Shown here: in pieces, positions 1-64,000 of the stretch
Layout of the letters: each line of letters starts with the position of its first letter
How positions within the stretch are numbered: the first letter of the stretch is position 1
Assembly (NCBI RefSeq): GCF_020859565.1
Contig: NZ_JAJHUO010000019.1
Span: 124,001-188,000, forward strand
Length of the DNA stretch: 64,000 nt
Direction: 5' to 3'
Source: Saccharothrix luteola
Lineage (GTDB): Bacteria > Actinomycetota > Actinomycetes > Mycobacteriales > Pseudonocardiaceae
Notes under the pieces: model-generated
Database searches by the model: none
Told to the model about the DNA's origin: nothing
The model's input: only the letters and a program-made list of their open reading frames with translations
Made by a program: the position numbers and the translations under genes

Positions 1-551
1 ATGATCGTGTAGATCTCGTCGACGCTGCTCTCGTCGATCGCGGTGCCGTTGGCGGCCAGGACGGCGATCGCCTCGCGGATCCAGCCCTCGATCTGGCGCT
101 GCTTCGGCGGCTTGCGCGCCTCCTCGGCCTCGCGAGCCTCCCGCGCCGCCTGCTCCTCGGCCGCCTTGCGGGCCGTGTAGCCGTCCTGCGCGATGCCGCT
201 GGCCTGGTTGAACGTGTGCAGCGCGGCCAGTTGCTCCTGGCGGATGATCCGGGCGGTCTCCGAGCCGAGGTCCACGGCGTGCACCGTGTCGACCTTGCCG
301 GTGCGCACCGTCTCGTCCGGCACGCCGCCGAGGTCCGCGCCACCGGCCACCGGGCTGAACGTCCCGGTCATCGCGTGCGCCGCCGCTCCGGCGCCGGAGA
401 CGATGCCGACGGCCACCGCGACTCCGGCGATGCGTCGCGGGAGGACCCGCTCGGCCTCGGCCCGGTGCGCGCCCTTGTAGCCGGGCGGCGGCGGGGGTAC
501 CTGGAAGGTGGTCTGCCCACGTTTGTTCTTGTGACGGACATGCCGAGCCAA
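1..551 (-). CDS. Secreted lytic transglycosylase (SLT family), N-terminal part only
   Basis: This gene runs off the left edge; 183 codons are visible. A TTG start at 551 is chosen because an AGGAGG ribosome site (560-565, complement) sits 8 bases upstream and the frame is open from there to the edge. Residues 1-40 are basic and proline-rich, residues about 41-60 are a hydrophobic export segment, and residues about 115-145 form an Ala/Glu-rich coiled-coil-like stretch (REAREAEEARKPPKQRQ). The last residues (IDESSVDEIYTII) match the point where actinobacterial SLT transglycosylases enter their catalytic domain, usually followed by MHESSGNP. The catalytic glutamate therefore lies outside the window. 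The expected role is peptidoglycan cleavage outside the membrane. The family call is knowledge-based on that junction; the exact product is uncertain. Confidence 0.7.
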   Translation of the reverse strand, partial: MARHVRHKNKRGQTTFQVPPPPPGYKGAHRAEAERVLPRRIAGVAVAVGIVSGAGAAAHAMTGTFSPVAGGADLGGVPDETVRTGKVDTVHAVDLGSETARIIRQEQLAALHTFNQASGIAQDGYTARKAAEEQAAREAREAEEARKPPKQRQIEGWIREAIAVLAANGTAIDESSVDEIYTI

Positions 552-559
552 GGGTGCAG

Positions 560-668
560 CCTCCTGCGGTCGGGGAACTCCGTCACCGGAGACCTGGCGG
601 GGGATCCAGGTGGACTCGGGCCGTCCCAGGGGATGTCGGGCCCGTGTCCCTTCGGTGATGGAACCGTG
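560..668 (-). promoter_or_regulatory. Structured 5' leader of the transglycosylase gene
   Basis: Between the predicted promoter and the TTG start lies a GC-rich leader of about 120 bases with two clear hairpins: CTCCG/CGGAG (578-582 with 587-591) and ACCTGG/CCAGGT (592-597 with 607-612). The ribosome site at 560-565 follows directly. Rpf and SLT genes of actinobacteria often carry a ydaO (c-di-AMP) riboswitch here, but I do not find its conserved GGGGUGAA or GGGGGACC elements in order. The leader is therefore reported as structured and of unknown class. Confidence 0.4.
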
Positions 669-681
669 ATCTGCGGCCGAG

Positions 682-742
682 AACGTAACCGTTCGTGTTT
701 TGCGGAGGCAAGGCATGGGCGTTAATGGGTGACGCTCGTCAC
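682..742 (-). promoter_or_regulatory. Candidate promoter with CRP-like operator
   Basis: On the minus strand a -35-like TTGCCT (706-711) and a -10-like TACGTT (682-687) are separated by 18 bases. Upstream, 729-742 reads GTGACGCTCGTCAC, a dyad with the GTGA-N6-TCAC geometry of CRP/GlxR sites. With a start site about 7 bases past the -10, the dyad centre falls near -61, the classical class I activator position. The motifs are seen; their activity is inferred. Confidence 0.4.
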
Positions 743-760
743 GTTTGTGCCGAGCAACCA

Positions 761-2146
761 CTACCGATTGTTGCTCTGTGTGCCACTAGCGGGTGAGAAG
801 GGTAGTGGGCGTGGTGACGGACCAGCCTCGAACGGCGCAAACGCGGGAGCCACCGCCACCTCGGCGCCCGTCACCGGGTTGTGGACGAGGTGCCGGGCCG
901 GTCCGAGCGCGGTCGCCTCGGCGTTCATCGCGGCCACGTCGGCGGCCGGCCACCGCCCCGTCCCGATCCGCTCGAACAGCACCCGGAACGCGACGATCTC
1001 CTCGGCCGCGCTGAACCGGCAGTGCCCGGCCCGGTCGACGGAGTACTGGCGCAGCCGCTCCGGCTGCCGCACCCGGGCCGCGTAGGCCGACCCGTTCGAC
1101 GCCGGCAGCAGGCCGTCGCCCGCGTTGTGCACGGTCAGCACGGGCCACGGCGTCAACCCCACCGGCAGGCTGGTCCGCGCCAGGTACGCCACCGCCCGCG
1201 CATCGGGCGCGACCCTCGGCGCGGCGGCCAACCGGTCCAGGTCCGCCTCCAGGTCGAGCCCGGCCGCCGCGTACGCCTTCGACACCAGCGCGCGCTCGTC
1301 GGACCGCGACAGGAGCCGCCGGTAGTCGACGCCCGCGTTCCAGCTCGGGTTGCCGCCCGCCCACCTCTCCATGTCCGCCCGCGCCGGCCCCGCCGCCCAG
1401 ACCCGGAAGTACCGCAACCAGACAGCCGCCCAGTCGACCTGCTCGTCCACGGACGCCGGGCGCGGCGCGGTCGGGTCGAACCAGCCCGGCACGTCCGCCA
1501 ACGCCGCCGCCAGCGCCAGCCGCGGCCGGGCCGCCGGGTCGGCGGAAGCCGCCGTGACCGCCTCGGTCAGCCGCGCCTCGTTGGCCGCCGGGTCCGCCGC
1601 CTCCACCAGGTCGACCTCCACGCCCAGCAGCACCGACAGCGCGAACACCACGTCGAGCCCCGAGTTCCAGTACGTCGCGCCACCCGCCGTCGCGCCGCAC
1701 AGCGACAGCGCGCCGTCGAACCGCCCGGGGTTGCGCTCCGCCAGCACCAGCGACGTCGCGCCGCCGATCGACGCGCCGGCCGAGACCGTCCGCCGGGGCG
1801 CGCCGACCTCGCGCCGGAACCAGTCGAGCAGCGCCACCTGGTCGCGCAACCCGTCCTCGGCCGACCACCCGACCGGCGTGCGGAACAAGGACGCGCCCAG
1901 CGCGTAGCCCTGCGACAGCAGGTGCTCCTCGGTCTCCGGCCGGTTGGTCAACGGGATCGCCGCGGGCATCGAGCCGAAGGCGCCGTGGCTCCACAGCACG
2001 AGCGTCCCGTTCCACCGGTCCGGCACCATCACGCGGTACCGCGCGCCGTCGATCTCCCCTTCGTAGCGGCGGACACCGCTCGCCGCCGCGGGTGCGACGA
2101 CCAACCCCATGAGCACGACCACGAGCACGACCCCGAGCTTGCGCAT
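761..2146 (-). CDS. Secreted alpha/beta-hydrolase
   Basis: This is a 461-residue protein starting at ATG 2146. A Sec signal peptide occupies residues 1-23 (MRKLGVVLVVVLMGLVVAPA, then AAS). The body shows an oxyanion HGAFG motif, the nucleophile elbow GASIGG (Ser near residue 126), an acid in HNAGDGLLP (near 343) and the histidine in DRAGHC (near 374), so the full catalytic triad is present. It is probably a secreted esterase or peptidase-like hydrolase acting on an external substrate; the substrate cannot be read from the sequence. The longer open frame continuing upstream of 2146 has no start with a better ribosome site and lacks protein-like composition. It is divergent from the receptor gene at 2351. 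Confidence 0.8.
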   Translation of the reverse strand: MRKLGVVLVVVLMGLVVAPAAASGVRRYEGEIDGARYRVMVPDRWNGTLVLWSHGAFGSMPAAIPLTNRPETEEHLLSQGYALGASLFRTPVGWSAEDGLRDQVALLDWFRREVGAPRRTVSAGASIGGATSLVLAERNPGRFDGALSLCGATAGGATYWNSGLDVVFALSVLLGVEVDLVEAADPAANEARLTEAVTAASADPAARPRLALAAALADVPGWFDPTAPRPASVDEQVDWAAVWLRYFRVWAAGPARADMERWAGGNPSWNAGVDYRRLLSRSDERALVSKAYAAAGLDLEADLDRLAAAPRVAPDARAVAYLARTSLPVGLTPWPVLTVHNAGDGLLPASNGSAYAARVRQPERLRQYSVDRAGHCRFSAAEEIVAFRVLFERIGTGRWPAADVAAMNAEATALGPARHLVHNPVTGAEVAVAPAFAPFEAGPSPRPLPFSPASGTQSNNR

Positions 2147-2350
2147 GACGCCGTTCCTACCGGGTGCCGCGGTGCTCACGGGCGGGTTCCGCGTGAATTC
2201 CGGACAACGGGCCGTCCGGAGTCCGCAAGAGTGCGGTGACGTGGGGCGATCGTGCCGGAACCGCCCGAACCGGACCCTCCGGACGGCTAAAGTCGGAAGT
2301 CCTGCGTCACGCCGCCGGGGGTGGGACGAGGCTGGTCCGCGAGGAGTCCG

Positions 2351-5077
2351 GTGGCCGAACACGGTGCAGGGGAGCGCTTGTCGTCCGCCGACGTCGTCGA
2401 CGCCCTCGTGAAGCTCCTGCAGGACCTCACCGAACGACCCCGGTTCGGCGAGCTGCCCGGCCGCCGGGCCGGCGCTCGGGTGAGCGGGGATCGGGGCATC
2501 CCGCTGGTCTGCCTGGTCCGCGGCAAGCCCGCCGCCGGTCTCCTCCAGGTGCTCCAAGCCCACCTGCGCGGGGCGGACCCCGGCCGCGTGCCGCACGCGT
2601 ACCACCGCTTCCCCGAACCGGCCGACGACGCCGGCGCACCCGAGACCGGCGCGTTGGAAGCGGTCGGCTCGGTGCTGGTGCGCGTCGCCCGCGAACTGGC
2701 GCACGGCGCCAACGACCGCTACGGGCGGCACGAGTTCCGCCGCTTCGAGCTCGTCTACTGGCTGATGAACCAGCGGACGGACGGCGTCGACCCCGAGTCG
2801 GCCGCCACCCTGCTGACCCGATTACGGGAGCGGGACCTCCGCCGGCGCAGCGGCGACGACCTGAAGGACGTGCTGGACGACGCCACCGGGGCCGCGCCGT
2901 GGTGGGTGCGGCTGGTGGTGCGGCTCGTGCCGTCCTTCCTGTTCCGGGCGAAGCTGCGCGGGCTCGTGCCGGGCAGCGAGTACCGGTGGCTGCTGCGCCA
3001 GCCCTACCTCGCGCCGCACGACCCGGGCACGTTCATCGGCTTCGCCGAGCGGCTGACGTCCGCGCTGGTGCCCGGCGAGAGCGCCGAGCCGCGCGAGGAC
3101 ACCGGCCAGCTGGCCAAGCTGCTGGTCAACGCGTTCCTGGAGGACGTGCGCCGCGCGTACCACCGGTCGTGGTGGCGGATCAGGTCGGCCCGCCGCACGG
3201 TGTACCCGGTCGTGCTGCTGGACGGCATCCGTCGCGACAACGGCGGCTACGCCGTGCTGAAGATCATCAACGACGTGCGCAACGACACCGGCGCGTTCGA
3301 CCCGCTGGTGATCATCAGCGGTAGCGCCAAGGTGCCGCCGGACGCGGAGACCACCGCCGAGCGCGAACCGGCGTCGGTGAGCCAGGCCAGCCACGCCTAC
3401 GAGACGTGGGCGCGCAGGCTGGCCACCGACAGCCGGGGCCGCCGACCGACCGCGTGGTTCCTGCCGTTGCAGGTGCCCGACGTGAGCGTGGTGCGCGTGG
3501 AGGTGCCGCCGAAGGCCACCCTGTCCGTGCGGCAGGCGCCGGTCTGGTCGCGCACGTCGGTGCTCGCGATCGTGGTGCTGCTGCTGCTCGCGTCGGTGGC
3601 GACGGTCGGCTACCGGCACGTGCGCGACATCGTGGCCGCGGACGAGGCGTGGCGCCACGAGCACTGCGGGCTGGACCGCGACAACCCCGACGCGCACACC
3701 CTCAAGCGGATCGGTGACGACTGCGTCGGCGTCACCACCGGGCACGTGCCGCTGTTCGGCGAGGCGGACCCCGCGGACCTGCGGCGCTTCAACCGCATCC
3801 AGGAGCTGATCGTCCGCCAGAACGCGGAGGTGCTGGCGGCGCACGAGCGCGACCCCGACCGTCCCTACGCGACCGTCGTGTACGTGTCGGCGATGGGCGC
3901 GGCGCGCGACGCGTTGGCCAGCAACACCGCCCGGCTGGTCGGCGTCGCGGCCAGGCAGGCGCGGCAGCTCGACCGCACCGACTCCGACGAACCCCTGATC
4001 CGGATCCTGCTGAGCAACGCGGGTTCGGCCATGCAGCACGGTGACGTGGTCGCCGAGAAGCTCCAGTCGATGCTGGCGAAGGACAAGAGCATCATCGGCG
4101 TGCTCGGGATGGCGTTGAGCAGCACGCCGACCAGGAACACCATCGCCAAGCTGGGCGGGGTCGGGCTGCCGGTGGTGGCCGCGACGCTGTCGGACGACGC
4201 GATGCCCACCGCGTCCCGGATGTACTTCCAGGTCTCGCCGACCAACGACCGGCAGGCGCAGGTCGCGGCGCGGCACGTGAGCGCGGCGTACCCCGACAAG
4301 CGGGGCGTCGTGATCGTGCACTCCAGCGACGAGGCGGACTCCTACGCCGCCAACCTGCGCCTCGACGTGGCCGCGCGGTTCGCCGAGCAGGGCCTGCAGG
4401 TGCGCGAGGAGCCGTACCAGCCGGTGGCGGTCGGGCAGGGCTCCGACGCCCGGCGGCTCGGCCAGTCCCTGTGCGACGTCGGCGACGACGAGGTGGTGTT
4501 CTTCGCCGGGCGGCCCGCGGACTTCGGCAAGCTGCTGGACGGCGTGAGCGCGGGGTGCAAGGGCGACCCGCCCGCGCTGCTCGCCGGTGACGACATCGCC
4601 CGCTACGCCGCCGACGACAAGCTGCGCGGCCGGCACCCGGAGATCCCGTTCGAGTACGTGTCGTTCGCGGTCGGCGCCCAAGGCTGCGCGGCGGCGACCG
4701 AGATGTACCAGGCGTTGCGCGAACTCGTGCCGGAGGAGTGCGAGGGGAACGCGGACCCGTCGCTGGACGGCCACGCCGCGCTCACCTACGACACCCTCTA
4801 CCTGTACGTGCACGCGATGATCCAGTTGGGGGGCATCCCGGTCTCGCCCGGCCACATCTGGAAGGAGATGAGCGACGTGGGCGGTCCGCGGGCGCTGTCC
4901 GGCGAGAGCGGCGTGATCGACTTCGGTGGTGGCCAGGTGCCGATCGACAAGTTCCTGGCCGTGCTGCGGGTGGCGGACGGCAAGGCGCCCACCGTGCTGG
5001 CGTCGTGCGGCGGCTACCCGAACCGCCAGGACGTCGACCTCCGCCGCGCGTCCTGGTGCCCCACCACGCCACGCTGA
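2351..5077 (+). CDS. Receptor-like protein: P-loop-like module, TM segment, periplasmic-binding ectodomain
   Basis: This is a 908-residue protein. GTG 2351 is chosen over an upstream ATG at 2321 because GAGGAG lies just before it. Residues about 50-66 (IPLVCLVRGKPAAGLL) sit where a Walker A strand-loop would be but lack the GKS/T, and residues about 285-293 (YPVVLLDGI) resemble Walker B, so the cytoplasmic half looks like a degenerate P-loop NTPase. A single membrane segment lies at about 401-421 (VLAIVVLLLLASVATVGY). The rest (to 908) is extracellular. It has a Cys pair (HCGLD...DDCVGV) followed by a type I periplasmic-binding fold like branched-chain amino acid/ANF receptors (GVLGMALSSTPT, LPVVAATLSDD). 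No permease or ATPase of an importer is adjacent, so sensing rather than uptake is inferred. A second NTPase-TM-ectodomain gene follows at 5501. Confidence 0.72.
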   Translation: MAEHGAGERLSSADVVDALVKLLQDLTERPRFGELPGRRAGARVSGDRGIPLVCLVRGKPAAGLLQVLQAHLRGADPGRVPHAYHRFPEPADDAGAPETGALEAVGSVLVRVARELAHGANDRYGRHEFRRFELVYWLMNQRTDGVDPESAATLLTRLRERDLRRRSGDDLKDVLDDATGAAPWWVRLVVRLVPSFLFRAKLRGLVPGSEYRWLLRQPYLAPHDPGTFIGFAERLTSALVPGESAEPREDTGQLAKLLVNAFLEDVRRAYHRSWWRIRSARRTVYPVVLLDGIRRDNGGYAVLKIINDVRNDTGAFDPLVIISGSAKVPPDAETTAEREPASVSQASHAYETWARRLATDSRGRRPTAWFLPLQVPDVSVVRVEVPPKATLSVRQAPVWSRTSVLAIVVLLLLASVATVGYRHVRDIVAADEAWRHEHCGLDRDNPDAHTLKRIGDDCVGVTTGHVPLFGEADPADLRRFNRIQELIVRQNAEVLAAHERDPDRPYATVVYVSAMGAARDALASNTARLVGVAARQARQLDRTDSDEPLIRILLSNAGSAMQHGDVVAEKLQSMLAKDKSIIGVLGMALSSTPTRNTIAKLGGVGLPVVAATLSDDAMPTASRMYFQVSPTNDRQAQVAARHVSAAYPDKRGVVIVHSSDEADSYAANLRLDVAARFAEQGLQVREEPYQPVAVGQGSDARRLGQSLCDVGDDEVVFFAGRPADFGKLLDGVSAGCKGDPPALLAGDDIARYAADDKLRGRHPEIPFEYVSFAVGAQGCAAATEMYQALRELVPEECEGNADPSLDGHAALTYDTLYLYVHAMIQLGGIPVSPGHIWKEMSDVGGPRALSGESGVIDFGGGQVPIDKFLAVLRVADGKAPTVLASCGGYPNRQDVDLRRASWCPTTPR

Positions 5078-5500
5078 GGCTGCCCGCCACGCTGGCGTGG
5101 TTCGCCACGCTGGGGCCGCTCGTCCCGCTGGGATGGCCCGTCGCGCTGGAGCCGCTCGTCCCGCTGCGGTGGCTCGTCGCGCTCGTCGCGCTCGGCCGCT
5201 CGTCGCCCACCGGTCGCCCACCGAACCCCGCCCGCCTGCACCTCCCTTCACCTACCCGCTCGCCTACGCCTCCTTTCACCCGCGCACCCGCTCGCCTCCA
5301 CCTCCTTCCGCCTGCCCACACCCGTGTCCGCCGCCGGGCCGGCCGTTTTATCCGGCTAACGTGAGAAATGCGATTGGGGTTGTCCTGGGTTGCACTCTTC
5401 GCCCGGTCGAGTGATCCGACATCCCGGTCCGGCAACGCGTCCACAGCGGTCCGCATCGTTGCGGTCACCGGTTCGGAACGCCGTAGGACCATGGCGGGCG
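5078..5500. repeat. 423-base spacer with degenerate GC-rich tandem repeats
   Basis: From about 5085 to 5215 the sequence repeats variants of 'ccgctcgtcccgctg' and 'tggcgtggttcgccacgctg' with a loose 15-30 base period; 5220-5340 is C-rich low complexity. Long open frames here are artefacts of that composition. An AT-richer patch at about 5343-5370 (gttttatccggctaacgtga) is the best place for a promoter of the next gene, but no convincing -35/-10 pair is visible. Confidence 0.5.
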
Positions 5501-8485
5501 ATGGGTACTCGGCGACGGCCCTGGCAGGGGCGGAGGGTGCTCGGCCAGCGGGCCTTGGCGTTCGGCGCCTCACAGGTCGTGCAGGCCGGGCGGGACGTCC
5601 ACGTCCACTACGTGGTCGATCAACGTCCGGTGCTCAGGCGCGCCGACCTCGTGCGACGGGTGCTGCCGGCGACCGTCGAGCAGACTCCCCGCTCCCCGCT
5701 GCGGGGCCGTGAGGACGACCTGGCCTTCCTGCGCGACAACGTGGCCGCGGGCAGTCCGGTGGTGGTGACGGGACCGAAGGGCGCGGGCAAGACCCTGCTG
5801 CTCAAGCACGCGGCGAAGACCGGGGAGCTGTCCGGGCGCGTGCTCGGCGACGACGTCGGCATGGTGTGGCTGAGCGGGAGGTTCCGGACCGCCGCGCACG
5901 TCGTCCGCGAACTCCTGCAGGAGTGCTTCGAGGTCGACGCGGACGTGATCGTGCCCGACGCCCTGGCCCGACGGGCGCTCGGCGACGTCCGTGCGCTCGT
6001 CGTGCTCGACGGCGTCGACCTGCCTCCCGCCGAAGCGCAGCTCCTGCTGTCCGCCATGCCCCGCAGCGTGTTCGTCCTGTCGTCCCGGCGCGACGACCTG
6101 TGGGAGGTGGGCCGCACGCGGCCGTTGGGCGGGCTGCCCCTGGCCGACGCGATCACGGTGGCGCGTGACGAAGTCGGCGACCGGGTCGACGTCGACGAGG
6201 TGGAGAGCGACTGGCGGGAGTGCGACGGCAACCCCCGGGACATCGTCGAGCGCGCCGCGGTCCGTGACGCCGCCCGCCGCCTGGGCGCGGTGCCGCAGGG
6301 CGAGTCGAGCGCCGAAGCGCTCGCGCAGGGCCTGGCCATCGTCCTCGGCTCGCTCACCGACCAGGCCCGCCGCGCCCTGGGCACGCTCGCCGCGCTGGGG
6401 GACGACGTGCGGTGGGGCACCCGGTTGCTCACCGCCATCTCCGGCGTCCCCGAGGCCGAGGGCGCGGCGACGCTGGCACGCAAGCGCTTGGCGCACTTCG
6501 AGGACGACGGCTACCTCGTCAGCGACGTCGCGGCCCGGTCCGCGCCGTTCACCGGATCGGATCTCGTCCCACTCGTCGACCGCGTCACGGAGTGGGTGAC
6601 GAGCGCGCCACCCGATGCCGTCGCCGCCGAGCTCGACGTCCTCGAACGCGCGCTGAAGCGGACCCTGGACGCGGAGCTGCACGAGACCGCGCTGGCACTG
6701 GCCCGCACGGCCGCCACCGGGCTCGCGTGGACCCGGCACTGGGGCGCGTTGGCGATCGTGCTCGGGCTCGGGTTGCGCGCCGCGATCGGTGCCGGGTCGG
6801 TGCGCGAGGAGATCTCCTTCCGCTACGCGCTGGCCGTGTGCCGGCTCAACGACGGCAGCACCAGGCAGGCCGCCGAGGTGCTGGCCGGCGCGTTGAGCCT
6901 GAGCGGCGACGACGAGCGGCTCGCCGTCCGCGTGCGCGAGCTGGACGCGGAGATCCAGCACCTGTCCGCCCGGCAGCCGTGGTCCGCGCTGGACGCCGTC
7001 CTGGCCAGGGTCGCCGAGGCGGGCAGCACGGTGGCGGCGTCGGCCAGGGCCGTGCGCGACGCATGCGGCGCCGTGCTGACGAGCACGCCGGCAGGGGCCC
7101 AGCTGGCACGGCTGGCGCAGGAGAACCCGGCCGTCGTGCGCGGGGTCGCGTCGATGGTGGCGGTCGCCGGTCTGGTGCTGGCCACCATGTCGGCGTCCGG
7201 CAGCCGTGACGAGGCCACGGCCATGCCGCCGACCGGCGTCGTCGCCGGACAGCCACCAGTCGCCACCAGCGAATCGAACCCCGCACCGACCGACTCGAAC
7301 TCCGCCGCCACCGGCACCCCGCCGAACGACCCCACCCCGACCACACGGGTCTCCACCAACGGCGCCACACCGGAGGACCGGCAGGCACCGGGCACGAGCC
7401 GCACCGAGTCACCACACCCGCAGACCACCGAACCGCGGACGACGATCCCCGCCACGTGGGGGCACGTCCGGGTTTGGACCGTCGACGGCGCGATCGGGAC
7501 CACCCGCCCGCTGTCCGGCCCCACCGTGCCTAACAACAACGAAGCGAACTGGACCTACGGCCCGTGGGAGATGATCACGCCCGCCGCCGGCTACCCGACC
7601 GCCACGCACGTCGCCGTCGGCAAGCAGCGGATCCGGCTGCCCGCCGTCGGCGCGCCCGGTGGCAGCGTGAAGGTGACCACCCAGGACTACGCCGCCTGGG
7701 GCGGTGCGGTCGGCTACCGGCCCGGCGTGTCCTGCCAGCCGTCCACCTGGTTCCAGGACGGCGCCGACGAGGTGGTCGACGTGGTGTGCTTCGACCGCGC
7801 GGGCAACCCGGCCGACGTGCCGTTCTTCCTGCGGTACGTGGCGGGGTCCGCCTCGACCGGGCGCGGCTTCGTCTTCGACGACCAGCCCACCGCGCCCACC
7901 TTCACCCCCGACTGGCGGCACGGCGTGAACGCGGGCGCGGTCACCAGGACCGGTGTCGGCCGCTACACCGCGGACTTCCCGGGTTCGGCGGGCGGCGCGG
8001 TCGAGGTGACGGCGGTCGGCCCGGCGCTGCGCCACTGCGCGGTGACGGGCAGGCGGGGGCAACTCGCCGACCTGGCGTGCACGGCGCCGGACGGCTCGCC
8101 GGCGGACACCGCGTTCACCGCCGCGTTCACCGTGGACCACAACCTGCTCGACGACCCGCGCAAGCCCGTCGGCGACTACCTCGTCATCGGGGACTCGCCG
8201 TCGTCGAGCGCGCCGGTGATCACGGCGAAGTGGGCGTCGGGCAACGCGCCGACGACGCTGGAACGGCTGTCCACCGGCAAGTACAAGGCGCACTTCACCA
8301 ACGGCTACATCCGCAGCACCGTCCACGTGACCGCGCACGGCCACGGCAACCACTGCGCCGTCATGCAGCTCAACGACTACAGCCGTGCGGACGACAGCCA
8401 CTTCTGGATCGCCTGCTTCGACGCCGCCGGCGCCCTGGTCAACACCGGTTTCACCCTGATCTACACGTCCACGAGGATCTACTGA
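5501..8485 (+). CDS. STAND-like NTPase with TM segment and three-repeat ectodomain
   Basis: This is a 994-residue protein; ATG 5501 is the likely start, with GTG 5537 as an alternative. The N-terminus carries QVVQAGRDVHVHYV, a short element often seen before actinobacterial NB-ARC/STAND NTPases. Walker A is GPKGAGKT (about 91-98) and Walker B is ALVVLDGVD (about 164-172), with a sensor-like FVLSSRR downstream and a helical region to about 540. One membrane segment lies at about 546-567 (VASMVAVAGLVLATMSASG). A Pro/Thr-rich linker (about 570-650) then leads to three beta-rich repeats. These share G-[ST]V-x-VT-(15-20)-C-(15-20)-V-x-[VL]-x-C-[FT], then G-(3)-[DN]-(2)-F; the Cys pairs lie near SCQP/VVCFD, HCAV/LACTA and HCAV/IACFD. 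Signalling across the membrane with the neighbour at 2351 is inferred. Confidence 0.72.
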   Translation: MGTRRRPWQGRRVLGQRALAFGASQVVQAGRDVHVHYVVDQRPVLRRADLVRRVLPATVEQTPRSPLRGREDDLAFLRDNVAAGSPVVVTGPKGAGKTLLLKHAAKTGELSGRVLGDDVGMVWLSGRFRTAAHVVRELLQECFEVDADVIVPDALARRALGDVRALVVLDGVDLPPAEAQLLLSAMPRSVFVLSSRRDDLWEVGRTRPLGGLPLADAITVARDEVGDRVDVDEVESDWRECDGNPRDIVERAAVRDAARRLGAVPQGESSAEALAQGLAIVLGSLTDQARRALGTLAALGDDVRWGTRLLTAISGVPEAEGAATLARKRLAHFEDDGYLVSDVAARSAPFTGSDLVPLVDRVTEWVTSAPPDAVAAELDVLERALKRTLDAELHETALALARTAATGLAWTRHWGALAIVLGLGLRAAIGAGSVREEISFRYALAVCRLNDGSTRQAAEVLAGALSLSGDDERLAVRVRELDAEIQHLSARQPWSALDAVLARVAEAGSTVAASARAVRDACGAVLTSTPAGAQLARLAQENPAVVRGVASMVAVAGLVLATMSASGSRDEATAMPPTGVVAGQPPVATSESNPAPTDSNSAATGTPPNDPTPTTRVSTNGATPEDRQAPGTSRTESPHPQTTEPRTTIPATWGHVRVWTVDGAIGTTRPLSGPTVPNNNEANWTYGPWEMITPAAGYPTATHVAVGKQRIRLPAVGAPGGSVKVTTQDYAAWGGAVGYRPGVSCQPSTWFQDGADEVVDVVCFDRAGNPADVPFFLRYVAGSASTGRGFVFDDQPTAPTFTPDWRHGVNAGAVTRTGVGRYTADFPGSAGGAVEVTAVGPALRHCAVTGRRGQLADLACTAPDGSPADTAFTAAFTVDHNLLDDPRKPVGDYLVIGDSPSSSAPVITAKWASGNAPTTLERLSTGKYKAHFTNGYIRSTVHVTAHGHGNHCAVMQLNDYSRADDSHFWIACFDAAGALVNTGFTLIYTSTRIY

Positions 8486-8490
8486 GGCGC

Positions 8491-9117
8491 TCAGCGTCCC
8501 CGCGTCATCCAGTCGCCCTGGTGCGGCGCTTCCGCGCCGATGGTGGTGTCCTCGCCGTGACCGGTGTGCACGACCGTCCGCTCCGGCAGGGTCAGCAGCC
8601 GCCGCGAGATCGAGTCGACGATGAGGTCGAAGTCGGAGTACGACCGCCCGGTCGCGCCCGGACCGCCGTGGAACAGGGTGTCGCCGGTGAAGACCACGCC
8701 CAGCGCGGGCACGTGGAAGCAGCACGCGCCGGGCGCGTGGCCGGGCGTGTGCAGCACGTGCAGCCCGATGTCCGCCACCTCCACGACCTGGCCGTCGGCG
8801 AGGTCGCCGTCCGGCTGAACGTCCGGGTGGGTCATGTCCCACAGCACGCGGTCGGCGGGGTGCAGCAGGACGGGCGCACCGGTCGCGCGGGCGAGATCCG
8901 GCGCCACGCGCACGTGGTCGTCGTGGGCGTGCGTGACGATGATCGCCTTCACCTCACGGCCGCCGACGACGCGGAGGATCGCCCGCACGTCGTGGGGTGC
9001 GTCGATCACCACGCACTCGGTGTCGTCGCCGATGACCCAGACGTTGTTGTCCACGGCGAAGGTCTGGCCGTCGAGGGTGAACGTGCCCCGCGTGACGGCG
9101 TGGTCGACGCGCGCCAT
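8491..9117 (-). CDS. Metallo-beta-lactamase-fold hydrolase (mscR-partner type)
   Basis: This is a 208-residue protein with the HAHDDH zinc motif at 63-68, further ligands in HTPGHAPG and FTGDTLF, and the terminal histidine in VHTGHG. The length and motifs fit the glyoxalase II-like hydrolases that follow mscR (S-(hydroxymethyl)mycothiol dehydrogenase) in many actinobacteria, probably acting on an acyl/formyl-mycothiol. The start ATG overlaps the TGA of the mscR relic (TGATG at 9115-9119), so translation is coupled to a gene that no longer encodes its enzyme. It ends 5 bases from the receptor gene on the other strand. Confidence 0.88.
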   Translation of the reverse strand: MARVDHAVTRGTFTLDGQTFAVDNNVWVIGDDTECVVIDAPHDVRAILRVVGGREVKAIIVTHAHDDHVRVAPDLARATGAPVLLHPADRVLWDMTHPDVQPDGDLADGQVVEVADIGLHVLHTPGHAPGACCFHVPALGVVFTGDTLFHGGPGATGRSYSDFDLIVDSISRRLLTLPERTVVHTGHGEDTTIGAEAPHQGDWMTRGR

Positions 9118-9206
9118 CAGCTGACCACCGCCGAGCGCGGCACGTCGGTCACCTCGACCGGTGCGCCTCGGCCCCGGGCCACCACGCCGCGAACCGTCTG
9201 AGTCAC
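9117..9206 (-). pseudogene. mscR: mscR relic: first ~22 and last ~7 codons only
   Basis: A 29-codon frame starts with GTG at 9206, six bases after GAAGGG. It reads VTQTVRGVVARGRGAPVEV then TDV, the normal N-terminus of S-(hydroxymethyl)mycothiol dehydrogenase (family start SQTVRGVI..GAPVEL). It then ends PRSAVVS, resembling the family C-terminus (VLRSVVVL). About 330 residues, including all zinc and NAD sites, are missing. This is best read as an in-frame internal deletion that kept the start signal and the overlap with the next gene. The family match is from memory of MscR sequences; the deletion is inferred. Confidence 0.6.
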
Positions 9207-9222
9207 TGAGAACCCTTCTCGG

Positions 9223-9351
9223 GCCGATCCGGAGGTCGGCGGTCGCCGTGCGGGAGAACGCCTGCGCGGGCGACTCCCCTCGCACGGCCTCGTCGAACGC
9301 CACCCTCGCAAGGCGGGGCTCGGCCCGCAACCGCTGCCACTGGTCCGGGTG
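9223..9351 (-). pseudogene. Cytochrome P450 relic (K-helix region)
   Basis: Directly upstream of the mscR relic, in the same direction, 43 codons read HPDQWQRLRAEPRLARVAFD followed by EAVRGESPAQAFSRTATADL. This is the P450 segment around the invariant K-helix ExxR (here EAVR) and the following strand. Neither the I-helix nor the heme-cysteine region is present on either side, and no start fits. It is a fragment left by deletion, and the original order was probably P450-mscR-hydrolase. Confidence 0.6.
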
Positions 9352-9410
9352 GGTGGGTCGACCGGCCCGCCGAGTCGACGAAGCCCGCGATGTGAGTATG
9401 CCCGCGCTGG

Positions 9411-10040
9411 TCAGCGCTCCACGGCCAGCCGGACGCCCAGCCCGATGAACACACCGCCGGTCGCGACGTCGATCCGGCGGCGGGCGGCGTGCCTGCGGCG
9501 CAGCCAGCCGCCGATGCGGCCGGCCAGCACGCCCACCGCGCCGTCCACCACGAACTCCAGCGCGATCAGGATCGCGCCCAGGATGGCGAACTGGAGCCAC
9601 ACCTGCCCGAGGTCCGGGTTGATGAACTGCGGCAGGAACGCGATCGTGAACGTGACCATCTTCGGGTTCAGCAGGTTGGTCGCCATCCCGGTCAGGAAGG
9701 CCCGGCGGCCGGACATGCCGCCCGTCACCGGCTCGCCGACCACGGTGCGCCCGCGGTGGCGGATGGCCTGCACGCCCAGGTAGACGAGGTAGGCCGCGCC
9801 GATCGTGCGGACCACCGTGAACGCCACCGGCACCGCGGCGAACAGCGCCGCCAGGCCCGCGGCGGCCACGATGACGTGGACGGCCTCGCTGGTCGCCACG
9901 CCCGCCGTGGCCAGCAGACCGGCGCGGGGGCCGCCGCGCATCCCGCACCCGAGGACGAACAGCATGTCGGGGCCGGGCGTGACCATCGCGACGACGGTGG
10001 TCACCGTGAACAGGACGAGCAGGTGCTGGTCGATCGGCAT
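9411..10040 (-). CDS. LysE/RhtB-family amino acid exporter
   Basis: This is a 209-residue membrane protein, the usual size of the family. It begins with a hydrophobic helix and the signature TPGPDMLFVLGCGMRGG (residues about 20-36), followed by five further hydrophobic helices and the internal NLLNPKMVTF motif. It probably exports an amino acid or related metabolite; the substrate is not predictable. ATG 10040 is used; an in-frame TTG four codons upstream is possible. The gene stands alone, divergent from 10205. Confidence 0.88.
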   Translation of the reverse strand: MPIDQHLLVLFTVTTVVAMVTPGPDMLFVLGCGMRGGPRAGLLATAGVATSEAVHVIVAAAGLAALFAAVPVAFTVVRTIGAAYLVYLGVQAIRHRGRTVVGEPVTGGMSGRRAFLTGMATNLLNPKMVTFTIAFLPQFINPDLGQVWLQFAILGAILIALEFVVDGAVGVLAGRIGGWLRRRHAARRRIDVATGGVFIGLGVRLAVER

Positions 10041-10204
10041 GCCGGCATGCAAACACCCGGTCGGCGTGATGCGCCCGTGAATTCCCAAGCACTGGACCGC
10101 GCCCACCCGGACCTTCCCCCGCGATCCCCGGGCGTCCGGAGTGGACACCCCCGGAATTGTCGGACCCCTTTGGCACCATCACGGTGTCGAGGAGGGGAGC
10201 AGCG

Positions 10205-10753
10205 ATGGCGGTGCGGGTGGCGAGCAGGCGGCGGGGCGCGGCGTGGTTGGCGAAGGCGCATCCCGGCGCGACGGTGGTGGACGTGACGTCGAAGGGGCCG
10301 CAGCCGTGGGTAAGGCTGAGCCCGTTCTTCCCGCACGGCGGCATACCGGTGCCGTTCACGCCGGAGGTGACGGCGCAGTCGGTGGAGGGCGTCTGGCAGG
10401 CGTTGAAGGTCTTCGAGGGCGAGGACGTCGACCGGGCGAAGCTCGACGTGAAGACCATGGCCGGGCTCAAGCGCACGGTCCGAAGATCGGGCCCGGTCCG
10501 GGGCCACCGCGAAGGGCTGGCCGGTGAGCGCCTGCTGGCCTACGAGGACGCGCGGCGCGCCATCTACCTGCCCACCTACCGCTGGGTCCTGGAGCACCGG
10601 GTCGTCGACGAGGTGGCGGAGCTGAAGGAGCTGAGCGCACGAGGGGAGGTGGTGCTGCTCGACTACACGACGAACGGCGACGTGGCGGACCTGCGGACCC
10701 CGCTGTCCCACGCCGCCCTGATCGCCGCGCACCTGGAGGACCGCTGGCCGTAA
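10205..10753 (+). CDS. Conserved hypothetical protein (DUF6939-like)
   Basis: This is a 182-residue soluble protein with a strong ribosome site (GAGGAGGGG five bases before ATG 10205). It has no signal peptide or membrane segment. Conserved-looking stretches are AHPGATVVDVTSKGPQPWVRLSPFFPHGGIP cut across residues 17-48, and AIYLPTYRWVLEH (about 118-130). I recall such proteins as uncharacterised DUF6939 members but cannot confirm this. It lies 9 bases before the ROK regulator and could be co-transcribed with it. Confidence 0.65.
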   Translation: MAVRVASRRRGAAWLAKAHPGATVVDVTSKGPQPWVRLSPFFPHGGIPVPFTPEVTAQSVEGVWQALKVFEGEDVDRAKLDVKTMAGLKRTVRRSGPVRGHREGLAGERLLAYEDARRAIYLPTYRWVLEHRVVDEVAELKELSARGEVVLLDYTTNGDVADLRTPLSHAALIAAHLEDRWP

Positions 10754-10762
10754 ATTGGTGCC

Positions 10763-11965
10763 ATGAGCGCGACGGGCAGCGGCCAGCAGCCGCGGGTGGT
10801 TTCCGGCAGGCAATCCGAACTGCTGGGGCTGCTCCGCGACGAGGGCGCGATGTCCCGGGTCGCGCTGGGCGAGCGGCTGGAGCTGCCGCGGGCCAAGCTG
10901 ACCGCCGAGCTGGCCAGGCTGGTGGACGTGGGCCTGGTGCAGGTCGGGGGACCGGCGGCGAGCCGGGGCGGACGGCGGTCGACGCTCGTCCACCTGGCCG
11001 ACGACCTGCGCGTGCTCGGCGTGGACGTGGGTGCGACCTCGGTGACGGTCGCGGTCACGGACGGCCGGTGCGAGGTGCTGGAGAGCCGCAGCGAGGAGTG
11101 CGACGTCCGCAGCGGGCCGGCGCCGGTGCTGAGCCGGGTCGCCGAGCTGGCCGACGTCGTCTACGCCAAGGCGTCGGGCCGGCTCATCGGCGCGGGCATC
11201 GGCCTGCCGGGTCCGGTGAGCTTCCGCGACGGCATGCCGGTCGCGCCGCCGATCATGCCCGGCTGGGACCGCTACCCCGTGCGGGACGAGCTGGCGGGCC
11301 GGTGGGGCTGCCCGGTGACGGTCGACAACGACGTGAACGCCATGGCGCTGGGCGAACGCCACGCGGGCGTGGCGCGGTCGCTGGAAGACCTGATCTTCGT
11401 CAAGGTCGGCACCGGCATCGGCTGCGGGATCGTCCTCGGCGGGAAGGTCTACCGAGGCGTCGCCGGGACCGCGGGCGACATCGGGCACATCAGGCTGGAC
11501 GACTTCGGCCCGGCCTGCGCGTGCGGCGAGGTCGGCTGCCTGGAGGCGTACTTCGGCGGCTCGGCGCTGGCCCGTGACGCCAACACGCTGGCCCGCAGCG
11601 GTCGTTCCGTCGCCCTGGCCACCGCCCTGCACGACAAGGGCCTGCTCACCGCCGAGGACGTCGGCACCGCCGCCGCGGCCGGCGACTTCGCCGCCGCGAA
11701 CCTCGTGCGCGAGGGCGGCCGGCGGCTCGGGCACGTGGTCGCGTCCCTGGTCAGCTTCCTGAACCCGGGCATGGTCGTCATCGGTGGCGGCGTGTCGAGG
11801 CTGGGGCACTCCCTGCTGGCCGAGGTGCGCAGCGCCGTCTACCGCCGTTCCCTGCCGCTGGCCACCGGCAACCTGCCCATCGTGCTCTCGGAACTGGGCG
11901 ACCTGGCCGGCGTCACCGGCGCCGCCTGGTCCGCCACCGACCGGGCGTTCTCCCCGGCCGGCTGA
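10763..11965 (+). CDS. ROK-family transcriptional regulator
   Basis: This is a 400-residue protein. An N-terminal winged helix-turn-helix (about 15-75; MSRVALGERLELPRAKLTAE) is followed by a ROK sugar-kinase-like domain with a phosphate loop (VDVGATSVTVAV, about 75-90). The ROK zinc motif GHIRLDDFGPACACGEVGC (about 240-258, CxCGxxGC) and a VVIGGGV strand near the end are also present. This architecture is that of NagC/XylR-like repressors whose effector is a sugar or sugar phosphate. The product is probably a regulator of the sugar importer that begins 1.6 kb downstream, alongside the second ROK gene. Confidence 0.88.
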   Translation: MSATGSGQQPRVVSGRQSELLGLLRDEGAMSRVALGERLELPRAKLTAELARLVDVGLVQVGGPAASRGGRRSTLVHLADDLRVLGVDVGATSVTVAVTDGRCEVLESRSEECDVRSGPAPVLSRVAELADVVYAKASGRLIGAGIGLPGPVSFRDGMPVAPPIMPGWDRYPVRDELAGRWGCPVTVDNDVNAMALGERHAGVARSLEDLIFVKVGTGIGCGIVLGGKVYRGVAGTAGDIGHIRLDDFGPACACGEVGCLEAYFGGSALARDANTLARSGRSVALATALHDKGLLTAEDVGTAAAAGDFAAANLVREGGRRLGHVVASLVSFLNPGMVVIGGGVSRLGHSLLAEVRSAVYRRSLPLATGNLPIVLSELGDLAGVTGAAWSATDRAFSPAG

Positions 11966-12124
11966 CCGGGCTGGTCCCGCAGGGACCCGGGGCTTCAACG
12001 CCGAGCCTTCCTGACCGCCGAACTCCACCACGAACGCCGAGCCCACCCCCGAACACCGCGCCCCGAGCCGTCGAGTCGCCCCGAGCGCCAGGCCGCCCCG
12101 AGCACAGAGGCCGACCGGGAGCGC

Positions 12125-12147
12125 CGCGCCGCCTCCCAAGCGGCGCG
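12125..12147 (+). terminator. Hairpin terminator after ROK1
   Basis: The perfect 8-base arms CGCGCCGC (12125-12132) and GCGGCGCG (12140-12147) flank a 7-base loop. The hairpin lies 160 bases past the stop of the first ROK gene. There is no T-run, as is usual for high-GC actinobacterial terminators. Confidence 0.5.
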
Positions 12148-12205
12148 TCCTGCCCCCGTGCCTTCCGCATCTCCGCCCACTCGTAAGCCGATCGCGAGCT
12201 TCCGT

Positions 12206-12242
12206 CAAAACTGCGCCGACTTTTGCAACGAATCGACAAAAG
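12206..12242 (+). promoter_or_regulatory. Candidate ROK operator cluster
   Basis: Alternating CAAAA (12206-12210), TTTTG (12221-12225) and CAAAA (12237-12241) form two overlapping dyads; the right-hand one is CTTTTG-N11-CAAAAG (12220-12242). Such AT-rich dyads resemble ROK/NagC-type operators and stand out against the GC-rich surroundings. The cluster sits 117 bases before the ROK2-importer operon. Confidence 0.45.
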
Positions 12243-12358
12243 AGGGCCCAAGTTCTTGTCAGGCGGAGCGCTCAAATGCCAGGATCTGCCGCAACTCACC
12301 CTCCAACGTGAGCTGGACCACCCCGTTCGATCGACTCCCCGACGAAGTCGGAGCCACG

Positions 12359-13555
12359 ATGCAGGCGCAGACCGAAGGCAGGCGTGAGGCCAACCTCGCC
12401 CTCCTGCTGCGCACGCTCCGCGCCCGCGGCCCCCTCTCCCGAGCCCAACTGGCCGCCGGATCGGGTCTGTCCAAGGCCACCGTCGCCCCGCTCCTCGTGA
12501 ACCTCGAACGCCGCGGCCTCACCGAACGCGCGGGCACCACGACCACCCAGGGCAGGCCCGGCGAACTGGTCCAGCTGCGCCCCGGTGCGGTCTGCGGCAT
12601 CGGCCTCGACGTCCGCCCCGGCCACCTCGGCGCGACCATCACCGACCTGACCGGCGACGTCCACCTGCGCCGCCAGACCAGGTGCGACACCAGCGTCCCC
12701 GAGCACGCCCTCGACCGACTCGCCGACCTGACCCGCGCCGCCCTGGAAAACCTGCCGAGAGCCGACTGGGCAGGCGTCACGGTCGCCGTGCCGGGCCGCG
12801 CCGACCGCACCGCGGGCACCGCCACCGCCACCCGGCTGCGCTGGCGCGAGGTGGCCGTGGTCGACGGCCTGGCCGCCCGGACCGGCCTGCCCCTCGACCG
12901 GCTCGACCTCGACACCGAGGCCAACCTGGCCGCCTACGCCGAGCACGACGGCGACCCGGTCGACGACCTCGTCTACCTCAACGGCGACCACGGCGTGGCC
13001 GCTGGCGTGATCGCCAACGGCGCGTTGGTGCGCGGCGCGGACAACCGCGCGGGCGAGGTGGGCCACGTGGTGCTCGACCCGCTCGGCGGCACGTGCTGCG
13101 CGTGCGGCCGGCGCGGCTGCTGGGAGACGCAGGTCGGGCTAGACGCGTTCCTGCACGCCTGCGCGCCCCGCGACGACCGGGTGCACGACCCCGCGCTCGC
13201 GCCGACCGAGCGCATGGCCATCCTGCGCGGCCGGGCCGAACGCGGTGACGCCCGCACCCTCGACGCGCTGCACCGCACGGCCGAGGCGCTGGCGTCCGGC
13301 CTCTCGGTCCTCACCACCCTGCTCAACCCGCGCAAGATCGTGCTCGGCGGCTACTTCGCCGCCCTGCCGGACTGGCTGGTCGCACCGCAGGAGCAGGGCC
13401 GGACCCGGGTCACCGCCTCCGCCCTCGGCTTCACCGCGGGCGGCAAGGGCGCGGCACTGGCCGCGTTGCGCCGCGTGCTGGACGACCCGACCGTCGTGCC
13501 CGTCAAGGAAAGCGGCCCGGAGACGGGCGGTTCACACGAAGGGGCCTCGGCATGA
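12359..13555 (+). CDS. ROK-family regulator of the sugar importer operon
   Basis: This is a 398-residue protein with an N-terminal winged helix (about 15-75; LSRAQLAAGSGLSKATVAPL) and a ROK domain with the zinc motif GHVVLDPLGGTCCACGRRGC (about 235-255). Sugar-contact residues in the ROK core are less canonical than in the first ROK protein: the loop NGDHGVAAGV replaces the usual GTGIG. Its last codons overlap the ATPase gene (ATGA at 13552-13555), so it is the first gene of the importer operon and probably its local repressor. The start is ATG 12359, in frame with a longer upstream frame that has poor composition. Confidence 0.87.
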   Translation: MQAQTEGRREANLALLLRTLRARGPLSRAQLAAGSGLSKATVAPLLVNLERRGLTERAGTTTTQGRPGELVQLRPGAVCGIGLDVRPGHLGATITDLTGDVHLRRQTRCDTSVPEHALDRLADLTRAALENLPRADWAGVTVAVPGRADRTAGTATATRLRWREVAVVDGLAARTGLPLDRLDLDTEANLAAYAEHDGDPVDDLVYLNGDHGVAAGVIANGALVRGADNRAGEVGHVVLDPLGGTCCACGRRGCWETQVGLDAFLHACAPRDDRVHDPALAPTERMAILRGRAERGDARTLDALHRTAEALASGLSVLTTLLNPRKIVLGGYFAALPDWLVAPQEQGRTRVTASALGFTAGGKGAALAALRRVLDDPTVVPVKESGPETGGSHEGASA

Positions 13556-15102
13556 CCCTGCTCCGGATGGCCGGCATCGGCAAGACGTTCCCCGGCGTGC
13601 GCGCCTTGGACCAGGTGGACCTGGAGGTCGCCGAGGGCGAGGTGCACTGCCTGCTCGGCCAGAACGGCGCGGGCAAGTCCACCCTGATCAAGGTGCTGGC
13701 CGGCGCGCACCAGCCCGACGACGGCGAGATCACCTGGCGCGGCGCGAGGACCACCCTCCCGTCGCCGGTGGCCGCGCTGCGGTTGGGCATCGCCACCATG
13801 TACCAGGAACTGGACCTGGTGCCGGACATCCCGGTGGCGGAGAACGTGTTCCTCGGCCACGAACCGACCAGGTTCGGCTTCACCCGTCGCCGCGCCGCCC
13901 GCGACCTCACCAGGACGTTGATGGCGCGCCTCGGCCACCCCGAGATCGGCCCCGACCGGGAGGTCGGCCGGTTGTCCGCCGCCGGTCAGCAGCTGGTGTC
14001 GATGGCACGCGCGCTGGCCCACGACGCCCGGCTCATCGTGATGGACGAGCCGACCGCCGCCCTGGCCGCCGACGAGGTGGACAACCTGTTCCGCATCGTC
14101 GGCGAGCTGACCAAGGACGGCGTCGCCGTCCTCTACATCTCCCACCGCCTCGAAGAGATCCGCCGCATCGGCAACCGCGTCACCGTGCTCAAGGACGGCC
14201 GCACGGTCGCCGCGAACCTCCCCGCCGAGACCCCGACCGCCGACCTGGTCGACCTGATGTCCGGGCGCAAGGTCGAGACGGTCTTCCCGCACCGCGAGGC
14301 GTCCACGGTGGACACGACGCGCGAGGTGCTCACGGTCACCGGCCTGAGCCGCAAGGGCGAGTTCAGCGACGTCGGCTTCCACGTGCACGCGGGCGAGATC
14401 CTGGGCATCGCGGGCCTGGTCGGCGCGGGCCGCAGCGAGATCCTGGAAACCGTGTTCGGCGCGCGGAAACCGGACACCGGGCACGTCGCGGTCGACGGGA
14501 AACCGGTGCGGCCGGGCAGCGTCGTCGCCGCCGTGAAAGCCGGCATCGGCCTGGCCCCGGAGGAGCGCAAGGCCCAGGCCCTGCTGCTCGACCTGCCGGT
14601 CGCGCACAACGTGACGCTGTCCAGCCTCCCCGCCTACAGCCGCGCCGGCTTCCTCGACCGCGCCCGCGAGCTGACCGACTCCAAGGCCACCCTGGAACGG
14701 CTCGACCTGCGTCCCGCCGACCCGCGCCGGCTGGTCGCCGAGTTCTCCGGCGGCAACCAGCAGAAGGCCGTGGTGGCGCGGTGGCTGGTCCGGGGCTGCA
14801 AGGTGCTGCTCCTGGACGAGCCGACGCGCGGCGTGGACGTCGGCGCGCGTGCCGAGCTGTACCGGGTGATCCACGAACTGGCCGCGGCCGGCGTGGCCGT
14901 GGTGCTGGTGTCCAGCGAGGTCGCCGAGGTGCTCGGCCTCGCCGACCGGGTGCTGGTGCTGCGCGACGGCGAGGTGATCGCGGACCGGCGTGCCGACGAG
15001 CTCACCGAATCCGCCGTGCTGGACATGGTGATGGCGGGCCGCGTCGTCACCGAAGCCGCCGACACCGACACCCCAGAGGTCGTGCCTGAGGAGGCCCCGT
15101 GA
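13552..15102 (+). CDS. Sugar ABC transporter, double ATPase subunit (RbsA/XylG type)
   Basis: This is a 516-residue protein with two fused ABC ATPase modules, the hallmark of the ribose/xylose/galactose (CUT2) importers. In the N-module, Walker A is GQNGAGKST (about 37-45), the signature is weak (LSAAGQQLV) and Walker B is LIVMDEPTAAL. In the C-module, the Walker A is degenerate (GLVGAGRSE), the signature is FSGGNQQKA (about 398-406) and Walker B is VLLLDEPTRGVD. It energises uptake through the permease encoded next, whose GTG start overlaps its stop (GTGA, 15099-15102). Confidence 0.93.
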   Translation: MTLLRMAGIGKTFPGVRALDQVDLEVAEGEVHCLLGQNGAGKSTLIKVLAGAHQPDDGEITWRGARTTLPSPVAALRLGIATMYQELDLVPDIPVAENVFLGHEPTRFGFTRRRAARDLTRTLMARLGHPEIGPDREVGRLSAAGQQLVSMARALAHDARLIVMDEPTAALAADEVDNLFRIVGELTKDGVAVLYISHRLEEIRRIGNRVTVLKDGRTVAANLPAETPTADLVDLMSGRKVETVFPHREASTVDTTREVLTVTGLSRKGEFSDVGFHVHAGEILGIAGLVGAGRSEILETVFGARKPDTGHVAVDGKPVRPGSVVAAVKAGIGLAPEERKAQALLLDLPVAHNVTLSSLPAYSRAGFLDRARELTDSKATLERLDLRPADPRRLVAEFSGGNQQKAVVARWLVRGCKVLLLDEPTRGVDVGARAELYRVIHELAAAGVAVVLVSSEVAEVLGLADRVLVLRDGEVIADRRADELTESAVLDMVMAGRVVTEAADTDTPEVVPEEAP

Positions 15103-16103
15103 CCGAAGCAAGGGTCCTCGACCCGAAATCCGCCGCACCCCAGGAGCCGCCCAAGCACCGCCGCAACCTCGACCTGAGGCTCACCGGGCTGCTCGGCGTG
15201 CTGGTGGTGCTGTGCGTCGTCGGCTACGCCACCCGACCCGACAGCTTCCTCACCGAGGCCAACATCTCCACCATGCTGCGGCTGGCCGCGGCGATCGGCG
15301 TGGTCAGCGTCGGCATGACGTTCGTGATCATCAGCGGCGGCATCGACCTGTCCGTCGGCTCGATCGTGGCGCTGTCGGGCGTGTGGATGACCACCGTCGC
15401 CACCCAGTCCTACGGGCCGGTGGTGATGGTGCTGTGCGCCCTGCTGGTCGGCCTCGGCTGCGGCCTGGTCAACGGGGTGCTGATCTCCTACGGCAAGATC
15501 GTGCCGTTCATCGCCACCCTCGCCATGTACGCGTCGGCGAAGGGCCTGGCCGAACGGCTCTCCGGCCGCCGCACGCAGGTCGTCACCGAGACCGGGTTCA
15601 CCACCTTCTTCCGCGGCGACATCCTCGGCGTCCCGGTGCTGATCTGGATGCTGGCCGCGGTGTTCGCGGTCGGCTGGGTGGTGCTCAACCGCACCGCGTT
15701 CGGCCGCCGCACGTTCGCCGTCGGCGGCAACGCCGAAGCCGCCCGCCTGGCCGGCATCGACGTCCGCAGGCACACCGCGCTCGTCTACGGCATCGCCGGC
15801 CTGTGCTGCGGCATCGCCGCGCTCATGGTCGTCGCCCGCACCACGTCCGGCGCGTCCACCAACGGCATGTTCTACGAGCTGGACGCGATCGCCGCGGTCG
15901 TCATCGGCGGCACCCTGCTCAGCGGCGGCCGGGGCTCGTTGATCGGCACGCTGATCGGCGTCCTCATCTTCACCGTGGTGGGCAACATCTTCACCCAGAA
16001 CAACCTCGACACCGACATCCAGAACATCGCCAAGGGCGTGATCATCATCGCCGCGGTGCTCCTGCAGCGCACCACCGCCCGCCGCCGCGCGCACACCACC
16101 TGA
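15099..16103 (+). CDS. Sugar ABC transporter permease (RbsC type)
   Basis: This is a 334-residue integral membrane protein with eight or more hydrophobic helices. The family segment [17 protein letters not shown] (about 75-91) and the cytoplasmic coupling loop [17 protein letters not shown] (about 207-223) are both present. A homodimer of this permease would form the channel for the pentose/hexose-type importer encoded by the adjacent ATPase and binding-protein genes. The hydrophilic N-terminus (about 25 residues) is longer than in E. coli RbsC. Confidence 0.93.
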
Positions 16104-16153
16104 CGCGCCACCCGACGCCTCCACCACCCCGACACACCACCCGGGAGACCGCC

Positions 16154-17200
16154 ATGCCCTCACTCGACCGTCGTCGCTTCCTCTGGGGAACCACCGCCGT
16201 CGGCACCGCCGCCCTGCTGGCCGGGTGCACGTCCAACGAGTCCGGCAACACCGCGCAGAACGTCGTCGCGGGCGGGTCGGGCCAGAACAGCCAGCCGGGC
16301 AAGCAGGTCACCATCGGCTTCTCCGCGCCCGCCGCCGACCACGGCTGGATGGCCGCGATGACGAAGAACGCCAAGGCGCAGGCCGACGAGTTCTCCGACG
16401 TCACGTTCAAGGCCACCGAGGGCACCAACGACGTCAACCAGCAGATCGGCCAGGTCGAGACGCTGATCAACGACAAGGTCGACGTCCTGGTGGTGCTGCC
16501 GTTCGACGGCAAGGCGCTCACCGAGGTCGGCCGCCAGGCCATGGACGCGGGCATCCCCGTGATCAACCTGGACCGCGTCTTCGACACCCCGCTGGCCTAC
16601 CGGCTGTGGATCGGCGGCGACAACTACCGCATGGGCGTCAACGCCGGCGAGTACATCGCCGCGCAGCTGAAGGCCAAGAACGTCTCGAACCCCATCATCG
16701 GCGAGGTCGCGGGCATCGACTCGCTGCCGCTGACGCAGGAGCGCAGCCAGGGCTTCAAGGACGCCCTGGCGAAGGCGGGCTTCTCGGTCGGCCCGCGCGT
16801 CTCGGCGTCGTTCACCTCCGAGTCCGGCGAGCAGCAGACGGCCAACCTGCTCCAGTCCGCGCCCAAGCTGGACGCGCTGTGGAACCACGACGACGACCAG
16901 GGCATCGGCGTGATGGCGGCGATCGACAGCGCCGGCCGCAAGGAGTTCGTCATGGTCGGCGGCGCGGGCTCGCGCAACATGATGGACCTGATCAAGGCGG
17001 ACAGCGGCGTGGTCAAGGCGACCGTGCTCTACAGCCCGTCGATGGCGTCCTCGGCGATCGCGCTGGCCAGGCTGCTCGGCCAGGCCAAGGGCATCGGCGA
17101 CATGGCCGAGCACGACATCCCGGCGTCGATCACCACCTACTCCGCCGTGGTGACCAAGGAGAACGTCGACCAGTACCTCGACGTCGGCTTCGACTCCTGA
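16154..17200 (+). CDS. Sugar-binding lipoprotein of the ABC importer
   Basis: This is a 348-residue protein. The N-terminus has a twin-arginine-like DRRRFLWG followed by the lipobox LLAGC, so it is probably a Tat-exported lipoprotein anchored outside the membrane. The mature part is a type I periplasmic-binding fold (VTIGFSAPAADHGWMAAM; VLVVLPFDGKALTEV; IPVINLDRVF) like ribose or autoinducer-2 binding proteins. GGGAG precedes ATG 16154. It follows the permease by 50 bases and supplies the specificity of the importer; the ligand cannot be named. Confidence 0.9.
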   Translation: MPSLDRRRFLWGTTAVGTAALLAGCTSNESGNTAQNVVAGGSGQNSQPGKQVTIGFSAPAADHGWMAAMTKNAKAQADEFSDVTFKATEGTNDVNQQIGQVETLINDKVDVLVVLPFDGKALTEVGRQAMDAGIPVINLDRVFDTPLAYRLWIGGDNYRMGVNAGEYIAAQLKAKNVSNPIIGEVAGIDSLPLTQERSQGFKDALAKAGFSVGPRVSASFTSESGEQQTANLLQSAPKLDALWNHDDDQGIGVMAAIDSAGRKEFVMVGGAGSRNMMDLIKADSGVVKATVLYSPSMASSAIALARLLGQAKGIGDMAEHDIPASITTYSAVVTKENVDQYLDVGFDS

Positions 17201-17255
17201 CCGGGTCGTCGGACCGACGGCGTCGCTGGATCGACACTGCTGCGAAAGGCTGCTG

Positions 17256-18395
17256 ATGACGGAAGAGATCGGCGTGGGCATGGTCGGCCACGCGTTCATG
17301 GGCGCGGTGCACTCGCACGCCTGGCGCAGCGTCCACCGGTTCTTCGACGTGCCCCTGACGCCCCGCCTGGCCGTCCTCGGCGGCCGTGACCCGGTGCGCA
17401 CCAAGGACGCGGCGACCAAGTACGGCTGGGCGGCCGTGGAGACCGACTGGCGCGCGCTCGTCGCCCGGGACGACGTCGGCCTCGTCGACATCTGCACCCC
17501 CGGCGACACGCACGCCGAGATCGCGCTCGCCGCGCTCGCCGCCGGCAAGCACGTCCTGTGCGAGAAGCCGTTGGCCAACACCGTCGCGGAGGCCGAGGCG
17601 ATGGCCGCCGCCGCCGAGGAGGCCGCCGGGCGCGGTGTCCGGTCGATGGTCGCGTTCAACTACCGGCGCGTGCCCGCGATCGCGTTGGCCCGCAGGCTGG
17701 TGGAGGAAGGCCGCATCGGCGAGGTCCGGCACGTGCGCGCGGTGTACCTGCAGGACTGGCTGTCCGACCCCTCGTCGCCGATGACGTGGCGGATGAGGAA
17801 GGAGAAGGCCGGTTCGGGCGCGTTGGGCGACCTCGGCGCGCACATCGTGGACGCCGCCCAGTACGTCACCGGCGACCTGATCACGGGCGTCAGCGCCACC
17901 ACCGAGACCTTCGTCCGCTCCCGGCCCGACGGTGACGGGTTCGCCGACGTGACGGTGGACGACGCGGCCGTGTTCCTGGCCCGCTTCTCGTCCGGCGCGC
18001 TGGGCACGTTCGAGGCGACCCGGTACGCGTTGGGCCGCAAGAACTCGATGCGGCTGGAGGTCAACGGCACGCGCGGCAGCCTGGCGTTCGACTTCGAGTC
18101 GATGAACGAGCTGTCGGTGTTCTCGGCCGACGACGGCTCGGCGGCCGGGTTCCGGCGGATCCTCGTGACCGAGGCCGATCACCCGTACGTGGGCGCGTGG
18201 TGGCCGCCGGGTCACCTGCTCGGGTACGAGCACACGTTCACGCACGAAGCGGCGGACTTCCTCACGGCCATCGGCGGCGGAGTCGACCCGTCGCCGAGCT
18301 TCGCCGACGGCCTGCGGGTGCAGCGCGTGCTCGCGGCCGTGGAGGAGAGTGCCGGGCAGCAGTCGACCTGGACCACGATTGGAGACCACCGATGA
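17256..18395 (+). CDS. Gfo/Idh/MocA-family oxidoreductase
   Basis: This is a 379-residue protein with an N-terminal NAD(P) Rossmann domain ([15 protein letters not shown]). It carries the family signature CEKPLANT (about 102-109) and a catalytic-region [13 protein letters not shown] (about 190-202). Members oxidise or reduce sugars and inositols at a ring carbon. The position after the importer and the 4-base overlap (ATGA, 18392-18395) with a TIM-barrel isomerase point to a two-step modification of the imported sugar, possibly through a 3-keto intermediate. Substrate identity is an inference. Confidence 0.9.
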
Positions 18396-19396
18396 GCCGA
18401 CCGGTCACGTTGTTCACCGGCCAGTGGGCGGACCTGCCGTTCGAGGAGGTGTGCCGGCTCGCGTCCGGGTGGGGTTACGACGGGCTGGAGATCGCCTGTT
18501 CCGGTGACCACTTCGAGGTGGACCGGGCGTTGGCGGAGGACGACTACGTGCCCGCCAAGCGCGCGGTGCTCAAGCAGCACGGGCTGGAGGTCTTCGCGAT
18601 CTCCAACCACCTGGTCGGGCAGGCGGTGTGCGACGACCCGATCGACTTCCGGCACCAGGCGATCCTTCCCGCGCGGATCTGGGGTGACGGCGAGCCGGAG
18701 GGCGTGCGGCAGCGTGCCGCCGCGGAGATGGCGGACACGGCGCGTGCGGCGGCCCGGTTGGGCGTGGACACGGTCGTCGGGTTCACGGGGTCGTCGATCT
18801 GGAAGTACGTGGCGATGTTCCCGCCGGTGTCGCAGGCCGTGATCGACGAGGGCTACGCCGACTTCGCCCGGCGGTGGAACCCGATCCTCGACGTGTTCGA
18901 CGAGGTGGGGGTGCGGTTCGCGCACGAGGTGCACCCGTCGGAGATCGCGTATGACTACTGGACTACGCGCAAGGCGTTGGACGCGGTCGGCAACCGGCCC
19001 GCGTTCGGCCTGAACTGGGACCCGTCGCACTTCGTCTGGCAGGACCTCGACCCGGTCGGCTTCATCCTCGACTTCGCCGACCGGATCTACCACGTCGACT
19101 GCAAGGACACGAAGAAGCGCTTCGACGGCCGCAACGGGCGGCTCGGTTCGCACCTGGCGTGGGCCGACCCGCGCCGGGGGTGGGACTTCGTCTCGACCGG
19201 GCACGGTGACGTGCCGTGGGAGGAGTCGTTCCGGGCGTTGAACGCGATCGGCTACCGGGGGCCGATCTCGGTGGAGTGGGAGGACGCCGGCATGGACCGG
19301 TTGCGGGGGGCGGAGGAGGCGGTCGGGTTCATCCGGCGGCACCTGTTCGACCCACCGGCAGCGTCGTTCGACGCCGCGTTCAGCACGGGGGAGTGA
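18392..19396 (+). CDS. Sugar phosphate isomerase/epimerase-family TIM-barrel protein
   Basis: This is a 334-residue protein. Metal-ligand positions of the xylose-isomerase-like barrel are visible: HEVHPSE, NWDPSHF, YHVDCKD and the C-terminal SVEWEDAG. It is longer than the approximately 280-residue family average owing to an insert around [12 protein letters not shown]. It is the last gene of the importer operon, overlapping the oxidoreductase by 4 bases and followed by a strong terminator. It probably epimerises, isomerises or cleaves the keto-sugar formed by its neighbour. Confidence 0.88.
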
Positions 19397-19401
19397 CCGT
19401 T

Positions 19402-19432
19402 GCCGGCGCCCACCCCACCGGTGGGCGCCGGC
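19402..19432 (+). terminator. Strong hairpin terminator of the sugar operon
   Basis: Perfect 13-base arms (GCCGGCGCCCACC and GGTGGGCGCCGGC) with a 5-base loop lie 6 bases after the isomerase stop. Confidence 0.8.
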
Positions 19433-19870
19433 GTCACCTCGTCCTGCGGTCGTCCGGTTGCCGCATGATCGACGATCGACCACACTGCCTCCGGGACCGA
19501 ACCGCGCCGAAACACGATCGGGTGATCATCGCCCGATAAAGTACGGAAACACTGTTACGGCCCCTCGGTTGCAACATGAGGAACCGCGACCACCCCGCCA
19601 CCCCAACCCCCGCCCAGCCCGCTACCCACACCCTGATCGCCGGCCGAGCGCCGATCGCTGATCACACCCGCCCGCTGGCGAAGCGCCGCCGACCAGCCAA
19701 GCCCAGGCCGTCGGCCGAGCCCTGGCCATCACCCGCCTCGCCGCCGCCGGTCCCACCGCCGCTGCCTCGACCACCCGGGCCTGGCGGACCCCCACGACCA
19801 TCCCGGCCCGGCGGAGATCGCCTCGCCGCTGCGGATCGCGCGTGTGGGGCAGGCGTGAACCCGGCGCGCG
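19433..19870. other. Gene-free spacer with one operator-like dyad
   Basis: No convincing gene is present. Around 19500-19560 the sequence is AT-richer and contains ATCGGG-TGATCATCG-CCCGAT (19517-19537), a dyad around the palindrome TGATCA. From 19570 to 19860 the sequence is C-rich low complexity whose open frames are proline/arginine artefacts. Confidence 0.45.
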
Positions 19871-19910
19871 GCGGGGTTACCAGGTGATCGGCGGGGTTAC
19901 CAGGTGATCG
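19871..19910. repeat. Perfect 20-bp tandem duplication at the P450 3' end
   Basis: The 20-mer gcggggttaccaggtgatcg occurs twice back to back (19871-19890 and 19891-19910). The second copy contains the final codons and stop of the P450 gene (PITW then TAA on the minus strand); the first repeats them outside the gene. This looks like replication-slippage or a recent duplication. Confidence 0.85.
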
Positions 19911-21066
19911 GCAGAGAGCGGAGGCCGTAGATCGGGGCGTCGAACTTGAACTCGACCTCCTCGAACGGCACGGCCAGGTGCAGGTCGGGCAGTTCCGTCA
20001 CCAATGCCCGCAGCGCGACCCGCATCTCCAAGCGCGCCAACAGCTGCCCGACGCACTGGTGCACCCCGCTGCCGAACGCGAGGTGCGTCCGAGCGTCCCG
20101 CCGCAGGTCGAGCCGGTCGGGATCGGGGAACGCGGCGGGGTCGCGGTTCGCGGCGAACAGGGACGCGATCACGCCCTCGCCCGCCGCGAGCACGGTGCCA
20201 CCGACCGTCGCCTCACCCCCCACCGCCCGCACCACCCCGTGGTGCACGGGGCTCAAGAACCGCAGCAGCTCCTCCACCGCGTTGTCGACCAGATCGGGCG
20301 ACGCGACCAGCGCCTCCCACCACGCCCGTTCCCGTTGCAGCGCCAGCACGGACAGCGCGATCGAGTTCGCGGTCGTCTCGTGCCCCCCGACGAGCAGCAG
20401 CACGGTCATCCCGACTGCCTCCTCGTCGGTCAGCCCCGGCTCCCGCACCAACCGGCTGATCAGGTCGTCCCGCGGCGAGAGCCTGCGCGCGCGGATCAGC
20501 TCGGCCAGATACGCGTGCAGCTCGTCCAACGCCCCCTGCACCTGCGCCGCCGACAACGACCGGTCCAGGTGGGCACGGCTCCGGGTCGAGAAGAACTCCT
20601 GGTCCGACACCGGCACGCCGAGCAGCAGGCAGATCACGTCCGACGGCACGGGCAGCGCGAACGCCGTCACCAGGTCCGCCGGCCGCGGCCCCGAACGCAA
20701 CGCGGCCAACCGTTCCCGCGTGATCCGCTCCACGTCGGAACGCAGCGCTGCCATCCGCCGCACGGTGAACTCACCGGTCACCATCCGGCGATACCGCGTG
20801 TGCTCGGGCGGATCGGTGACCAGGAAGCTCCCCGGCGCGGCCTTGCGGTCCACCACCGGCCGCAGCTGCGGAAACCCCGGCGTGCTCGGATCCGACGAGA
20901 ACCGGCCGTGGTCCCGCAGCACCGCCCGCACGTCGTCGTACCGCGTCACCAGGTGCGCCTGCTGACCGTGCCGCAACGACACCGGGCACACCGGCGCCTC
21001 CGCCCGCAACGACGCGAACTCCGCCGGCGGGTCGAACCCCGGACGACGCGCGATCGGGTAGTCCAT
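19897..21066 (-). CDS. Cytochrome P450
   Basis: This is a 389-residue protein, typical of soluble actinobacterial P450s. The I-helix is LLVGGHETTANS (oxygen-activating Thr), the K-helix ExxR is EELLR and the heme loop is FGSGVHQCVGQ (Cys near residue 338). The start is ATG 21066, after AAGG; upstream in-frame codons look noncoding. It needs ferredoxin partners that are not encoded nearby. It is divergent, 62 bases apart, from a CoA-transferase-family gene, so a shared promoter region and a joint role in lipid or secondary metabolism are possible but unproven. Confidence 0.93.
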   Translation of the reverse strand: MDYPIARRPGFDPPAEFASLRAEAPVCPVSLRHGQQAHLVTRYDDVRAVLRDHGRFSSDPSTPGFPQLRPVVDRKAAPGSFLVTDPPEHTRYRRMVTGEFTVRRMAALRSDVERITRERLAALRSGPRPADLVTAFALPVPSDVICLLLGVPVSDQEFFSTRSRAHLDRSLSAAQVQGALDELHAYLAELIRARRLSPRDDLISRLVREPGLTDEEAVGMTVLLLVGGHETTANSIALSVLALQRERAWWEALVASPDLVDNAVEELLRFLSPVHHGVVRAVGGEATVGGTVLAAGEGVIASLFAANRDPAAFPDPDRLDLRRDARTHLAFGSGVHQCVGQLLARLEMRVALRALVTELPDLHLAVPFEEVEFKFDAPIYGLRSLPITW

Positions 21067-21128
21067 GGTGATCGACCTTATAGCCGCCATCCGCCACCCA
21101 CAGGCGCGAGAAGAAGCAAACTGCACCC

Positions 21129-22424
21129 GTGGACCCGGTGACAGCGCAAGCCTGGGCCGCCCTCGGCGGCCGACCCGACCTGACCGTCGACTTCACCCCG
21201 GCGGGCGACGTCCTCCGCGCCCGACTGCCCGTCCGGGACCTGGCCCGCGCCACCGTCGGCGCGTGCGCCCTCGCCGCGGCCGAGCTGAAAGCCGCACGCG
21301 ACCACACCCCGATCCCGCCGGTCACGGTGCGCGAAGCCGCCGTCGCCACCGCCTTCACCAGCGAACGCCACCTCCTCGTCGACGGCCGCCCCGGCGCCAC
21401 GTTCGCGCCGCTGTCCGGGTTCTGGCGCACCGCCGACGGCTGGGTCCGCACCCACGCCAACTACCCCCACCACCGCGAACGCCTGCTCGAAGCCCTGGAC
21501 GTCGCCGACGACCGCACCGCGCTGGCCCGCGAGCTGGCCACCCGCCGAGCCCTGGACGTCCAGGAAACCGTCTACGCCGCGGGCGGCCTGGCCGTCGCGG
21601 TCGCCACCGAACCCGACCCGACCCGCCGTCCCCTGGTCGAAACCCGCCCCACCGACGCCGCGAAACGCGTGCTCCCACCGGCCTCCCGCCCCGCCGAAGG
21701 CATCCGCGTCCTCGACCTCACCCGGGTCATCGCCGGCCCGGTCGCCACCCGCACCCTCGCGTTCCTCGGCGCCGACGTCCTCCGCGTCGACCCACCCCAC
21801 CTGCCCGAGGACCCCGACGCCCACGCGGACACCGGCATGGGCAAGCGCTCCACCCTCCTCGACCTCGCCGACCGGCACGACCGGCGCACGTTCGACGACC
21901 TCCTCGACCACGCCGACGTCGTCGTCACCGGCTACCGGCCGGGCGCGCTCGACCGCCACGGCGCGAGCCCGGAGGCACTGCACGCGAAGCGCCCCGACCT
22001 GGTCGTCGCCCACCTGACGGCCTGGGGCCACACCGGCGACCTGGCCGGCCGGCGCGGGTTCGACAGCCTGGTCCAGGCCGCCACCGGCATCGCCGCCGCG
22101 GAGAGCACCGACGGCACTCCCGGCGTGCTGCCCGCCCAGGCCCTCGACCACGGCACCGGCTACCTGCTCGCCGCCGCCGTCCTCCGCGCCCTCGTCGAAC
22201 CCCACGGCCGGCACGTCAGCCTGTCGCTCGCCGGCACCGCGTCCTGGCTCCTGCACGACATCGAGCCCTCGCCCGTGCGCGGCGACTACGACCCCGACCC
22301 CTGGCTGGTCGAGACGCCGTCGCCCTACGGCGTCCTGCGCCACGCCCGCCCGCCGCTCACCGATCACGGGACGTGGGACCATCCGCCAACCCTCTGGGGC
22401 ACCGACGAACCCCGTTGGCGATGA
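21129..22424 (+). CDS. CaiB/BaiF-family CoA transferase (type III)
   Basis: This is a 431-residue protein with a GTG start. The C-terminal two thirds shows the family core: GIRVLDLTRVIAGPVATRTLAFLG cut around residues 193-216, then VLRVDPPHLPED, GMGKRSTLLDL and DVVVTGYRPGALDRHG. The N-terminal ~185 residues form an additional divergent half, as in fused two-domain family members. The reaction would be CoA transfer between acids, or racemisation of 2-methylacyl-CoA. The neighbouring P450 suggests oxidation of a fatty or sterol side chain, but this is an inference. Confidence 0.82.
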   Translation: MDPVTAQAWAALGGRPDLTVDFTPAGDVLRARLPVRDLARATVGACALAAAELKAARDHTPIPPVTVREAAVATAFTSERHLLVDGRPGATFAPLSGFWRTADGWVRTHANYPHHRERLLEALDVADDRTALARELATRRALDVQETVYAAGGLAVAVATEPDPTRRPLVETRPTDAAKRVLPPASRPAEGIRVLDLTRVIAGPVATRTLAFLGADVLRVDPPHLPEDPDAHADTGMGKRSTLLDLADRHDRRTFDDLLDHADVVVTGYRPGALDRHGASPEALHAKRPDLVVAHLTAWGHTGDLAGRRGFDSLVQAATGIAAAESTDGTPGVLPAQALDHGTGYLLAAAVLRALVEPHGRHVSLSLAGTASWLLHDIEPSPVRGDYDPDPWLVETPSPYGVLRHARPPLTDHGTWDHPPTLWGTDEPRWR

Positions 22425-22439
22425 AAGGGGCGAGACGTC

Positions 22440-23483
22440 ATGGGCAGACCTCCGGCGCCGGTCTTGGACTGGGCGTTCGCGCAGAAGTGGCGGCACCCGG
22501 CGTCCTTCCGGGTCGGTCGGGTGGCGCTGGCGGTGACGACGTGGCTGATCGCGCTGGTGATCGCGCTGATCGCGGACGGTTCCGAAGCCGACAGCCCCGT
22601 CCCGCGGAGCGTGCGCTACCTGGTCGTGCTGGCCACCCCGATCGTGCTCATCGCGCGGCCGAGGCTGGGCTGTGCGGTGGCGGTCGCCTCGGCGGTCCTG
22701 CTGGGCGTGGCCGGTGAACCGCCGTGGGTCGTCGTCCCGTTCGCGATCAACGGCGCGTACTGCACGTACTCCCTGGCACGGTTCCTGATCGGCCCGAGGC
22801 GGCAACGGCGGGTGTTCGGCGGACTCGCCGCACCCGTCACGGTCGACCTCCCGGAGGACGATCCGGTCACGCGGCGCGCGCCGGGGCTGCGGAAGCTGCT
22901 GATCGGCGTGATGCTGGTGACGGGCGCGGCGCTCGCGGTGTGGGCGTGGCGCGGCGATCACCCGACCCTGTGGCTGGTGGTCGGCGTGATCGGTTTCGTC
23001 GTCGCCGTCCAGACCGCACGCCTCACCGCCGCACGGCTCGCCCCGCGACGGCTCCTGTCCCGCCCCGCACCGGCCGCGCAGGTGCTGGTCCGGTTCGAGC
23101 CGGGACCTCGAACGACCCTGCTCACCGCAGACAGGCACCGCCGGGAGGTCGCCTGGCTGGTGTTCGACCGCGTCGTGCACCGGTCGGCGGACGCGGAAGC
23201 GCGTGACGTCCGCGCCGCCCAAGCCGTCATCGTGGTCGAGGAGGACGAGGACCCGCCGCCGGACGACCTGTTCCCGGCCACCGTCGTCGGTGACTTCCGC
23301 GTGGGTGGGTACGTCGCGGTCGTCACCGATCACGCCGTGCTGCTGCCGGACGGTCCGGTGCACGCGCTGTTCGACGACGATCCCGTCGAGGTGCCGCCCG
23401 GACTGGTCGACGGTCGGCTGTGGTCGGGGCTGGGCCGCCCCACCTCGCCGAACCGGCGCACACCTCAGTCCACAAAGGACTGA
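22440..23483 (+). CDS. Uncharacterised membrane protein
   Basis: This is a 347-residue protein preceded by AAGGGG. It has at least four hydrophobic segments (about 30-48, 62-78, 82-104 and 160-200), interrupted by a charged cytoplasmic loop (RRQRRVFGG...PEDDPVTRR). The C-terminal ~150 residues are soluble and acidic (VVEEDEDPPPDDLFP). The N-terminal membrane part is reminiscent of sensor-kinase-like N-terminal domains of actinobacteria, but no kinase or known domain follows. It lies 15 bases after the CoA-transferase gene and before a terminator, so it may be the second gene of that operon. Function is unknown. Confidence 0.7.
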   Translation: MGRPPAPVLDWAFAQKWRHPASFRVGRVALAVTTWLIALVIALIADGSEADSPVPRSVRYLVVLATPIVLIARPRLGCAVAVASAVLLGVAGEPPWVVVPFAINGAYCTYSLARFLIGPRRQRRVFGGLAAPVTVDLPEDDPVTRRAPGLRKLLIGVMLVTGAALAVWAWRGDHPTLWLVVGVIGFVVAVQTARLTAARLAPRRLLSRPAPAAQVLVRFEPGPRTTLLTADRHRREVAWLVFDRVVHRSADAEARDVRAAQAVIVVEEDEDPPPDDLFPATVVGDFRVGGYVAVVTDHAVLLPDGPVHALFDDDPVEVPPGLVDGRLWSGLGRPTSPNRRTPQSTKD

Positions 23484-23488
23484 CGCGT

Positions 23489-23509
23489 CCGGTGGGCACC
23501 CGCCACCGG
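23489..23509 (+). terminator. Hairpin terminator
   Basis: CCGGTGG (23489-23495) and CCACCGG (23503-23509) are perfect 7-base arms around a 7-base loop, 5 bases after the membrane-protein stop. Confidence 0.6.
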
Positions 23510-23661
23510 CGGTTCGGTGGCGCTCGGCTCACCTGCGTGGCGGACCCGCGTGGTGAAGGGACAAACGACCACTGGAAGTGTTACGACTGAAACGCACGTT
23601 CGAGGGGTCACCCGATCGGGTACCCCCGTCGCCGGACGTGCGCGCGACGTTGGGAGCACGG

Positions 23662-25248
23662 GTGGTGGACCGCACTATCGCAGGCCGGTATCGGCTGACC
23701 GAGCGGATCGGCACGGGTGGGATGGGGGTGGTGTGGCGGGCCGAGGACCAGCGGCTGCGCCGCATCGTCGCGGTCAAGGAACTGCTGTCCCGCACCGGGT
23801 TCGACCAGGAGTCGATCGACCGCGCCATCCGGGAGGGGCGCATCGCGGCCCGCCTGTCGCACCCCAACGTGATCGCGCTGTACGACGTCGTCGAGTACGA
23901 CGGCCACCCGTGGCTGATCATGGAGTACCTGCCGTCGCGCAGCCTGGCCACCGTGATGACCGAGCGCGGCACCCTGCCGCCCGACGAGGTGGCCCGGCTC
24001 GGCGTGCAGCTGGCGGACGGGCTGGCCGCCGCGCACAAGGCGGGCGTCACGCACCGGGACGTGAAGCCGGGCAACGTGCTGGTCACCGAGTTCGGCACGG
24101 TCAAGGTCACCGATTTCGGCACGTCACGCGCCACCGACGAGGCGACCGTCACCGCGTCCGGGATGCTCGTCGGCACGCCCGCCTACCTGGCCCCGGAGGT
24201 GGCGCGCGGCGGCAAGGGCGAGTTCCCGGCCGACGTGTTCGCGCTGGGCGCGACGCTCTACGCGGCCCTGGAGGGCACGCCGCCGTTCGGCGTGGACGGC
24301 AACACCATCGCGCTGCTGCACCGGGTCGCCGACGGCCGCTTCCCGCCGCCGCGCAACGCCGGTCCGCTGACGCCGGTGCTGATGCGCCTGCTCGACACGA
24401 ACCCGGAGACCCGGCCGAGCATGGCCGAGGCGGCGGACATGCTGCGGGACGTGCGGTTCGACGGCACGACACCGCCGCCGCCACCACCGTCCCCGACGCC
24501 GACCGCGATCCTGGCCTCGCCCCTCGAACCGGTGCCCACCCCCGAGCCGACGCCCGTCGAGCCCAAGCCCGAGCCGGTCAACCCCGCTCCGGCCCAACCG
24601 CAGCCCACCCCGCCCCAACCCACGCCTCCCCAACCCACCCCGCCGCAGCCCGTCCCGGCGGTCGCGCCGCCGAACGAGGAGAAGCGAGGCGACCGCAAGG
24701 CCCTCGTCGCGCTCGCCGTCGTGGCCCTGATCGCCATCGCCTTCGTCGCGTGGCTGGTCAACCGGGGTGACGACACCTCACCGTCGGCCGGGTCGGGCAC
24801 CACCAGCGAGACCACCACCCAGCCGACGTCCGACGCGCCCGCCCAGACCCAACCCGCCCAGCCCACCGAGGACGACCAGCCGACCACGACCACCACCGCG
24901 GAGCCGGAGCCGACGACCACGACCACGTCCCAGCCGCCCGCCGACATCGGCCCGGACCAGGCGTTGAGCGACTACTACGGCCTGCTGCCGACCAACCTGG
25001 AGGTCGCGTACGGCCGCCTCACCGACGGCTTCAAGGCCGCCAAGTCGCCGACGTTCGCCGACTACCAGGGCTGGTGGGGCCAGATGAGCGCGGTGACCGT
25101 GAGCAACGTGCAGGCGGTCGGGCCGCAGCAGGTCACGGCGAGCGTGTCGTACACGTTCAAGTCCGGTGGGACCCAGACCGAGCGGCACCTCTACACGCTG
25201 GTCAAGGTCAACGGGCAGTGGGCGATCGACGGGCAGCAGAACGCCTAG
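23662..25248 (+). CDS. Receptor Ser/Thr protein kinase with NTF2-like ectodomain
   Basis: This is a 528-residue protein. Start GTG 23662 (or 23665) is chosen from GGGAG five bases upstream and because the kinase fold begins at once (GRYRLTERIGTGGMGVVW). The catalytic lysine is in VAVKEL (near 38), the catalytic loop is HRDVKPGN (near 130), and the DFGTSRA and APE motifs are intact. A Pro-rich linker leads to one membrane segment (about 347-366, ALVALAVVALIAIAFVAWLV) and a Thr/Pro-rich stalk. A C-terminal ~95-residue domain (QALSDYYGLLPTNLEVAYGR) resembles NTF2/SnoaL-like lipid- or ligand-binding folds rather than PASTA repeats. Confidence 0.92.
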   Translation: MVDRTIAGRYRLTERIGTGGMGVVWRAEDQRLRRIVAVKELLSRTGFDQESIDRAIREGRIAARLSHPNVIALYDVVEYDGHPWLIMEYLPSRSLATVMTERGTLPPDEVARLGVQLADGLAAAHKAGVTHRDVKPGNVLVTEFGTVKVTDFGTSRATDEATVTASGMLVGTPAYLAPEVARGGKGEFPADVFALGATLYAALEGTPPFGVDGNTIALLHRVADGRFPPPRNAGPLTPVLMRLLDTNPETRPSMAEAADMLRDVRFDGTTPPPPPPSPTPTAILASPLEPVPTPEPTPVEPKPEPVNPAPAQPQPTPPQPTPPQPTPPQPVPAVAPPNEEKRGDRKALVALAVVALIAIAFVAWLVNRGDDTSPSAGSGTTSETTTQPTSDAPAQTQPAQPTEDDQPTTTTTAEPEPTTTTTSQPPADIGPDQALSDYYGLLPTNLEVAYGRLTDGFKAAKSPTFADYQGWWGQMSAVTVSNVQAVGPQQVTASVSYTFKSGGTQTERHLYTLVKVNGQWAIDGQQNA

Positions 25249-25254
25249 CGACCG

Positions 25255-26199
25255 TCACGCCAACCGGCCGCGCCACACGTCGATCACCAGCACCGGCCGC
25301 ATGCCCACCGACTCGTAGAGGCCGAGCGCGGGCGTCGGGTTGTTCGAGTCCACGTGCAGGATCGTGCCCACCCGCCCGTCGGACGCGTCCAGGTGGAAAG
25401 CGTGCCTCAGGAGGTGCTTCGCCACCCCGCGACCCCGCGCCTCGGCCCGCACGCCCAGGTGACCGACGTAGCCGCAGTTCTCGTCGGCCGCGAACTGGTC
25501 GGTGCGCTCCAGGAACCCGGCCGGCCGCCCGTCCAGCTCCGCCAGCCACAGCCCCGACCAGTCGAAGGTCGACTTGCGCTCCTGCCGCTCGTGCCACTCC
25601 TCGTAGGTCTTCGGCACGAACCCGAAGTGCCCGGCGAACGACGCGTTCAACACCTCGTGCGCCACCCGCCGCACGTCCTCGTCCACGGCCTGCCGCAGCA
25701 CGAGCCCCGGCGCCTGCGCGGGCGGCGGCACGGCGGCCGCGTGGTCGATCCGCATCCGGTGGAACGTGGTCGCGACCTCGAACCCCAGCGCCGCCACCTG
25801 CGCCCGCAGCACCACGTCGTCCCGGTAGACGCCGTGGTCGACGGTGACCCGGTCGTGCCCGCCGGCCCGCCCGATCTCACGGGCGCGGTCCAGCACCCTG
25901 GTGAACAGCCAGTCCGCCAGCGCCGCGTCCTGCGTCACCACCTCGACGTCGACCTCGTCGCTGTCGCCCTTGCCGTTCGCGGTCGCGTACCCGACCGGCG
26001 CGCCCGCCGCGTCCAGCACCAGCCACGCGTCGCGCTCCAGGTCGAAACCCGGCCGGGCCAGCTCGTCCCGCATGTCGTCGAGCGTGTAGTCGGCGAACCC
26101 GATGACCGCCGTGGTGCAGGCGTGCACCAGGCCGAGGATCAGCTCGGCGTCGTCGGCGCGGGGCGGCCGGACGGTGTGACCGGCGGGAAGGGCGTCCAT
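25255..26199 (-). CDS. Tandem GNAT acetyltransferase (mycothiol-synthase-like layout)
   Basis: This is a 314-residue protein with two GNAT halves. The C-terminal half has the acetyl-CoA motif GVRAEARGRGVAKHLL (about 252-267) and the substrate-side HVDSNNPTPALGLYESVGM. The N-terminal half is degenerate (HVACTTA-like region, no clear Q/RxxGxG/A). Size and layout are those of MshD-like proteins, but such doubles also include unrelated acetyltransferases, so no gene name is given. It is convergent with the kinase (6 bases apart) and divergent from the peptidase at 26266. Confidence 0.8.
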   Translation of the reverse strand: MDALPAGHTVRPPRADDAELILGLVHACTTAVIGFADYTLDDMRDELARPGFDLERDAWLVLDAAGAPVGYATANGKGDSDEVDVEVVTQDAALADWLFTRVLDRAREIGRAGGHDRVTVDHGVYRDDVVLRAQVAALGFEVATTFHRMRIDHAAAVPPPAQAPGLVLRQAVDEDVRRVAHEVLNASFAGHFGFVPKTYEEWHERQERKSTFDWSGLWLAELDGRPAGFLERTDQFAADENCGYVGHLGVRAEARGRGVAKHLLRHAFHLDASDGRVGTILHVDSNNPTPALGLYESVGMRPVLVIDVWRGRLA

Positions 26200-26265
26200 G
26201 GCGGGACATGGTGCGCCGCGCGTCCGGCCCTGTCGACCGGGTTTCCGCCGGGCTAGGGTCTCCGG

Positions 26266-28464
26266 ATGGTCGAGGGCGTCCGTCGGGTACCGGTCCTGCT
26301 CACGGTGATCGTCGGGGTGGGTGTGGCGGCCGTGCTGGCGTTCCGGCCGCCCGCGCCCGTGGCGGACGCGCCGCCGTCGGAGTTCGCCGCCGGACGCGCC
26401 GAGAGGCACCTGGCGGCCATCGCCCAGCGACCGCACCCGATCGGTTCGGCGGACAACGAGCGCGTCCGCGACTACATCGTCGACACCGCCCGCGGTTTCG
26501 GCGCGGACGTGGTGGTGGAGTCCGACGACGTCGTCCGGCCGTGGCGGGGCGTCCGGGTGGCCACCACGCACAACGTCGTCGCGCGCGTGCGCGGGGCGGA
26601 ACCGTCGGTGAGCGGCGGCAAGGCGTTGCTGCTGGTCGCGCACTACGACTCGGTGCCGACCGGTCCCGGCGCGGCCGACGACGGCGCGGCGGTCGCGGCG
26701 ATGCTGGAGACGTTGCGCGCGCTGAGAACCGGCGGTGTGCGCAACGACGTGGTGTTCCTGTTCACCGACGGCGAGGAGGTCGGGGCGCTCGGCGCGGCGG
26801 CGTACGTGGAACGCCACGGGGTCGACGGCGTCGGCGCGGTGCTGAACTGGGAGGCGCGGGGCAGCGGCGGGCCGGTGTGGATGTTCCAGACGGGCGACGA
26901 CAACGCGCCGCTCGTGTCGGCGTTCGGCGAGGCGAGCAGCCGGCCGATCGCGAACTCGTTCGCCTACGAGGTCTACCGCCGGATGCCGAACTACAGCGAC
27001 TTCACGGTGTTCGCCGAGGCGGGCGCACGGGGGTTGAACAGCGCGTTCATCGAGCACGTCGGCGACTACCACTCGCCGTACGACGACCTGGAGCGGCTGG
27101 ACCGGGGGAGCGTGCAGCACCACGGCGAGACGATGGTGGGGCTGGTGCGGGCGCTGGGCGACCGGGACCTGCGGGCCGGCGCCGGTGACGCGGTGTACTT
27201 CGACCTGTTCTCCCGGGTGCTGGTGCGCTACCCGACGTGGCTCGCGGTGGCGCTGGCCGCGGTGACGGTCCTCGCGGTGGCGTTCCTGCTGGTCCTGGGT
27301 GTCCGACGGGGACGGCTGCGGTGGCGGGGCGTGCTCGCGGTGGCCGGGGTCGCGGTCGGTGCGGTGGTCGTGGCGGGCGCGGTGTCGTTCGGGGTGTGGG
27401 CGCTGGTGGCGGCCGTGCGGCCGGGGTTGGGGTTCCTGGCGTTGTCGGAGCCGCCCGAGCGGGGCTGGTTCGTCGCCGGGTTCTGCCTGCTCGGGTCGGC
27501 GGTGCTGCTCGCGGCGGCACGGGTGGTGCGGCGGTGGTCGCCGGCCGAGGTCGTCGCCGGGGTGCTGGTGGTGACGGCCGTGCTGCTGGCGGCCACGACG
27601 GTCGCCGTGCCGGGTGCCGGGTTCCTGTTCCAGTGGACGCTGCTGGCAGGCCTGCCCGCGCTGTGGACGACCCGGGCGGCTTTCCTCCCGCCGCTGGCGG
27701 CGGCGGCGATCTTCCCGCCGTTGGTCGGCACGATGATGGTGGCGTTGGGCATGCCGTTGAGCGCGGTGGCGGTGGTGTTCGCGGTGCTGGCCGGTGTGCT
27801 GCTGATGCCGTTGCTGACGGTGTGGAACTCGTGGTGGCCGGCGCACGGCGTGACGGCGCTCGCGGTGGCGCTGATCGCGGTGGGGACGGTGCGGTTCGGC
27901 TTCGCGCCGGACGAGCCGCGCCCCGACTCGCTGATCTACCTGCAGGACACGAGCGGCGCGAGCTGGTTGTCCGCCGACCCCGCGCCCGACGAGTGGACCG
28001 CGCGGGTGCTGGGGGAGAACCCGGAACGGGTGACGTTGCCGTACCCGGCGCTGGACAAGCCGATGATGCGCGCCGCCGCGCCCGACCTGGGCCTGCCCGC
28101 GCCCACCGTCGTCCCGGTGGCCGTCGCCGAGGCCGCCGTGCGGACGGTGACGTTCCGCGTCACGCCGAACGCGCGGGCGTGGCGGACGCTCGTGACGCTG
28201 TCCGGCCCCGGTCGGCCGGCGTGCCGCCTCGGCGCCACGGACCTCCCTGACGCCACCTTGGACCTGTACGGCCCGTCCGCCCGCGAGATCACCTGCGCCC
28301 TGGACCCCGGCGCGCCGCTGGAGGTGGCCGTGGCCGACCAGTGGGCCGGGCTGCCCACCGAGGCGACGTCCCTGGTCGGCCCGCGCCCACCCGACGCCAT
28401 GCCGGTCCAGTCCGGCAGCCGCGCGTTCGACGCCGCCGTGGTCCGCGCCGAGTTCCGCCTCTGA
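26266..28464 (+). CDS. Membrane-bound M28-family zinc aminopeptidase
   Basis: This is a 732-residue protein. An N-terminal membrane anchor (about 8-26) precedes an extracytoplasmic M28 domain. Zinc ligands are in HYDSVPTGPGAADDGA (about 125-140), GEEVGALGA, LNWEARGSGG and HSPYDD. From about residue 325 there are eight or so membrane helices, then a ~170-residue C-terminal extracytoplasmic beta-rich part. This layout resembles the eukaryotic ER/vacuolar M28 membrane peptidases (ERMP1/Pff1) and their bacterial homologues. It probably trims extracellular peptides. It is convergent with the Lnt-like gene (7-base gap). Confidence 0.88.
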   Translation: MVEGVRRVPVLLTVIVGVGVAAVLAFRPPAPVADAPPSEFAAGRAERHLAAIAQRPHPIGSADNERVRDYIVDTARGFGADVVVESDDVVRPWRGVRVATTHNVVARVRGAEPSVSGGKALLLVAHYDSVPTGPGAADDGAAVAAMLETLRALRTGGVRNDVVFLFTDGEEVGALGAAAYVERHGVDGVGAVLNWEARGSGGPVWMFQTGDDNAPLVSAFGEASSRPIANSFAYEVYRRMPNYSDFTVFAEAGARGLNSAFIEHVGDYHSPYDDLERLDRGSVQHHGETMVGLVRALGDRDLRAGAGDAVYFDLFSRVLVRYPTWLAVALAAVTVLAVAFLLVLGVRRGRLRWRGVLAVAGVAVGAVVVAGAVSFGVWALVAAVRPGLGFLALSEPPERGWFVAGFCLLGSAVLLAAARVVRRWSPAEVVAGVLVVTAVLLAATTVAVPGAGFLFQWTLLAGLPALWTTRAAFLPPLAAAAIFPPLVGTMMVALGMPLSAVAVVFAVLAGVLLMPLLTVWNSWWPAHGVTALAVALIAVGTVRFGFAPDEPRPDSLIYLQDTSGASWLSADPAPDEWTARVLGENPERVTLPYPALDKPMMRAAAPDLGLPAPTVVPVAVAEAAVRTVTFRVTPNARAWRTLVTLSGPGRPACRLGATDLPDATLDLYGPSAREITCALDPGAPLEVAVADQWAGLPTEATSLVGPRPPDAMPVQSGSRAFDAAVVRAEFRL

Positions 28465-28471
28465 CCGCTCG

Positions 28472-29890
28472 TCACGCGGCCCCGACCGGCGTGGGCGTGA
28501 TCCGCGTGGGCCTGACCCGCGTGCCGACCAGACCGGCCACGGCGAGTCCCACGCACAGCCACGCGAACCAGTCGCCCAGCCGCGCGTACGGCGTCGGCCC
28601 GTCACCCGTCGGCACGTCGGCGACCACCACGGTGAACGCGCCCGCGCCGCCGGTGCCCGCCTCGGCGACCACCCGACCCCGGGCGTCGGACGCCATCAAC
28701 CGCGTCTGCCGCCCGCTCCACGCCACCGCGACCCCGCTCTCGACACCGCGCAGCAACGCCGTCCGGCTGTGCTGCCACCCGTTGTCGTCCTCGTCGGACG
28801 CCGGGATGGCCAGCAGCCGTGCGCCGGCCGTCGCGTAGTCGGAACTCGGGTCGGGGTGGTTGACGTCGGCGCAGATCGCGACACCGGTCGAGCCGAGGAG
28901 CGTGAGATCGCGCCCGGTCGGGCTGACCGTGTCGTGGTGCTTGAGGTACTTCACGGGCTCGCCGCCGGACGCGGGGAACGTCACCGCGTAGTTGTACTTC
29001 TTGCCGTCCGTCCACTGGGCGAGGCCGACCACGATGTCGATGCCCTCCGCGCGGGCCAGCGCGGTCATCGTGTCCACCAGCACCGCGGGCCGGGCCTCGC
29101 GCGCGCCGAACGCGGCCTCCGGCAGCACCGCGACCCGCACCCCGTCCGGCAGTGCCTCGACCTGCCGCGCGTACGCGGCCACCAGCTCGGGTCCGGCGGG
29201 CGTGTCCAGGTCGGTGGCCCAGCCGTGGTGGTTGCCCGCGACCAGCGCCACGCGCCGCGCCGGCCCGCCGTCCTGGGCCAGCCGCACCGCGCCGCCGATC
29301 GACACCGCCGCGAGCACGACACCGCCGACCGCGGCGACCCGCACGTCACGCCTGGTCACCGCCGCGGCGACGGCGGCCGGTGCGAAGAGGACCAGGTACT
29401 CGACGCCCCACGCGCCGGTGATCGCGGCGGTCTGCAGGACCAGCGGCACGTCCGCCTGCGTCGTCGCGAGCGAGCCCATGATCCCCGTGGGGTTGGCCGA
29501 CGCCACCAGGTACAGGACCGCGACCCAGGCGGCGGGCGCCGTGATCACCGCGAGCAGCGCGCGTCCGCTGTTCAGCAGCGCGCGGAACAGGGCCACCGCC
29601 AGTGCGAAGGTCGCCGCCATCCCGACCGTGACGGCGACGCCCCACGGTAACAGCGGCAGGTCGTACGAGTGGGCCAGGAACGGCCAGCTGTTGGTCAGTC
29701 CAAGCAGGCACGACCCGAAGGCCAGCGCGGCGGCGACGCGTCCGGAGGTGCGTGGCGCGGCGAGGAGCACGGGCAGCGGGGCGAGCCAGGCCAACGCGGC
29801 GATCGGCGCCAGCCCCGTGCCGAAGTAGAACAGGGCGGCCGATGCAGACCCGGCCAGTCCCACCAGCGCGAGCTCAGACCTGGAGTCCAT
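28472..29890 (-). CDS. Apolipoprotein N-acyltransferase-like protein (CN-hydrolase domain)
   Basis: This is a 472-residue protein. About six N-terminal membrane helices (1-200) precede a carbon-nitrogen hydrolase domain. The catalytic triad is present: Glu in LPEAAFG, Lys in KYLKHHD and Cys in VAICADVNHPD. A further helix closes the C-terminus. It is shorter than Lnt (about 510) and may be one of the actinobacterial Lnt-like paralogues rather than the housekeeping enzyme. Its start overlaps the end of the TetR gene by 17 bases, so the two form an operon and TetR is its likely regulator. Confidence 0.82.
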   Translation of the reverse strand: MDSRSELALVGLAGSASAALFYFGTGLAPIAALAWLAPLPVLLAAPRTSGRVAAALAFGSCLLGLTNSWPFLAHSYDLPLLPWGVAVTVGMAATFALAVALFRALLNSGRALLAVITAPAAWVAVLYLVASANPTGIMGSLATTQADVPLVLQTAAITGAWGVEYLVLFAPAAVAAAVTRRDVRVAAVGGVVLAAVSIGGAVRLAQDGGPARRVALVAGNHHGWATDLDTPAGPELVAAYARQVEALPDGVRVAVLPEAAFGAREARPAVLVDTMTALARAEGIDIVVGLAQWTDGKKYNYAVTFPASGGEPVKYLKHHDTVSPTGRDLTLLGSTGVAICADVNHPDPSSDYATAGARLLAIPASDEDDNGWQHSRTALLRGVESGVAVAWSGRQTRLMASDARGRVVAEAGTGGAGAFTVVVADVPTGDGPTPYARLGDWFAWLCVGLAVAGLVGTRVRPTRITPTPVGAA

Positions 29891-30449
29891 TGAGGACCCT
29901 TCCTGTCGTGCGCTTGCACAGCGCGCGGAAGTCGCTCTCGGGCATGTTCATCCGGCCGCCCAGGTACAGCTGGACCAGGCCTATGAACGGTGTGGTGAGG
30001 GCCAACGTGACCTCCAACGGGTCGTCGTCGCGCAGCACGCCTTCCGCCATGGCCTGCTCGACGGCCGCGAACACCGGGGCGAACGCGGGCGAGCCGCCGG
30101 TGCGGAAGTCGTCCGGGAACCGCAGCGCGTCGGGCCGGTGCTCGGTGACCAGGTAGCGGTAGAGGTTCGGCCGGCCGAGCGCGAAGTCCAGGAACGCATC
30201 GGCCAGCGCGTCGAGCCGACGGGCCAGTCCCAGCTCACGGCCGCGTCCGCCCCAGTCGGCGGTCATCTCCGCCACCGCCGCGTCCGCCACCGAGCGCAGC
30301 AGCGCTTCACGGTTGGGGAAGTGGCGGTAGGTGGCCATGGCGGTCACCCCGGCATCCGCCGCCACCCGCCGCATGGTCACCGCTTGCGCGCCTTCGGCCA
30401 GCAAGATCGCCAACGCCGCCGCCGAGATCCGCTCGGCCGTCTCCGTCAT
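29874..30449 (-). CDS. TetR-family transcriptional regulator
   Basis: This is a 191-residue protein with an N-terminal helix-turn-helix (VTMRRVAADAGVTAMATYRHF, quoted in part: recognition region TAMATYRHF, about 38-46) and the all-helical ligand domain. ATG 30449 is preferred; an in-frame ATG at 30464 lies inside the operator. It is first in an operon with the Lnt-like gene. Two operator copies overlap its start, so autorepression is likely. Confidence 0.9.
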   Translation of the reverse strand: MTETAERISAAALAILLAEGAQAVTMRRVAADAGVTAMATYRHFPNREALLRSVADAAVAEMTADWGGRGRELGLARRLDALADAFLDFALGRPNLYRYLVTEHRPDALRFPDDFRTGGSPAFAPVFAAVEQAMAEGVLRDDDPLEVTLALTTPFIGLVQLYLGGRMNMPESDFRALCKRTTGRVLNGLQV

Positions 30450-30488
30450 GTCTACACCGTACACGTGGGCTGTCTACGCTGTACACGT
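30449..30488. promoter_or_regulatory. Double TetR operator
   Basis: Two near-identical 18-mers, TGTCTACACCGTACACGT (30449-30466) and TGTCTACGCTGTACACGT (30471-30488), lie exactly 22 bp apart, two helical turns, so two dimers could bind on one face. The first copy begins inside the TetR start codon. Confidence 0.7.
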
Positions 30489-30652
30489 CCTGGAGCGGCA
30501 AGGCGGCCAGTGCATCCGGCGGTGGGACCCGCGGTGGTGGCGGTCGGGAACGTCCAGCCGACGTCGACCCCGTTGGCCGCGATCAGGTCGCCGACGAGGC
30601 GGTTGCCCGCCACGTGTTCGATCGCCACAACCCGCCGGCGCCTCCCGGCAGC

Positions 30653-30927
30653 ACGGGTGGACGTACACCCGGTACTCGTCGATCAGGCCGAGGCGGCGGA
30701 ACGACGCCGCCAGGTTCGGGCCGCCCACCACCAGGTCCCGGTCGCCGACGCCTTCAGTGCCGGCACTTCCTCCGCCACCACGTCACGCACGATCGTCGCG
30801 TTCGGCCCCGCCGCCTGCGACGTCCGCGAGTGCACGACCTTGGGCACGCCCTGCCAGATCGGGTGAACTCCACCTCCGGCGGGGAGGCGTTCGGGTCCTG
30901 GTCGGCCGTCGGCCAGTGCCCCTCCAT
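30653..30927 (-). pseudogene. Decayed dihydrofolate-reductase-like (RibD C-domain) gene
   Basis: Three reading frames in turn encode pieces of one DHFR-like protein: MEGHWPTADQDPNASPPEVE (from 30927), then IWQGVPKVVHSRTSQAAGPN (about 30858-30800), then LVVGGPNLAASFRRLGLIDE and YRVYVHP (to 30653). A third frame change is needed to continue past VHP. The usual ~40 N-terminal residues are absent, cut at the boundary with the mannonate dehydratase gene. The remaining 30489-30652 continues an open frame (AIEHVAGNRLVGDLIAANGV) of unknown origin. Confidence 0.72.
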
Positions 30928-30937
30928 ATGGGTTCGC

Positions 30938-32167
30938 TCACCAGTCGTGGAGGGTGCCGTCGGCCAGCCGGTTCACCGGCAGGTACGCGGCACGGTAGGG
31001 GAATCGGCCTGCCGCGTCCACATCGAGCTCCACACCCAACCCCGGCTCGTCGGACGGGTGCAGCAGGCCGTCCGCGAACGTGTAGGACGTCCGGAACACC
31101 TCCAGCGTCTCCGGCGTGTGCCGCATGTACTCCTGGATGCCGAAGTTGTGCACGGCCAGGTCCAGGTGCAGCGCGGCGGCCATGCCGACCGGCGAGATGT
31201 CCGTCGGCCCGTGCATCCCCGACTTGATCCCGTACACCGCGGCGAAGTCGAGCACCTTCTTCAACGCAGTCACGCCACCGGTGTGGGTGACCGCCGAGCG
31301 GACGTAGTCGATCAGCCGCTCGCTCAACAACGTCGTGTAGTCGTGGATCGAGTTGAACACCTCGCCGATCGCCAGCGGCGTCGTGGTGTGCTGCCGGATC
31401 AACCGCAACGCCGCCTGGTCCTCGCCGGGCGTCGCGTCCTCCAACCAGAACAGGTCGTACGGCTCCAGCGCCTTCCCGAGCCGCGCCGCCTCGATCGGGG
31501 TCATCCGGTGGTGGCCGTCGTGCAGCAACGGCAACGCCGGGCCGAACTCCGACCGCACCGCCTCGAACACCGACGGCACGTGCCGCAGGTAGGCCCGTGT
31601 GTCCCAGCTCTCCTCCACCGGCAACGCGGTCGGCCGCGCCGGCTCGTAGTCGTACCGGTCACCGCCGCCGGCCGCCGACGCCGCCACCCCGTACACCGTT
31701 TCCAGCCCGGGGATGCCGGTCTGCACCCGGATCGCCCGGAACCCCAGCTCCAGGTGCAGCCGGATCGAGTCGAACAGCTCCGGCAGGTCACGTCCCGACG
31801 CGTGCCCGTACGCCAGCGCGCCCACCCGGCACGCCCCGCCGAGCAACTGGTACAGCGGCATCCCCGCCGCCCGCGCCTTGATGTCCCACAACGCCGTGTC
31901 GACGGCGGCGATCGCGGCCATCGTCACCGGACCGCGCCGCCAGTACGCGCCCCGGTACAGGTACTGCCAGGTGTCCTCGATGGCCGACGCGTCCCGACCC
32001 ACCAGCAGCGGCACGACGTGCTCCCGCAGGTACGCCTCCACCGCCAGCTCACGCCCGTTCAGCGTGGCGTCACCCAGACCGGTGATCCCATCCTCGGTGG
32101 TGATCCGCAGCGTGACGAAGTTCCGCCCCGGACAGGTCACCACGACCTCCACGGCCGCGATCTTCAC
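30938..32167 (-). CDS. D-mannonate dehydratase-family enolase-superfamily enzyme (ManD/RspA)
   Basis: This is a 409-residue protein. The N-terminal capping domain ([52 protein letters not shown]) matches the ManD family closely. The barrel has the metal ligands around [18 protein letters not shown] and AIGEVFNS, and the FGIQEYM segment near the end. It dehydrates mannonate or a related sugar acid to the 2-keto-3-deoxy form, though many members have weak or other activity. GTG start 32167 overlaps the glycosidase stop (GTGA), so the two are translated together. Confidence 0.9.
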
Positions 32168-34107
32168 GACTCCACCTCCCGCACCTCGGCCACCACGACG
32201 CCGTACGCGTCCAACTCCACGGCGCCCAACGGCACGCCGTCCAACGTCACCAACCGCCCGTCGAGAACAGGGTTCACCGTGACCGGCGACGCGTGCTGGC
32301 TGACGAACCACGCGAACACCCGTCCGTCGGAGGAGTGCTCCATCAACCCCGTCATCACCAGCGGGTCGTCCACCCGGACCCGCGGCGGCACACCGGCCAC
32401 CTCCGCCAGCGCCGCGTACAGCCGCCACGTCGGCTCCGGGTTCACCCTGGGCGTCATCGCGGCCATGTGCTCCAACGGGTACGTGCACAGCACCATCCAC
32501 CCGTCACCGACCCGGTGCCGCAGCAAGGCGGGCCGCCCGTGCCCGTCCACCGCGATCACCTCCGCCCCGTCCGGCGCCACCGGCAGGAACGCGCGCGACT
32601 CGGCCGTGCCGCCGACCCGGAACACCAGCTCCTCGCCCGCGCCGATGCCGCCGAAGTCCCGCCGGAACACCATCCGCAGCGAGTCGTCCTCGATCGGGTC
32701 GACCAACCCGTACCGCAGCTGCTTCACCACGCCGAACGTCTCGTCCAGCTTCGGCCACCACGGTCCGCGCTGCGTGCGGTGCTCGCCGACGAAGTACGAC
32801 GCGTACACCACCGCGCCCGCCGCGGCGCGCTCCACCAACGTCCGCCACGTCGGCGCGGTGAGCTGCTTGACCGACGGCACCAGGTACAACGCGCAGTCGT
32901 CCGGCACGCCGTCCAGCTCGCGCGCCACACCCACGGGCAGGTCCGCCTCCCGTGCCGCGATGTAGGCCTGCCGCGCGTTGTTCGCCACGCTCGTCGCGTC
33001 CTCGGGCTGCGTGAACGGGTACCGCGCCTCCAGGAACGACGACACCAGCAGCGCGATCGACGTGTCCGGCCGCCGCAGCCGCGCGAAGTCCGTGCGCCGC
33101 AACACTTCCGTGAACGCCCGGACCTCCCTCAGCTGAGCCTTCGGCCGTCCCGCGGCGTCCGTGAGCCCGAAGTGCATCTCGAACGGGTGGTGCCGGTAGG
33201 GCTCCTGGTCGGCCAGGTCGTCGTAGTCGGTGTTGTTCCACGGGATCCAGCCGGTCGCGCCCGCCAGCAACGTCGTGTGCAGGACCTGCCGGTAGTAGTG
33301 GGCGGCGTTCTCCTCCGACACGTAGTCCGACGTCACGCCGAACTCCTCCATGATCACCGGCTTGCCGCCGATGTCGAGCAGCTCGCACACGAACGCCGCC
33401 CCGAGGTGCAGCCGCAGCTGGTCGTCGTCCATCCGGTACACGTGCGGCCCGTGGAAGTCGATCAACGGCGCCAGGTCGCGCACCCGGAAGCCGTTGTCCA
33501 GCCCCGTGACCTCCACGCCCCACGCGCCGTCGCCGACCGACACCGGCTGCGCCGCGCCCGCCGCGCGGATCTCCCCGATCAACGCCGCCGCCCACGCCGT
33601 CACCGCGTCCGCGTCCAGCGTGCCGATGCCCCGCGACCGCCAGTCGGCGTAGATCGGGATCTCGTTGCTCAGCAGCCACCCCGCCACCGCCGGGTGGTCC
33701 TTCCAGCGGGCGGTCAGCTCGCGGACGTACCAGCGCTGCCGGTCCAGGAACGACTCGTCGGCGAAGATGTCCCGCCCGTTCCGCCACGCGGGGTCCCAGT
33801 TCTGGCCCGACATGTGCCCGACGACGAACGTCGGGATCGTCCGCATGCCCAGCGCGAGGTGCCGGTCGAGGAAGTCGTCGTACCTGGCGAGCAGGTCGGC
33901 GTCCAGCGCGTCCTCGGTCGGCATGAAGTCCGGCCAGTAGCAGAAGCTGCGGGTCAGGCCGATCCCGTGGTCGCGCATCACCCGCAGCTCCTCGTCCACG
34001 ACCGCCGGGTCGTAGTCGCGCCACATCAACGGGCCACCGGTCCGCGACCAGTAGTTGACCCCCACCCAGGTGTCGGGGCCGGCGAGCTTGGCGGAGTTGC
34101 GCTGCAT
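32164..34107 (-). CDS. GH5-like (mannanase/beta-mannosidase-like) glycoside hydrolase
   Basis: This is a 647-residue cytoplasmic protein without a signal peptide. Residues 1-~370 form a TIM barrel with the proton donor in WLLSNEIP and the nucleophile in VIMEEFGVT, the clan GH-A pattern. The rest has a beta-galactosidase-trimerisation-like alpha/beta domain ([18 protein letters not shown]) and a beta-sandwich tail. Together with ManD and the divergent LacI regulator it suggests breakdown of a mannose- or uronate-containing oligosaccharide. The start is ATG 34107; GTG 34113 is possible. Confidence 0.82.
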
Positions 34108-34114
34108 GGCCACA

Positions 34115-34170
34115 GGTATATCGTTTAACCTGACATCTGTCGAGGCACTGAGGTCGTCAGGTGTAACGTT
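34115..34170. promoter_or_regulatory. LacI-type operator region between glycosidase and regulator
   Basis: The 69-base divergent spacer holds GGTATATCGTTTAACC (34115-34130), an imperfect dyad centred on CG, and a second CG-centred palindrome AACGTT (34165-34170) within GGTGTAACGTTCACC. LacI-family operators are CG-centred dyads of this kind. The first sits over the glycosidase start, the second just before the regulator start, so both genes could be repressed. Confidence 0.5.
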
Positions 34171-34176
34171 CACCGG

Positions 34177-35211
34177 GTGGCAAGCCGCAAGCCGACGATC
34201 GCCGACGTCGCCGCCCTCGCCGGGGTGTCGGTGGCGGCCGTGTCGAAGGTCGTCAACGGCAAGGCGGGCATCTCCGCGCCCACCCGTGACCGCGTCCTGA
34301 CCGCCGCGAGCAAGCTCCGGTGGACGCCGTCCGCCGCCGCCGTGGCCCTGCGCTCGGCGAAGACGCGCGCCATCGGCATGGTCGCCAAGCGCTCGCCGGA
34401 CCTGCTCAGCGCCGACCCGCACTTCACCCTGCTGATCTCCGGCATCGAGAGCGAGCTGTCCCCGCTCGGGTACGGCCTGCTGCTGCACATCGTCGGCGAG
34501 GAGCCGAGCGCGGAGGAGGCCGCCTACCGCAGGCTGGCCGACGAACGCCGGGTCGACGGCGTCGTGCTCACCGAGAGCCGGATCGGCGACACCCGGTTCG
34601 AGCTGCTGCGGACCCTCGGCGTGAACACCGTGCTGATCGGCACGCCGTGGCGGGACGACCCCGTGCCGTCGGTGCAGGCGACCGGGCTCGACAGCGGCGT
34701 CCGCGCGGCCGTCGAGCACCTCGTCGCGCACGGGCACCGGCGCATCGCGTACGTCTCCGGCCCCGAGGACCGCGTCCACACGCTCTACCGGCGACGCGTG
34801 TTCGAGGACGCGCTGGCCGCGCACGACCTCGCGCCCAGCCACTCGATCGCGTCCGACTTCACCGCCGCCGGCGCGGTCGACGCCGTGGGCAGGCTCCTCG
34901 CCGACCGCCGACGTCCCACCGCCGTGCTGTTCGCCAACGACTCCATGGCCGTGGCCGGGATGAGCGCGGCCCGCCGGCTCGGCGTCGACGTGCCCGGCGA
35001 GCTGTCCGTGATCGGCCACGACGACCTGCCGCTCGGCGAGCTCGTCTACCCGCAGCTCACCACCGTGCGCCAAGACCTCGTCGGCCTCGGCCGCGCGGCG
35101 GCGCGCGTGCTGCTCGCGTCCCTCGACGAGGTCGAGGACGCGTCACTCGCCGTCCGACCACCCGAACTGGTGGTCCGCGAGTCCACGGGACCTGCCGCCG
35201 CCCGCACGTAA
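34177..35211 (+). CDS. LacI-family transcriptional regulator
   Basis: This is a 344-residue protein with the LacI helix-turn-helix and hinge (TIADVAALAGVSVAAVSKVV, residues 7-26). A type I periplasmic-binding effector domain follows (GVVLTESRIGD, RIAYVSGPED, VIGHDDLPLGE). It starts with GTG 34177, nearly leaderless relative to the candidate operator. It is the probable repressor of the divergent glycosidase-ManD operon. Confidence 0.92.
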   Translation: MASRKPTIADVAALAGVSVAAVSKVVNGKAGISAPTRDRVLTAASKLRWTPSAAAVALRSAKTRAIGMVAKRSPDLLSADPHFTLLISGIESELSPLGYGLLLHIVGEEPSAEEAAYRRLADERRVDGVVLTESRIGDTRFELLRTLGVNTVLIGTPWRDDPVPSVQATGLDSGVRAAVEHLVAHGHRRIAYVSGPEDRVHTLYRRRVFEDALAAHDLAPSHSIASDFTAAGAVDAVGRLLADRRRPTAVLFANDSMAVAGMSAARRLGVDVPGELSVIGHDDLPLGELVYPQLTTVRQDLVGLGRAAARVLLASLDEVEDASLAVRPPELVVRESTGPAAART

Positions 35212-35221
35212 AGTGGAGCGC

Positions 35222-36094
35222 ATGCGCACACGGCCGACGTTGAGCTGGACGCCGACCGGTGCGCCCTTGCCGCGCACCACCAGCCTGGACGAAGTCGTGC
35301 CGGTCGTCGCGGACGGTCGGGTGGTGGTGCTCAGCGGTGCCGGGCTGTCGACCGAGTCCGGCATCCCGGACTACCGGGGCGCCGCGGGCAGCCTGCGCAA
35401 GCACACCCCGATGACCTACGACGAGTTCGTCGGCAGCGCCGAGGGCAGGCGCCGGTACTGGGCGCGCAGCCACCTCGGCTGGCGGACCATCGCCCGCGCC
35501 GCGCCCAACACCGGCCACCGCGCCGTGGCCGAGCTGCACGCCCGCGGCCACCTGTCCGGCGTGATCACGCAGAACGTCGACGGCCTGCACCAGGCCGCGG
35601 GCACGCCCGACGTGGTCGAGCTGCACGGCGGCCTGGACCGCGTGGTCTGCCTGGACTGCCGCGCGGTGAGCCCCCGCGAGGACCTCGACCGGCGGTTCCG
35701 CGCCGCCAACCCGGCGTTCGAGGCCACCTCCACCCGGATCAACCCGGACGGCGACGTGGACCTGGCCGAGCACGAGGTCCGGTCGTTCCGGCTGGTCGGG
35801 TGCGCCGACTGCGAGAGCGGCGTGCTGAAACCGGACGTGGTGTTCTTCGGCGAGAACGTGCCGCGACCGCGCGTCGAGCAGTGCTACCGCCTGGTGGACG
35901 CGGCCGACGCGCTGCTCGTGCTGGGCTCCTCGCTGACCGTCATGTCCGGCCTGCGGTTCGTCCGGCGCGCCGCTGCCGCCGGCAAGCCGGTCCTCATCAT
36001 CAACAAGGGCGTGACCAGGGGCGACGTGCACGCGACCGTCCGCGTCGACCGGCCCCTCGGCCCGGCCCTGACCGAGCTGCTCGCCCGGTTGTAG
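35222..36094 (+). CDS. Sir2-family NAD-dependent protein deacylase
   Basis: This is a 290-residue protein. Sirtuin motifs are GAGLSTESGIPDYRG (about 40-54), TQNVDGLH (about 119-126) with the catalytic histidine in ELHGGL, the zinc cysteines CLDC and CADC, and LVLGSSLTV. The insert between the two Cys pairs is long (about 45 residues), as in SIRT4-like class II sirtuins. ATG 35222 follows GGAG closely; GTG 35213 is an alternative. It is downstream of LacI by 10 bases but probably functionally separate. Confidence 0.92.
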   Translation: MRTRPTLSWTPTGAPLPRTTSLDEVVPVVADGRVVVLSGAGLSTESGIPDYRGAAGSLRKHTPMTYDEFVGSAEGRRRYWARSHLGWRTIARAAPNTGHRAVAELHARGHLSGVITQNVDGLHQAAGTPDVVELHGGLDRVVCLDCRAVSPREDLDRRFRAANPAFEATSTRINPDGDVDLAEHEVRSFRLVGCADCESGVLKPDVVFFGENVPRPRVEQCYRLVDAADALLVLGSSLTVMSGLRFVRRAAAAGKPVLIINKGVTRGDVHATVRVDRPLGPALTELLARL

Positions 36095-36189
36095 CGCTCC
36101 GTCCCCGAAGGCGGGCCCGATGTCACCCGACGGGGTGAGCGGTGTCCTTCGGCCGCGTGCCGGCGGAACGGCCGGGTACGCCCCGGGAC

Positions 36190-37095
36190 ATGACGAGCGA
36201 AACCGTCGACGTGCGCGCACGGACGCCGGTGGCGCCGGACGGGAGGCTCGGCGCCGCCCCGCTGCACCCCGGCCTGAGCGATCCCGCGTACGTCCGCCGC
36301 CGTGACGCGATCGCGGCCCTGGCCGAGGGCCACGAGGTGGGCGCGCCCTCACCTCCGGTCGCCTACACCGAGCGGGAGCACGAGACCTGGCGGCAGGTCC
36401 ACGCCGCGCTGACCGCGGCCCAGCAGGACACGGTGTGCCGGGCGGTGTTGCGCGCCCGGGACACCGCGCCCATCCCCGCCGACCACGTGCCCCAGCACGC
36501 CGAGGTCGGCGACCGCCTCCACGAGCTGACCGGGTTCCGGTTCACCCTCGCCGGCGGGCTCGTGCCGGACGAGCGGTTCCTGGGCTCCATGGCGCGCGGG
36601 TACTTCCACGCCGTGCAGTACGTGCGGCACCCGGCGATGCCCCTGTACACGCCCGAGCCCGACGTCGTGCACGACGTGTTCGGCCACGGCACGCACCTGT
36701 CCGCGCCGTGGTTCGCCGACCTCTACCGGCTGGTCGGCGCGGCGGCCTCCCGGGTGTCCAGCGAGGACGCCCTGGACCTGATCAGCCGCGTGTACTGGTT
36801 CACCCTGGAGTACGGCGTCGCGTTCGAGCGGCGCCGGGTCAAGGCGTACGGGGCGGCGCTGCTGTCCTCCTACGGCGAACTGGGACAGCTGCACCGCGCC
36901 GACATCAGGCCGTGGGCCGTCGAACGGGTCGTGAACACGCCCTACGTCGCGGCCGGGTACCAGCCGGTGCTGTACGCGGTGCGCTCGCTCGACCACGTCG
37001 CCGACGTCCTGCACGACTTCCTGGACGAGTTCGACGAGGGCACCCGCGACCGCCTCGGCCTGCCCACGCACGACGAGCGCGGCGCCGTCACCTGA
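36190..37095 (+). CDS. phhA: Phenylalanine 4-monooxygenase
   Basis: This is a 301-residue aromatic amino acid hydroxylase, bacterial catalytic-core size. Iron ligands are both histidines of PDVVHDVFGHGTHL (about 158-171) and the glutamate in YWFTLEYGVAFE. It converts Phe to Tyr with tetrahydropterin and O2. No pterin-4a-carbinolamine dehydratase or tyrosine-catabolic gene is adjacent, so its pathway cannot be inferred from context. The start is ATG 36190. Confidence 0.92.
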   Translation: MTSETVDVRARTPVAPDGRLGAAPLHPGLSDPAYVRRRDAIAALAEGHEVGAPSPPVAYTEREHETWRQVHAALTAAQQDTVCRAVLRARDTAPIPADHVPQHAEVGDRLHELTGFRFTLAGGLVPDERFLGSMARGYFHAVQYVRHPAMPLYTPEPDVVHDVFGHGTHLSAPWFADLYRLVGAAASRVSSEDALDLISRVYWFTLEYGVAFERRRVKAYGAALLSSYGELGQLHRADIRPWAVERVVNTPYVAAGYQPVLYAVRSLDHVADVLHDFLDEFDEGTRDRLGLPTHDERGAVT

Positions 37096-37107
37096 CCTCG
37101 CCCGTCC

Positions 37108-37731
37108 TCAGCCGCGCTTCAAGCGCAGCACGACGTCCGTCCGCGTGCCGTGCTCCTGCTCCGGGCTGATCATCACCCGCTCGACCGACTCGTCCACCTC
37201 GACGACCCACTCCGGGCCGAGGGCCAGCGAGGCCAGCACGTCGGCGTTCGTCGGGAACCGGTAGTCCACCGGCGGGTTGTGCGCCAGCCACGTCGGCCAG
37301 CCGGCGTGCCCCACGACCAGCAGCCGCCCGCCCGGCGCCACCGCCTCGGCCGCCCGTGCCAGGATGCCCTCCCGCTCGCCCTCCACGGCCACCGACGAGT
37401 GCAGGAACTGCGCCGAGACCAGGTCGAACACCCCGGTGGGGAACGAGCGCGCCAGGTCGTGCCGCTGCCAGTCGATGCGCGCGGCCAGGCCCAGCTCGGT
37501 GGCCCGGGCCGCGCCCCTGGCCAGGGCGACGGTGGACACGTCGACCGCCGTCACCTGCCAGCCCTGCTCGGCCAGCCACAACGCGTCACCCCCCTCGCCG
37601 CAGCCGAGGTCGAGCGCGGTGCCCGGGTCGAGGTGGGCGACCTCGCGCACGAGCAGCTCGTTGGCCTTGCCCGTCCACACCTGGTCGCGGTCGCGGTAGA
37701 ACGTCTCCCAGTACTCCTCAGTTGCGTCCAT
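37108..37731 (-). CDS. Class I SAM-dependent methyltransferase
   Basis: This is a 207-residue protein with SAM motif I ALDLGCGEGGDALWLAE (about 39-55), motif II VTAVDVS and post-motif FDLVSAQFLHSS. The closely similar actinobacterial proteins I know are unassigned small-molecule methyltransferases with the opening WETFYRDRDQVWTGKANELL. The substrate is unknown. It is convergent with the phenylalanine hydroxylase (12-base gap). Confidence 0.88.
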   Translation of the reverse strand: MDATEEYWETFYRDRDQVWTGKANELLVREVAHLDPGTALDLGCGEGGDALWLAEQGWQVTAVDVSTVALARGAARATELGLAARIDWQRHDLARSFPTGVFDLVSAQFLHSSVAVEGEREGILARAAEAVAPGGRLLVVGHAGWPTWLAHNPPVDYRFPTNADVLASLALGPEWVVEVDESVERVMISPEQEHGTRTDVVLRLKRG

Positions 37732-38282
37732 GCCCCGATAGTGCGGACCACCCCGGCCGAGCGGCAAACAAAGTTGCCGATCCGGCAACTCGCCCACTGG
37801 TCGGAGGTACGGCGGGAGCGCGCTGATCGACGCGTCGGCGGGTGTGCCGGCGGTCGTCGTCGCGGGTCGGGTTCGGCACGGCCGCGCAGGGCGAGCTCGC
37901 CGCGCCCCCGGACACGCGACCTGTGGGCAGCGGGCCTGTGGTGACGACCGCACCCGCGATGACCGCCGGTCCGGAGTGGACGACCGTGAACCAGCCGCCG
38001 CGCATCGCGCGCGGCACGCTCACCCCCGCGTGGACCGCGCCGCCGCCCGCCGGTCGCGAGAGCCTGTCGATCCCGCAGTGCGACACGGGTGCCGGCAGCC
38101 AGGCCATCCCGGGCGCGGAGTCGTTGTGTAGTCAGCGATTTAACTCGATCGTGTAGTCGCCTATCGCTCGAACGAGTCGAGGTTTTTCGGGTTCTACGCT
38201 CCCCTTCCGATATCGGGATCACACCGACCGCTACCGCGCGCCGGCTGTCTCCACGGGCCGTCATCTCCAGGGGAAGGGTCGC
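37732..38282. other. 551-base spacer upstream of the polysaccharide locus
   Basis: No confident gene. Open frames on both strands over 37840-38110 lack ribosome sites and family resemblance, so this could be a worn-out gene. From 38120 to 38230 the base composition turns AT-richer. There is a direct repeat GTGTAGTC (38124 and 38150 region), a CTCGAACGAG dyad (near 38166) and the palindrome CCGATATCGG (near 38206). This is the likely promoter/operator region of the polysaccharide genes. Confidence 0.45.
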
Positions 38283-39107
38283 GTGACTGGCTACCTCGAA
38301 CTCGCCGCGTCCGCGGTGCTGTACGCGCTGGGCATCGTCGCCCAGTCGATCGCCTCACGCCGCGCCGACGAAGGCGGCGGCGGGCTCGGGCTGCTCGCCC
38401 GGCTCGCCCGCGACCGGCTCTACCTGCTCGGCTTCGCGGGCCAGGTCGGCGGGTTCGCGCTGGCGTTCCTGGCCCGCGCCGAGCTGCCGCTCTACCTCGT
38501 CCAGGCCGGCTCGTCGTGCGCGGTCGGCCTGGCCACGCTGTTCGGCATCGCCGTGCTCGGCTGGCGGGTCCGCGTGATCGAGGTCGTGGTGCTCGTCGTG
38601 ATGGCGGCGGGGCTGGTGCTGCTCGTCGCGGCGGCCACGCCGTCGGCCGCGCACGACGTGCCCCAAGGCCTCGGCATCGTCCTGTTCGGACTGCCCCTGG
38701 TCGCGCTCGTGCTGGTGCAGCGCCGGATCGGCGGCGTGGTGCCGCTGGCCGCGTCCGCCGGCCTGGCGTTCGCGGTGGTCGCCATGACGAGCCGGACGCT
38801 GGCCGACGAACCGTTCCTCACCCTCCCGCTGTACCCGCTGGCGTGGCTGATGATCGTCGCCGCGCTCGTCGGCCAGTCCTACCTGGCGCTGTCCCTGCGC
38901 CGCGGCTCGGCGACCTCGACCGTCGCCACCATGGACGCCACCACCGTCGTGCTCACCTCGGTCATCGGCATCGCCGCGCTCGGCGACCGGATCACGCCCG
39001 GCCGCGAGTGGTGGGTGGCGCTCGGCGTCGCGCTCGTCGTGTCCGGCGTGCTCCTGCTCGGCTTCGCCGACCGGTTCGCCAAGAAGCCCGCGGAGGTGGC
39101 CGGGTGA
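38283..39107 (+). CDS. EamA/DMT-like multidrug or metabolite permease
   Basis: This is a 274-residue protein with nine to ten membrane helices in two DMT-like halves. Starts are GTG 38283 after GGGAAGGG. The family (DMT, NIPA/SMR-like) exports or flips small metabolites; here, next to a polysaccharide deacetylase overlapped by GTGA (39104-39107), it may move a lipid-linked or nucleotide precursor. The function is inferred from position only. Confidence 0.8.
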   Translation: MTGYLELAASAVLYALGIVAQSIASRRADEGGGGLGLLARLARDRLYLLGFAGQVGGFALAFLARAELPLYLVQAGSSCAVGLATLFGIAVLGWRVRVIEVVVLVVMAAGLVLLVAAATPSAAHDVPQGLGIVLFGLPLVALVLVQRRIGGVVPLAASAGLAFAVVAMTSRTLADEPFLTLPLYPLAWLMIVAALVGQSYLALSLRRGSATSTVATMDATTVVLTSVIGIAALGDRITPGREWWVALGVALVVSGVLLLGFADRFAKKPAEVAG

Positions 39108-40057
39108 GCACCGCCAGCGTCTCCCTCGACCTCGACAACCTCTGGGCCTACCTCAAGACCCACGGCGACCCCGAGTGGGAACGCCGCCCCAGCTTCCTGC
39201 CCACCGCCGTGCCACGCCTGCTCGAAGTCTTCGGCGCCCACGGCCTCACCACGACCGTCTTCGTCGTCGGCGCGGACGCCGAACGCGACGACGGCGCGCA
39301 GGCCGTCGCCGACATCACCGCCGCCGGGCACGAGGTCGGCAACCACTCCTACGGCCACGAACCCTGGCTGCACCGCTACACCCGCGACCGGCTCGAAGCC
39401 GAACTCGCCCGCACCGAGGCGGCCATCGTCGCCGCGGGCGCGCCGCGGCCGACCGGCTTCCGCGGCCCCGGCTACAGCGTCACCCGCGACCTGCTGGAAC
39501 TGCTGGCCGAGCGCGGCTACCGCTACGACGCCAGCACCCTGCCCACCTGGATCGGCCCGCTCGCCCGCGCCTACCACAACCGGACCGCGCCGACCGGCGG
39601 CGAACGCGACCTGTTCGGCGGCTTCTCCCGCGTCCGGGCGCCCAACGCCGCCTACCGCTGGCGCGTCGGCGCGGGCCTGGTCGAGCTGCCGGTCACCACG
39701 ATGCCGCTCCTGCGCGTTCCGATCCACGGCTCCTACCTGCTGCAACTGCACCAGGTCTCACCACGATTGGCCCGTGCGTACTTCACCGCAGCGCTGCGGT
39801 TGTGCCGGGCGCGTGGCGTTCAGCCGTCGTTGCTGCTGCACCCCACCGACGTGCTCGGCGCGGCCGAGGCGCCCGGCATGGAGTTCTTCCCCGGCATGGC
39901 GGTGCCCGGCGCGCGGAAGGTCGAGTTCCTCGGCTGGGTGCTGGGCGCGCTGCGCGAGCACCACTTCGAGGTGATCGGCACCGGCGCGCACGTCGACCGG
40001 CTCGACGCGGGCCTGCGCGAGCGCGACACCGGGCTGCTGGCGCGGTGCGGGGGATGA
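39104..40057 (+). CDS. Polysaccharide deacetylase (CE4/NodB-like)
   Basis: This is a 317-residue protein. NodB motifs are the catalytic-base/metal Asp in SLDLDN (near residue 8), the metal-binding HSYGHEPW (H-x3-H) and the FRGPGYS arginine motif. There is no signal peptide, so it may act on a cytoplasmic-face precursor, like the mycothiol-type or lipid-linked sugar deacetylases. It overlaps both neighbours (GTGA before, ATGA after), so it belongs to the polysaccharide operon. Confidence 0.88.
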   Translation: MSTASVSLDLDNLWAYLKTHGDPEWERRPSFLPTAVPRLLEVFGAHGLTTTVFVVGADAERDDGAQAVADITAAGHEVGNHSYGHEPWLHRYTRDRLEAELARTEAAIVAAGAPRPTGFRGPGYSVTRDLLELLAERGYRYDASTLPTWIGPLARAYHNRTAPTGGERDLFGGFSRVRAPNAAYRWRVGAGLVELPVTTMPLLRVPIHGSYLLQLHQVSPRLARAYFTAALRLCRARGVQPSLLLHPTDVLGAAEAPGMEFFPGMAVPGARKVEFLGWVLGALREHHFEVIGTGAHVDRLDAGLRERDTGLLARCGG

Positions 40058-41277
40058 CGCGGGGGATGACGTGGCGCGGTGCGGCGGATGACGTGGCGGG
40101 CGCGATGCGGTTGACGTGGCTGGTGCGGGCCCTGGCGTGCGCGACGGTGTTCGCCGCGCCCCTGGAGGGCTACCTCCTGCACGTGCACGGCCACTTGGCC
40201 AAGGCGCCGTCCGCCCTGCTGGTGCTCGTCTGGGCCGTCCTGCGGGTGCGGCAACGCCGCGCGCCCGAGCCGCACCCCGTGCACGTCGTCCTCGCGGCGC
40301 TCGCCGTCGTGCTGCTGGCGTCCTGGGCGGTGCACGCGGGCGGCCCGTTCGCGACCGGCTACGCCCTGCGCTGGCTGCCGTTCCTGCTGGTCACGGTGGT
40401 GCTGATCGACGTCGTCTCCCGGGAGGTGCCGCTGCGGGCGGTGCTCGCCGCGACCGTGGCGGGAGCCGTGGTCGCGGCCGTCGGCGCGCTGGTCGGCATG
40501 GTCGCCGAGGGGCAGACGCGGGCCGCCGGGCCGCTGGAGGACCCGAACGACCTGGCCTACTTCCTCGTCGCCGCCCTGCCGCTGCTGGTCGCACTGCGCC
40601 GCTCGGTCCTGACCGCGTCGGCGGCCGTCGTGCTCGCGGCGGGCGCGGCGGCGACGTTCTCCCGGGGCGGCGCGCTCGCCCTCACCGCCGCCGTGGCGTG
40701 GCTGCTGGCCCGCCGCGCGGTGCCGCTCAAGGCGTTGGCGGGCGGCGTGGCGGCGCTGGCCGTGCTCGGCGTGGCCGCCGTGCTGTTCGCCGGACCGGAG
40801 ATCGACCGGGCGGTGCGGGAGAAGACCCACGTCGCCGAGACCAACGTGGACACCCGCGAACTGCGCTGGCAGGCCGCCGCGCGCATGGTCGCCGAGCACC
40901 CAACCCTCGGCGTGGGACCGGGCGGGTTCCGCGAGGGCTACCCCGCCGCCTCGAACAACGCCGAGATCGACGAGCAGACCCCGGTGGCGCACAACATGTA
41001 CCTGGAGGTCGCCGCCGAACTCGGCGTGCCCGGCTTCGCGTTGTTCGCCGCGCTCCTCGTGCTCACGGCGGTCACCTGCGCACGCGTGCGCCGCACCACC
41101 GACGATCCGCTGCCGATCGTCGCCGTCCAGGCGTCCCTGATCGCGGTCGTGGTCGCCTCCACGTTCCTGTCCCAGCAGTACTACCTGCCGTTGTGGTCGC
41201 TGGTCGCGGTCGTGGCCGCGGCCGACCTTCGTCCGAGGAGAGCGAGCGACGTTGCGTGTGCTCCACGTGATCAGTGA
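40054..41277 (+). CDS. O-antigen ligase/polymerase-family membrane protein (Wzy/WaaL-like)
   Basis: This is a 407-residue protein with about ten membrane helices. It carries the family periplasmic loop GVGPGGFREGYP (about 287-298) and AHNMYLEVAAELGVPG (about 310-325), which contains the functionally important histidine. It would polymerise or ligate undecaprenyl-linked repeat units outside the membrane. The region of its start is unusual: GGATGACG occurs three times within 45 bases (40051-40095). Confidence 0.87.
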   Translation: MTRGMTWRGAADDVAGAMRLTWLVRALACATVFAAPLEGYLLHVHGHLAKAPSALLVLVWAVLRVRQRRAPEPHPVHVVLAALAVVLLASWAVHAGGPFATGYALRWLPFLLVTVVLIDVVSREVPLRAVLAATVAGAVVAAVGALVGMVAEGQTRAAGPLEDPNDLAYFLVAALPLLVALRRSVLTASAAVVLAAGAAATFSRGGALALTAAVAWLLARRAVPLKALAGGVAALAVLGVAAVLFAGPEIDRAVREKTHVAETNVDTRELRWQAAARMVAEHPTLGVGPGGFREGYPAASNNAEIDEQTPVAHNMYLEVAAELGVPGFALFAALLVLTAVTCARVRRTTDDPLPIVAVQASLIAVVVASTFLSQQYYLPLWSLVAVVAAADLRPRRASDVACAPRDQ

Positions 41278-42322
41278 GATGGGTACCGGCGGCGCCGAAG
41301 CGCTCGTCGCCGGGATGGCCAGGTCGGGCGGGCAGTTCGGCTGGCAGTCGGCCGTGGCCAGCGGCGGCGGGCACCGGGCCGAGGCGTTGCGCGCGTGCGG
41401 CGTGCCGACGTTCACCGTGCCCGTAGCCCGGCGCCGGGCGACCGGCGTGCTGCGCGCGACCACGGCCACCAAGGCCGCGATCCGCAGCTTCCGGCCGCAG
41501 GTCGTGCTGGCGCACAACGTGTCGGCCAGCCTCGTCGCGCGCCTGGCCGTGCTGCCGGGCAGGTTGCCGCTGCTGACCGTGTTCCACGGCGTCGCGGAGA
41601 CCGACTACACCGGCGCGGCCCGCATCCTCAAGCGGACCTCGCGCACGGTCGTCGCGGTCGCCGACGCCACGGCCGACCGGCTGCGCGCGGCGGGCGTGCC
41701 CGACCCGGTGGTGATCCCGAACGCGGTGTTCCCGCAACCCGAACGGGTGGACCGGAACGCGGTCCGGGCGGTGCACGGCGTCGCGCCGGACGTGCCGGTC
41801 GCGCTGTGCCCGGCCCGGCTGGAACCCCAGAAGCGGCACGACGTGCTGCTGGAGGCGTGGGCGAAGCTGGACGGCGGCGCGGTGCTGTGGCTGGCGGGCG
41901 ACGGCAGCCTCAGGGACGTGCTGCGCGTGCGTGCCGCCGAGTTGGGCGTCGCGGACCGGGTGCGGTTCCTGGGCAACCGCTGCGACGTGCCCGACCTGCT
42001 GGCCGCCGCCGACGTCACCGTGCTCACCAGCGACTGGGAGGGCATGCCGATCGCGGTGCTGGAGTCGCTGGCCGCCGGACGTCCGGTGGTGGCGACCGAT
42101 GTGGACGGTGTGCGGCAGGCGTTGGCCGGTGGTGGGGGAGTGGTGGTGCCGCGCCGCGACCCCGCCGCGACGGCCGAGGCGTTGCGGTCACTGCTGTTCG
42201 ACCCGCGGGCCCGGGCCGAGCTGGCCGAGGCCGGCCGCGCGTCCGTGCGGCGCGAGCACGACCCGCGTCTGCTGATGCGGTCCTACGACGAACTGCTGCG
42301 CACCGCGATCGGAGCATCATGA
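41252..42322 (+). CDS. GT4 glycosyltransferase
   Basis: This is a 356-residue GT-B enzyme. The acceptor-side N-terminus is VLHVISEMGTGGAEALV, and the donor side is PARLEPQKRHDVLLEAW followed by SDWEGMPIAVLESLAAGRPV, the E-x7-E region. TTG 41252 is the start and overlaps the ligase by 26 bases. It adds a sugar to the lipid-linked repeat unit in the cytoplasm; donor unknown. Confidence 0.9.
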   Translation: MRVLHVISEMGTGGAEALVAGMARSGGQFGWQSAVASGGGHRAEALRACGVPTFTVPVARRRATGVLRATTATKAAIRSFRPQVVLAHNVSASLVARLAVLPGRLPLLTVFHGVAETDYTGAARILKRTSRTVVAVADATADRLRAAGVPDPVVIPNAVFPQPERVDRNAVRAVHGVAPDVPVALCPARLEPQKRHDVLLEAWAKLDGGAVLWLAGDGSLRDVLRVRAAELGVADRVRFLGNRCDVPDLLAAADVTVLTSDWEGMPIAVLESLAAGRPVVATDVDGVRQALAGGGGVVVPRRDPAATAEALRSLLFDPRARAELAEAGRASVRREHDPRLLMRSYDELLRTAIGAS

Positions 42323-43242
42323 AGGGTCTGAGCGTGTTGTGGGACCTGCGGGTCCCGGAGGTGCCGGCGGTCCTGAAGCGTCCGCTCGCGGTCAGCCTGG
42401 GGATCGCGCTGCTGGTCGCGACCGCCGTGGTGGTCGCGGTGGAGGTGGCGGGCAAGGAGTACGAGAGCCGTGTCGGCGTGCTCGCGGTGCCGGCCGTCGG
42501 CGATCCCGACCAGCCGCCGGAGGCGAGCTTCGGCGAGGTCGTCGCCCTGTCGCTGCCCGCGCTGGTCGAGGTGTCGCGCAGCCCGTCCGTGCTGCGGGGC
42601 CCGGCCGGGGAGCTGGGCACCACGATCGACGACCTGGCCCGCCGGGTGTCCGTGGAGCTGGTGCCCGCCTCCGGCCTGGCCCGCTTGTCGGTGCGCGCCG
42701 AGACCGCCGACCGGGCCGCGCAGGCCGCGACCCGGATCGCGCAGACGGTGGTGGAGGCCGACCTGTTCGCGCCCGCCGCCCGGCTGCGCCTGCTCGACCG
42801 GCCCGAGACCACGCAGGTCGCGCCCGACCGGCCGCTGGCCTACGGCCTGGCGCTGATCGCCGGCGTGCTGGCGGGTCTGGCCGCGCACGCCGTCGGCCAC
42901 CTGCGCCGGACCCGGCCCCGTGACCGGGTGCGCGCCGCGCTCACCGCCGGTGGCGTGCGGCGGCCGGTGGCCGTGCTGCCGGACGACGACCCCGACCTGG
43001 CGCAGCGGTTGGCGTTGCTGTGCGAGGCGTCGGCCCGGCCCGCGCGCGTGGTGGCGGTCGTGCCGGAGCTGGCCGACCGCGCCGAGGCCCTGGCCGGTGA
43101 GCTGCCGGAGAAGACCGGTGAGCCCGCCGACGGCGACGCGGTGATCGCGGTCGTGCCCCACGGCGGGCCGCAGGACGAGCTGGCGACCGTGGTCGGCGCG
43201 TTGCCGGGCACGGCGACCCTGGTGGCGGTGGTGACGTGCTGA
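42319..43242 (+). CDS. Wzz-like chain-length/polysaccharide co-polymerase protein
   Basis: This is a 307-residue protein with a membrane helix at about 24-48 and another at about 173-195, enclosing a ~120-residue extracytoplasmic domain (VEVSRSPSVLRGPAGELG...ARLSVRAETADRAAQAAT, quoted in parts). The cytoplasmic tail (~110 residues) ends without a kinase Walker motif. The layout is that of Wzz/CapA-type polysaccharide co-polymerases. ATGA overlap with the preceding glycosyltransferase. Confidence 0.7.
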   Translation: MKGLSVLWDLRVPEVPAVLKRPLAVSLGIALLVATAVVVAVEVAGKEYESRVGVLAVPAVGDPDQPPEASFGEVVALSLPALVEVSRSPSVLRGPAGELGTTIDDLARRVSVELVPASGLARLSVRAETADRAAQAATRIAQTVVEADLFAPAARLRLLDRPETTQVAPDRPLAYGLALIAGVLAGLAAHAVGHLRRTRPRDRVRAALTAGGVRRPVAVLPDDDPDLAQRLALLCEASARPARVVAVVPELADRAEALAGELPEKTGEPADGDAVIAVVPHGGPQDELATVVGALPGTATLVAVVTC

Positions 43243-44525
43243 AGACCGTCGCGCTGAGGACCGTGGCGCTGAAGACCGCGCTGAAGGACAAGGTGTGGGT
43301 GCTCACCGCGTTGGTCGTGGCGGTCGGCGCGGTGGCGTCGTGGCGCGCGCTGCGGCCGTCGTGGCAGGTGCCGCTGCCGACCTGGGCCACCCGGCCCGAG
43401 GAGCGGATGCAGGACTTCCGGGACGCGCTCTACTTCCCGATCCGCGAGTTCCTGGCGGGCGGCAACCCGTACCACCCGGCCACGATGGTGGAGCACTGGC
43501 CCGTGCGGCAGAGCTTCAACCTCTACCAGCCCTACCACCTGCTGCTGCACGCGCCGTTCGCGCTGCCGGGGTACCGGGTCGGCGCGGTGGCGTTCGCGTT
43601 GGCGTCGCTGGTGCTGCTGATCGCGCTGGCGGTGCTGGCGGCCGGCCGGTTGCGCCCGCACGTGCCGCTGGCGCTCGGCACGGCGGTGATCGCGACGTTG
43701 CTCGTGCTCAGCCAGGTGGGCAAGGCGCAGCTGTACGTGGGCCAGGTGAACCCGCTGATCGCGCTCGGCGCGGCGGGCGCGTTGCTGGCCCGGCGGGACG
43801 CGCCGAGGTGGGCGGCGGTCGCGTTGGCGCTGGCGTGGCTCAAGCCGCAGTTCGGCCTGCCGCTGGCGGTGCTGCTGTTCGTGCGCGGGTCCCAGCGGGT
43901 GGCGGTGACCGGGACGGCGGTCGCGGCGGTGGCGAGCATGGTCGTGGTGGTGCCGTTGGTGGTGCGAGGAGGCGGCGTCGGGCCGTTCCTCGACGTGATC
44001 GCGGCGAACCTGGCGCACGCGGGGGAGACGGCGTACGGCGCGGTGGACTCGATGACGGCGCAGCGGGTCGACCTCGCGGCGGTGTTCTACCGGGTCACGG
44101 GCTGGCTGCCCGGCGGCGCGGAACCGGTCGCGCTGGTGGGTGTGCTGGTGGTGAGCGCGCTGCTGGTGCGGCGGCTGGACCGGATGGGGCAGCCCGCCGC
44201 GGCGGACCTGCTCACGTGCCTCGCGGTGGTGGCGGCCGTGGTGCACCAGCCGGGTGACGTGCTGATCGCCGTGCCGTCGTTGGTGGCGGTGGGTGTCGTG
44301 TGGTGGCGGCGTCGGTGCGAGCGGGACTGGCGGCTCGGGCTGTCGGTGGTGCTGCTGCTGGTCCCGTTCGCGCACCTGCACTTCGTCAGCCTGGCGATCC
44401 GGGAGGTGACGGGGGCGCGGGTGGACGTGACGGTCGACGGGGTGGCGGTCGTGGTGGCGTGGGCGCTGGCGGCGGTGTTCGCGGCGACCCGCCGGTGTTC
44501 GGCTGTGGGCACGGTTCGGACGTGA
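43236..44525 (+). CDS. DUF2029/GT87-family polyprenol-dependent glycosyltransferase
   Basis: This is a 429-residue membrane protein with about ten helices. The first external loop carries the acidic motif region MQDFRDALYFPIREFLAGGNPYHP (cut across 62-85) and ALAWLKPQFGLPLAVLL, typical of GT87 mannosyl/arabinofuranosyl-type transferases. It would add a sugar from a polyprenyl-phosphate donor on the outer face. The start GTG 43236 overlaps the previous gene by 7 bases. Confidence 0.82.
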   Translation: MLKTVALRTVALKTALKDKVWVLTALVVAVGAVASWRALRPSWQVPLPTWATRPEERMQDFRDALYFPIREFLAGGNPYHPATMVEHWPVRQSFNLYQPYHLLLHAPFALPGYRVGAVAFALASLVLLIALAVLAAGRLRPHVPLALGTAVIATLLVLSQVGKAQLYVGQVNPLIALGAAGALLARRDAPRWAAVALALAWLKPQFGLPLAVLLFVRGSQRVAVTGTAVAAVASMVVVVPLVVRGGGVGPFLDVIAANLAHAGETAYGAVDSMTAQRVDLAAVFYRVTGWLPGGAEPVALVGVLVVSALLVRRLDRMGQPAAADLLTCLAVVAAVVHQPGDVLIAVPSLVAVGVVWWRRRCERDWRLGLSVVLLLVPFAHLHFVSLAIREVTGARVDVTVDGVAVVVAWALAAVFAATRRCSAVGTVRT

Positions 44526-46003
44526 CGCCGGGGTCGGAGGCGAGGCCGGGTTCTGGTGCGCGGTCGGGGTCGGGGTCGGAGGCGAGGCCGGGTTCGGCAT
44601 CGGGGGTTGGGCGGCGCGCCGTGCGGGGGTCGCTCTGGCTGTTCCTGGTCAACCTGGTCAGCAAGGGCAGCCAGATGGCCGTCACGCTGGTGCTGGCCGC
44701 GTTCCTCACCGAGGAAGGGCTCGGGCTGGTGGCGCTGGCCGTCGCGCTGGTCAACATCGGCCAGGTCGTCCAGTCGATGGGCGTGTACGACGTGGTCAGC
44801 CGCACCGACCGGGACCCGCGCCGGGCGGCGGGCACGTTGCTCGTGCTCAGCGCGGGCGCGGGGGTGGTGCTGGCGTTAGCGCTGGTGCTCGCGGCCGACG
44901 GGATCGCGCACGCGCTGGACGCGCCGTCGGTCGCGCCGCTGGTGCGGCTGGCGGCGGTGAGCCTGCCGTTCTCGGCGGTGGCCGGTGTGCAGATGGGGCT
45001 GCTGCACCGGGACCTGGACTTCCGCCGTCGGCTGCTGCCGGACGCGGGCGGCGCGGTGCTCGGCGCGGCGGTGACGGTCGTGCTGGCGGTGACGGGAGCC
45101 GGGCCGTACTCGCTGGTCGTCGGGTTGCTGTGCACGGCGGTGGCGCAGCCCGTGCTCGGCGTGGCGGTCGGCGTCCGGGTGCGGCCGGTGTGGGACGCGG
45201 GCGCGGCCGGTGAGGCGACGCGGTGGATCGCGGTGGTCGGACCGGGCGCGGTGGTGGCCGTGCTGCTGATCAACGTGGACTACCTGGCCATCGCCCGGGT
45301 GCACGGGCCGGAGGCGGTCGGCGTCTACTCGTTGGCCTACCGGATCGCGTGGGTGCCGTACATCCTGGTGGCGGTGGTGCTGGGTGGTGTGGTGCTGCCC
45401 TTGTGCGCCAAGCTGATCCGCGACGGTGAGGGACTGTCCGCTGTGGTCGGACGGTTCACGTCGGCCGTGCTGGCGGTGACCGGCGGCCTGTACGCGGTGA
45501 CGGCGGCGTTGGCCGACCGGGTCGTGGTGTTCGGGGCGCGGTGGGCGGAGGCGGCCCTGCCGCTGGCCCTGTTGTGCCTGTACGGCTTGGGGATCAGCCT
45601 GCTGCACCTGTGGTACCAGGTGCTCAAGGCCGCCGGGCACGCGCGCCGCTACCTGGCGCTGGAGGTGAGCCACCTCGTGCTGCTGGTCGGCGGGCTGGTG
45701 GTGTTCACCCGGCACGGGGTGGTGGCGGTCGCGCTGGTGCAGGTCGCGGCGGCGTGGCTGGTGGTGCCGTGCACGTGGTGGGCGTTGGCGCGGCGGGGGA
45801 TCGGCCCGCCGTTGGCCTCGGTGGCGCGTGGCGCCGGCGGGGTGGTCGCGGCGGCCGGGTGTTGCGCGGCGGTGGCGTTCGGAGTCGGTGACGTGTTCGG
45901 GCCACCCGGTTCCGTGGTGGCCGCGTTGGGCGAAGGGGTCGTGTTGGCGGTGGTGTGCGTCGTGGTCGTGCTGGCGGCGAACCCGGAGGTGGTGCGTCGG
46001 TGA
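44522..46003 (+). CDS. Wzx-type oligosaccharide flippase
   Basis: This is a 493-residue protein with 12-14 membrane helices (GSLWLFLVNLVSKGSQMAVT; NVDYLAIARVHGPEAVGVY). It flips the lipid-linked repeat unit. The N-terminal ~30 residues are a soluble Gly/Ser/Arg tail in which SEARPGS occurs twice, from a 22-base perfect repeat (44532-44553 and 44574-44595, in-frame period 42). GTGA overlap with the GT87-like gene. Confidence 0.88.
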   Translation: MTPGSEARPGSGARSGSGSEARPGSASGVGRRAVRGSLWLFLVNLVSKGSQMAVTLVLAAFLTEEGLGLVALAVALVNIGQVVQSMGVYDVVSRTDRDPRRAAGTLLVLSAGAGVVLALALVLAADGIAHALDAPSVAPLVRLAAVSLPFSAVAGVQMGLLHRDLDFRRRLLPDAGGAVLGAAVTVVLAVTGAGPYSLVVGLLCTAVAQPVLGVAVGVRVRPVWDAGAAGEATRWIAVVGPGAVVAVLLINVDYLAIARVHGPEAVGVYSLAYRIAWVPYILVAVVLGGVVLPLCAKLIRDGEGLSAVVGRFTSAVLAVTGGLYAVTAALADRVVVFGARWAEAALPLALLCLYGLGISLLHLWYQVLKAAGHARRYLALEVSHLVLLVGGLVVFTRHGVVAVALVQVAAAWLVVPCTWWALARRGIGPPLASVARGAGGVVAAAGCCAAVAFGVGDVFGPPGSVVAALGEGVVLAVVCVVVVLAANPEVVRR

Positions 46004-47088
46004 GGGTCGTGCACGTGAGCCAACCCGTCACGGCGGGTGTGGCGGCGGTGGTGCTGGAACTCGCCCGTGCGCAACGGGACCTCGGGTGGAGGGTGACCGT
46101 GGTGTCCCCGCCGGGGCCGCTCGCCGAACGGGCGCGTGGACTGGGTGTGGAGGTGCGGGCGTGGCGGGCCAGTCGGCAGCCGGGGATCGGGACGGTGGGG
46201 GAGGCGGTGCGGCTCCGGCGGGTGCTGCGCGACTTGGAGGCGGATGTCGTGCACCTGCACAGCTCCAAGGCCGGGTTGGTCGGGCGGTTGGTGGTGCGCG
46301 GGCGGCGGCCGACGTTGTTCCAGCCGCACATGTGGTCGTTCCAGAGCGCCGGCGGGGTGGTGGCGTGGGCGGCCCGGGTCTGGGAACGGGTCGGTGCGCG
46401 GTGGACGCACCAGCTGGTGTGCGTGAGCGACGACGAGTTGGCCGTCGGGCGTGCTGCCGGCGTGCGGGGGCCGGCGGAGGTCGTGTGCAACGGCGTGGAC
46501 GTCCAGCGGTTCCGGCCGGGCGACCGGGCGGCGGCGCGGCGGCGGTTGGGGCTGCCGGACGTGCCGACGGCGGTGTGCGTGGGGAGGTTGGTGCCCTACA
46601 AGGGGCAGGACCAGTTGCTCGCGGCGTGGCCGGCGGTGCGGGAGCAGGTGCCGGACGCGCTGTTGGTGCTGGTCGGGGACGGACCGATGGCGGAGAGGTG
46701 GCGGGCGGCCTGCGAGGACGGGTCCGTGTGGTGGTGGGGGCACGACGATTCGGTCGCGGACTTCTACGCCGCCGCGGACGTGGTCGTGCTGCCGTCGCGG
46801 GCCGAGGGGATGGCCTTGGTGCCGTTGGAGGCGATGGCGTGCGGGCGGTCCGTGGTGGCGTTCGACGTGAGCGGGGTGCGGCAGAGCGTGGGGGAGGCGG
46901 GGGCCGTGTTGTCGGCCGGTGACGTCGAGGGGTTGGCGGAGGCGGTGGCCGTGCGGTTGGCCGATCCGTCGGCGGCTGATCTGGAGGGTGCGCACGGGCG
47001 GCGGCGGGTGGAGCTGCTGTTCGATCGGAGGCAGGTGGCGGATCAGATCGCGACGCTGGTGGACAAGTTGTTGGTGGGGGCGCGGTGA
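46000..47088 (+). CDS. GT4 glycosyltransferase
   Basis: This is a 362-residue GT-B enzyme: VVHVSQPVTAGVAAVVLELA at the N-terminus, the nucleotide-sugar site VGRLVPYKGQDQLLAAW, and SRAEGMALVPLEAMACGRSV. The GTG start overlaps the flippase stop by 4 bases (GTGA, 46000-46003). It is the last gene before the repeat cassette at 47102. Confidence 0.9.
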   Translation: MRVVHVSQPVTAGVAAVVLELARAQRDLGWRVTVVSPPGPLAERARGLGVEVRAWRASRQPGIGTVGEAVRLRRVLRDLEADVVHLHSSKAGLVGRLVVRGRRPTLFQPHMWSFQSAGGVVAWAARVWERVGARWTHQLVCVSDDELAVGRAAGVRGPAEVVCNGVDVQRFRPGDRAAARRRLGLPDVPTAVCVGRLVPYKGQDQLLAAWPAVREQVPDALLVLVGDGPMAERWRAACEDGSVWWWGHDDSVADFYAAADVVVLPSRAEGMALVPLEAMACGRSVVAFDVSGVRQSVGEAGAVLSAGDVEGLAEAVAVRLADPSAADLEGAHGRRRVELLFDRRQVADQIATLVDKLLVGAR

Positions 47089-47101
47089 GTCGGACGCTCG
47101 C

Positions 47102-47227
47102 GCGTGTCGAACACTCAGGTCCCGCGTGTCGAACACTCAGGTCGGGTGTGTCCTACGTTCAGAACGCGAGAGTCCTACGTTCGGAGAGCGAGAGTCCTAC
47201 GTTCAGGTACCCCGAGTTCAACGTTCA
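47102..47227. repeat. Array of six ~22-bp-period units of two related types
   Basis: GCGTGTCGAACACTCAGGTC occurs at 47102-47121 and 47124-47143. GTCCTACGTTC occurs at 47150, 47172 and 47194, and a variant GTTCAACGTTC at 47217, mostly followed by CAGG/CAGGT. Spacing is 22, 26, 22, 22, 23. The period is not a multiple of three, so the array is not a coding repeat although a frame is open through it. It starts 13 bases after the glycosyltransferase stop. Confidence 0.85.
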
Positions 47228-47248
47228 GGGCTCGGGTCAAGCCCGGCT

Positions 47249-47305
47249 CGATTTGACATGGGGCCCTTACGGGCACTCAAGGCAGGCCGAACCCATGTCA
47301 AATCG
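47249..47305. repeat. Long hairpin with 14-bp perfect arms
   Basis: CGATTTGACATGGG (47249-47262) and CCCATGTCAAATCG (47292-47305) are exact reverse complements; the 29-base loop contains a second small hairpin (GCCC-TTAC-GGGC, 47263-47274). With the array at 47102 it forms a 200-base cassette between two glycosyltransferase genes. It could terminate transcription in both directions or be a mobile, REP-like element. Confidence 0.8.
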
Positions 47306-47349
47306 GGCCTCGGTGGGATGTTTCGGGTCCGTTGTGGTTGAGAGGATTG

Positions 47350-48480
47350 GTGGTCAGGGTGGGTGAGCATTTGAGGGTTGCGTATGTGTTGACGCAGGAC
47401 AGTGGGGGGCCGGTGGACGTCACTGTTCGGTTGGCGCGGGCGGTGATTGGGTCCGGGGAGGCGGAGGTGCGGGTGTTCGGGCCCTTGCCTCGGCGGGGGG
47501 TGGAGGTGTTGAGCGGGCACCACGAGGTTGTCGAGGTGGGGGACAAGGCTGATGTCCGGGCTGGGCGGCGGGCGCGGGCGGTGGTGCGGGAGTGGGGGCC
47601 GGATGTGGTGCACGCGCAGGACCGGCGGGCGGGGTTGGTGAGTGTGGGGTTGCGGTTGCGGCACAAGGTGATCCAGACCTATCACGGTGTGCCGGATGAT
47701 GTGGGTGAGGAGTGGTTCCGGGGTGTGCCGGGGGCGGTGAGGCCCTCTGCCTATACGAGGGTTGTGTTGGGGGCCGATGCGGTGGTGGCGCGGGCGGTGC
47801 ACCGGACGGTGGTGCCGGCGCGGGCGATGGGGCGGTTCCTGTCGGGACGGTTGAGGGTGCCCGCGTCGAGGTTGGCGCACATCGACAACTGCGTGGAGCC
47901 CGCGCACGCGCAGCCGCCGGTGGGGCGGGTGCGGCGGTTGGTGTTCGTCGGGTTGTTGGTGGAGCGCAAGGGGTTGGCCACGTTGTTGGCGGCGTTGGCG
48001 TTGCCCGGGGTGATGCCGGCGGACGCCACGTTGACGGTGGTGGGTGATGGGCCAGAGAGGGGGAAGGCCGAGGCGTTGGCGCGCGAGTTGGGTGGGAGGG
48101 TGGAGTTCTTGGGGTTCCGGACGGATGTGCCCGATTTGTTGCGGCACCACGATGCGCTCGTGCTGCCGTCCACGATGGAGCAGCAGCCGTTGGTGGTGGC
48201 CGAGGCGATGGCAGCGGGCAAGCCGGTGGTGGCGACGGACACCGGTGGGGTGGCCGACATGCTGGGGGACCGGGGAGCGGTTGGGGCGTTGGCGAGGCCC
48301 GGTGACGTCGAGGGGTTGGCTGCTCGGTTGCGTGAGTTGTTCGCGGATCCCGATCCGGCGCGGATCGGGTTGGAGTTCGCTGAGCGGGCGCGGGAGAGGT
48401 TTGCGCCGGACGTCTGCGCGCGGCGCCACCTCGCCCTCTACCGCGAGGTCATGAGTAGCTCATCGGTGGCTCATGAGTAG
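47350..48480 (+). CDS. GT4 glycosyltransferase
   Basis: This is a 376-residue GT-B enzyme. Motifs are VAYVLTQDSGGPVDVTVRLA, DVVHAQDRRAGLVSVGL, VGLLVERKGLATLLAAL and STMEQQPLVVAEAMAAGKPV. GTG 47350 follows GAGAGG; TTG 47332 and GTG 47359 are alternatives. The codons are GT-richer at third positions (ggg/ttg) than in the neighbours, shared with the 3' half of the preceding glycosyltransferase, which may mark a separately acquired part of the locus. Confidence 0.87.
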   Translation: MVRVGEHLRVAYVLTQDSGGPVDVTVRLARAVIGSGEAEVRVFGPLPRRGVEVLSGHHEVVEVGDKADVRAGRRARAVVREWGPDVVHAQDRRAGLVSVGLRLRHKVIQTYHGVPDDVGEEWFRGVPGAVRPSAYTRVVLGADAVVARAVHRTVVPARAMGRFLSGRLRVPASRLAHIDNCVEPAHAQPPVGRVRRLVFVGLLVERKGLATLLAALALPGVMPADATLTVVGDGPERGKAEALARELGGRVEFLGFRTDVPDLLRHHDALVLPSTMEQQPLVVAEAMAAGKPVVATDTGGVADMLGDRGAVGALARPGDVEGLAARLRELFADPDPARIGLEFAERARERFAPDVCARRHLALYREVMSSSSVAHE

Positions 48481-48486
48481 CTCATG
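48450..48486 (+). repeat. Duplicated CATGAGTAGCTCATG hairpin at gene end
   Basis: CATGAG-TAG-CTCAT occurs at 48450-48463 and again at 48472-48486, a 22-bp period. The second copy contains the glycosyltransferase stop (TAG 48478). Each copy can fold into a 6-base-pair hairpin. Confidence 0.65.
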
Positions 48487-48548
48487 GGTTGAGCCGATGA
48501 TGAAGTGATGACCGGTGATGCCGTTGTGCGGCGATTGTGAGGCGGTGG

Positions 48549-49991
48549 TTACGAAGGAGGGTTTGGTGGGGCGGTGGTGACGGGTTTGGTGGTGCTGGGG
48601 TGGGTGGTGGACGGGTTGGTGGTGGATGGGTTGGTGGTAGCGGGGTTGGTGGTGGTTGGGGTGGTGGTGGCGGGGCTGCTCGTGGTTGGGGTGGTGGTGG
48701 CTGTGGCGACGGTGGTGGTGATGCCGGTGCGGTTGACGAGGACGATGGCGTCGCCGGCGGCGATCTCGACGGTGGCCGGGGCGGCGGCGCCGCCGTCGAT
48801 GTTCACCAGACCGGGTGGTGGTGTGATCCTGGCGGGTTGTCCGGTCGGGTTCACGGCCACGTAGCCGCCGGTGAAGCGCCGGTCCCACACGCCGGAGGGG
48901 AGGCGGTTCGCGGTTTCCGTCGCCTCGCCCAGGGGTGCTTCCTGGTACCGCGACCAGTCGGGGTTGCGGTAGTCCTTGGTGGTCGCGCCGGACCAGCACG
49001 TGTGCGGGCTCGCCAGCAGGGCGGCGGTGGCGTAGCCGATGCGTTCCTCCCTGGCACCCTTGGTGTGGGTGATCAGCAGGAGCCACGTCTCGCCGAGGGC
49101 GGCTTGCGAACGCAGCTCCTTCCACTCGTTGCCCTTGAACGTGAGCAGTTCGCCCGTGCCGTTGTCGCGCAGGCCGAAGTTCTCCTCCATCGCGCCGTCG
49201 TAGCGCGAGTGCGCCGTCCACCTTCCCGCGGTCAGGTGGGATTCGGACACGTTCGGGATCAGCATCTTCCCCGCCTTGTGCAGGGCGTCACCGGCCGTGG
49301 TGAGGAACGCGTCCATGCCCTCGCGGATCATCCGGTCGGACTCGGCGGCGTCCTCCGTGCCCTTGAGCACGGCCGACGAGTAGTACTTCAGGGAGCTGAA
49401 GTCGTTGTCGGCCAGCACGCCGTCCCAGCCCTCGCGCACCACCTCGGCGGTGACCGCTTCGCTCCACGCCTTCTGGTAGGCCGGGTCCCACACGGTCATC
49501 TGCCAGTGCTTCGGGTAGGAGTTCCACTCGATCCGGTTGTCCTTGGTGTCCACCGCGAACCAGTTCGGGTTCTCGCGTTGCGCCTTGAAGTAGCCGATGC
49601 CGGTCGGCAGGAACGGCGCGTCCACCTCGCCGTTGACCGCGCCGGGGTAGTTGCGCGCGCTCGAGAAGTCCTTGTAGACCAGCACCTTGATCTTCGGGTT
49701 GAGCTGCTTGAGCCGGCGCAGCGACGACGTCTCGGTCGCGTTGAGCACGACCAGGCTGTAGTGCTGCGCGGCGAACGTGATGTCCCGGCCGGTCGGCGGC
49801 TCGCCGATGCCGTACCACCAGCCGCACGGCGCGAGCGGCTTCGGCACGGGACCGAGCGGGGCGTGCGGTGGCGTCGGTCTGCCGGCGGCGGCGGTCGTCG
49901 TGCACGCCGCGCTCGGCACCAGGAGCGCCGCGGCGCACACCAGGCCGAGCACGCGGCGGGATCGTCGCCGGTTCAGCGATTCCTTCGGCAC
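48549..49991 (-). CDS. Secreted GHL15-type putative glycoside hydrolase
   Basis: This is a 480-residue protein. The basic N-terminus and hydrophobic stretch end in VPSAAC, a possible but non-canonical lipobox. The central barrel (WWYGIGEPPTGRDITFAAQH; VLVYKDFSS; WDGVLADNDF; IPNVSE) resembles the hypothetical glycosyl hydrolase 15 family (GHL15). A small beta-domain follows (GGYVAVNPTG). The C-terminal ~60 residues are Thr/Pro/Asn repeats of TTNPS type, a wall-spanning or glycosylated stalk. GTG 49991 overlaps the sugar-transferase stop by 19 bases, so it is cotranscribed with it. It may trim or release the polysaccharide. Confidence 0.75.
   Translation of the reverse strand: MPKESLNRRRSRRVLGLVCAAALLVPSAACTTTAAAGRPTPPHAPLGPVPKPLAPCGWWYGIGEPPTGRDITFAAQHYSLVVLNATETSSLRRLKQLNPKIKVLVYKDFSSARNYPGAVNGEVDAPFLPTGIGYFKAQRENPNWFAVDTKDNRIEWNSYPKHWQMTVWDPAYQKAWSEAVTAEVVREGWDGVLADNDFSSLKYYSSAVLKGTEDAAESDRMIREGMDAFLTTAGDALHKAGKMLIPNVSESHLTAGRWTAHSRYDGAMEENFGLRDNGTGELLTFKGNEWKELRSQAALGETWLLLITHTKGAREERIGYATAALLASPHTCWSGATTKDYRNPDWSRYQEAPLGEATETANRLPSGVWDRRFTGGYVAVNPTGQPARITPPPGLVNIDGGAAAPATVEIAAGDAIVLVNRTGITTTVATATTTPTTSSPATTTPTTTNPATTNPSTTNPSTTHPSTTKPVTTAPPNPPS
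48580..48715 (-). repeat. Minisatellite encoding the Thr/Pro tail of the GHL15 protein
   Basis: GGTTGGTGGTGG-type units (15-18 base period) tile this stretch. On the minus strand they encode repeated TTNPS/TTTPT. The copy number is likely to vary between strains. Confidence 0.7.
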
Positions 49992-51439
49992 AACAGCTCA
50001 CCCACCGTCTGCAACAGGATTTTCACGTCCAGCCACAACGACCAGTTGGCTATGTAGTAGTTGTCGTATCGAGACCTGTCGACAATCGACGTGTCACCCC
50101 GCAGCCCGTGCACTTGCGCGAGCCCGGTCAGCCCCGTCGGAACGCGGTGCCGGGCCCAGTATAGCTCGTGGATCGCCGAGAATTCGCGGACGAAACCCGG
50201 TCGTTCGGGACGCGGTCCGACGATGGACATGTCGCCCTTGATGATGTTCCACAACTGGGGCAGTTCATCCAGCGAACTGCTACGCAGGAATCGTCCGACT
50301 GGCCCGACCCGGCGATCTCCGACCACCGACCAGGTGACTTGGGAATCGTCTTCGCCGTTCATTCTCACGCTGCGCAGCTTGTAGAGCACGAACGGCTGAT
50401 CATCCATCCCGACCCGGACCTGGCGGAAGATCACCGGCCGGCCGCTCTCCAGCAGCACGGCCAGCGCGCACAGCCCGATCACCGGGGACAGCACGACCAG
50501 CGCCACGGCGGCCAGCAGCACGTCCATGCCGCGCTTGACCCACCAGCTCGGCCTGCTGGTCGGCGCGGTGCCCAGCCGCATCAGCGGGTAGCTGCGCAGC
50601 CGCTCGATGTCCGGCCCGTCCTGGTACAGCTCGAACATCCGGGGCACGACCAGGGTGGTGCAGCCGAGCCGGTGCGCGGCGATGGCCGAGTCGACCACCG
50701 ACGACTCGCGGGCGTGCGAGAACGCCAGCACGACCGTGCCGACACCCAACCGGGTGATCGCGTCGGACAGGGCCTCGTCCATCAGCGCGACCGGCAGGGC
50801 CTCGCGGTCCAGCGCCGGCTCCGGGTCGACGAACCCGACGGGCCGCAGGCCGAACTCCGGGTGCGCCAGCATCGCGCCGACCAGGTCGACGCCGACCTTC
50901 CCGGCGCCGACCACGATCGTGCGGTCGCAGCGGTCGAACTTCCGCCGGCACCAGCGGCCGAAGGCGAACACGAGCAGCCGCGCCGGTTCGCTCAGCGCGG
51001 CGAACGCCAGCACCGCCCACTGCGTGGCGAGGGTGGTGCCCGGCGGCGCGCCGCTGACCAGGCCGGCCAGCGTGACCAGGGCGAACGCCACGGCCGTCGC
51101 GCCGACCGAGCGCGGCAGGTCGTGGAACCAGGACAGCCACAGCCGCCGCCGGTACAGCCGGCACGCGGCCCGCACGCCGAGCAGCGCCGCCGCCACCACC
51201 GCGGTCCACCCCGAGCCCGGCGAGTACCGGGCCGCCACCGCCACCACCGCGGTCGCGTCCACCGCGACCAGCAGCACCGCCACCGCGTTCACCCGCCGCA
51301 GCAGGTCCGATCCCGCCGCCTCGCGGGGCCTCTGCTGCCGCCACCGCGACACCAGGGTCGGGGTGGTCGCCGAGCCGACCCCGTTCACCTCGGACCGCCC
51401 TTGCCAGGGACCGAGCGCGTCCCGTCCACGCCACACCAC
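49973..51439 (-). CDS. Polyprenyl glycosylphosphotransferase (initiating sugar transferase)
   Basis: This is a 488-residue protein. Four N-terminal membrane helices and a CoA-binding-like domain (TIVVGAGKVGVDLVGAMLA) precede a WbaP/WcaJ catalytic domain. That domain has VKRGMDVLLAAVALVVLSP (membrane re-entrant helix), LYKLRSVR, LDELPQLWNIIKGDMSIVGP and the PRPERPGF segment. It transfers a sugar-1-phosphate to undecaprenyl phosphate to start the repeat unit. It is transcribed away from the rest of the locus, with the GHL15 gene downstream. Confidence 0.92.
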   Translation of the reverse strand: MVWRGRDALGPWQGRSEVNGVGSATTPTLVSRWRQQRPREAAGSDLLRRVNAVAVLLVAVDATAVVAVAARYSPGSGWTAVVAAALLGVRAACRLYRRRLWLSWFHDLPRSVGATAVAFALVTLAGLVSGAPPGTTLATQWAVLAFAALSEPARLLVFAFGRWCRRKFDRCDRTIVVGAGKVGVDLVGAMLAHPEFGLRPVGFVDPEPALDREALPVALMDEALSDAITRLGVGTVVLAFSHARESSVVDSAIAAHRLGCTTLVVPRMFELYQDGPDIERLRSYPLMRLGTAPTSRPSWWVKRGMDVLLAAVALVVLSPVIGLCALAVLLESGRPVIFRQVRVGMDDQPFVLYKLRSVRMNGEDDSQVTWSVVGDRRVGPVGRFLRSSSLDELPQLWNIIKGDMSIVGPRPERPGFVREFSAIHELYWARHRVPTGLTGLAQVHGLRGDTSIVDRSRYDNYYIANWSLWLDVKILLQTVGELLCRRNR

Positions 51440-51483
51440 ATTCGGACGACGTCCTTCCCGCCATGAAGCCGATTATTTGGTCA

Positions 51484-51507
51484 CCCGTTCGAGACCATCC
51501 GAACGGG
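51484..51507. promoter_or_regulatory. Operator-like dyad upstream of the sugar transferase
   Basis: CCCGTTCG (51484-51491) and CGAACGGG (51500-51507) are perfect 8-base arms, 45 bases before the sugar-transferase start and 217 before the divergent GT2 gene. The whole 51440-51723 spacer is AT-richer than average, holds the GTGATCAC palindrome near 51567, and is the likely divergent promoter region. Confidence 0.5.
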
Positions 51508-51723
51508 ACTATCTGCTCACTCGGTGTGTATCAAGCGTGATGCTGAGGACCTAATTCACTCTTTCGGTGATCACTGTTCTCCTTTCTGGTGACGGTCGGG
51601 CTCAGCTCCTTCGGTAATTCATCCAGACGTGCGACGAGATACCGCCGGGGTGGTCGAATCCCGTCGCGGTCCGGAGGCGAATAATTCTGGACCGTCATCC
51701 GCCATCCAGTGAAATGGGGCCCA

Positions 51724-52551
51724 TTGAGCGTCGATGAAGGAGACGTGCGCGCCACGTCGGAACAGGGCGGACCGGCCCTCTCCGACGGCGCGCGCACCCA
51801 CGCCCGCGCCCACGTCGTGCTGCCCGCCTACAACGAGGCGGCCTCGCTGCCGCCGCTGCTGACCCGGCTCGCCGACGCGACCCCCGCCGGGAAGCTCACC
51901 GCCTGGGTCGTCGACGACGGCTCGTCCGACGGCACCGCCGAGGTCGTCGCCGAGGGGTGGCCCGGCCTGGACGTCCGGCTGGTCAGCCACCCGGTGAACC
52001 TCGGCCTCGGCCAGGCCGTCCGATCGGGGTTGCGCGCCGTGCTGTCCGAGGCGGGCGAGGAGGACGTCGTCGTCGTGATGGACGCCGACGACACCCACGA
52101 CCCGGCCCTCATCGACCGGATGGAGCGGGAGATCGCGGCCGGCGCGGACCTGGTGATCTGCTCCCGGTTCGTCGACGGCGGCGACGACGCGACCGCGCCA
52201 CCGCTGCGCCGGCTGCTGTCGCGCGGCGCGGCCGTGCTGTTCCGCCGCGTGCTGCACCTCGACGGCGTCCGCGACTGCACCAGCGGCTTCCGCGCCTACC
52301 GGGTCAGCCTGCTGGCCCGCGCCGAGCGGCACTGGGGCGAGCGGCTGATCGAGGAACGCGGCTTCGCCTGCATGGTCGAGCTGCTGCTCAAGCTGCGGCA
52401 CTGCCGGCCGGTCGTCACCGAGGTGCCGCTGGCCCTGCGCTACGACCGCAAGCACGGCCCGAGCAAGATCAGGATCGCCCGCACCGTCGGGCAGTACGTG
52501 AAGCTGCTGGTCCGCGACCGGCTCACGCCCGCGCCGTACCGGGCGCTGTGA
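51724..52551 (+). CDS. GT2 glycosyltransferase (DPM/undecaprenyl-phosphate type)
   Basis: This is a ~275-residue GT-A enzyme: VVLPAYNEAASLPPLL, VVDDGSSDGTAE, the DxD-type VMDADDTHDP, and the acceptor motif CTSGFRAYRVS. No C-terminal membrane helices, like dolichyl-phosphate mannose synthases. It may make the polyprenyl-phosphate sugar used by the GT87-like enzyme. The start is uncertain (GTG 51709, TTG 51724 or GTG 51745, the last just after AAGGAG). Confidence 0.82.
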   Translation: MSVDEGDVRATSEQGGPALSDGARTHARAHVVLPAYNEAASLPPLLTRLADATPAGKLTAWVVDDGSSDGTAEVVAEGWPGLDVRLVSHPVNLGLGQAVRSGLRAVLSEAGEEDVVVVMDADDTHDPALIDRMEREIAAGADLVICSRFVDGGDDATAPPLRRLLSRGAAVLFRRVLHLDGVRDCTSGFRAYRVSLLARAERHWGERLIEERGFACMVELLLKLRHCRPVVTEVPLALRYDRKHGPSKIRIARTVGQYVKLLVRDRLTPAPYRAL

Positions 52552-53861
52552 TGCGGCGGGCGGACCGCGGGCACGTGGTGGTGGTCGGCGGCGGCATCTG
52601 CGGCCTGGCCACCGCGCACCGGCTGGTGCGCGCCGGCACGCGGGTGACGTTGCTGGAGGGCAGCGACCAGCTCGGCGGGCTCGGCACGTTCTTCGCGTGG
52701 CGCGACCGCTGGGTGGAGCGCTTCTACCACTGCGTGATGCCGACCGACGACCACCTGCTCGACCTGCTCGGCGAGCTCGGGCTGCGCGACTCGATCACCT
52801 GGCGGCCGACCCGGATGGGCATGGTCGTGGACGGTCGCGCGTTCCCGTTCAACACGGCGCTGGACCTGCTCAAGTTCACCCCGTTGGGCGTTCCCGACCG
52901 GGTGAGGTTCGGCGCGGTCTCGGTGCTGCTGCGGCGGTTGGGCAAGGGCAAGGACCTCGACCGCACGCGCACCGAGGACTGGTTGCGCGGCCTGTACGGC
53001 GACCGGGTGTGGGAGCTGCTGCTCGCGCCGCTGTTCGGCGCGAAGTTCGGCGCGCGCTTCGGCGACGTGCCCGCGCTGTACCTGTGGCAGCGCCTGGGGC
53101 GCGAAGGCGCCGTGTCGGTGCGCGGGTACCCCGACGGCGGCTACCGGGCCGTGATCGACGCGCTGAGGGCGTCGATCGAGGCCGGTGGCGGGGTGGTGCG
53201 GCTGGACGCGCCGGTGCGGCGGATGGGCGTGACCGGCGAGCGGATGCGGATCGCGCTGGACGGCGGCGAGTCGGTGTCGGCGGACCACGTGGTGTCGACG
53301 CTGCCCCTGCCGCTGCTGCGGCGGCTCGCCGACGAGGACCTGGCCGCGCGGCTGCCCGACGTGCGGTTGCCGTACCAGGGCGTGGTGAACGCGCTGTTCT
53401 TCCTGCGCCGGCCGTTGTCCGGGCACTACTGGACGCCGGTGGTGCGGTCCGGCACGGAGTTCGACGGCCTGATCCAGATGACGCCGCTGGCGGGCGTGGA
53501 GCGGTACGACGGGCGGCACCTCGTCTACGCGATGCGGTACACCGACCGGGAGTCAGCGCTGTTCCAGGAGGACGACGCGGCGATCGCGGCGCGGTGGACC
53601 TCGCAGCTGCTGGCCCTGCACCCCGCGTTGTGCCGCGAGGACGTGGAGGACGTGCGGGTGTTCAAGGCGCCGTTCGTGGAACCGGTGTACCCGCTCGGGT
53701 ACCTGGCTCGCCGGCCGCCCGTGGTGGTCGCCGGCACCCCGCTGCTGCTGGCGACCACCGCGCACGTCTACCCGGACGTCACGAGCTGGAACTCGAGTGC
53801 GGGACTGGCGCGACGGGTCGCCGCGAGGCTGGCGGAGGCACCACAACCTGTTCCGGGCTGA
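52551..53861 (+). CDS. FAD-dependent oxidoreductase (amine-oxidase/UGM-like fold)
   Basis: This is a 436-residue protein. The dinucleotide site VVVVGGGICGLATAHRLVRA is followed by LLEGSDQLGG and the flavin-contact segments GYPDGGYRAVI and TTAHVYPDVTSWNS. Such proteins sit next to GT2 genes in actinobacterial glycan loci and are often annotated as protoporphyrinogen-oxidase-like; their sugar or lipid substrate is not known. ATG overlaps the GT2 stop (TGATG at 52549-52553). Its 3' end overlaps the opposing epimerase gene by 83 bases. Confidence 0.85.
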   Translation: MRRADRGHVVVVGGGICGLATAHRLVRAGTRVTLLEGSDQLGGLGTFFAWRDRWVERFYHCVMPTDDHLLDLLGELGLRDSITWRPTRMGMVVDGRAFPFNTALDLLKFTPLGVPDRVRFGAVSVLLRRLGKGKDLDRTRTEDWLRGLYGDRVWELLLAPLFGAKFGARFGDVPALYLWQRLGREGAVSVRGYPDGGYRAVIDALRASIEAGGGVVRLDAPVRRMGVTGERMRIALDGGESVSADHVVSTLPLPLLRRLADEDLAARLPDVRLPYQGVVNALFFLRRPLSGHYWTPVVRSGTEFDGLIQMTPLAGVERYDGRHLVYAMRYTDRESALFQEDDAAIAARWTSQLLALHPALCREDVEDVRVFKAPFVEPVYPLGYLARRPPVVVAGTPLLLATTAHVYPDVTSWNSSAGLARRVAARLAEAPQPVPG

Positions 53862-54990
53862 GCCGCCGGGCGTGCACCGGTTCGCCGCGGACGAGTTGCC
53901 GGAGCGCGTCGGCGATCCGGGCGGACGGCGAGCCGGTGCCGTAGGGCGACGGGATGTGCTCCAGGCGTGCTCGGTGGCCCGCCACGTCGTCCAGCCACCG
54001 CAGCACTTCCGCGCACACCCGCGGTCCCGGCGGCACCAGGGTGCCGAACGTGCCCTCGATCTCGGGGCGTTCCGTGCTGCGGCGCACCACGACCACCGGC
54101 CGCTTGAGGACGCTGACCTCCTCCTGGATGCCGCCGGAGTCGGACACGACCACGGCGGCGCACCGGGCCAGCGCCAGGAACGCCGGGTACGCCTGGGGCT
54201 CGACGACCTTGAGCCGCCCGAGCAGGGCCGTGAGCCCGAACGCCTCGACCCGCTTGGCCGTGCGCGGGTGCAGGGGCAGCACCACCGGCAGCGGCAGGCG
54301 GTTCAGCTCGCGCAGGATCGTCTCCAGGTTGACCGGGTCGTCCACGTTCTCCGGCCGGTGGACGGTGGCCAGCACGTAGCCGTCGCGCTCGAGCTCGTGC
54401 GCGGCCAGGACGACGGCCTCCTCGTCACGGCCCGGCAGCGCGGTCTGGAGGGCTTCGACCACGGTGTTGCCGGTGATCGCGATGCGCTCCTCGGGCACGC
54501 TCTCGGCCAGCAGGTTGGCGTGGTTGAGCGAGGTCGGCGCGCAGCACAGGTCGGCGAGGTGGTCGATGGCGACCCGGTTGTGCTCCTCGGGCATCGCCCG
54601 GTCGTAGCTGCGCAGCCCCGCTTCCACGTGCACCAGCGGCACGTCGTTGGCGTTGGCGGCCAACGCGCCGGCGAGCGCGGACGTCGTGTCGCCCTGCACG
54701 ATCACCGCCCTGGTCGGGTGCTGCGCCAGCAGCTCGTCCACCGCCGCGATGGCCGCGCCGAGCTGACCGCCGCGGCTGCCACCCCCGACGGCCAGCTCGT
54801 GGAACCGGCCCGGGCGGCCGATGTCCTGCCGGATCCGGTGGTACATCGCGGTGTCGTAGTGCTGTCCGGTGTAGACGACGGTGGCGTTGGCGCCCATCAC
54901 GCGGATCAGCGGCGCGAGCTTGATCAGCTCCGGCCTGGTGCCGCACACCATCGTGACGGTGCCGGGGACTCCCTGGTCGATCGGACCCAC
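53779..54990 (-). CDS. wecB: UDP-N-acetylglucosamine 2-epimerase (non-hydrolysing)
   Basis: This is a 403-residue protein. WecB motifs are CGTRPELIKLAPLI (about 16-29), QGDTTSA, HVEAGLRSYDRAMPEEHNR, HRPENVD, and the SDSGGIQEE catalytic-site loop. It makes UDP-ManNAc for the polysaccharide. The ~30 C-terminal residues (Pro/Ser-rich, ending in five serines) go beyond the normal family end and lie in the overlap with the opposing FAD oxidoreductase. The start is GTG 54990. Confidence 0.92.
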   Translation of the reverse strand: MGPIDQGVPGTVTMVCGTRPELIKLAPLIRVMGANATVVYTGQHYDTAMYHRIRQDIGRPGRFHELAVGGGSRGGQLGAAIAAVDELLAQHPTRAVIVQGDTTSALAGALAANANDVPLVHVEAGLRSYDRAMPEEHNRVAIDHLADLCCAPTSLNHANLLAESVPEERIAITGNTVVEALQTALPGRDEEAVVLAAHELERDGYVLATVHRPENVDDPVNLETILRELNRLPLPVVLPLHPRTAKRVEAFGLTALLGRLKVVEPQAYPAFLALARCAAVVVSDSGGIQEEVSVLKRPVVVVRRSTERPEIEGTFGTLVPPGPRVCAEVLRWLDDVAGHRARLEHIPSPYGTGSPSARIADALRQLVRGEPVHARRLSPEQVVVPPPASRRPVAPVPHSSSSS

Positions 54991-55165
54991 CTCCAGTCGC
55001 GGATGACGCGCGCCCGGGGCGCGATCGCGGTGAAGGTTAGAGTCACGGGGGCGGATTTCCCTTGTGGCTCAGTCGATCGAGTGAATCTGAACGTGGTGGC
55101 GCTCGAGTTGTCGGTGCGGCTCAGTAGATTGGTGAGTGGATCATTCTGGAGTGGACGGATTTGTG

Positions 55166-56116
55166 ATGTTCCGAAGACACGCGGCTTTGATCACCACGGC
55201 GTTGCTCGTCGCCGTGGTGGTGGGACCTTCGCACGCGCAGGCGTCCGGGACCGTGCTGCTGCCCGACCTGCGGCAGGCGCCGGTGGGGTGTAGCGGCGGG
55301 TACTCCGGCGACCCGTCGCGGTGCGTCGACTGGGACGTGTGCCCGGTCGCCGACCCGGCCGCGCCGAACGGCGAGTGCGTGCAAGTGGGCCCGATCGGGG
55401 CGGTCCGGTTGAGGTTCACCACATCGGCGGACAACGTCGGCGACGGGCCGCTGGTGATCCACGGCAGCAGGCGCGACGTCGGGCAGCGGGAGATGACCGC
55501 GCGGCAGGCGTTCCAGTCCGCTGTGGACGGTTCGATCCCGATGGACTACGCGCGGGCGCAGCACCCCATCCCGGCCACCATGTACTACGAGCCGGCGGTG
55601 ACGCACGAGCACTGGCACCTGCTCGGCTTCGAGCACTTCCAACTCCGCACGCTGTCGGGTGACACGGTGGTGACCGACCGGAAGACCGGCTTCTGCCTCG
55701 GCGACCGGTACGCGGTCAGCGGCCACCTGCCGAACCGGCCGACCGCGGACGACAGCCCGCAGGGGCGGTTGGCGGCGTTGTTGCGGACGAACCGGTGCGG
55801 CCACCACGCGCCGGAGGCGTTGAGCGTGGTGCAGGGCATCTCGGTCGGCTCGGGCGACGACTACCCGCACACGGTCGACTTCCAGTGGCTGGACATCACC
55901 AAGGTGCCGTCGGGTGTGTACGACGTGGTGAACATCGTGAACGGTGACCGCACCCTGGTCGAGAAGTCGTACGCGAACAACGCCTCGGCGATGACCATCT
56001 CGATCCGCTGGCCGGGCAACGCCACCGAGCCGCCGGCCACGATCACCATGCCGCCGCAGGTGCGGCTGGTGCGGAACTGCCCCGGCGCGGAACAGTGCGC
56101 CACCTTGCGCGACTGA
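55166..56116 (+). CDS. Secreted lysyl-oxidase-like protein
   Basis: This is a 316-residue protein with a signal peptide (1-27). The copper-site segment THEHWHLLGFEHFQLRTL (about 149-166) corresponds to the His-rich motif of lysyl oxidases, and YDVVNIVNGDRTLVEKSYAN is the conserved C-terminal strand pair. Eukaryotic homologues oxidise lysines to cross-link matrix proteins; bacterial ones are mostly uncharacterised but may act on extracellular protein or wall. Its position at the end of a polysaccharide locus makes a surface role plausible. The start is ATG 55166; GTG 55163 is adjacent. Confidence 0.85.
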   Translation: MFRRHAALITTALLVAVVVGPSHAQASGTVLLPDLRQAPVGCSGGYSGDPSRCVDWDVCPVADPAAPNGECVQVGPIGAVRLRFTTSADNVGDGPLVIHGSRRDVGQREMTARQAFQSAVDGSIPMDYARAQHPIPATMYYEPAVTHEHWHLLGFEHFQLRTLSGDTVVTDRKTGFCLGDRYAVSGHLPNRPTADDSPQGRLAALLRTNRCGHHAPEALSVVQGISVGSGDDYPHTVDFQWLDITKVPSGVYDVVNIVNGDRTLVEKSYANNASAMTISIRWPGNATEPPATITMPPQVRLVRNCPGAEQCATLRD

Positions 56117-56566
56117 CGCGCCGAGTGGTCGGCTGAGAGAGCTGCCGAGCGGCCTGTCGACGGATGCGCCGGGGACCGCTGAGGGATGCGCCGACGGACC
56201 TGACGAGGGACCTGCGCGCCCGACCCGCTGGGGCAACCCCGGGTTGGGCTGCCGACCTGGGGACGGCGTGCGTGGCCGACCCGACGAGCGGCTTGCGTGG
56301 CCGACCCGGCGAGCGGCTTGGGCGGTCGACTCGCCGGGCAACCCCGACGGCTGGGCAGGGTTGCGCTGCCGACCGGGCGGGCCGACCGCCGACGTGATGT
56401 GCGGCTGACCGGTCGAGTGCCTGCCGGCACCGGGCCGGGGTCCGGGCCGCCGGGCGTCGCCTGGATGTCCTCTGAGGAGGACGGATACCCGGTCGCGCCG
56501 GCGTTTGGCGGCCCCGCCCTCCGGGAATTCGCCAGACGTCCGGATCTGCGACCGAAGGGTGAGGCC
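56117..56566. other. 450-base spacer with degenerate repeats
   Basis: Between 56150 and 56400 variants of 'gccgacccggcgagcggcttg' recur (for example 56275-56295 and 56299-56320) with weaker copies around, much like the repeat spacer at 5085. No gene is seen. The region 56530-56566 supplies the AAGGGTGAGG ribosome site of the next gene. Confidence 0.45.
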
Positions 56567-57415
56567 ATGTCGTTGGCCACCGAGAACCGAGTGCTCGAAG
56601 GTCGCTACCGGTTGGCCGGCAAGCTCGGCACGGGCGGTGCGGCGGAGGTCCACCGGGGATGGGACCTGCTGCTCCGCCGGTTCGTGGCGGTCAAGGTGTT
56701 CGACGGCGACGAGGTGGACGGGCGTCGGTTCGACAACGAGGTCCGCACGTTGGCCGGGCTGTCGCACCCCGGGCTGCTGTCCGTCTACGACGTCGGCACG
56801 TGCGACGGGACGTCGTTCGTGGTGATGCAGCTGGTCGAAGGCACGACCTTGCGCGACCGGCTGCTGGACGGCACGTTCACGCCCGCGCAGGTGCGCGCCC
56901 TCGGCCACCAGCTCGCCGACACCCTCGCCCACGTGCACGAACAGCAGGTCGTGCACCGCGACGTGAAGCCGTCGAACGTCCTGCTCGACGGCTCCGACAC
57001 CGCCTACCTCGCCGACTTCGGCCTGGCCCGCTCGCTCGGCTCGACCCGCATCACCAAGACCACCGAGGTCGTCGGCACCGCCGCCTACCTGGCGCCCGAG
57101 CAGGTGCGCGGCGAGGAGGTGGGCCCGCCCGCGGACGTCTACGCGCTCGGCCTGCTCCTCCTGGAGTGCCTGACCGGCTACCGCGAGTACCAGGGCAACC
57201 GGGTCGAGGCCGCCATCGCCCGCCTGCACCGCCCGCCCCACGTGCCGCACGACGTGCCCGCCGGCCTGGCCCGCCTGCTCGCGGCGATGACCTCGCTGTC
57301 CGCCCGCCGCCGCCCCACGGCCGCCCAGGTCGCCGACAAGCTGCGCCCCGCACCGGCGGCCCTGCCGCGCGACCGGCTCCTCTGCGGCGCCCGGACGTCC
57401 GCTCGTCCCGCCTAG
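56567..57415 (+). CDS. Cytoplasmic Ser/Thr protein kinase
   Basis: This is a 282-residue protein, a kinase domain alone: LEGRYRLAGKLGTGGAAEVH, the lysine in VAVKVF, HRDVKPSNVLL, DFGLARS and the APEQVRG activation-segment end. There is no membrane segment or sensor domain, unlike the kinase at 23662. The gene's partner is not apparent; the neighbouring lysyl-oxidase-like gene is 450 bases upstream. Its stop overlaps the stop of the opposing hydrolase. Confidence 0.92.
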   Translation: MSLATENRVLEGRYRLAGKLGTGGAAEVHRGWDLLLRRFVAVKVFDGDEVDGRRFDNEVRTLAGLSHPGLLSVYDVGTCDGTSFVVMQLVEGTTLRDRLLDGTFTPAQVRALGHQLADTLAHVHEQQVVHRDVKPSNVLLDGSDTAYLADFGLARSLGSTRITKTTEVVGTAAYLAPEQVRGEEVGPPADVYALGLLLLECLTGYREYQGNRVEAAIARLHRPPHVPHDVPAGLARLLAAMTSLSARRRPTAAQVADKLRPAPAALPRDRLLCGARTSARPA

Positions 57416-58194
57416 AGCGTCGCCAGGAACCGCTCGAGCGCGTCGGTGAACTCCGCCGGCCGTTCGAGGTTGGGCAGGTGGCCCGCCCCGGCGATCACGG
57501 CGAGTGTCGAACCGGGGATGGTCGCGTGCATCCGCTCGGCCACGGTGACCGGCGTGTACTCGTCCTCCTCGCCGACGACCACGAGCGCCGGCACGGCGAC
57601 GCGGGACAGCGAGTCCACGTAGTCGGGCCGTTCCGCGCGCCCGCGCCAGCCCGCCGCCGCGCCCTCCGGCGACGTGCCGCGCATCATCCCCAGCACGTGC
57701 TCGGCGACGGCCGGCAGCGCGACGACGTTGTGCGGCGAGATCATCTTGTCCAGCACCTCGTCGGCGTACGGACCCATGCCCTCGCGCAGCACCCGCGCCG
57801 CCAGCTCTCGCCGCAGGTCGCGGGCCGCCGTCGGGTCCGCCTCGGGGAACGTGTCCGCCAGCACGAGCGCACGGACGCGTGACGGGTGCGCTCGGTGCAA
57901 TTCCATGGCGATCTGGCCGCCCATCGACAGCCCGCACACCACCACCCGGTCCAGGTCGAGGCGGTCGAGCAGGTCGATCAGGTCGTCGGCGAACGCGCCC
58001 CACGGCGTCGTGCCGGGCACGACCGTCGTCTCACCGTATCCGCGCAGGTCAGGCGCGATGACCCGGTAACGGGAGCGCAGCCGTTCGACCTGGGGCCGCC
58101 ACATCGTCCGGTTGAACGGGTGGCCGTGCACGAGCAGCACCGGGACGCCGTCGCCCTCGTCGTCGTAGGCGATGTCGATGTCGTTGACCCGCAT
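57412..58194 (-). CDS. Alpha/beta-hydrolase (enol-lactonase/haloperoxidase type)
   Basis: This is a 260-residue protein. HGHPFNRTMW oxyanion segment, nucleophile elbow GLSMGG (Ser near 90), acid in VVGEEDEYTP and the histidine in GAGHLPNLE are all present. It resembles 3-oxoadipate enol-lactonase and cofactor-free haloperoxidases; the substrate is unknown. It is divergent from the MocR gene, with the MocR-type direct repeats between them, so it is a likely target of that regulator. Confidence 0.88.
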   Translation of the reverse strand: MRVNDIDIAYDDEGDGVPVLLVHGHPFNRTMWRPQVERLRSRYRVIAPDLRGYGETTVVPGTTPWGAFADDLIDLLDRLDLDRVVVCGLSMGGQIAMELHRAHPSRVRALVLADTFPEADPTAARDLRRELAARVLREGMGPYADEVLDKMISPHNVVALPAVAEHVLGMMRGTSPEGAAAGWRGRAERPDYVDSLSRVAVPALVVVGEEDEYTPVTVAERMHATIPGSTLAVIAGAGHLPNLERPAEFTDALERFLATL

Positions 58195-58244
58195 GATCCC
58201 CCCAGCATCCGTTGACGGGAGAAGCCTAGGAAGGCCACCATGCC

Positions 58245-58277
58245 CGGTGCAATGAAAACAATGCTCTCGGTGCAATG
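58245..58277. promoter_or_regulatory. MocR-type direct-repeat operator
   Basis: CGGTGCAATG occurs at 58245-58254 and 58268-58277, 23 bp apart in direct orientation, as known for MocR regulators such as PdxR and GabR. The second copy overlaps the first possible ATG (58275) of the regulator. Confidence 0.65.
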
Positions 58278-58289
58278 TGGGGTGCACGC

Positions 58290-59603
58290 GTGGCGGACTA
58301 CCGCCTGATCGCCGACCGGCTCGCCGCCGAGGTCGCGGCCGGCCGGCTCAAGCCGGGTGACCGGCTGCCGCCGCAACGCGCGTTCGCCCGCAGGCACCGC
58401 ATCGCGGGCTCCACTGCGGCCCGCGTCTACGGCGAGCTGATCCGACGCGGGCTCGCGGTCGGCGAGGTCGGGCGTGGCACGTTCGTGCGGGCCGCACGCC
58501 CTCCGGTCGAGCCCGCGCTGGCCGAGCCGGGCGGTGCGCGGGTCGACCTGGAGCTGAACTTCTGCGTGCTGCCCGACCAGCCCGCCCTGCTGGCGCCCGG
58601 CCTCGACCGGCTCGTCCGGCACGGGCTCGGCGACGCGCTCACGCCGGTCGGCGTCCGCGGCACGCCCGAAGCACGCGCCGCCGCCGCAGGCACCCTGGCA
58701 CGCGGCGGGTGGACGCCGGACGAGCGCCGGGTCCTGTTCACCGGCAACGGCAGGCAGGCGATCGCGGCGGCCGTGTCGGCGTTGGTGCCGGTCGGCGGGC
58801 GGCTCGGGGTGGAGGCCGTCACCTACCCGGTGGTGAAGGCGATCGCGACCAGGCTGGGCATCACGCTCGTGCCGCTGCCGGTGGACGACGCGGGCGTGCT
58901 GCCGCAGGCCCTCCGCGCGGCCGACGTGCGCGCCGTCTACCTCCAGCCGACCCTGCACAACCCGCTCGGCGCCACCATGCCCGAACGACGCCGCGCCGAA
59001 CTCGTCGACACCGTGCGCGAGCTGGACGTCCAGGTGATCGAGGACGCCATCTACGCCTTCCTGGGCCCCGACCTGCCGCCGCTCGCGCCCGAGCGCACGA
59101 CCGTGGTGGACAGCCTGTCCAAGCGCCTCGCGCCCGGACTGACGGTCGGGTTCGCCGTCCCGCCCGGACACCTGGTCGACCGGGTCGCCGCCGCCGCGCG
59201 CTCCGGCGGCTGGGCCGTCGGCCACTTCGCGCTCGCCGCCGCGACCGAGTGGCTCGCCGACGGCACCGTGGCGTCCATAGTGGACCGAAAACGGGCCCTC
59301 GCGCACGAACGGCAGCAGCTCGTGCGCGCCCGCTTGGCCGGCTTCGACATCAGCGCCGACCCCGGCTCCTACCACTGCTGGTGGCGGCTGCCGGACCGGT
59401 GGCGGGCCGAGACGTTCGTCGCCGCCGCGGCACGGCGGGGCATCGCCATCACGCCCGCCGCCGCGTTCGCGGTCGGGCCCGGCCACGCGCCGAACGCCGT
59501 CCGCCTCGCCCTCGGCTCCGCGCCGGCGCCGGCCCTGGCCGCCGCGCTGGACGTGCTCGCCGCGCTCGCCGAGGGCAGCCCGGAGGACGAGCAGGTCGAC
59601 TAG
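58290..59603 (+). CDS. MocR-family (GntR-aminotransferase) regulator
   Basis: This is a ~437-residue protein. The N-terminal GntR winged helix (YRLIADRLAAEVAAGRLKPG; RHRIAGSTAARVYGEL) is joined to a fold type I PLP domain; VVDSLSKRLAPGLTVGF carries the PLP lysine (SLSKRLA). GTG 58290 is preferred, with GTGGGG seven bases upstream, because ATG 58275 lies inside the operator repeat. It probably controls the divergent hydrolase in response to PLP or an amino compound. Confidence 0.9.
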   Translation: MADYRLIADRLAAEVAAGRLKPGDRLPPQRAFARRHRIAGSTAARVYGELIRRGLAVGEVGRGTFVRAARPPVEPALAEPGGARVDLELNFCVLPDQPALLAPGLDRLVRHGLGDALTPVGVRGTPEARAAAAGTLARGGWTPDERRVLFTGNGRQAIAAAVSALVPVGGRLGVEAVTYPVVKAIATRLGITLVPLPVDDAGVLPQALRAADVRAVYLQPTLHNPLGATMPERRRAELVDTVRELDVQVIEDAIYAFLGPDLPPLAPERTTVVDSLSKRLAPGLTVGFAVPPGHLVDRVAAAARSGGWAVGHFALAAATEWLADGTVASIVDRKRALAHERQQLVRARLAGFDISADPGSYHCWWRLPDRWRAETFVAAAARRGIAITPAAAFAVGPGHAPNAVRLALGSAPAPALAAALDVLAALAEGSPEDEQVD

Positions 59604-59612
59604 AGTCGCGCC

Positions 59613-60593
59613 ATGACCAGGGTGCCTTGGCTGCTCGACGCCGATCCGGCGCTGCGCTGGCAGGTCGAGCGCGACCTCGTCCACGAGCCGCCCGAGGTCT
59701 GGGAGGCGACGCGGGCCCGGATCGCGACCGAGGGCTTCGGCGCACGCCTGCTCGCGCTCCAGGACCCGGACGGCCAGTGGGCGGGTGGCGCGTTCTTCTC
59801 CGCCGGCTTCGACTTCCACGGCCCGGAGGCCGCCGAAGGCGCCGGTCAGCCGTGGACGGCGACGACGTGGACGCTGTGCTCGTTGCGGGAGTGGGGCATG
59901 GACCCCGAGGTCCTGCGCGAACGCCGCACGGCCGAGCTGCTGGAGCGCAACTGCCGCTGGGAGTACGACGACCTGCCGTACTGGGGCGGCGAGGTCGACT
60001 GCTGCATCAACGCGTGGACGGTCCAGAACGGCCTGTGGCTCGGCGCCGACGTCACCGGCATCGTGGACTGGTTCGTGGAGCACCGCCTGCCCGACGGTGG
60101 CTGGAACTGCGAGTGGGTCGAGGGCTCGACGCGGTCGTCGTTCCACTCGACCCTCAACTCCCTCAAGGGACTGCTCGCCTACGACGCCGCGACCGGCGGC
60201 ACGGACGCGACCCGAGCCGCCCGCCGGGCCGGCGAGGAGTACCTGCTGGCCCGCGGGCTGTTCCGCAGGCTGTCCACGGGCGAGCCGGTGGCGCCGTGGG
60301 TGAACCGCTTCTCGTACCCGTTCCGCTGGTTCTACAGCGTGCTCAACGCGGCCGAGTACTTCCGCCAGGTCTGGCTGCTCGACGGCACGCCGCCGGACCC
60401 GCGCATGGCCGACGCGATCGAGCTCGTCCGCGCCGAGCGACAGCCCGACGGCACGTGGCTCCAAGCCCGCAGGCACCCCGGACGCGTGTGGTTCGAGGTC
60501 GACGTGCCGGCGGGGGAGCCGTCGAAGTGGCTGACCCTGTACGGAACCCGCGTGCTCGACTGGTGGGACGCCAACGCCGGGTCAGCGCCCTAG
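59613..60593 (+). CDS. Squalene-cyclase-fold (terpenoid cyclase/prenyltransferase-like) protein
   Basis: This is a 326-residue protein with alpha/alpha-barrel features of the terpene-cyclase superfamily: repeated W/G-rich segments such as QDPDGQWAGG, LPDGGWNCEW and RQPDGTW (QW-like motifs). It lacks the DxDD motif and is half the length of a squalene-hopene cyclase, so it is probably not a classical cyclase. It lies 9 bases after MocR and may be its operon partner. Function unknown. Confidence 0.72.
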   Translation: MTRVPWLLDADPALRWQVERDLVHEPPEVWEATRARIATEGFGARLLALQDPDGQWAGGAFFSAGFDFHGPEAAEGAGQPWTATTWTLCSLREWGMDPEVLRERRTAELLERNCRWEYDDLPYWGGEVDCCINAWTVQNGLWLGADVTGIVDWFVEHRLPDGGWNCEWVEGSTRSSFHSTLNSLKGLLAYDAATGGTDATRAARRAGEEYLLARGLFRRLSTGEPVAPWVNRFSYPFRWFYSVLNAAEYFRQVWLLDGTPPDPRMADAIELVRAERQPDGTWLQARRHPGRVWFEVDVPAGEPSKWLTLYGTRVLDWWDANAGSAP

Positions 60594-61663
60594 GAAATCA
60601 CCAACCACGCCAGGAGGCGGCCCCGCGACCAGCAGCGGCCGACGGCTTCGGCGTGCCGGGCCGACCCGTCGAACACCGCCACGCCGAGGATGCTGTGGCC
60701 GGAGGCGGGGCGATCGCCGAGCGTCGGTATCGACGGCGCGACCCCGACCCCTTCCGCCGACACCCACGCCACCGGCCGGTCCGCGGCCACCTCGTCGAGG
60801 CGGTGCAGGAAGCGCACGCGGTTCTCCGGCGGGAACTTCGACAACGCCCACGTCGTGGTGACGACCGGCAGGGCGTCCGCCGGGACGCGGGCGACGGCGT
60901 CGGGCAGCACGTCGACGGCGTCACCTCGCAGCAGCAGCGGGGGGTCCGTCGCCGCCAACGCGATCTCCGCGTCGAGCCTCGCGATCCGCGCTCGATCGTC
61001 GGGTGGCGGGCAGGCGCGCAACCAGCGGGCGTCGTCCGCGTCCGTCACGTCGAGCGGATCGACGTCGACGCCCACCTTGGCGACGACCTCGGGCAGCGCC
61101 CGCGCCGGGACGGGCAGGCCACCCACGATCGACGCCGACACCTGCACGGGAGAGGACGGGTCGCCCAGCGAGTTGCCGTCGCTGTACGCGATGCCGACGC
61201 GGTCGACCGTGAGGTTGAGGCCGGCCGGACCACCCACGTCGATCAGCCCGACCGCGCTCGCGCCCACCCGTCGTGCCGCCTCGGCGATGGCCGGGTACAG
61301 CACCGCGGCCCGTCCGGTCTCGTCGGCGCGGTGCCGGCGGCGCACGGCGATGTCGACCACCGAGTCGGTCAGGCGCAGCAGCGCGTCGATCGCCGCGTCG
61401 GCGGCGGCGTCGCCGTCCCCGGCGGCGTAGGCGGCGGCGAGTGCCGGGGCGCGTCCGGCGAGGGCGAGGTCGTGCAGCGCGGCGAGGATGACCGCGGGGT
61501 GCCGCTTGCGCGCCGGCGCCGACTCGATGGCGCGCAGCGCCTCGTCGGATTCGCTCAGGGCGACCACGACGCGTTCGTGCAGCGGCGAAGTCCCGTCGGC
61601 GTCGACCTCGCCGAACCGCCGGTACACCTCGGCGAGCGTGCGCGCCCGTGCTCGACCTGGCAT
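60590..61663 (-). CDS. DUF2332-family protein
   Basis: This is a 357-residue protein. DUF2332 hallmarks as I recall them are FGEVDADGTSPLHERVVVAL, EIGTSAG-like here as DVGGPAGLNLTVDRV, and VTTTWALSKFPPENRVRFL. The GLNL segment suggests a Rossmann-like, SAM-type fold, but no activity is known. Its stop overlaps that of the squalene-cyclase-fold gene. It is divergent from 61729. Confidence 0.78.
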   Translation of the reverse strand: MPGRARARTLAEVYRRFGEVDADGTSPLHERVVVALSESDEALRAIESAPARKRHPAVILAALHDLALAGRAPALAAAYAAGDGDAAADAAIDALLRLTDSVVDIAVRRRHRADETGRAAVLYPAIAEAARRVGASAVGLIDVGGPAGLNLTVDRVGIAYSDGNSLGDPSSPVQVSASIVGGLPVPARALPEVVAKVGVDVDPLDVTDADDARWLRACPPPDDRARIARLDAEIALAATDPPLLLRGDAVDVLPDAVARVPADALPVVTTTWALSKFPPENRVRFLHRLDEVAADRPVAWVSAEGVGVAPSIPTLGDRPASGHSILGVAVFDGSARHAEAVGRCWSRGRLLAWLVIS

Positions 61664-61728
61664 CCCGGCGATCCTACGGGTCGGCCGGTGCTAGCGTGCC
61701 CGGCCATGCGTCGATCAAGGGCCCGGTG

Positions 61729-62610
61729 ATGGGCGACCTCGCGTTCGACCAGGACCTGGTGCGGGCACTGCTGCGCGATCAGCACCCGGATCTCGCGGAC
61801 CTCGAAGTCCGGGACGTCGACGGGGGCTGGGGCAACCAGGTGTGGCGGCTCGGGGACGAGTTGGCCGTGCGCTTGCCGCGGGTCGATCGCGGGCCCGCCA
61901 TGCTGCACGCCGAGCAGACGTGGCTGCCGGTGTTGGCCGACGGCCTGCCGCTGCCGACGCCCGTCCCGGTGCGCCTCGGCCGGCCGTCCAGCCTGTTCGG
62001 GCACCCTTGGACGATCGTGCGCTGGGTCGAGGGCGAACCGGCCGACCACACGCCGATCACCCGTGCCGACGCGGCCGAGGTCCTCGCGGAGTTCCTTAGC
62101 GCGCTGCACGACCCCGCGCCCGCCGACGCGCCGGTCAACCCGACGCGCGGCGTCCCCCTGGCTCGGTTGCGCGGCGGGTTCGACGGCTGGTTGGAGCTCA
62201 TCGCCGGCCACCCGGGTGCCGACGGCGCGCGGGAGGTCTGGGACGAGGCCGTGGCGGCGCCCGTCTGGTCGGACGCGCCGCGGTGGCTGCACGGTGACCT
62301 GCACCCGGCGAACGTCGTCGTCCGCGACGGGACGCTCGCCGGGGTGATCGACTTCGGCGAGCTGTGCTCGGGCGATCCCGCCACCGACCTCGCCGCCGCC
62401 TGGGTCCTGCTGCCCGCCGGCGCGGCGGGTCGGTTCTTCGACGCCTACGGGCAGGCCGACGACGCGACCGTCACCCGGGCCCGCGGCTGGGCCGTCCTGC
62501 GCGCCCTGGTCCTGATCGGGATCGGGCGCAATGGGAGGCTCGGCCTGCCCGGCGGCAAACCGACCTGGGAACCCGCGGGCCACGCCGCGCTGGAACGCGC
62601 CCTGGCCTGA
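61729..62610 (+). CDS. Aminoglycoside phosphotransferase-family kinase
   Basis: This is a 293-residue protein. APH features are the GGWGNQVWRLGDELAVRLP nucleotide loop, WLHGDLHPANVVV catalytic loop (about 187-199) and VIDFGELCSGDPATDLA. Homologues include aminoglycoside, macrolide and homoserine-type kinases; the sequence alone does not show resistance. The start is ATG 61729 after AAGGG. Confidence 0.88.
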   Translation: MGDLAFDQDLVRALLRDQHPDLADLEVRDVDGGWGNQVWRLGDELAVRLPRVDRGPAMLHAEQTWLPVLADGLPLPTPVPVRLGRPSSLFGHPWTIVRWVEGEPADHTPITRADAAEVLAEFLSALHDPAPADAPVNPTRGVPLARLRGGFDGWLELIAGHPGADGAREVWDEAVAAPVWSDAPRWLHGDLHPANVVVRDGTLAGVIDFGELCSGDPATDLAAAWVLLPAGAAGRFFDAYGQADDATVTRARGWAVLRALVLIGIGRNGRLGLPGGKPTWEPAGHAALERALA

Positions 62611-62630
62611 CGGCCACGTGCGGGGGGACA

Positions 62631-64000
62631 TCAGCCGAACGCCACCAGGTACGTGGCCACCACCGCGAGCAGGTACACCGGGTAGCCGACGCGGGAGGCC
62701 CGGGCGAGCCGGCGTTCCGCGTCGTCGCGCCGCACCGACGCCAGCCGCTTGCGGAGCATGGCGACGAGCACGCACCCGGCGGCCAGCAGGATGAACGCGT
62801 AGTAGCCCCACTCCAGCGCGACCGTGTAGCTGACCGACGGCAGTTGCGACGTCACGTTGTTCAGCAGCACGGCCGTGCTCAGGATCGCCGTGACGCCCAT
62901 CGACACGGGTGCGGCGCCGTCGGTGGCCTTGAAGAACAGCGACAGGTACGTGACGGAGATCAGCAGCAGCAGCGGCAGCAGGTTCTTCAGCAGGAACGGC
63001 AGCGTGTCGCGGACGATCTCCACCTCGCCCGTGTACTGGCTGTAGTAGATGCCCCCGGCGGCGCCGACCGCGGAGCCGTCGCCGAGAGCGTCGCTGCTGC
63101 CGACCGTCCGCTGGAAGAAGCGGGCCGACGTGGCCAGCCAGTTCGGGATGTCGTTGATCGTCGCCTCCGCGTCCGCGCCGCTGCGCAGGTGGTGCTCGGG
63201 CGGCACGTCGAGGATCTCCTTGTCGGTCACGTACACGACCTCGTCGGCGGTCCGGGTCCGGTTCTGCAGGACGACTTCGAGGCGCTGGTGGTCGAACGGG
63301 AAGCTGCGGAACTCGAAGCCGTTCTTGAACCGGTCGGCCACCCGGTACAGCCGGTAGGTGCCGTCCGCGCCGGTGACGTCGCGCAGCGGCTCGCCCAGCT
63401 CCAGGCCCGGCTCGACCGCGTTGATGAAGTGCACGTCCGCCGCCGTGTGCGGGCCGGTGTACTTGAGCCACAGGAAGAAGTCCATGAAGTACGTGCCGTC
63501 GCGGGTGTCGAGGTCGCGCAGCTCGTTGATGTTGATGCCGGTGGCCACGACCTGGCGGCGGGTGAGGTACCGGTCCTCGCCGATCGCGATCACCGTGCCG
63601 TCGGCGAGGCCTGCGCCCAACGCCTCGGGCGTCGGCGGCTCGTACACCGTCAGCTGCACGGGCGCGGACACCAGTCGCTCGCCGTCGCTGGTCACGAACG
63701 ACACCGGCATCTGCGCCGAGCCGTTGGCGGTGAAGTACAGCGGGCCGAGCAGCGCCGGGAACGCGTTCTTCTTGTCCTTCAACGCGGCGAGGCTGTCGCG
63801 CAGCCGCTCGCGGTCGTCGGCGAGGGTCGTCTCGTCGAGGCCGATGCGGTGGGCGGTGACGACGTGCAGACCGACGTTGAGCGCCTCCCGGGCGGTGGCG
63901 GCGTGCCAGCGCGGGCGTTCGCCGTACCGCCGCTGGTAGTCCTCGGCCCAGGCCAGCGCGGGGCCGGACAGCGAGTCGTGCGCCATCGGGGTCGCCAGGT
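62631..64000 (-). CDS. Pentameric ligand-gated ion channel homologue with upstream PBP domain (partial)
   Basis: The frame is open to the right edge; the start is outside the window (an ATG at 63986 is internal). Reading from the N-terminal side, residues up to about 140 (LAWAEDYQRRYGERPRWHAA; FVTSDGERLVSA) look like the end of a type I periplasmic-binding domain. Next comes a Cys-loop-receptor beta-sandwich (TYFMDFFLWLKYTG; the signature FPFDHQ replaces the Cys-loop, as in prokaryotic channels). Four membrane helices follow: M1 LLPLLLLISVTYLSLFF, M2 MGVTAILSTAVLLNNVTSQL, M3 WGYYAFILLAAGCVLVAML and M4 VGYPVYLLAVVATYLVAF. It should form a membrane pentamer gated by an external ligand. Confidence 0.82.
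   Translation of the reverse strand, partial: LATPMAHDSLSGPALAWAEDYQRRYGERPRWHAATAREALNVGLHVVTAHRIGLDETTLADDRERLRDSLAALKDKKNAFPALLGPLYFTANGSAQMPVSFVTSDGERLVSAPVQLTVYEPPTPEALGAGLADGTVIAIGEDRYLTRRQVVATGININELRDLDTRDGTYFMDFFLWLKYTGPHTAADVHFINAVEPGLELGEPLRDVTGADGTYRLYRVADRFKNGFEFRSFPFDHQRLEVVLQNRTRTADEVVYVTDKEILDVPPEHHLRSGADAEATINDIPNWLATSARFFQRTVGSSDALGDGSAVGAAGGIYYSQYTGEVEIVRDTLPFLLKNLLPLLLLISVTYLSLFFKATDGAAPVSMGVTAILSTAVLLNNVTSQLPSVSYTVALEWGYYAFILLAAGCVLVAMLRKRLASVRRDDAERRLARASRVGYPVYLLAVVATYLVAFG

Follow-up and report, generated by a model that had tools for sequence, protein, structure and literature searches.

A Saccharothrix gene that joins a TPR-like N-terminus, a membrane helix and a periplasmic-binding-protein domain to a pentameric ligand-gated ion channel homolog

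The window analyzed here, a stretch of 64,000 nucleotides from the soil actinobacterium Saccharothrix luteola (G000:C11:124001-188000), ends in a minus-strand reading frame, 62631-64000, that is open up to the last position. In the flanking DNA (L001, where a position plus 58999 gives the window numbering), the frame runs onward without a stop to a GTG codon at L001:6157 (Table 1). The ATG at 63986, taken from the list of open reading frames within the window, was dropped as a start codon because the conserved protein starts 390 residues upstream of it. Sequence and structure model give one order of domains: a TPR-like domain (residues 1-112), a hydrophobic helix that we call TM0 (about 119-140), a periplasmic-binding-protein (PBP) domain (146-505), the extracellular domain (ECD, about 515-716) of a pentameric ligand-gated ion channel (pLGIC) and its transmembrane helices (717-841). 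The initial annotation had described the end of a PBP type I domain joined to a complete channel with an FPFD loop and four helices, and matches above the cut-offs to Peripla_BP_6 and Neur_chan_memb bear this out; the full PBP fold that it named as support for its claim is indeed present upstream in frame, in a gene that starts at 65156. The TPR-like domain and TM0 were beyond its view, outside the window.

Table 1. Coordinates of the gene, its parts and related genes; locus identifiers precede positions given in their own numbering.
Feature	Position	Strand	Basis or remark
Full gene, 841 aa	62631-65156 (window numbering)	minus	GTG start
In-window gene part, residues 387-841 and stop	62631..64000	minus	rest beyond the window, to 65156
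C-terminal PBP part, residues 387-505	63642..64000	minus	Pfam and structural match to 4gnr
pLGIC extracellular beta-sandwich, residues ~515-716	63009..63614	minus	in 14/14 aligned sequences
Pro-loop FPFD, residues 619-622	63291..63302	minus	invariant in 14/14
Transmembrane channel domain M1-M4, residues 717-841	62634..63008	minus	PF02932, model helices, hydropathy
Pore helix M2, residues 749-770	62847..62912	minus	aligned to GABA-A and GLIC-GlyR chimera chains
Upstream small acidic ORF, 88 aa	L001:6230-6496 = 65229-65495 (window numbering)	minus	
Short PBP-less pLGICs, other members of the window's phylum	L067:3754-4833, L069:4523-5581, L068:1160-2299		
G822 single frame, 1304 aa: PBP-I, pLGIC, C-terminal PBP-II	L065:1922-5836	minus	SBP_bac_1 E 4e-34
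Broken second copy, Streptomyces sp. G44	L060:1426-3277	minus	no match to transmembrane part
Decayed remnant of PBP-pLGIC gene, G152	L034:1114-1747		internal parts missing
Three Azospirillum plasmid PBP-ECD-MscS genes	L071:3890-6958, L072:3629-6949, L073:3851-6934		

The whole domain plan is retained at 40-90% identity across 13 other loci (Pseudonocardiaceae, one Streptomyces, a strain classified as Nocardia and one Dormiibacter MAG), which together with the window's sequence make up the 14-sequence alignment used throughout (L015 and L016 were left out as incomplete). The TPR-like, PBP, ECD and transmembrane parts have dN/dS ratios of 0.18-0.56 in five pairs of genes, four of which include the window gene, so that all four domains are under purifying selection as judged from these ratios; with a plan retained in 13 loci, the fusion is therefore not a chance event. 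The ratios are 0.32-0.56 in the PBP and 0.18-0.45 in the ECD and transmembrane part. The contig looks genuine, and the neighbors of the gene are syntenic with those in the Saccharothrix loci; the contamination listed for the source genome is 8.84. An AF2 model of the protein (one chain) is of moderate confidence (pLDDT 75.7, pTM 0.62), with parts around TM0 below 50; all structure models are of single chains, and the AF2 model displays no pentamer. Pfam matches under the cut-off to Mur_ligase_C, Frag1 and SUa-2TM were disregarded.

In the AF2 model, residues 11-82 fold into five helices, arranged as helical hairpins, with a block pLDDT of 84-92 for residues 11-90. TPR profiles stayed under the Pfam cut-off in the window protein, as they did each time in a second scan of five proteins or N-termini, and the P-E and P..P positions of the domain are invariant in the 13 aligned N-termini. 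A profile built from this domain has a single match in the genome of the window (150 of 322 candidates scored) and also matches other proteins in two genomes considered further below, G822 and G920; the PBP-pLGIC of G822 itself is absent among the matches. The TPR-like module heads several unrelated proteins in these genomes, some of them with hydrophobic segments (L094, L096, L098 and L099 in G822; L097 in G920).

TM0, recognized both by hydropathy and in the model, is directly preceded by basic residues in all 14 aligned sequences and followed in all of them by a linker to the PBP of 5-10 residues, counted from the best 19-residue hydrophobic window. Its dN/dS ratio was 0.47-1.25 in the five pairs tested, and thus its hydrophobicity is kept while its sequence is not. 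In the proteins with a pLGIC pore, TM0 is unlikely to be a cleavable signal peptide, because about 112 residues stand before it and basic residues lie just ahead of it. The C-terminus of a pLGIC is outside the membrane, and the M3-M4 loop of the window protein is basic. Taken together with the length of the N-terminus and the basic residues ahead of TM0, this indicates that the TPR-like domain is probably inside and the PBP and ECD outside. Since the ECD of a pLGIC is about 60 angstrom high and the linker has only 5-10 residues, the PBP is unlikely to float atop the ECD; more likely, it lies beside it, with one end anchored at the membrane and the other joined to the ECD's first strand.

Residues 146-505 are a complete LivJ-type PBP type I domain. 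The match to Peripla_BP_6 (PF13458) covers residues 146-491 (E 5.5e-49, 168.1 bits, cut-off 31.7), and the PBP model aligns with LivJ (4gnr) over 342 residues (VIA Z 40.0, rmsd 2.6). We take S79, T102 and E226 of LivJ to be ligand-contact positions, the glutamate at 226 holding the amino group. The S79 position is S or T in 14/14 aligned sequences and the T102 position in 12/14; the E226 position is acidic in 3/14, in a loop where the alignment is uncertain. The domain may therefore bind another ligand or none, and our guess is a small carboxylate other than Leu, Ile or Val. The branched-chain amino-acid binding proteins LivJ and LivK, which have the same fold (Z about 40), are separate secreted proteins serving ABC importers, whereas the PBP of the window protein is fused in frame, unlike the substrate-binding proteins of ABC transporters, and no ABC genes were found among the four neighbors scanned.

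The model of the ECD and transmembrane part (pLDDT 66.7) aligns with GluCl (4tnv_A) over 286 residues (Z 17.3, rmsd 3.6) and, among the 50 rows listed, with GluCl, GlyR, GABA-A and GLIC chains over 275-294 residues (Z 16.6-17.3). P620 of the Pro-loop and R716 at the end of the ECD are invariant in all 14 aligned sequences. Peripla_BP_6 and Neur_chan_memb, two of the three profiles named in the initial annotation, match the window protein, and for the third, the LBD profile Neur_chan_LBD (PF02931), no Pfam match is listed; weak matches to it under the cut-off were obtained for L011 and G920. A search of the window's own genome with PF02931 gave no match and is uninformative because 14 controls gave none either. 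There is no cysteine in residues 510-716 of the translation. The protein is a Pro-loop receptor and not a Cys-loop receptor in the strict disulphide sense, so the earlier term "Cys-loop-type channel" is a loose one.

The Neur_chan_memb (PF02932) match covers residues 727-798 (E 4.5e-8, 34.1 bits, cut-off 28.1), and the corresponding match falls below the cut-off in L012 and G920. In a prime numbering that we assigned from the alignment, M2 has S2', T6', L9' and a proline at 0', with no acid at -1' or -2'. It aligns well with anion-type channels, and the proline at 0' clouds the selectivity call. The residue at 0' is Pro in 11 of the 14 aligned sequences, Arg in two and a gap in one. Part of the text of Jaiteh et al. 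(PMC4795631) gives a conservation of 79% for Arg or Lys at 0' among pLGICs, which hence is not universal; nevertheless, with proline in its place in 11/14, conduction should not be taken for granted. The pore of the G822 protein reads E-1' R0' (by eye), and ion selectivity may therefore differ within the family.

The gene has no obvious operon partner, in agreement with the initial annotation. In a comparison of ORFs of at least 70 aa within about 6 kb per side, its neighbors recurred in L002, L003, L004 and L010 only, all of them from Saccharothrix. Elsewhere, two Dormiibacter loci have a common neighborhood, and single genes are common to the pairs L008-L014, L009-L013, L006-L014 and L014-L016. 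With neighbors that recur in four Saccharothrix loci and few pairs elsewhere, a separate subunit is not evident. The neighbors in L001 are APH-family, dienelactone-hydrolase-like, GH64-ricin and DUF2332 genes, of which the APH-family gene lies downstream and is convergent. The small acidic ORF lies upstream of the gene in five Saccharothrix-type loci (the window's, L002, L003, L004 and L010), farther off in L004 and L010; among 15 loci tested for a conserved partner, a 76-aa query from its second ATG had no match in the remaining 11.

The genome scan found 15 loci, five in Saccharothrix, two in Umezawaea, one each in Lentzea, Solihabitans, Actinokineospora, "Nocardia" NRRL S-836, another member of the Pseudonocardiaceae and Streptomyces G44, and two in Dormiibacter MAGs. 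A full-length match is present in 13 of 200 genomes of the family, the window's own included, and in six of its 46 genera; the other family matches listed extend over the PBP region and no further than its flanks, except for a fragmentary copy in G152. The match in G006 contains one stop codon, but when this contig is read from L013, the frame is open beyond the first few residues. Broken copies occur in Actinokineospora, as a second copy in Streptomyces G44 and in a Dormiibacter MAG, where an assembly error is possible. Given these copies and the 187 of 200 family genomes without a full-length match, the gene is dispensable.

Within the phylum, five of 396 genomes, again including the window's own, match the LGIC profile, and three of the other four (G557, G499 and G409) encode proteins of 352-379 aa without a PBP. 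In the phylum of Dormiibacter, four of 251 genomes match: one with an intact gene, one with a gene in pieces (G598), G695 and G822. The G695 gene lies on a short contig, with a transposase-like ORF across its PBP part (by eye). In the class of G822, the matches number 13 of 249, namely G822, G920 and 11 others. G920 encodes an 861-aa protein with the TPR-like, TM0, PBP and pLGIC parts, and the C-terminal PBP-II of the G822 protein, a combination seen in this one genome, should be outside the membrane. Nine of the 11 others were read and have quite different N-terminal domains. In the survey as a whole, L077, L084 and G458 were left out of the sequences read. Open frames of 626-645 aa in L076, L078-L083, L085 and L086 encode pLGICs with another extracellular N-terminal part, which is DeCLIC-like by eye.

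A tree of 30 rows with long branches was rooted at the midpoint (L028 and L031 were left out). G695 was labeled as PBP although the PBP end alone was readable, and "PPC" is a by-eye label for eight pLGICs with other N-termini. All 19 PBP-labeled rows are on the same side of a branch with a support of 91/93. They nest in the order G822, G920, G695, Dormiibacter, Streptomyces and Pseudonocardiaceae; this order is unsure, as are the placements of G822, G920, G695 and L068 on their long branches. Our guess is that G822 and G920 belong to the Chloroflexota, and the pattern suggests that the gene may have been assembled in a Chloroflexota-like genome and then transferred to actinobacteria.

Relatives were also identified on plasmids. 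A tblastn search with the LGIC part against 72,556 plasmid records gave matches in nine, all of them from Azospirillum (best E 1e-14), which span residues 33-151 of 347 and thus the front of the ECD. When the full-length protein served as the query, matches in nine Azospirillum records began at residue 139-143 and ended at 645. Three of the proteins were read and consist of a membrane helix (by eye), a PBP, an ECD and an MscS-type C-terminus, with matches to MS_channel_2nd (E 4.2e-18 and 9.7e-16) in the two that were scanned. Comparison by hhalign of profiles with three rows (Azospirillum) and 14 rows (window family) gave a probability of 99.4 for ECD against ECD, over 143 columns at the front of about 206 ECD positions, and of 0.5 for the MscS part against the transmembrane domain of the window family. 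Thus, the Azospirillum proteins (e.g., WP_012976639.1) have a homologous PBP and ECD front after a membrane helix, as in the window protein, but differ from it in the MscS-type pore, the altered Pro-loop and the lack of a long N-terminal domain. Where the window family has FPFD, they carry RAYG, PPYG and PPYG, with the acid changed to Gly in 3/3 and the proline kept in 2/3, as might be expected if the job of the loop is to couple to a four-helix pore. In the relative from Azospirillum B510, the first membrane helix comes after no more than about 14 residues (by eye). Genes for an ATP-binding cassette protein and a HlyD-type secretion protein come after the B510 gene. The gene also adjoins a VCBS-domain gene, and its product is annotated as an ABC substrate-binding protein.

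We propose that the window protein is a self-contained receptor-channel, a homopentamer that is gated when a ligand closes the membrane-tethered PBP and thereby shifts the ECD; we give this reading about an even chance of being correct. The suggestion in the initial annotation that ligand capture by a nutrient-sensor fold gates the channel fits this anatomy. Five copies would probably assemble via the pLGIC part, each with a clamshell PBP outside that TM0 fixes to the membrane at its start and that continues at its end into the ECD's first strand. A small ligand would shut the clamshell, and because the PBP would be held at both ends, its closure could pull or twist the ECD. By way of the Pro-loop and the region of R716, the movement would then reach the M2 pore and open or close it. 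The TPR-like domain, in the cytoplasm at the base of TM0, may bind a partner or modulate the gating.

Alternatively, the PBP might merely capture and concentrate ligand for an ordinary site between the ECDs and not drive the gating, as in the ligand-concentration proposal made for bacterial pLGICs in a passage of Tasneem et al. (PMC549065). Mean column identity is higher in the ECD (0.78) than in the PBP (0.69), as would suit such a role, but the short linker from TM0 to the PBP in 14/14 sequences would be odd for a mere delivery domain and a homologous PBP-ECD pair is present on an MscS-type pore, so we consider this unlikely. We find it more improbable still that the protein is mainly a transmembrane receptor, in which TM0 shifts as the PBP closes and a signal reaches the TPR-like domain, while the channel serves as an oligomerization scaffold or a leak. 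The invariant positions in the TPR-like domain (13/13 N-termini) and the altered 0' residue (11/14) would agree with this, but the sequence of TM0 drifts, conservation is highest in the pore domain (0.81), the B510 relative retains a pore behind a very short N-terminus and the matches to the TPR-like profile do not include the PBP-pLGIC of G822. Least probable in our view is a PBP that has become a relic, or that serves as a structural cap, on a channel that senses protons, calcium or lipid like other bacterial pLGICs, since the loss of the canonical amino-acid-binding acid in most sequences and the quite different N-terminal domains of nine pLGICs in the class of G822 are outweighed by a complete PBP with a LivJ fold in the model, constraint on it in all five pairs and hydroxyls kept at two LivJ ligand positions.

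The receptor-channel reading can be widened to the Azospirillum proteins. One hypothesis, which we hold with a little less than even confidence, is that a membrane-tethered PBP and the pLGIC-type beta-sandwich form a portable sensor cassette carried on two unrelated pores, those of pLGICs and of MscS, that nutrient-induced closure of the PBP against its tether gates both, and that in the lineage of the window gene the cytoplasmic TPR-like domain couples this event to the cell interior.

The core of the window protein, an ECD followed by four transmembrane helices, is that of GLIC and ELIC, whose chains in the structure comparison have 306-313 residues and which are not known to have a PBP, TM0 or cytoplasmic N-terminal domain. 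The joining of extracellular PBP folds to a channel has an analogy in the ionotropic glutamate receptors, the pore of which is different, unrelated and tetrameric. The fusion of a PBP-I domain to a pLGIC is itself already known since 2004, when it was described in the alpha-proteobacteria Magnetospirillum magnetotacticum and Bradyrhizobium japonicum, and the link to PBPs that the initial annotation mentioned from comparative genomics is thus real; in the passages concerned, the PBP-I is likewise N-terminal to the ligand-binding domain and four-helix channel (Tasneem et al., 2004; PMC549065). The bacterial proteins are described there as having an N-terminal signal peptide followed by extra domains, whereas the window protein has a TPR-like domain of about 112 residues and a membrane helix ahead of the PBP. 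The later analysis by Jaiteh et al. (PMC4795631) states, in the part concerned, that terminal parts were discarded and that a study of domain architectures could be highly informative.

A precedent for an accessory domain is DeCLIC, the sole pLGIC with an N-terminal domain and a structure that is named in the relevant passages of papers from 2022 and 2025 (PMC9897478, PMC12664993). According to these passages, this bacterial pLGIC has a large N-terminal domain that lies outside the membrane next to the ECD, as we propose for the PBP of the window protein, and that affects the gating kinetics. The domain consists of two jelly-roll lobes in a calcium-sensitive channel, in place of a PBP, and the passages on DeCLIC make no mention of a TM0 or TPR-like domain, both of which are present in the window protein.

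The matches listed from the open-license PMC literature included no paper on a PBP-pLGIC in the Actinomycetota, a TPR-pLGIC or a PBP-ECD-MscS fusion, and no functional study of a PBP-pLGIC. Against these matches, the new elements are the N-terminus with a TPR-like domain and TM0, its spread over the Pseudonocardiaceae, a Streptomyces, Dormiibacter and G920, the protein that combines PBP-I, pLGIC and PBP-II, and the swap to an MscS-type pore.

Bacterial pLGICs serve as structural models for nerve receptors, and the stimulus of many of them is unknown. Since the ligands of a built-in PBP can be screened on the isolated domain, the question of the natural agonist becomes testable. The family is well suited to testing what a bacterial pLGIC responds to. 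Furthermore, the attachment of the PBP at two ends predicts a gating route that is absent from the literature passages on PBP-pLGICs and DeCLIC. The Azospirillum relatives, finally, would show a Cys-loop-type ECD driving a wholly different pore, which bears on the modularity of the receptor fold.
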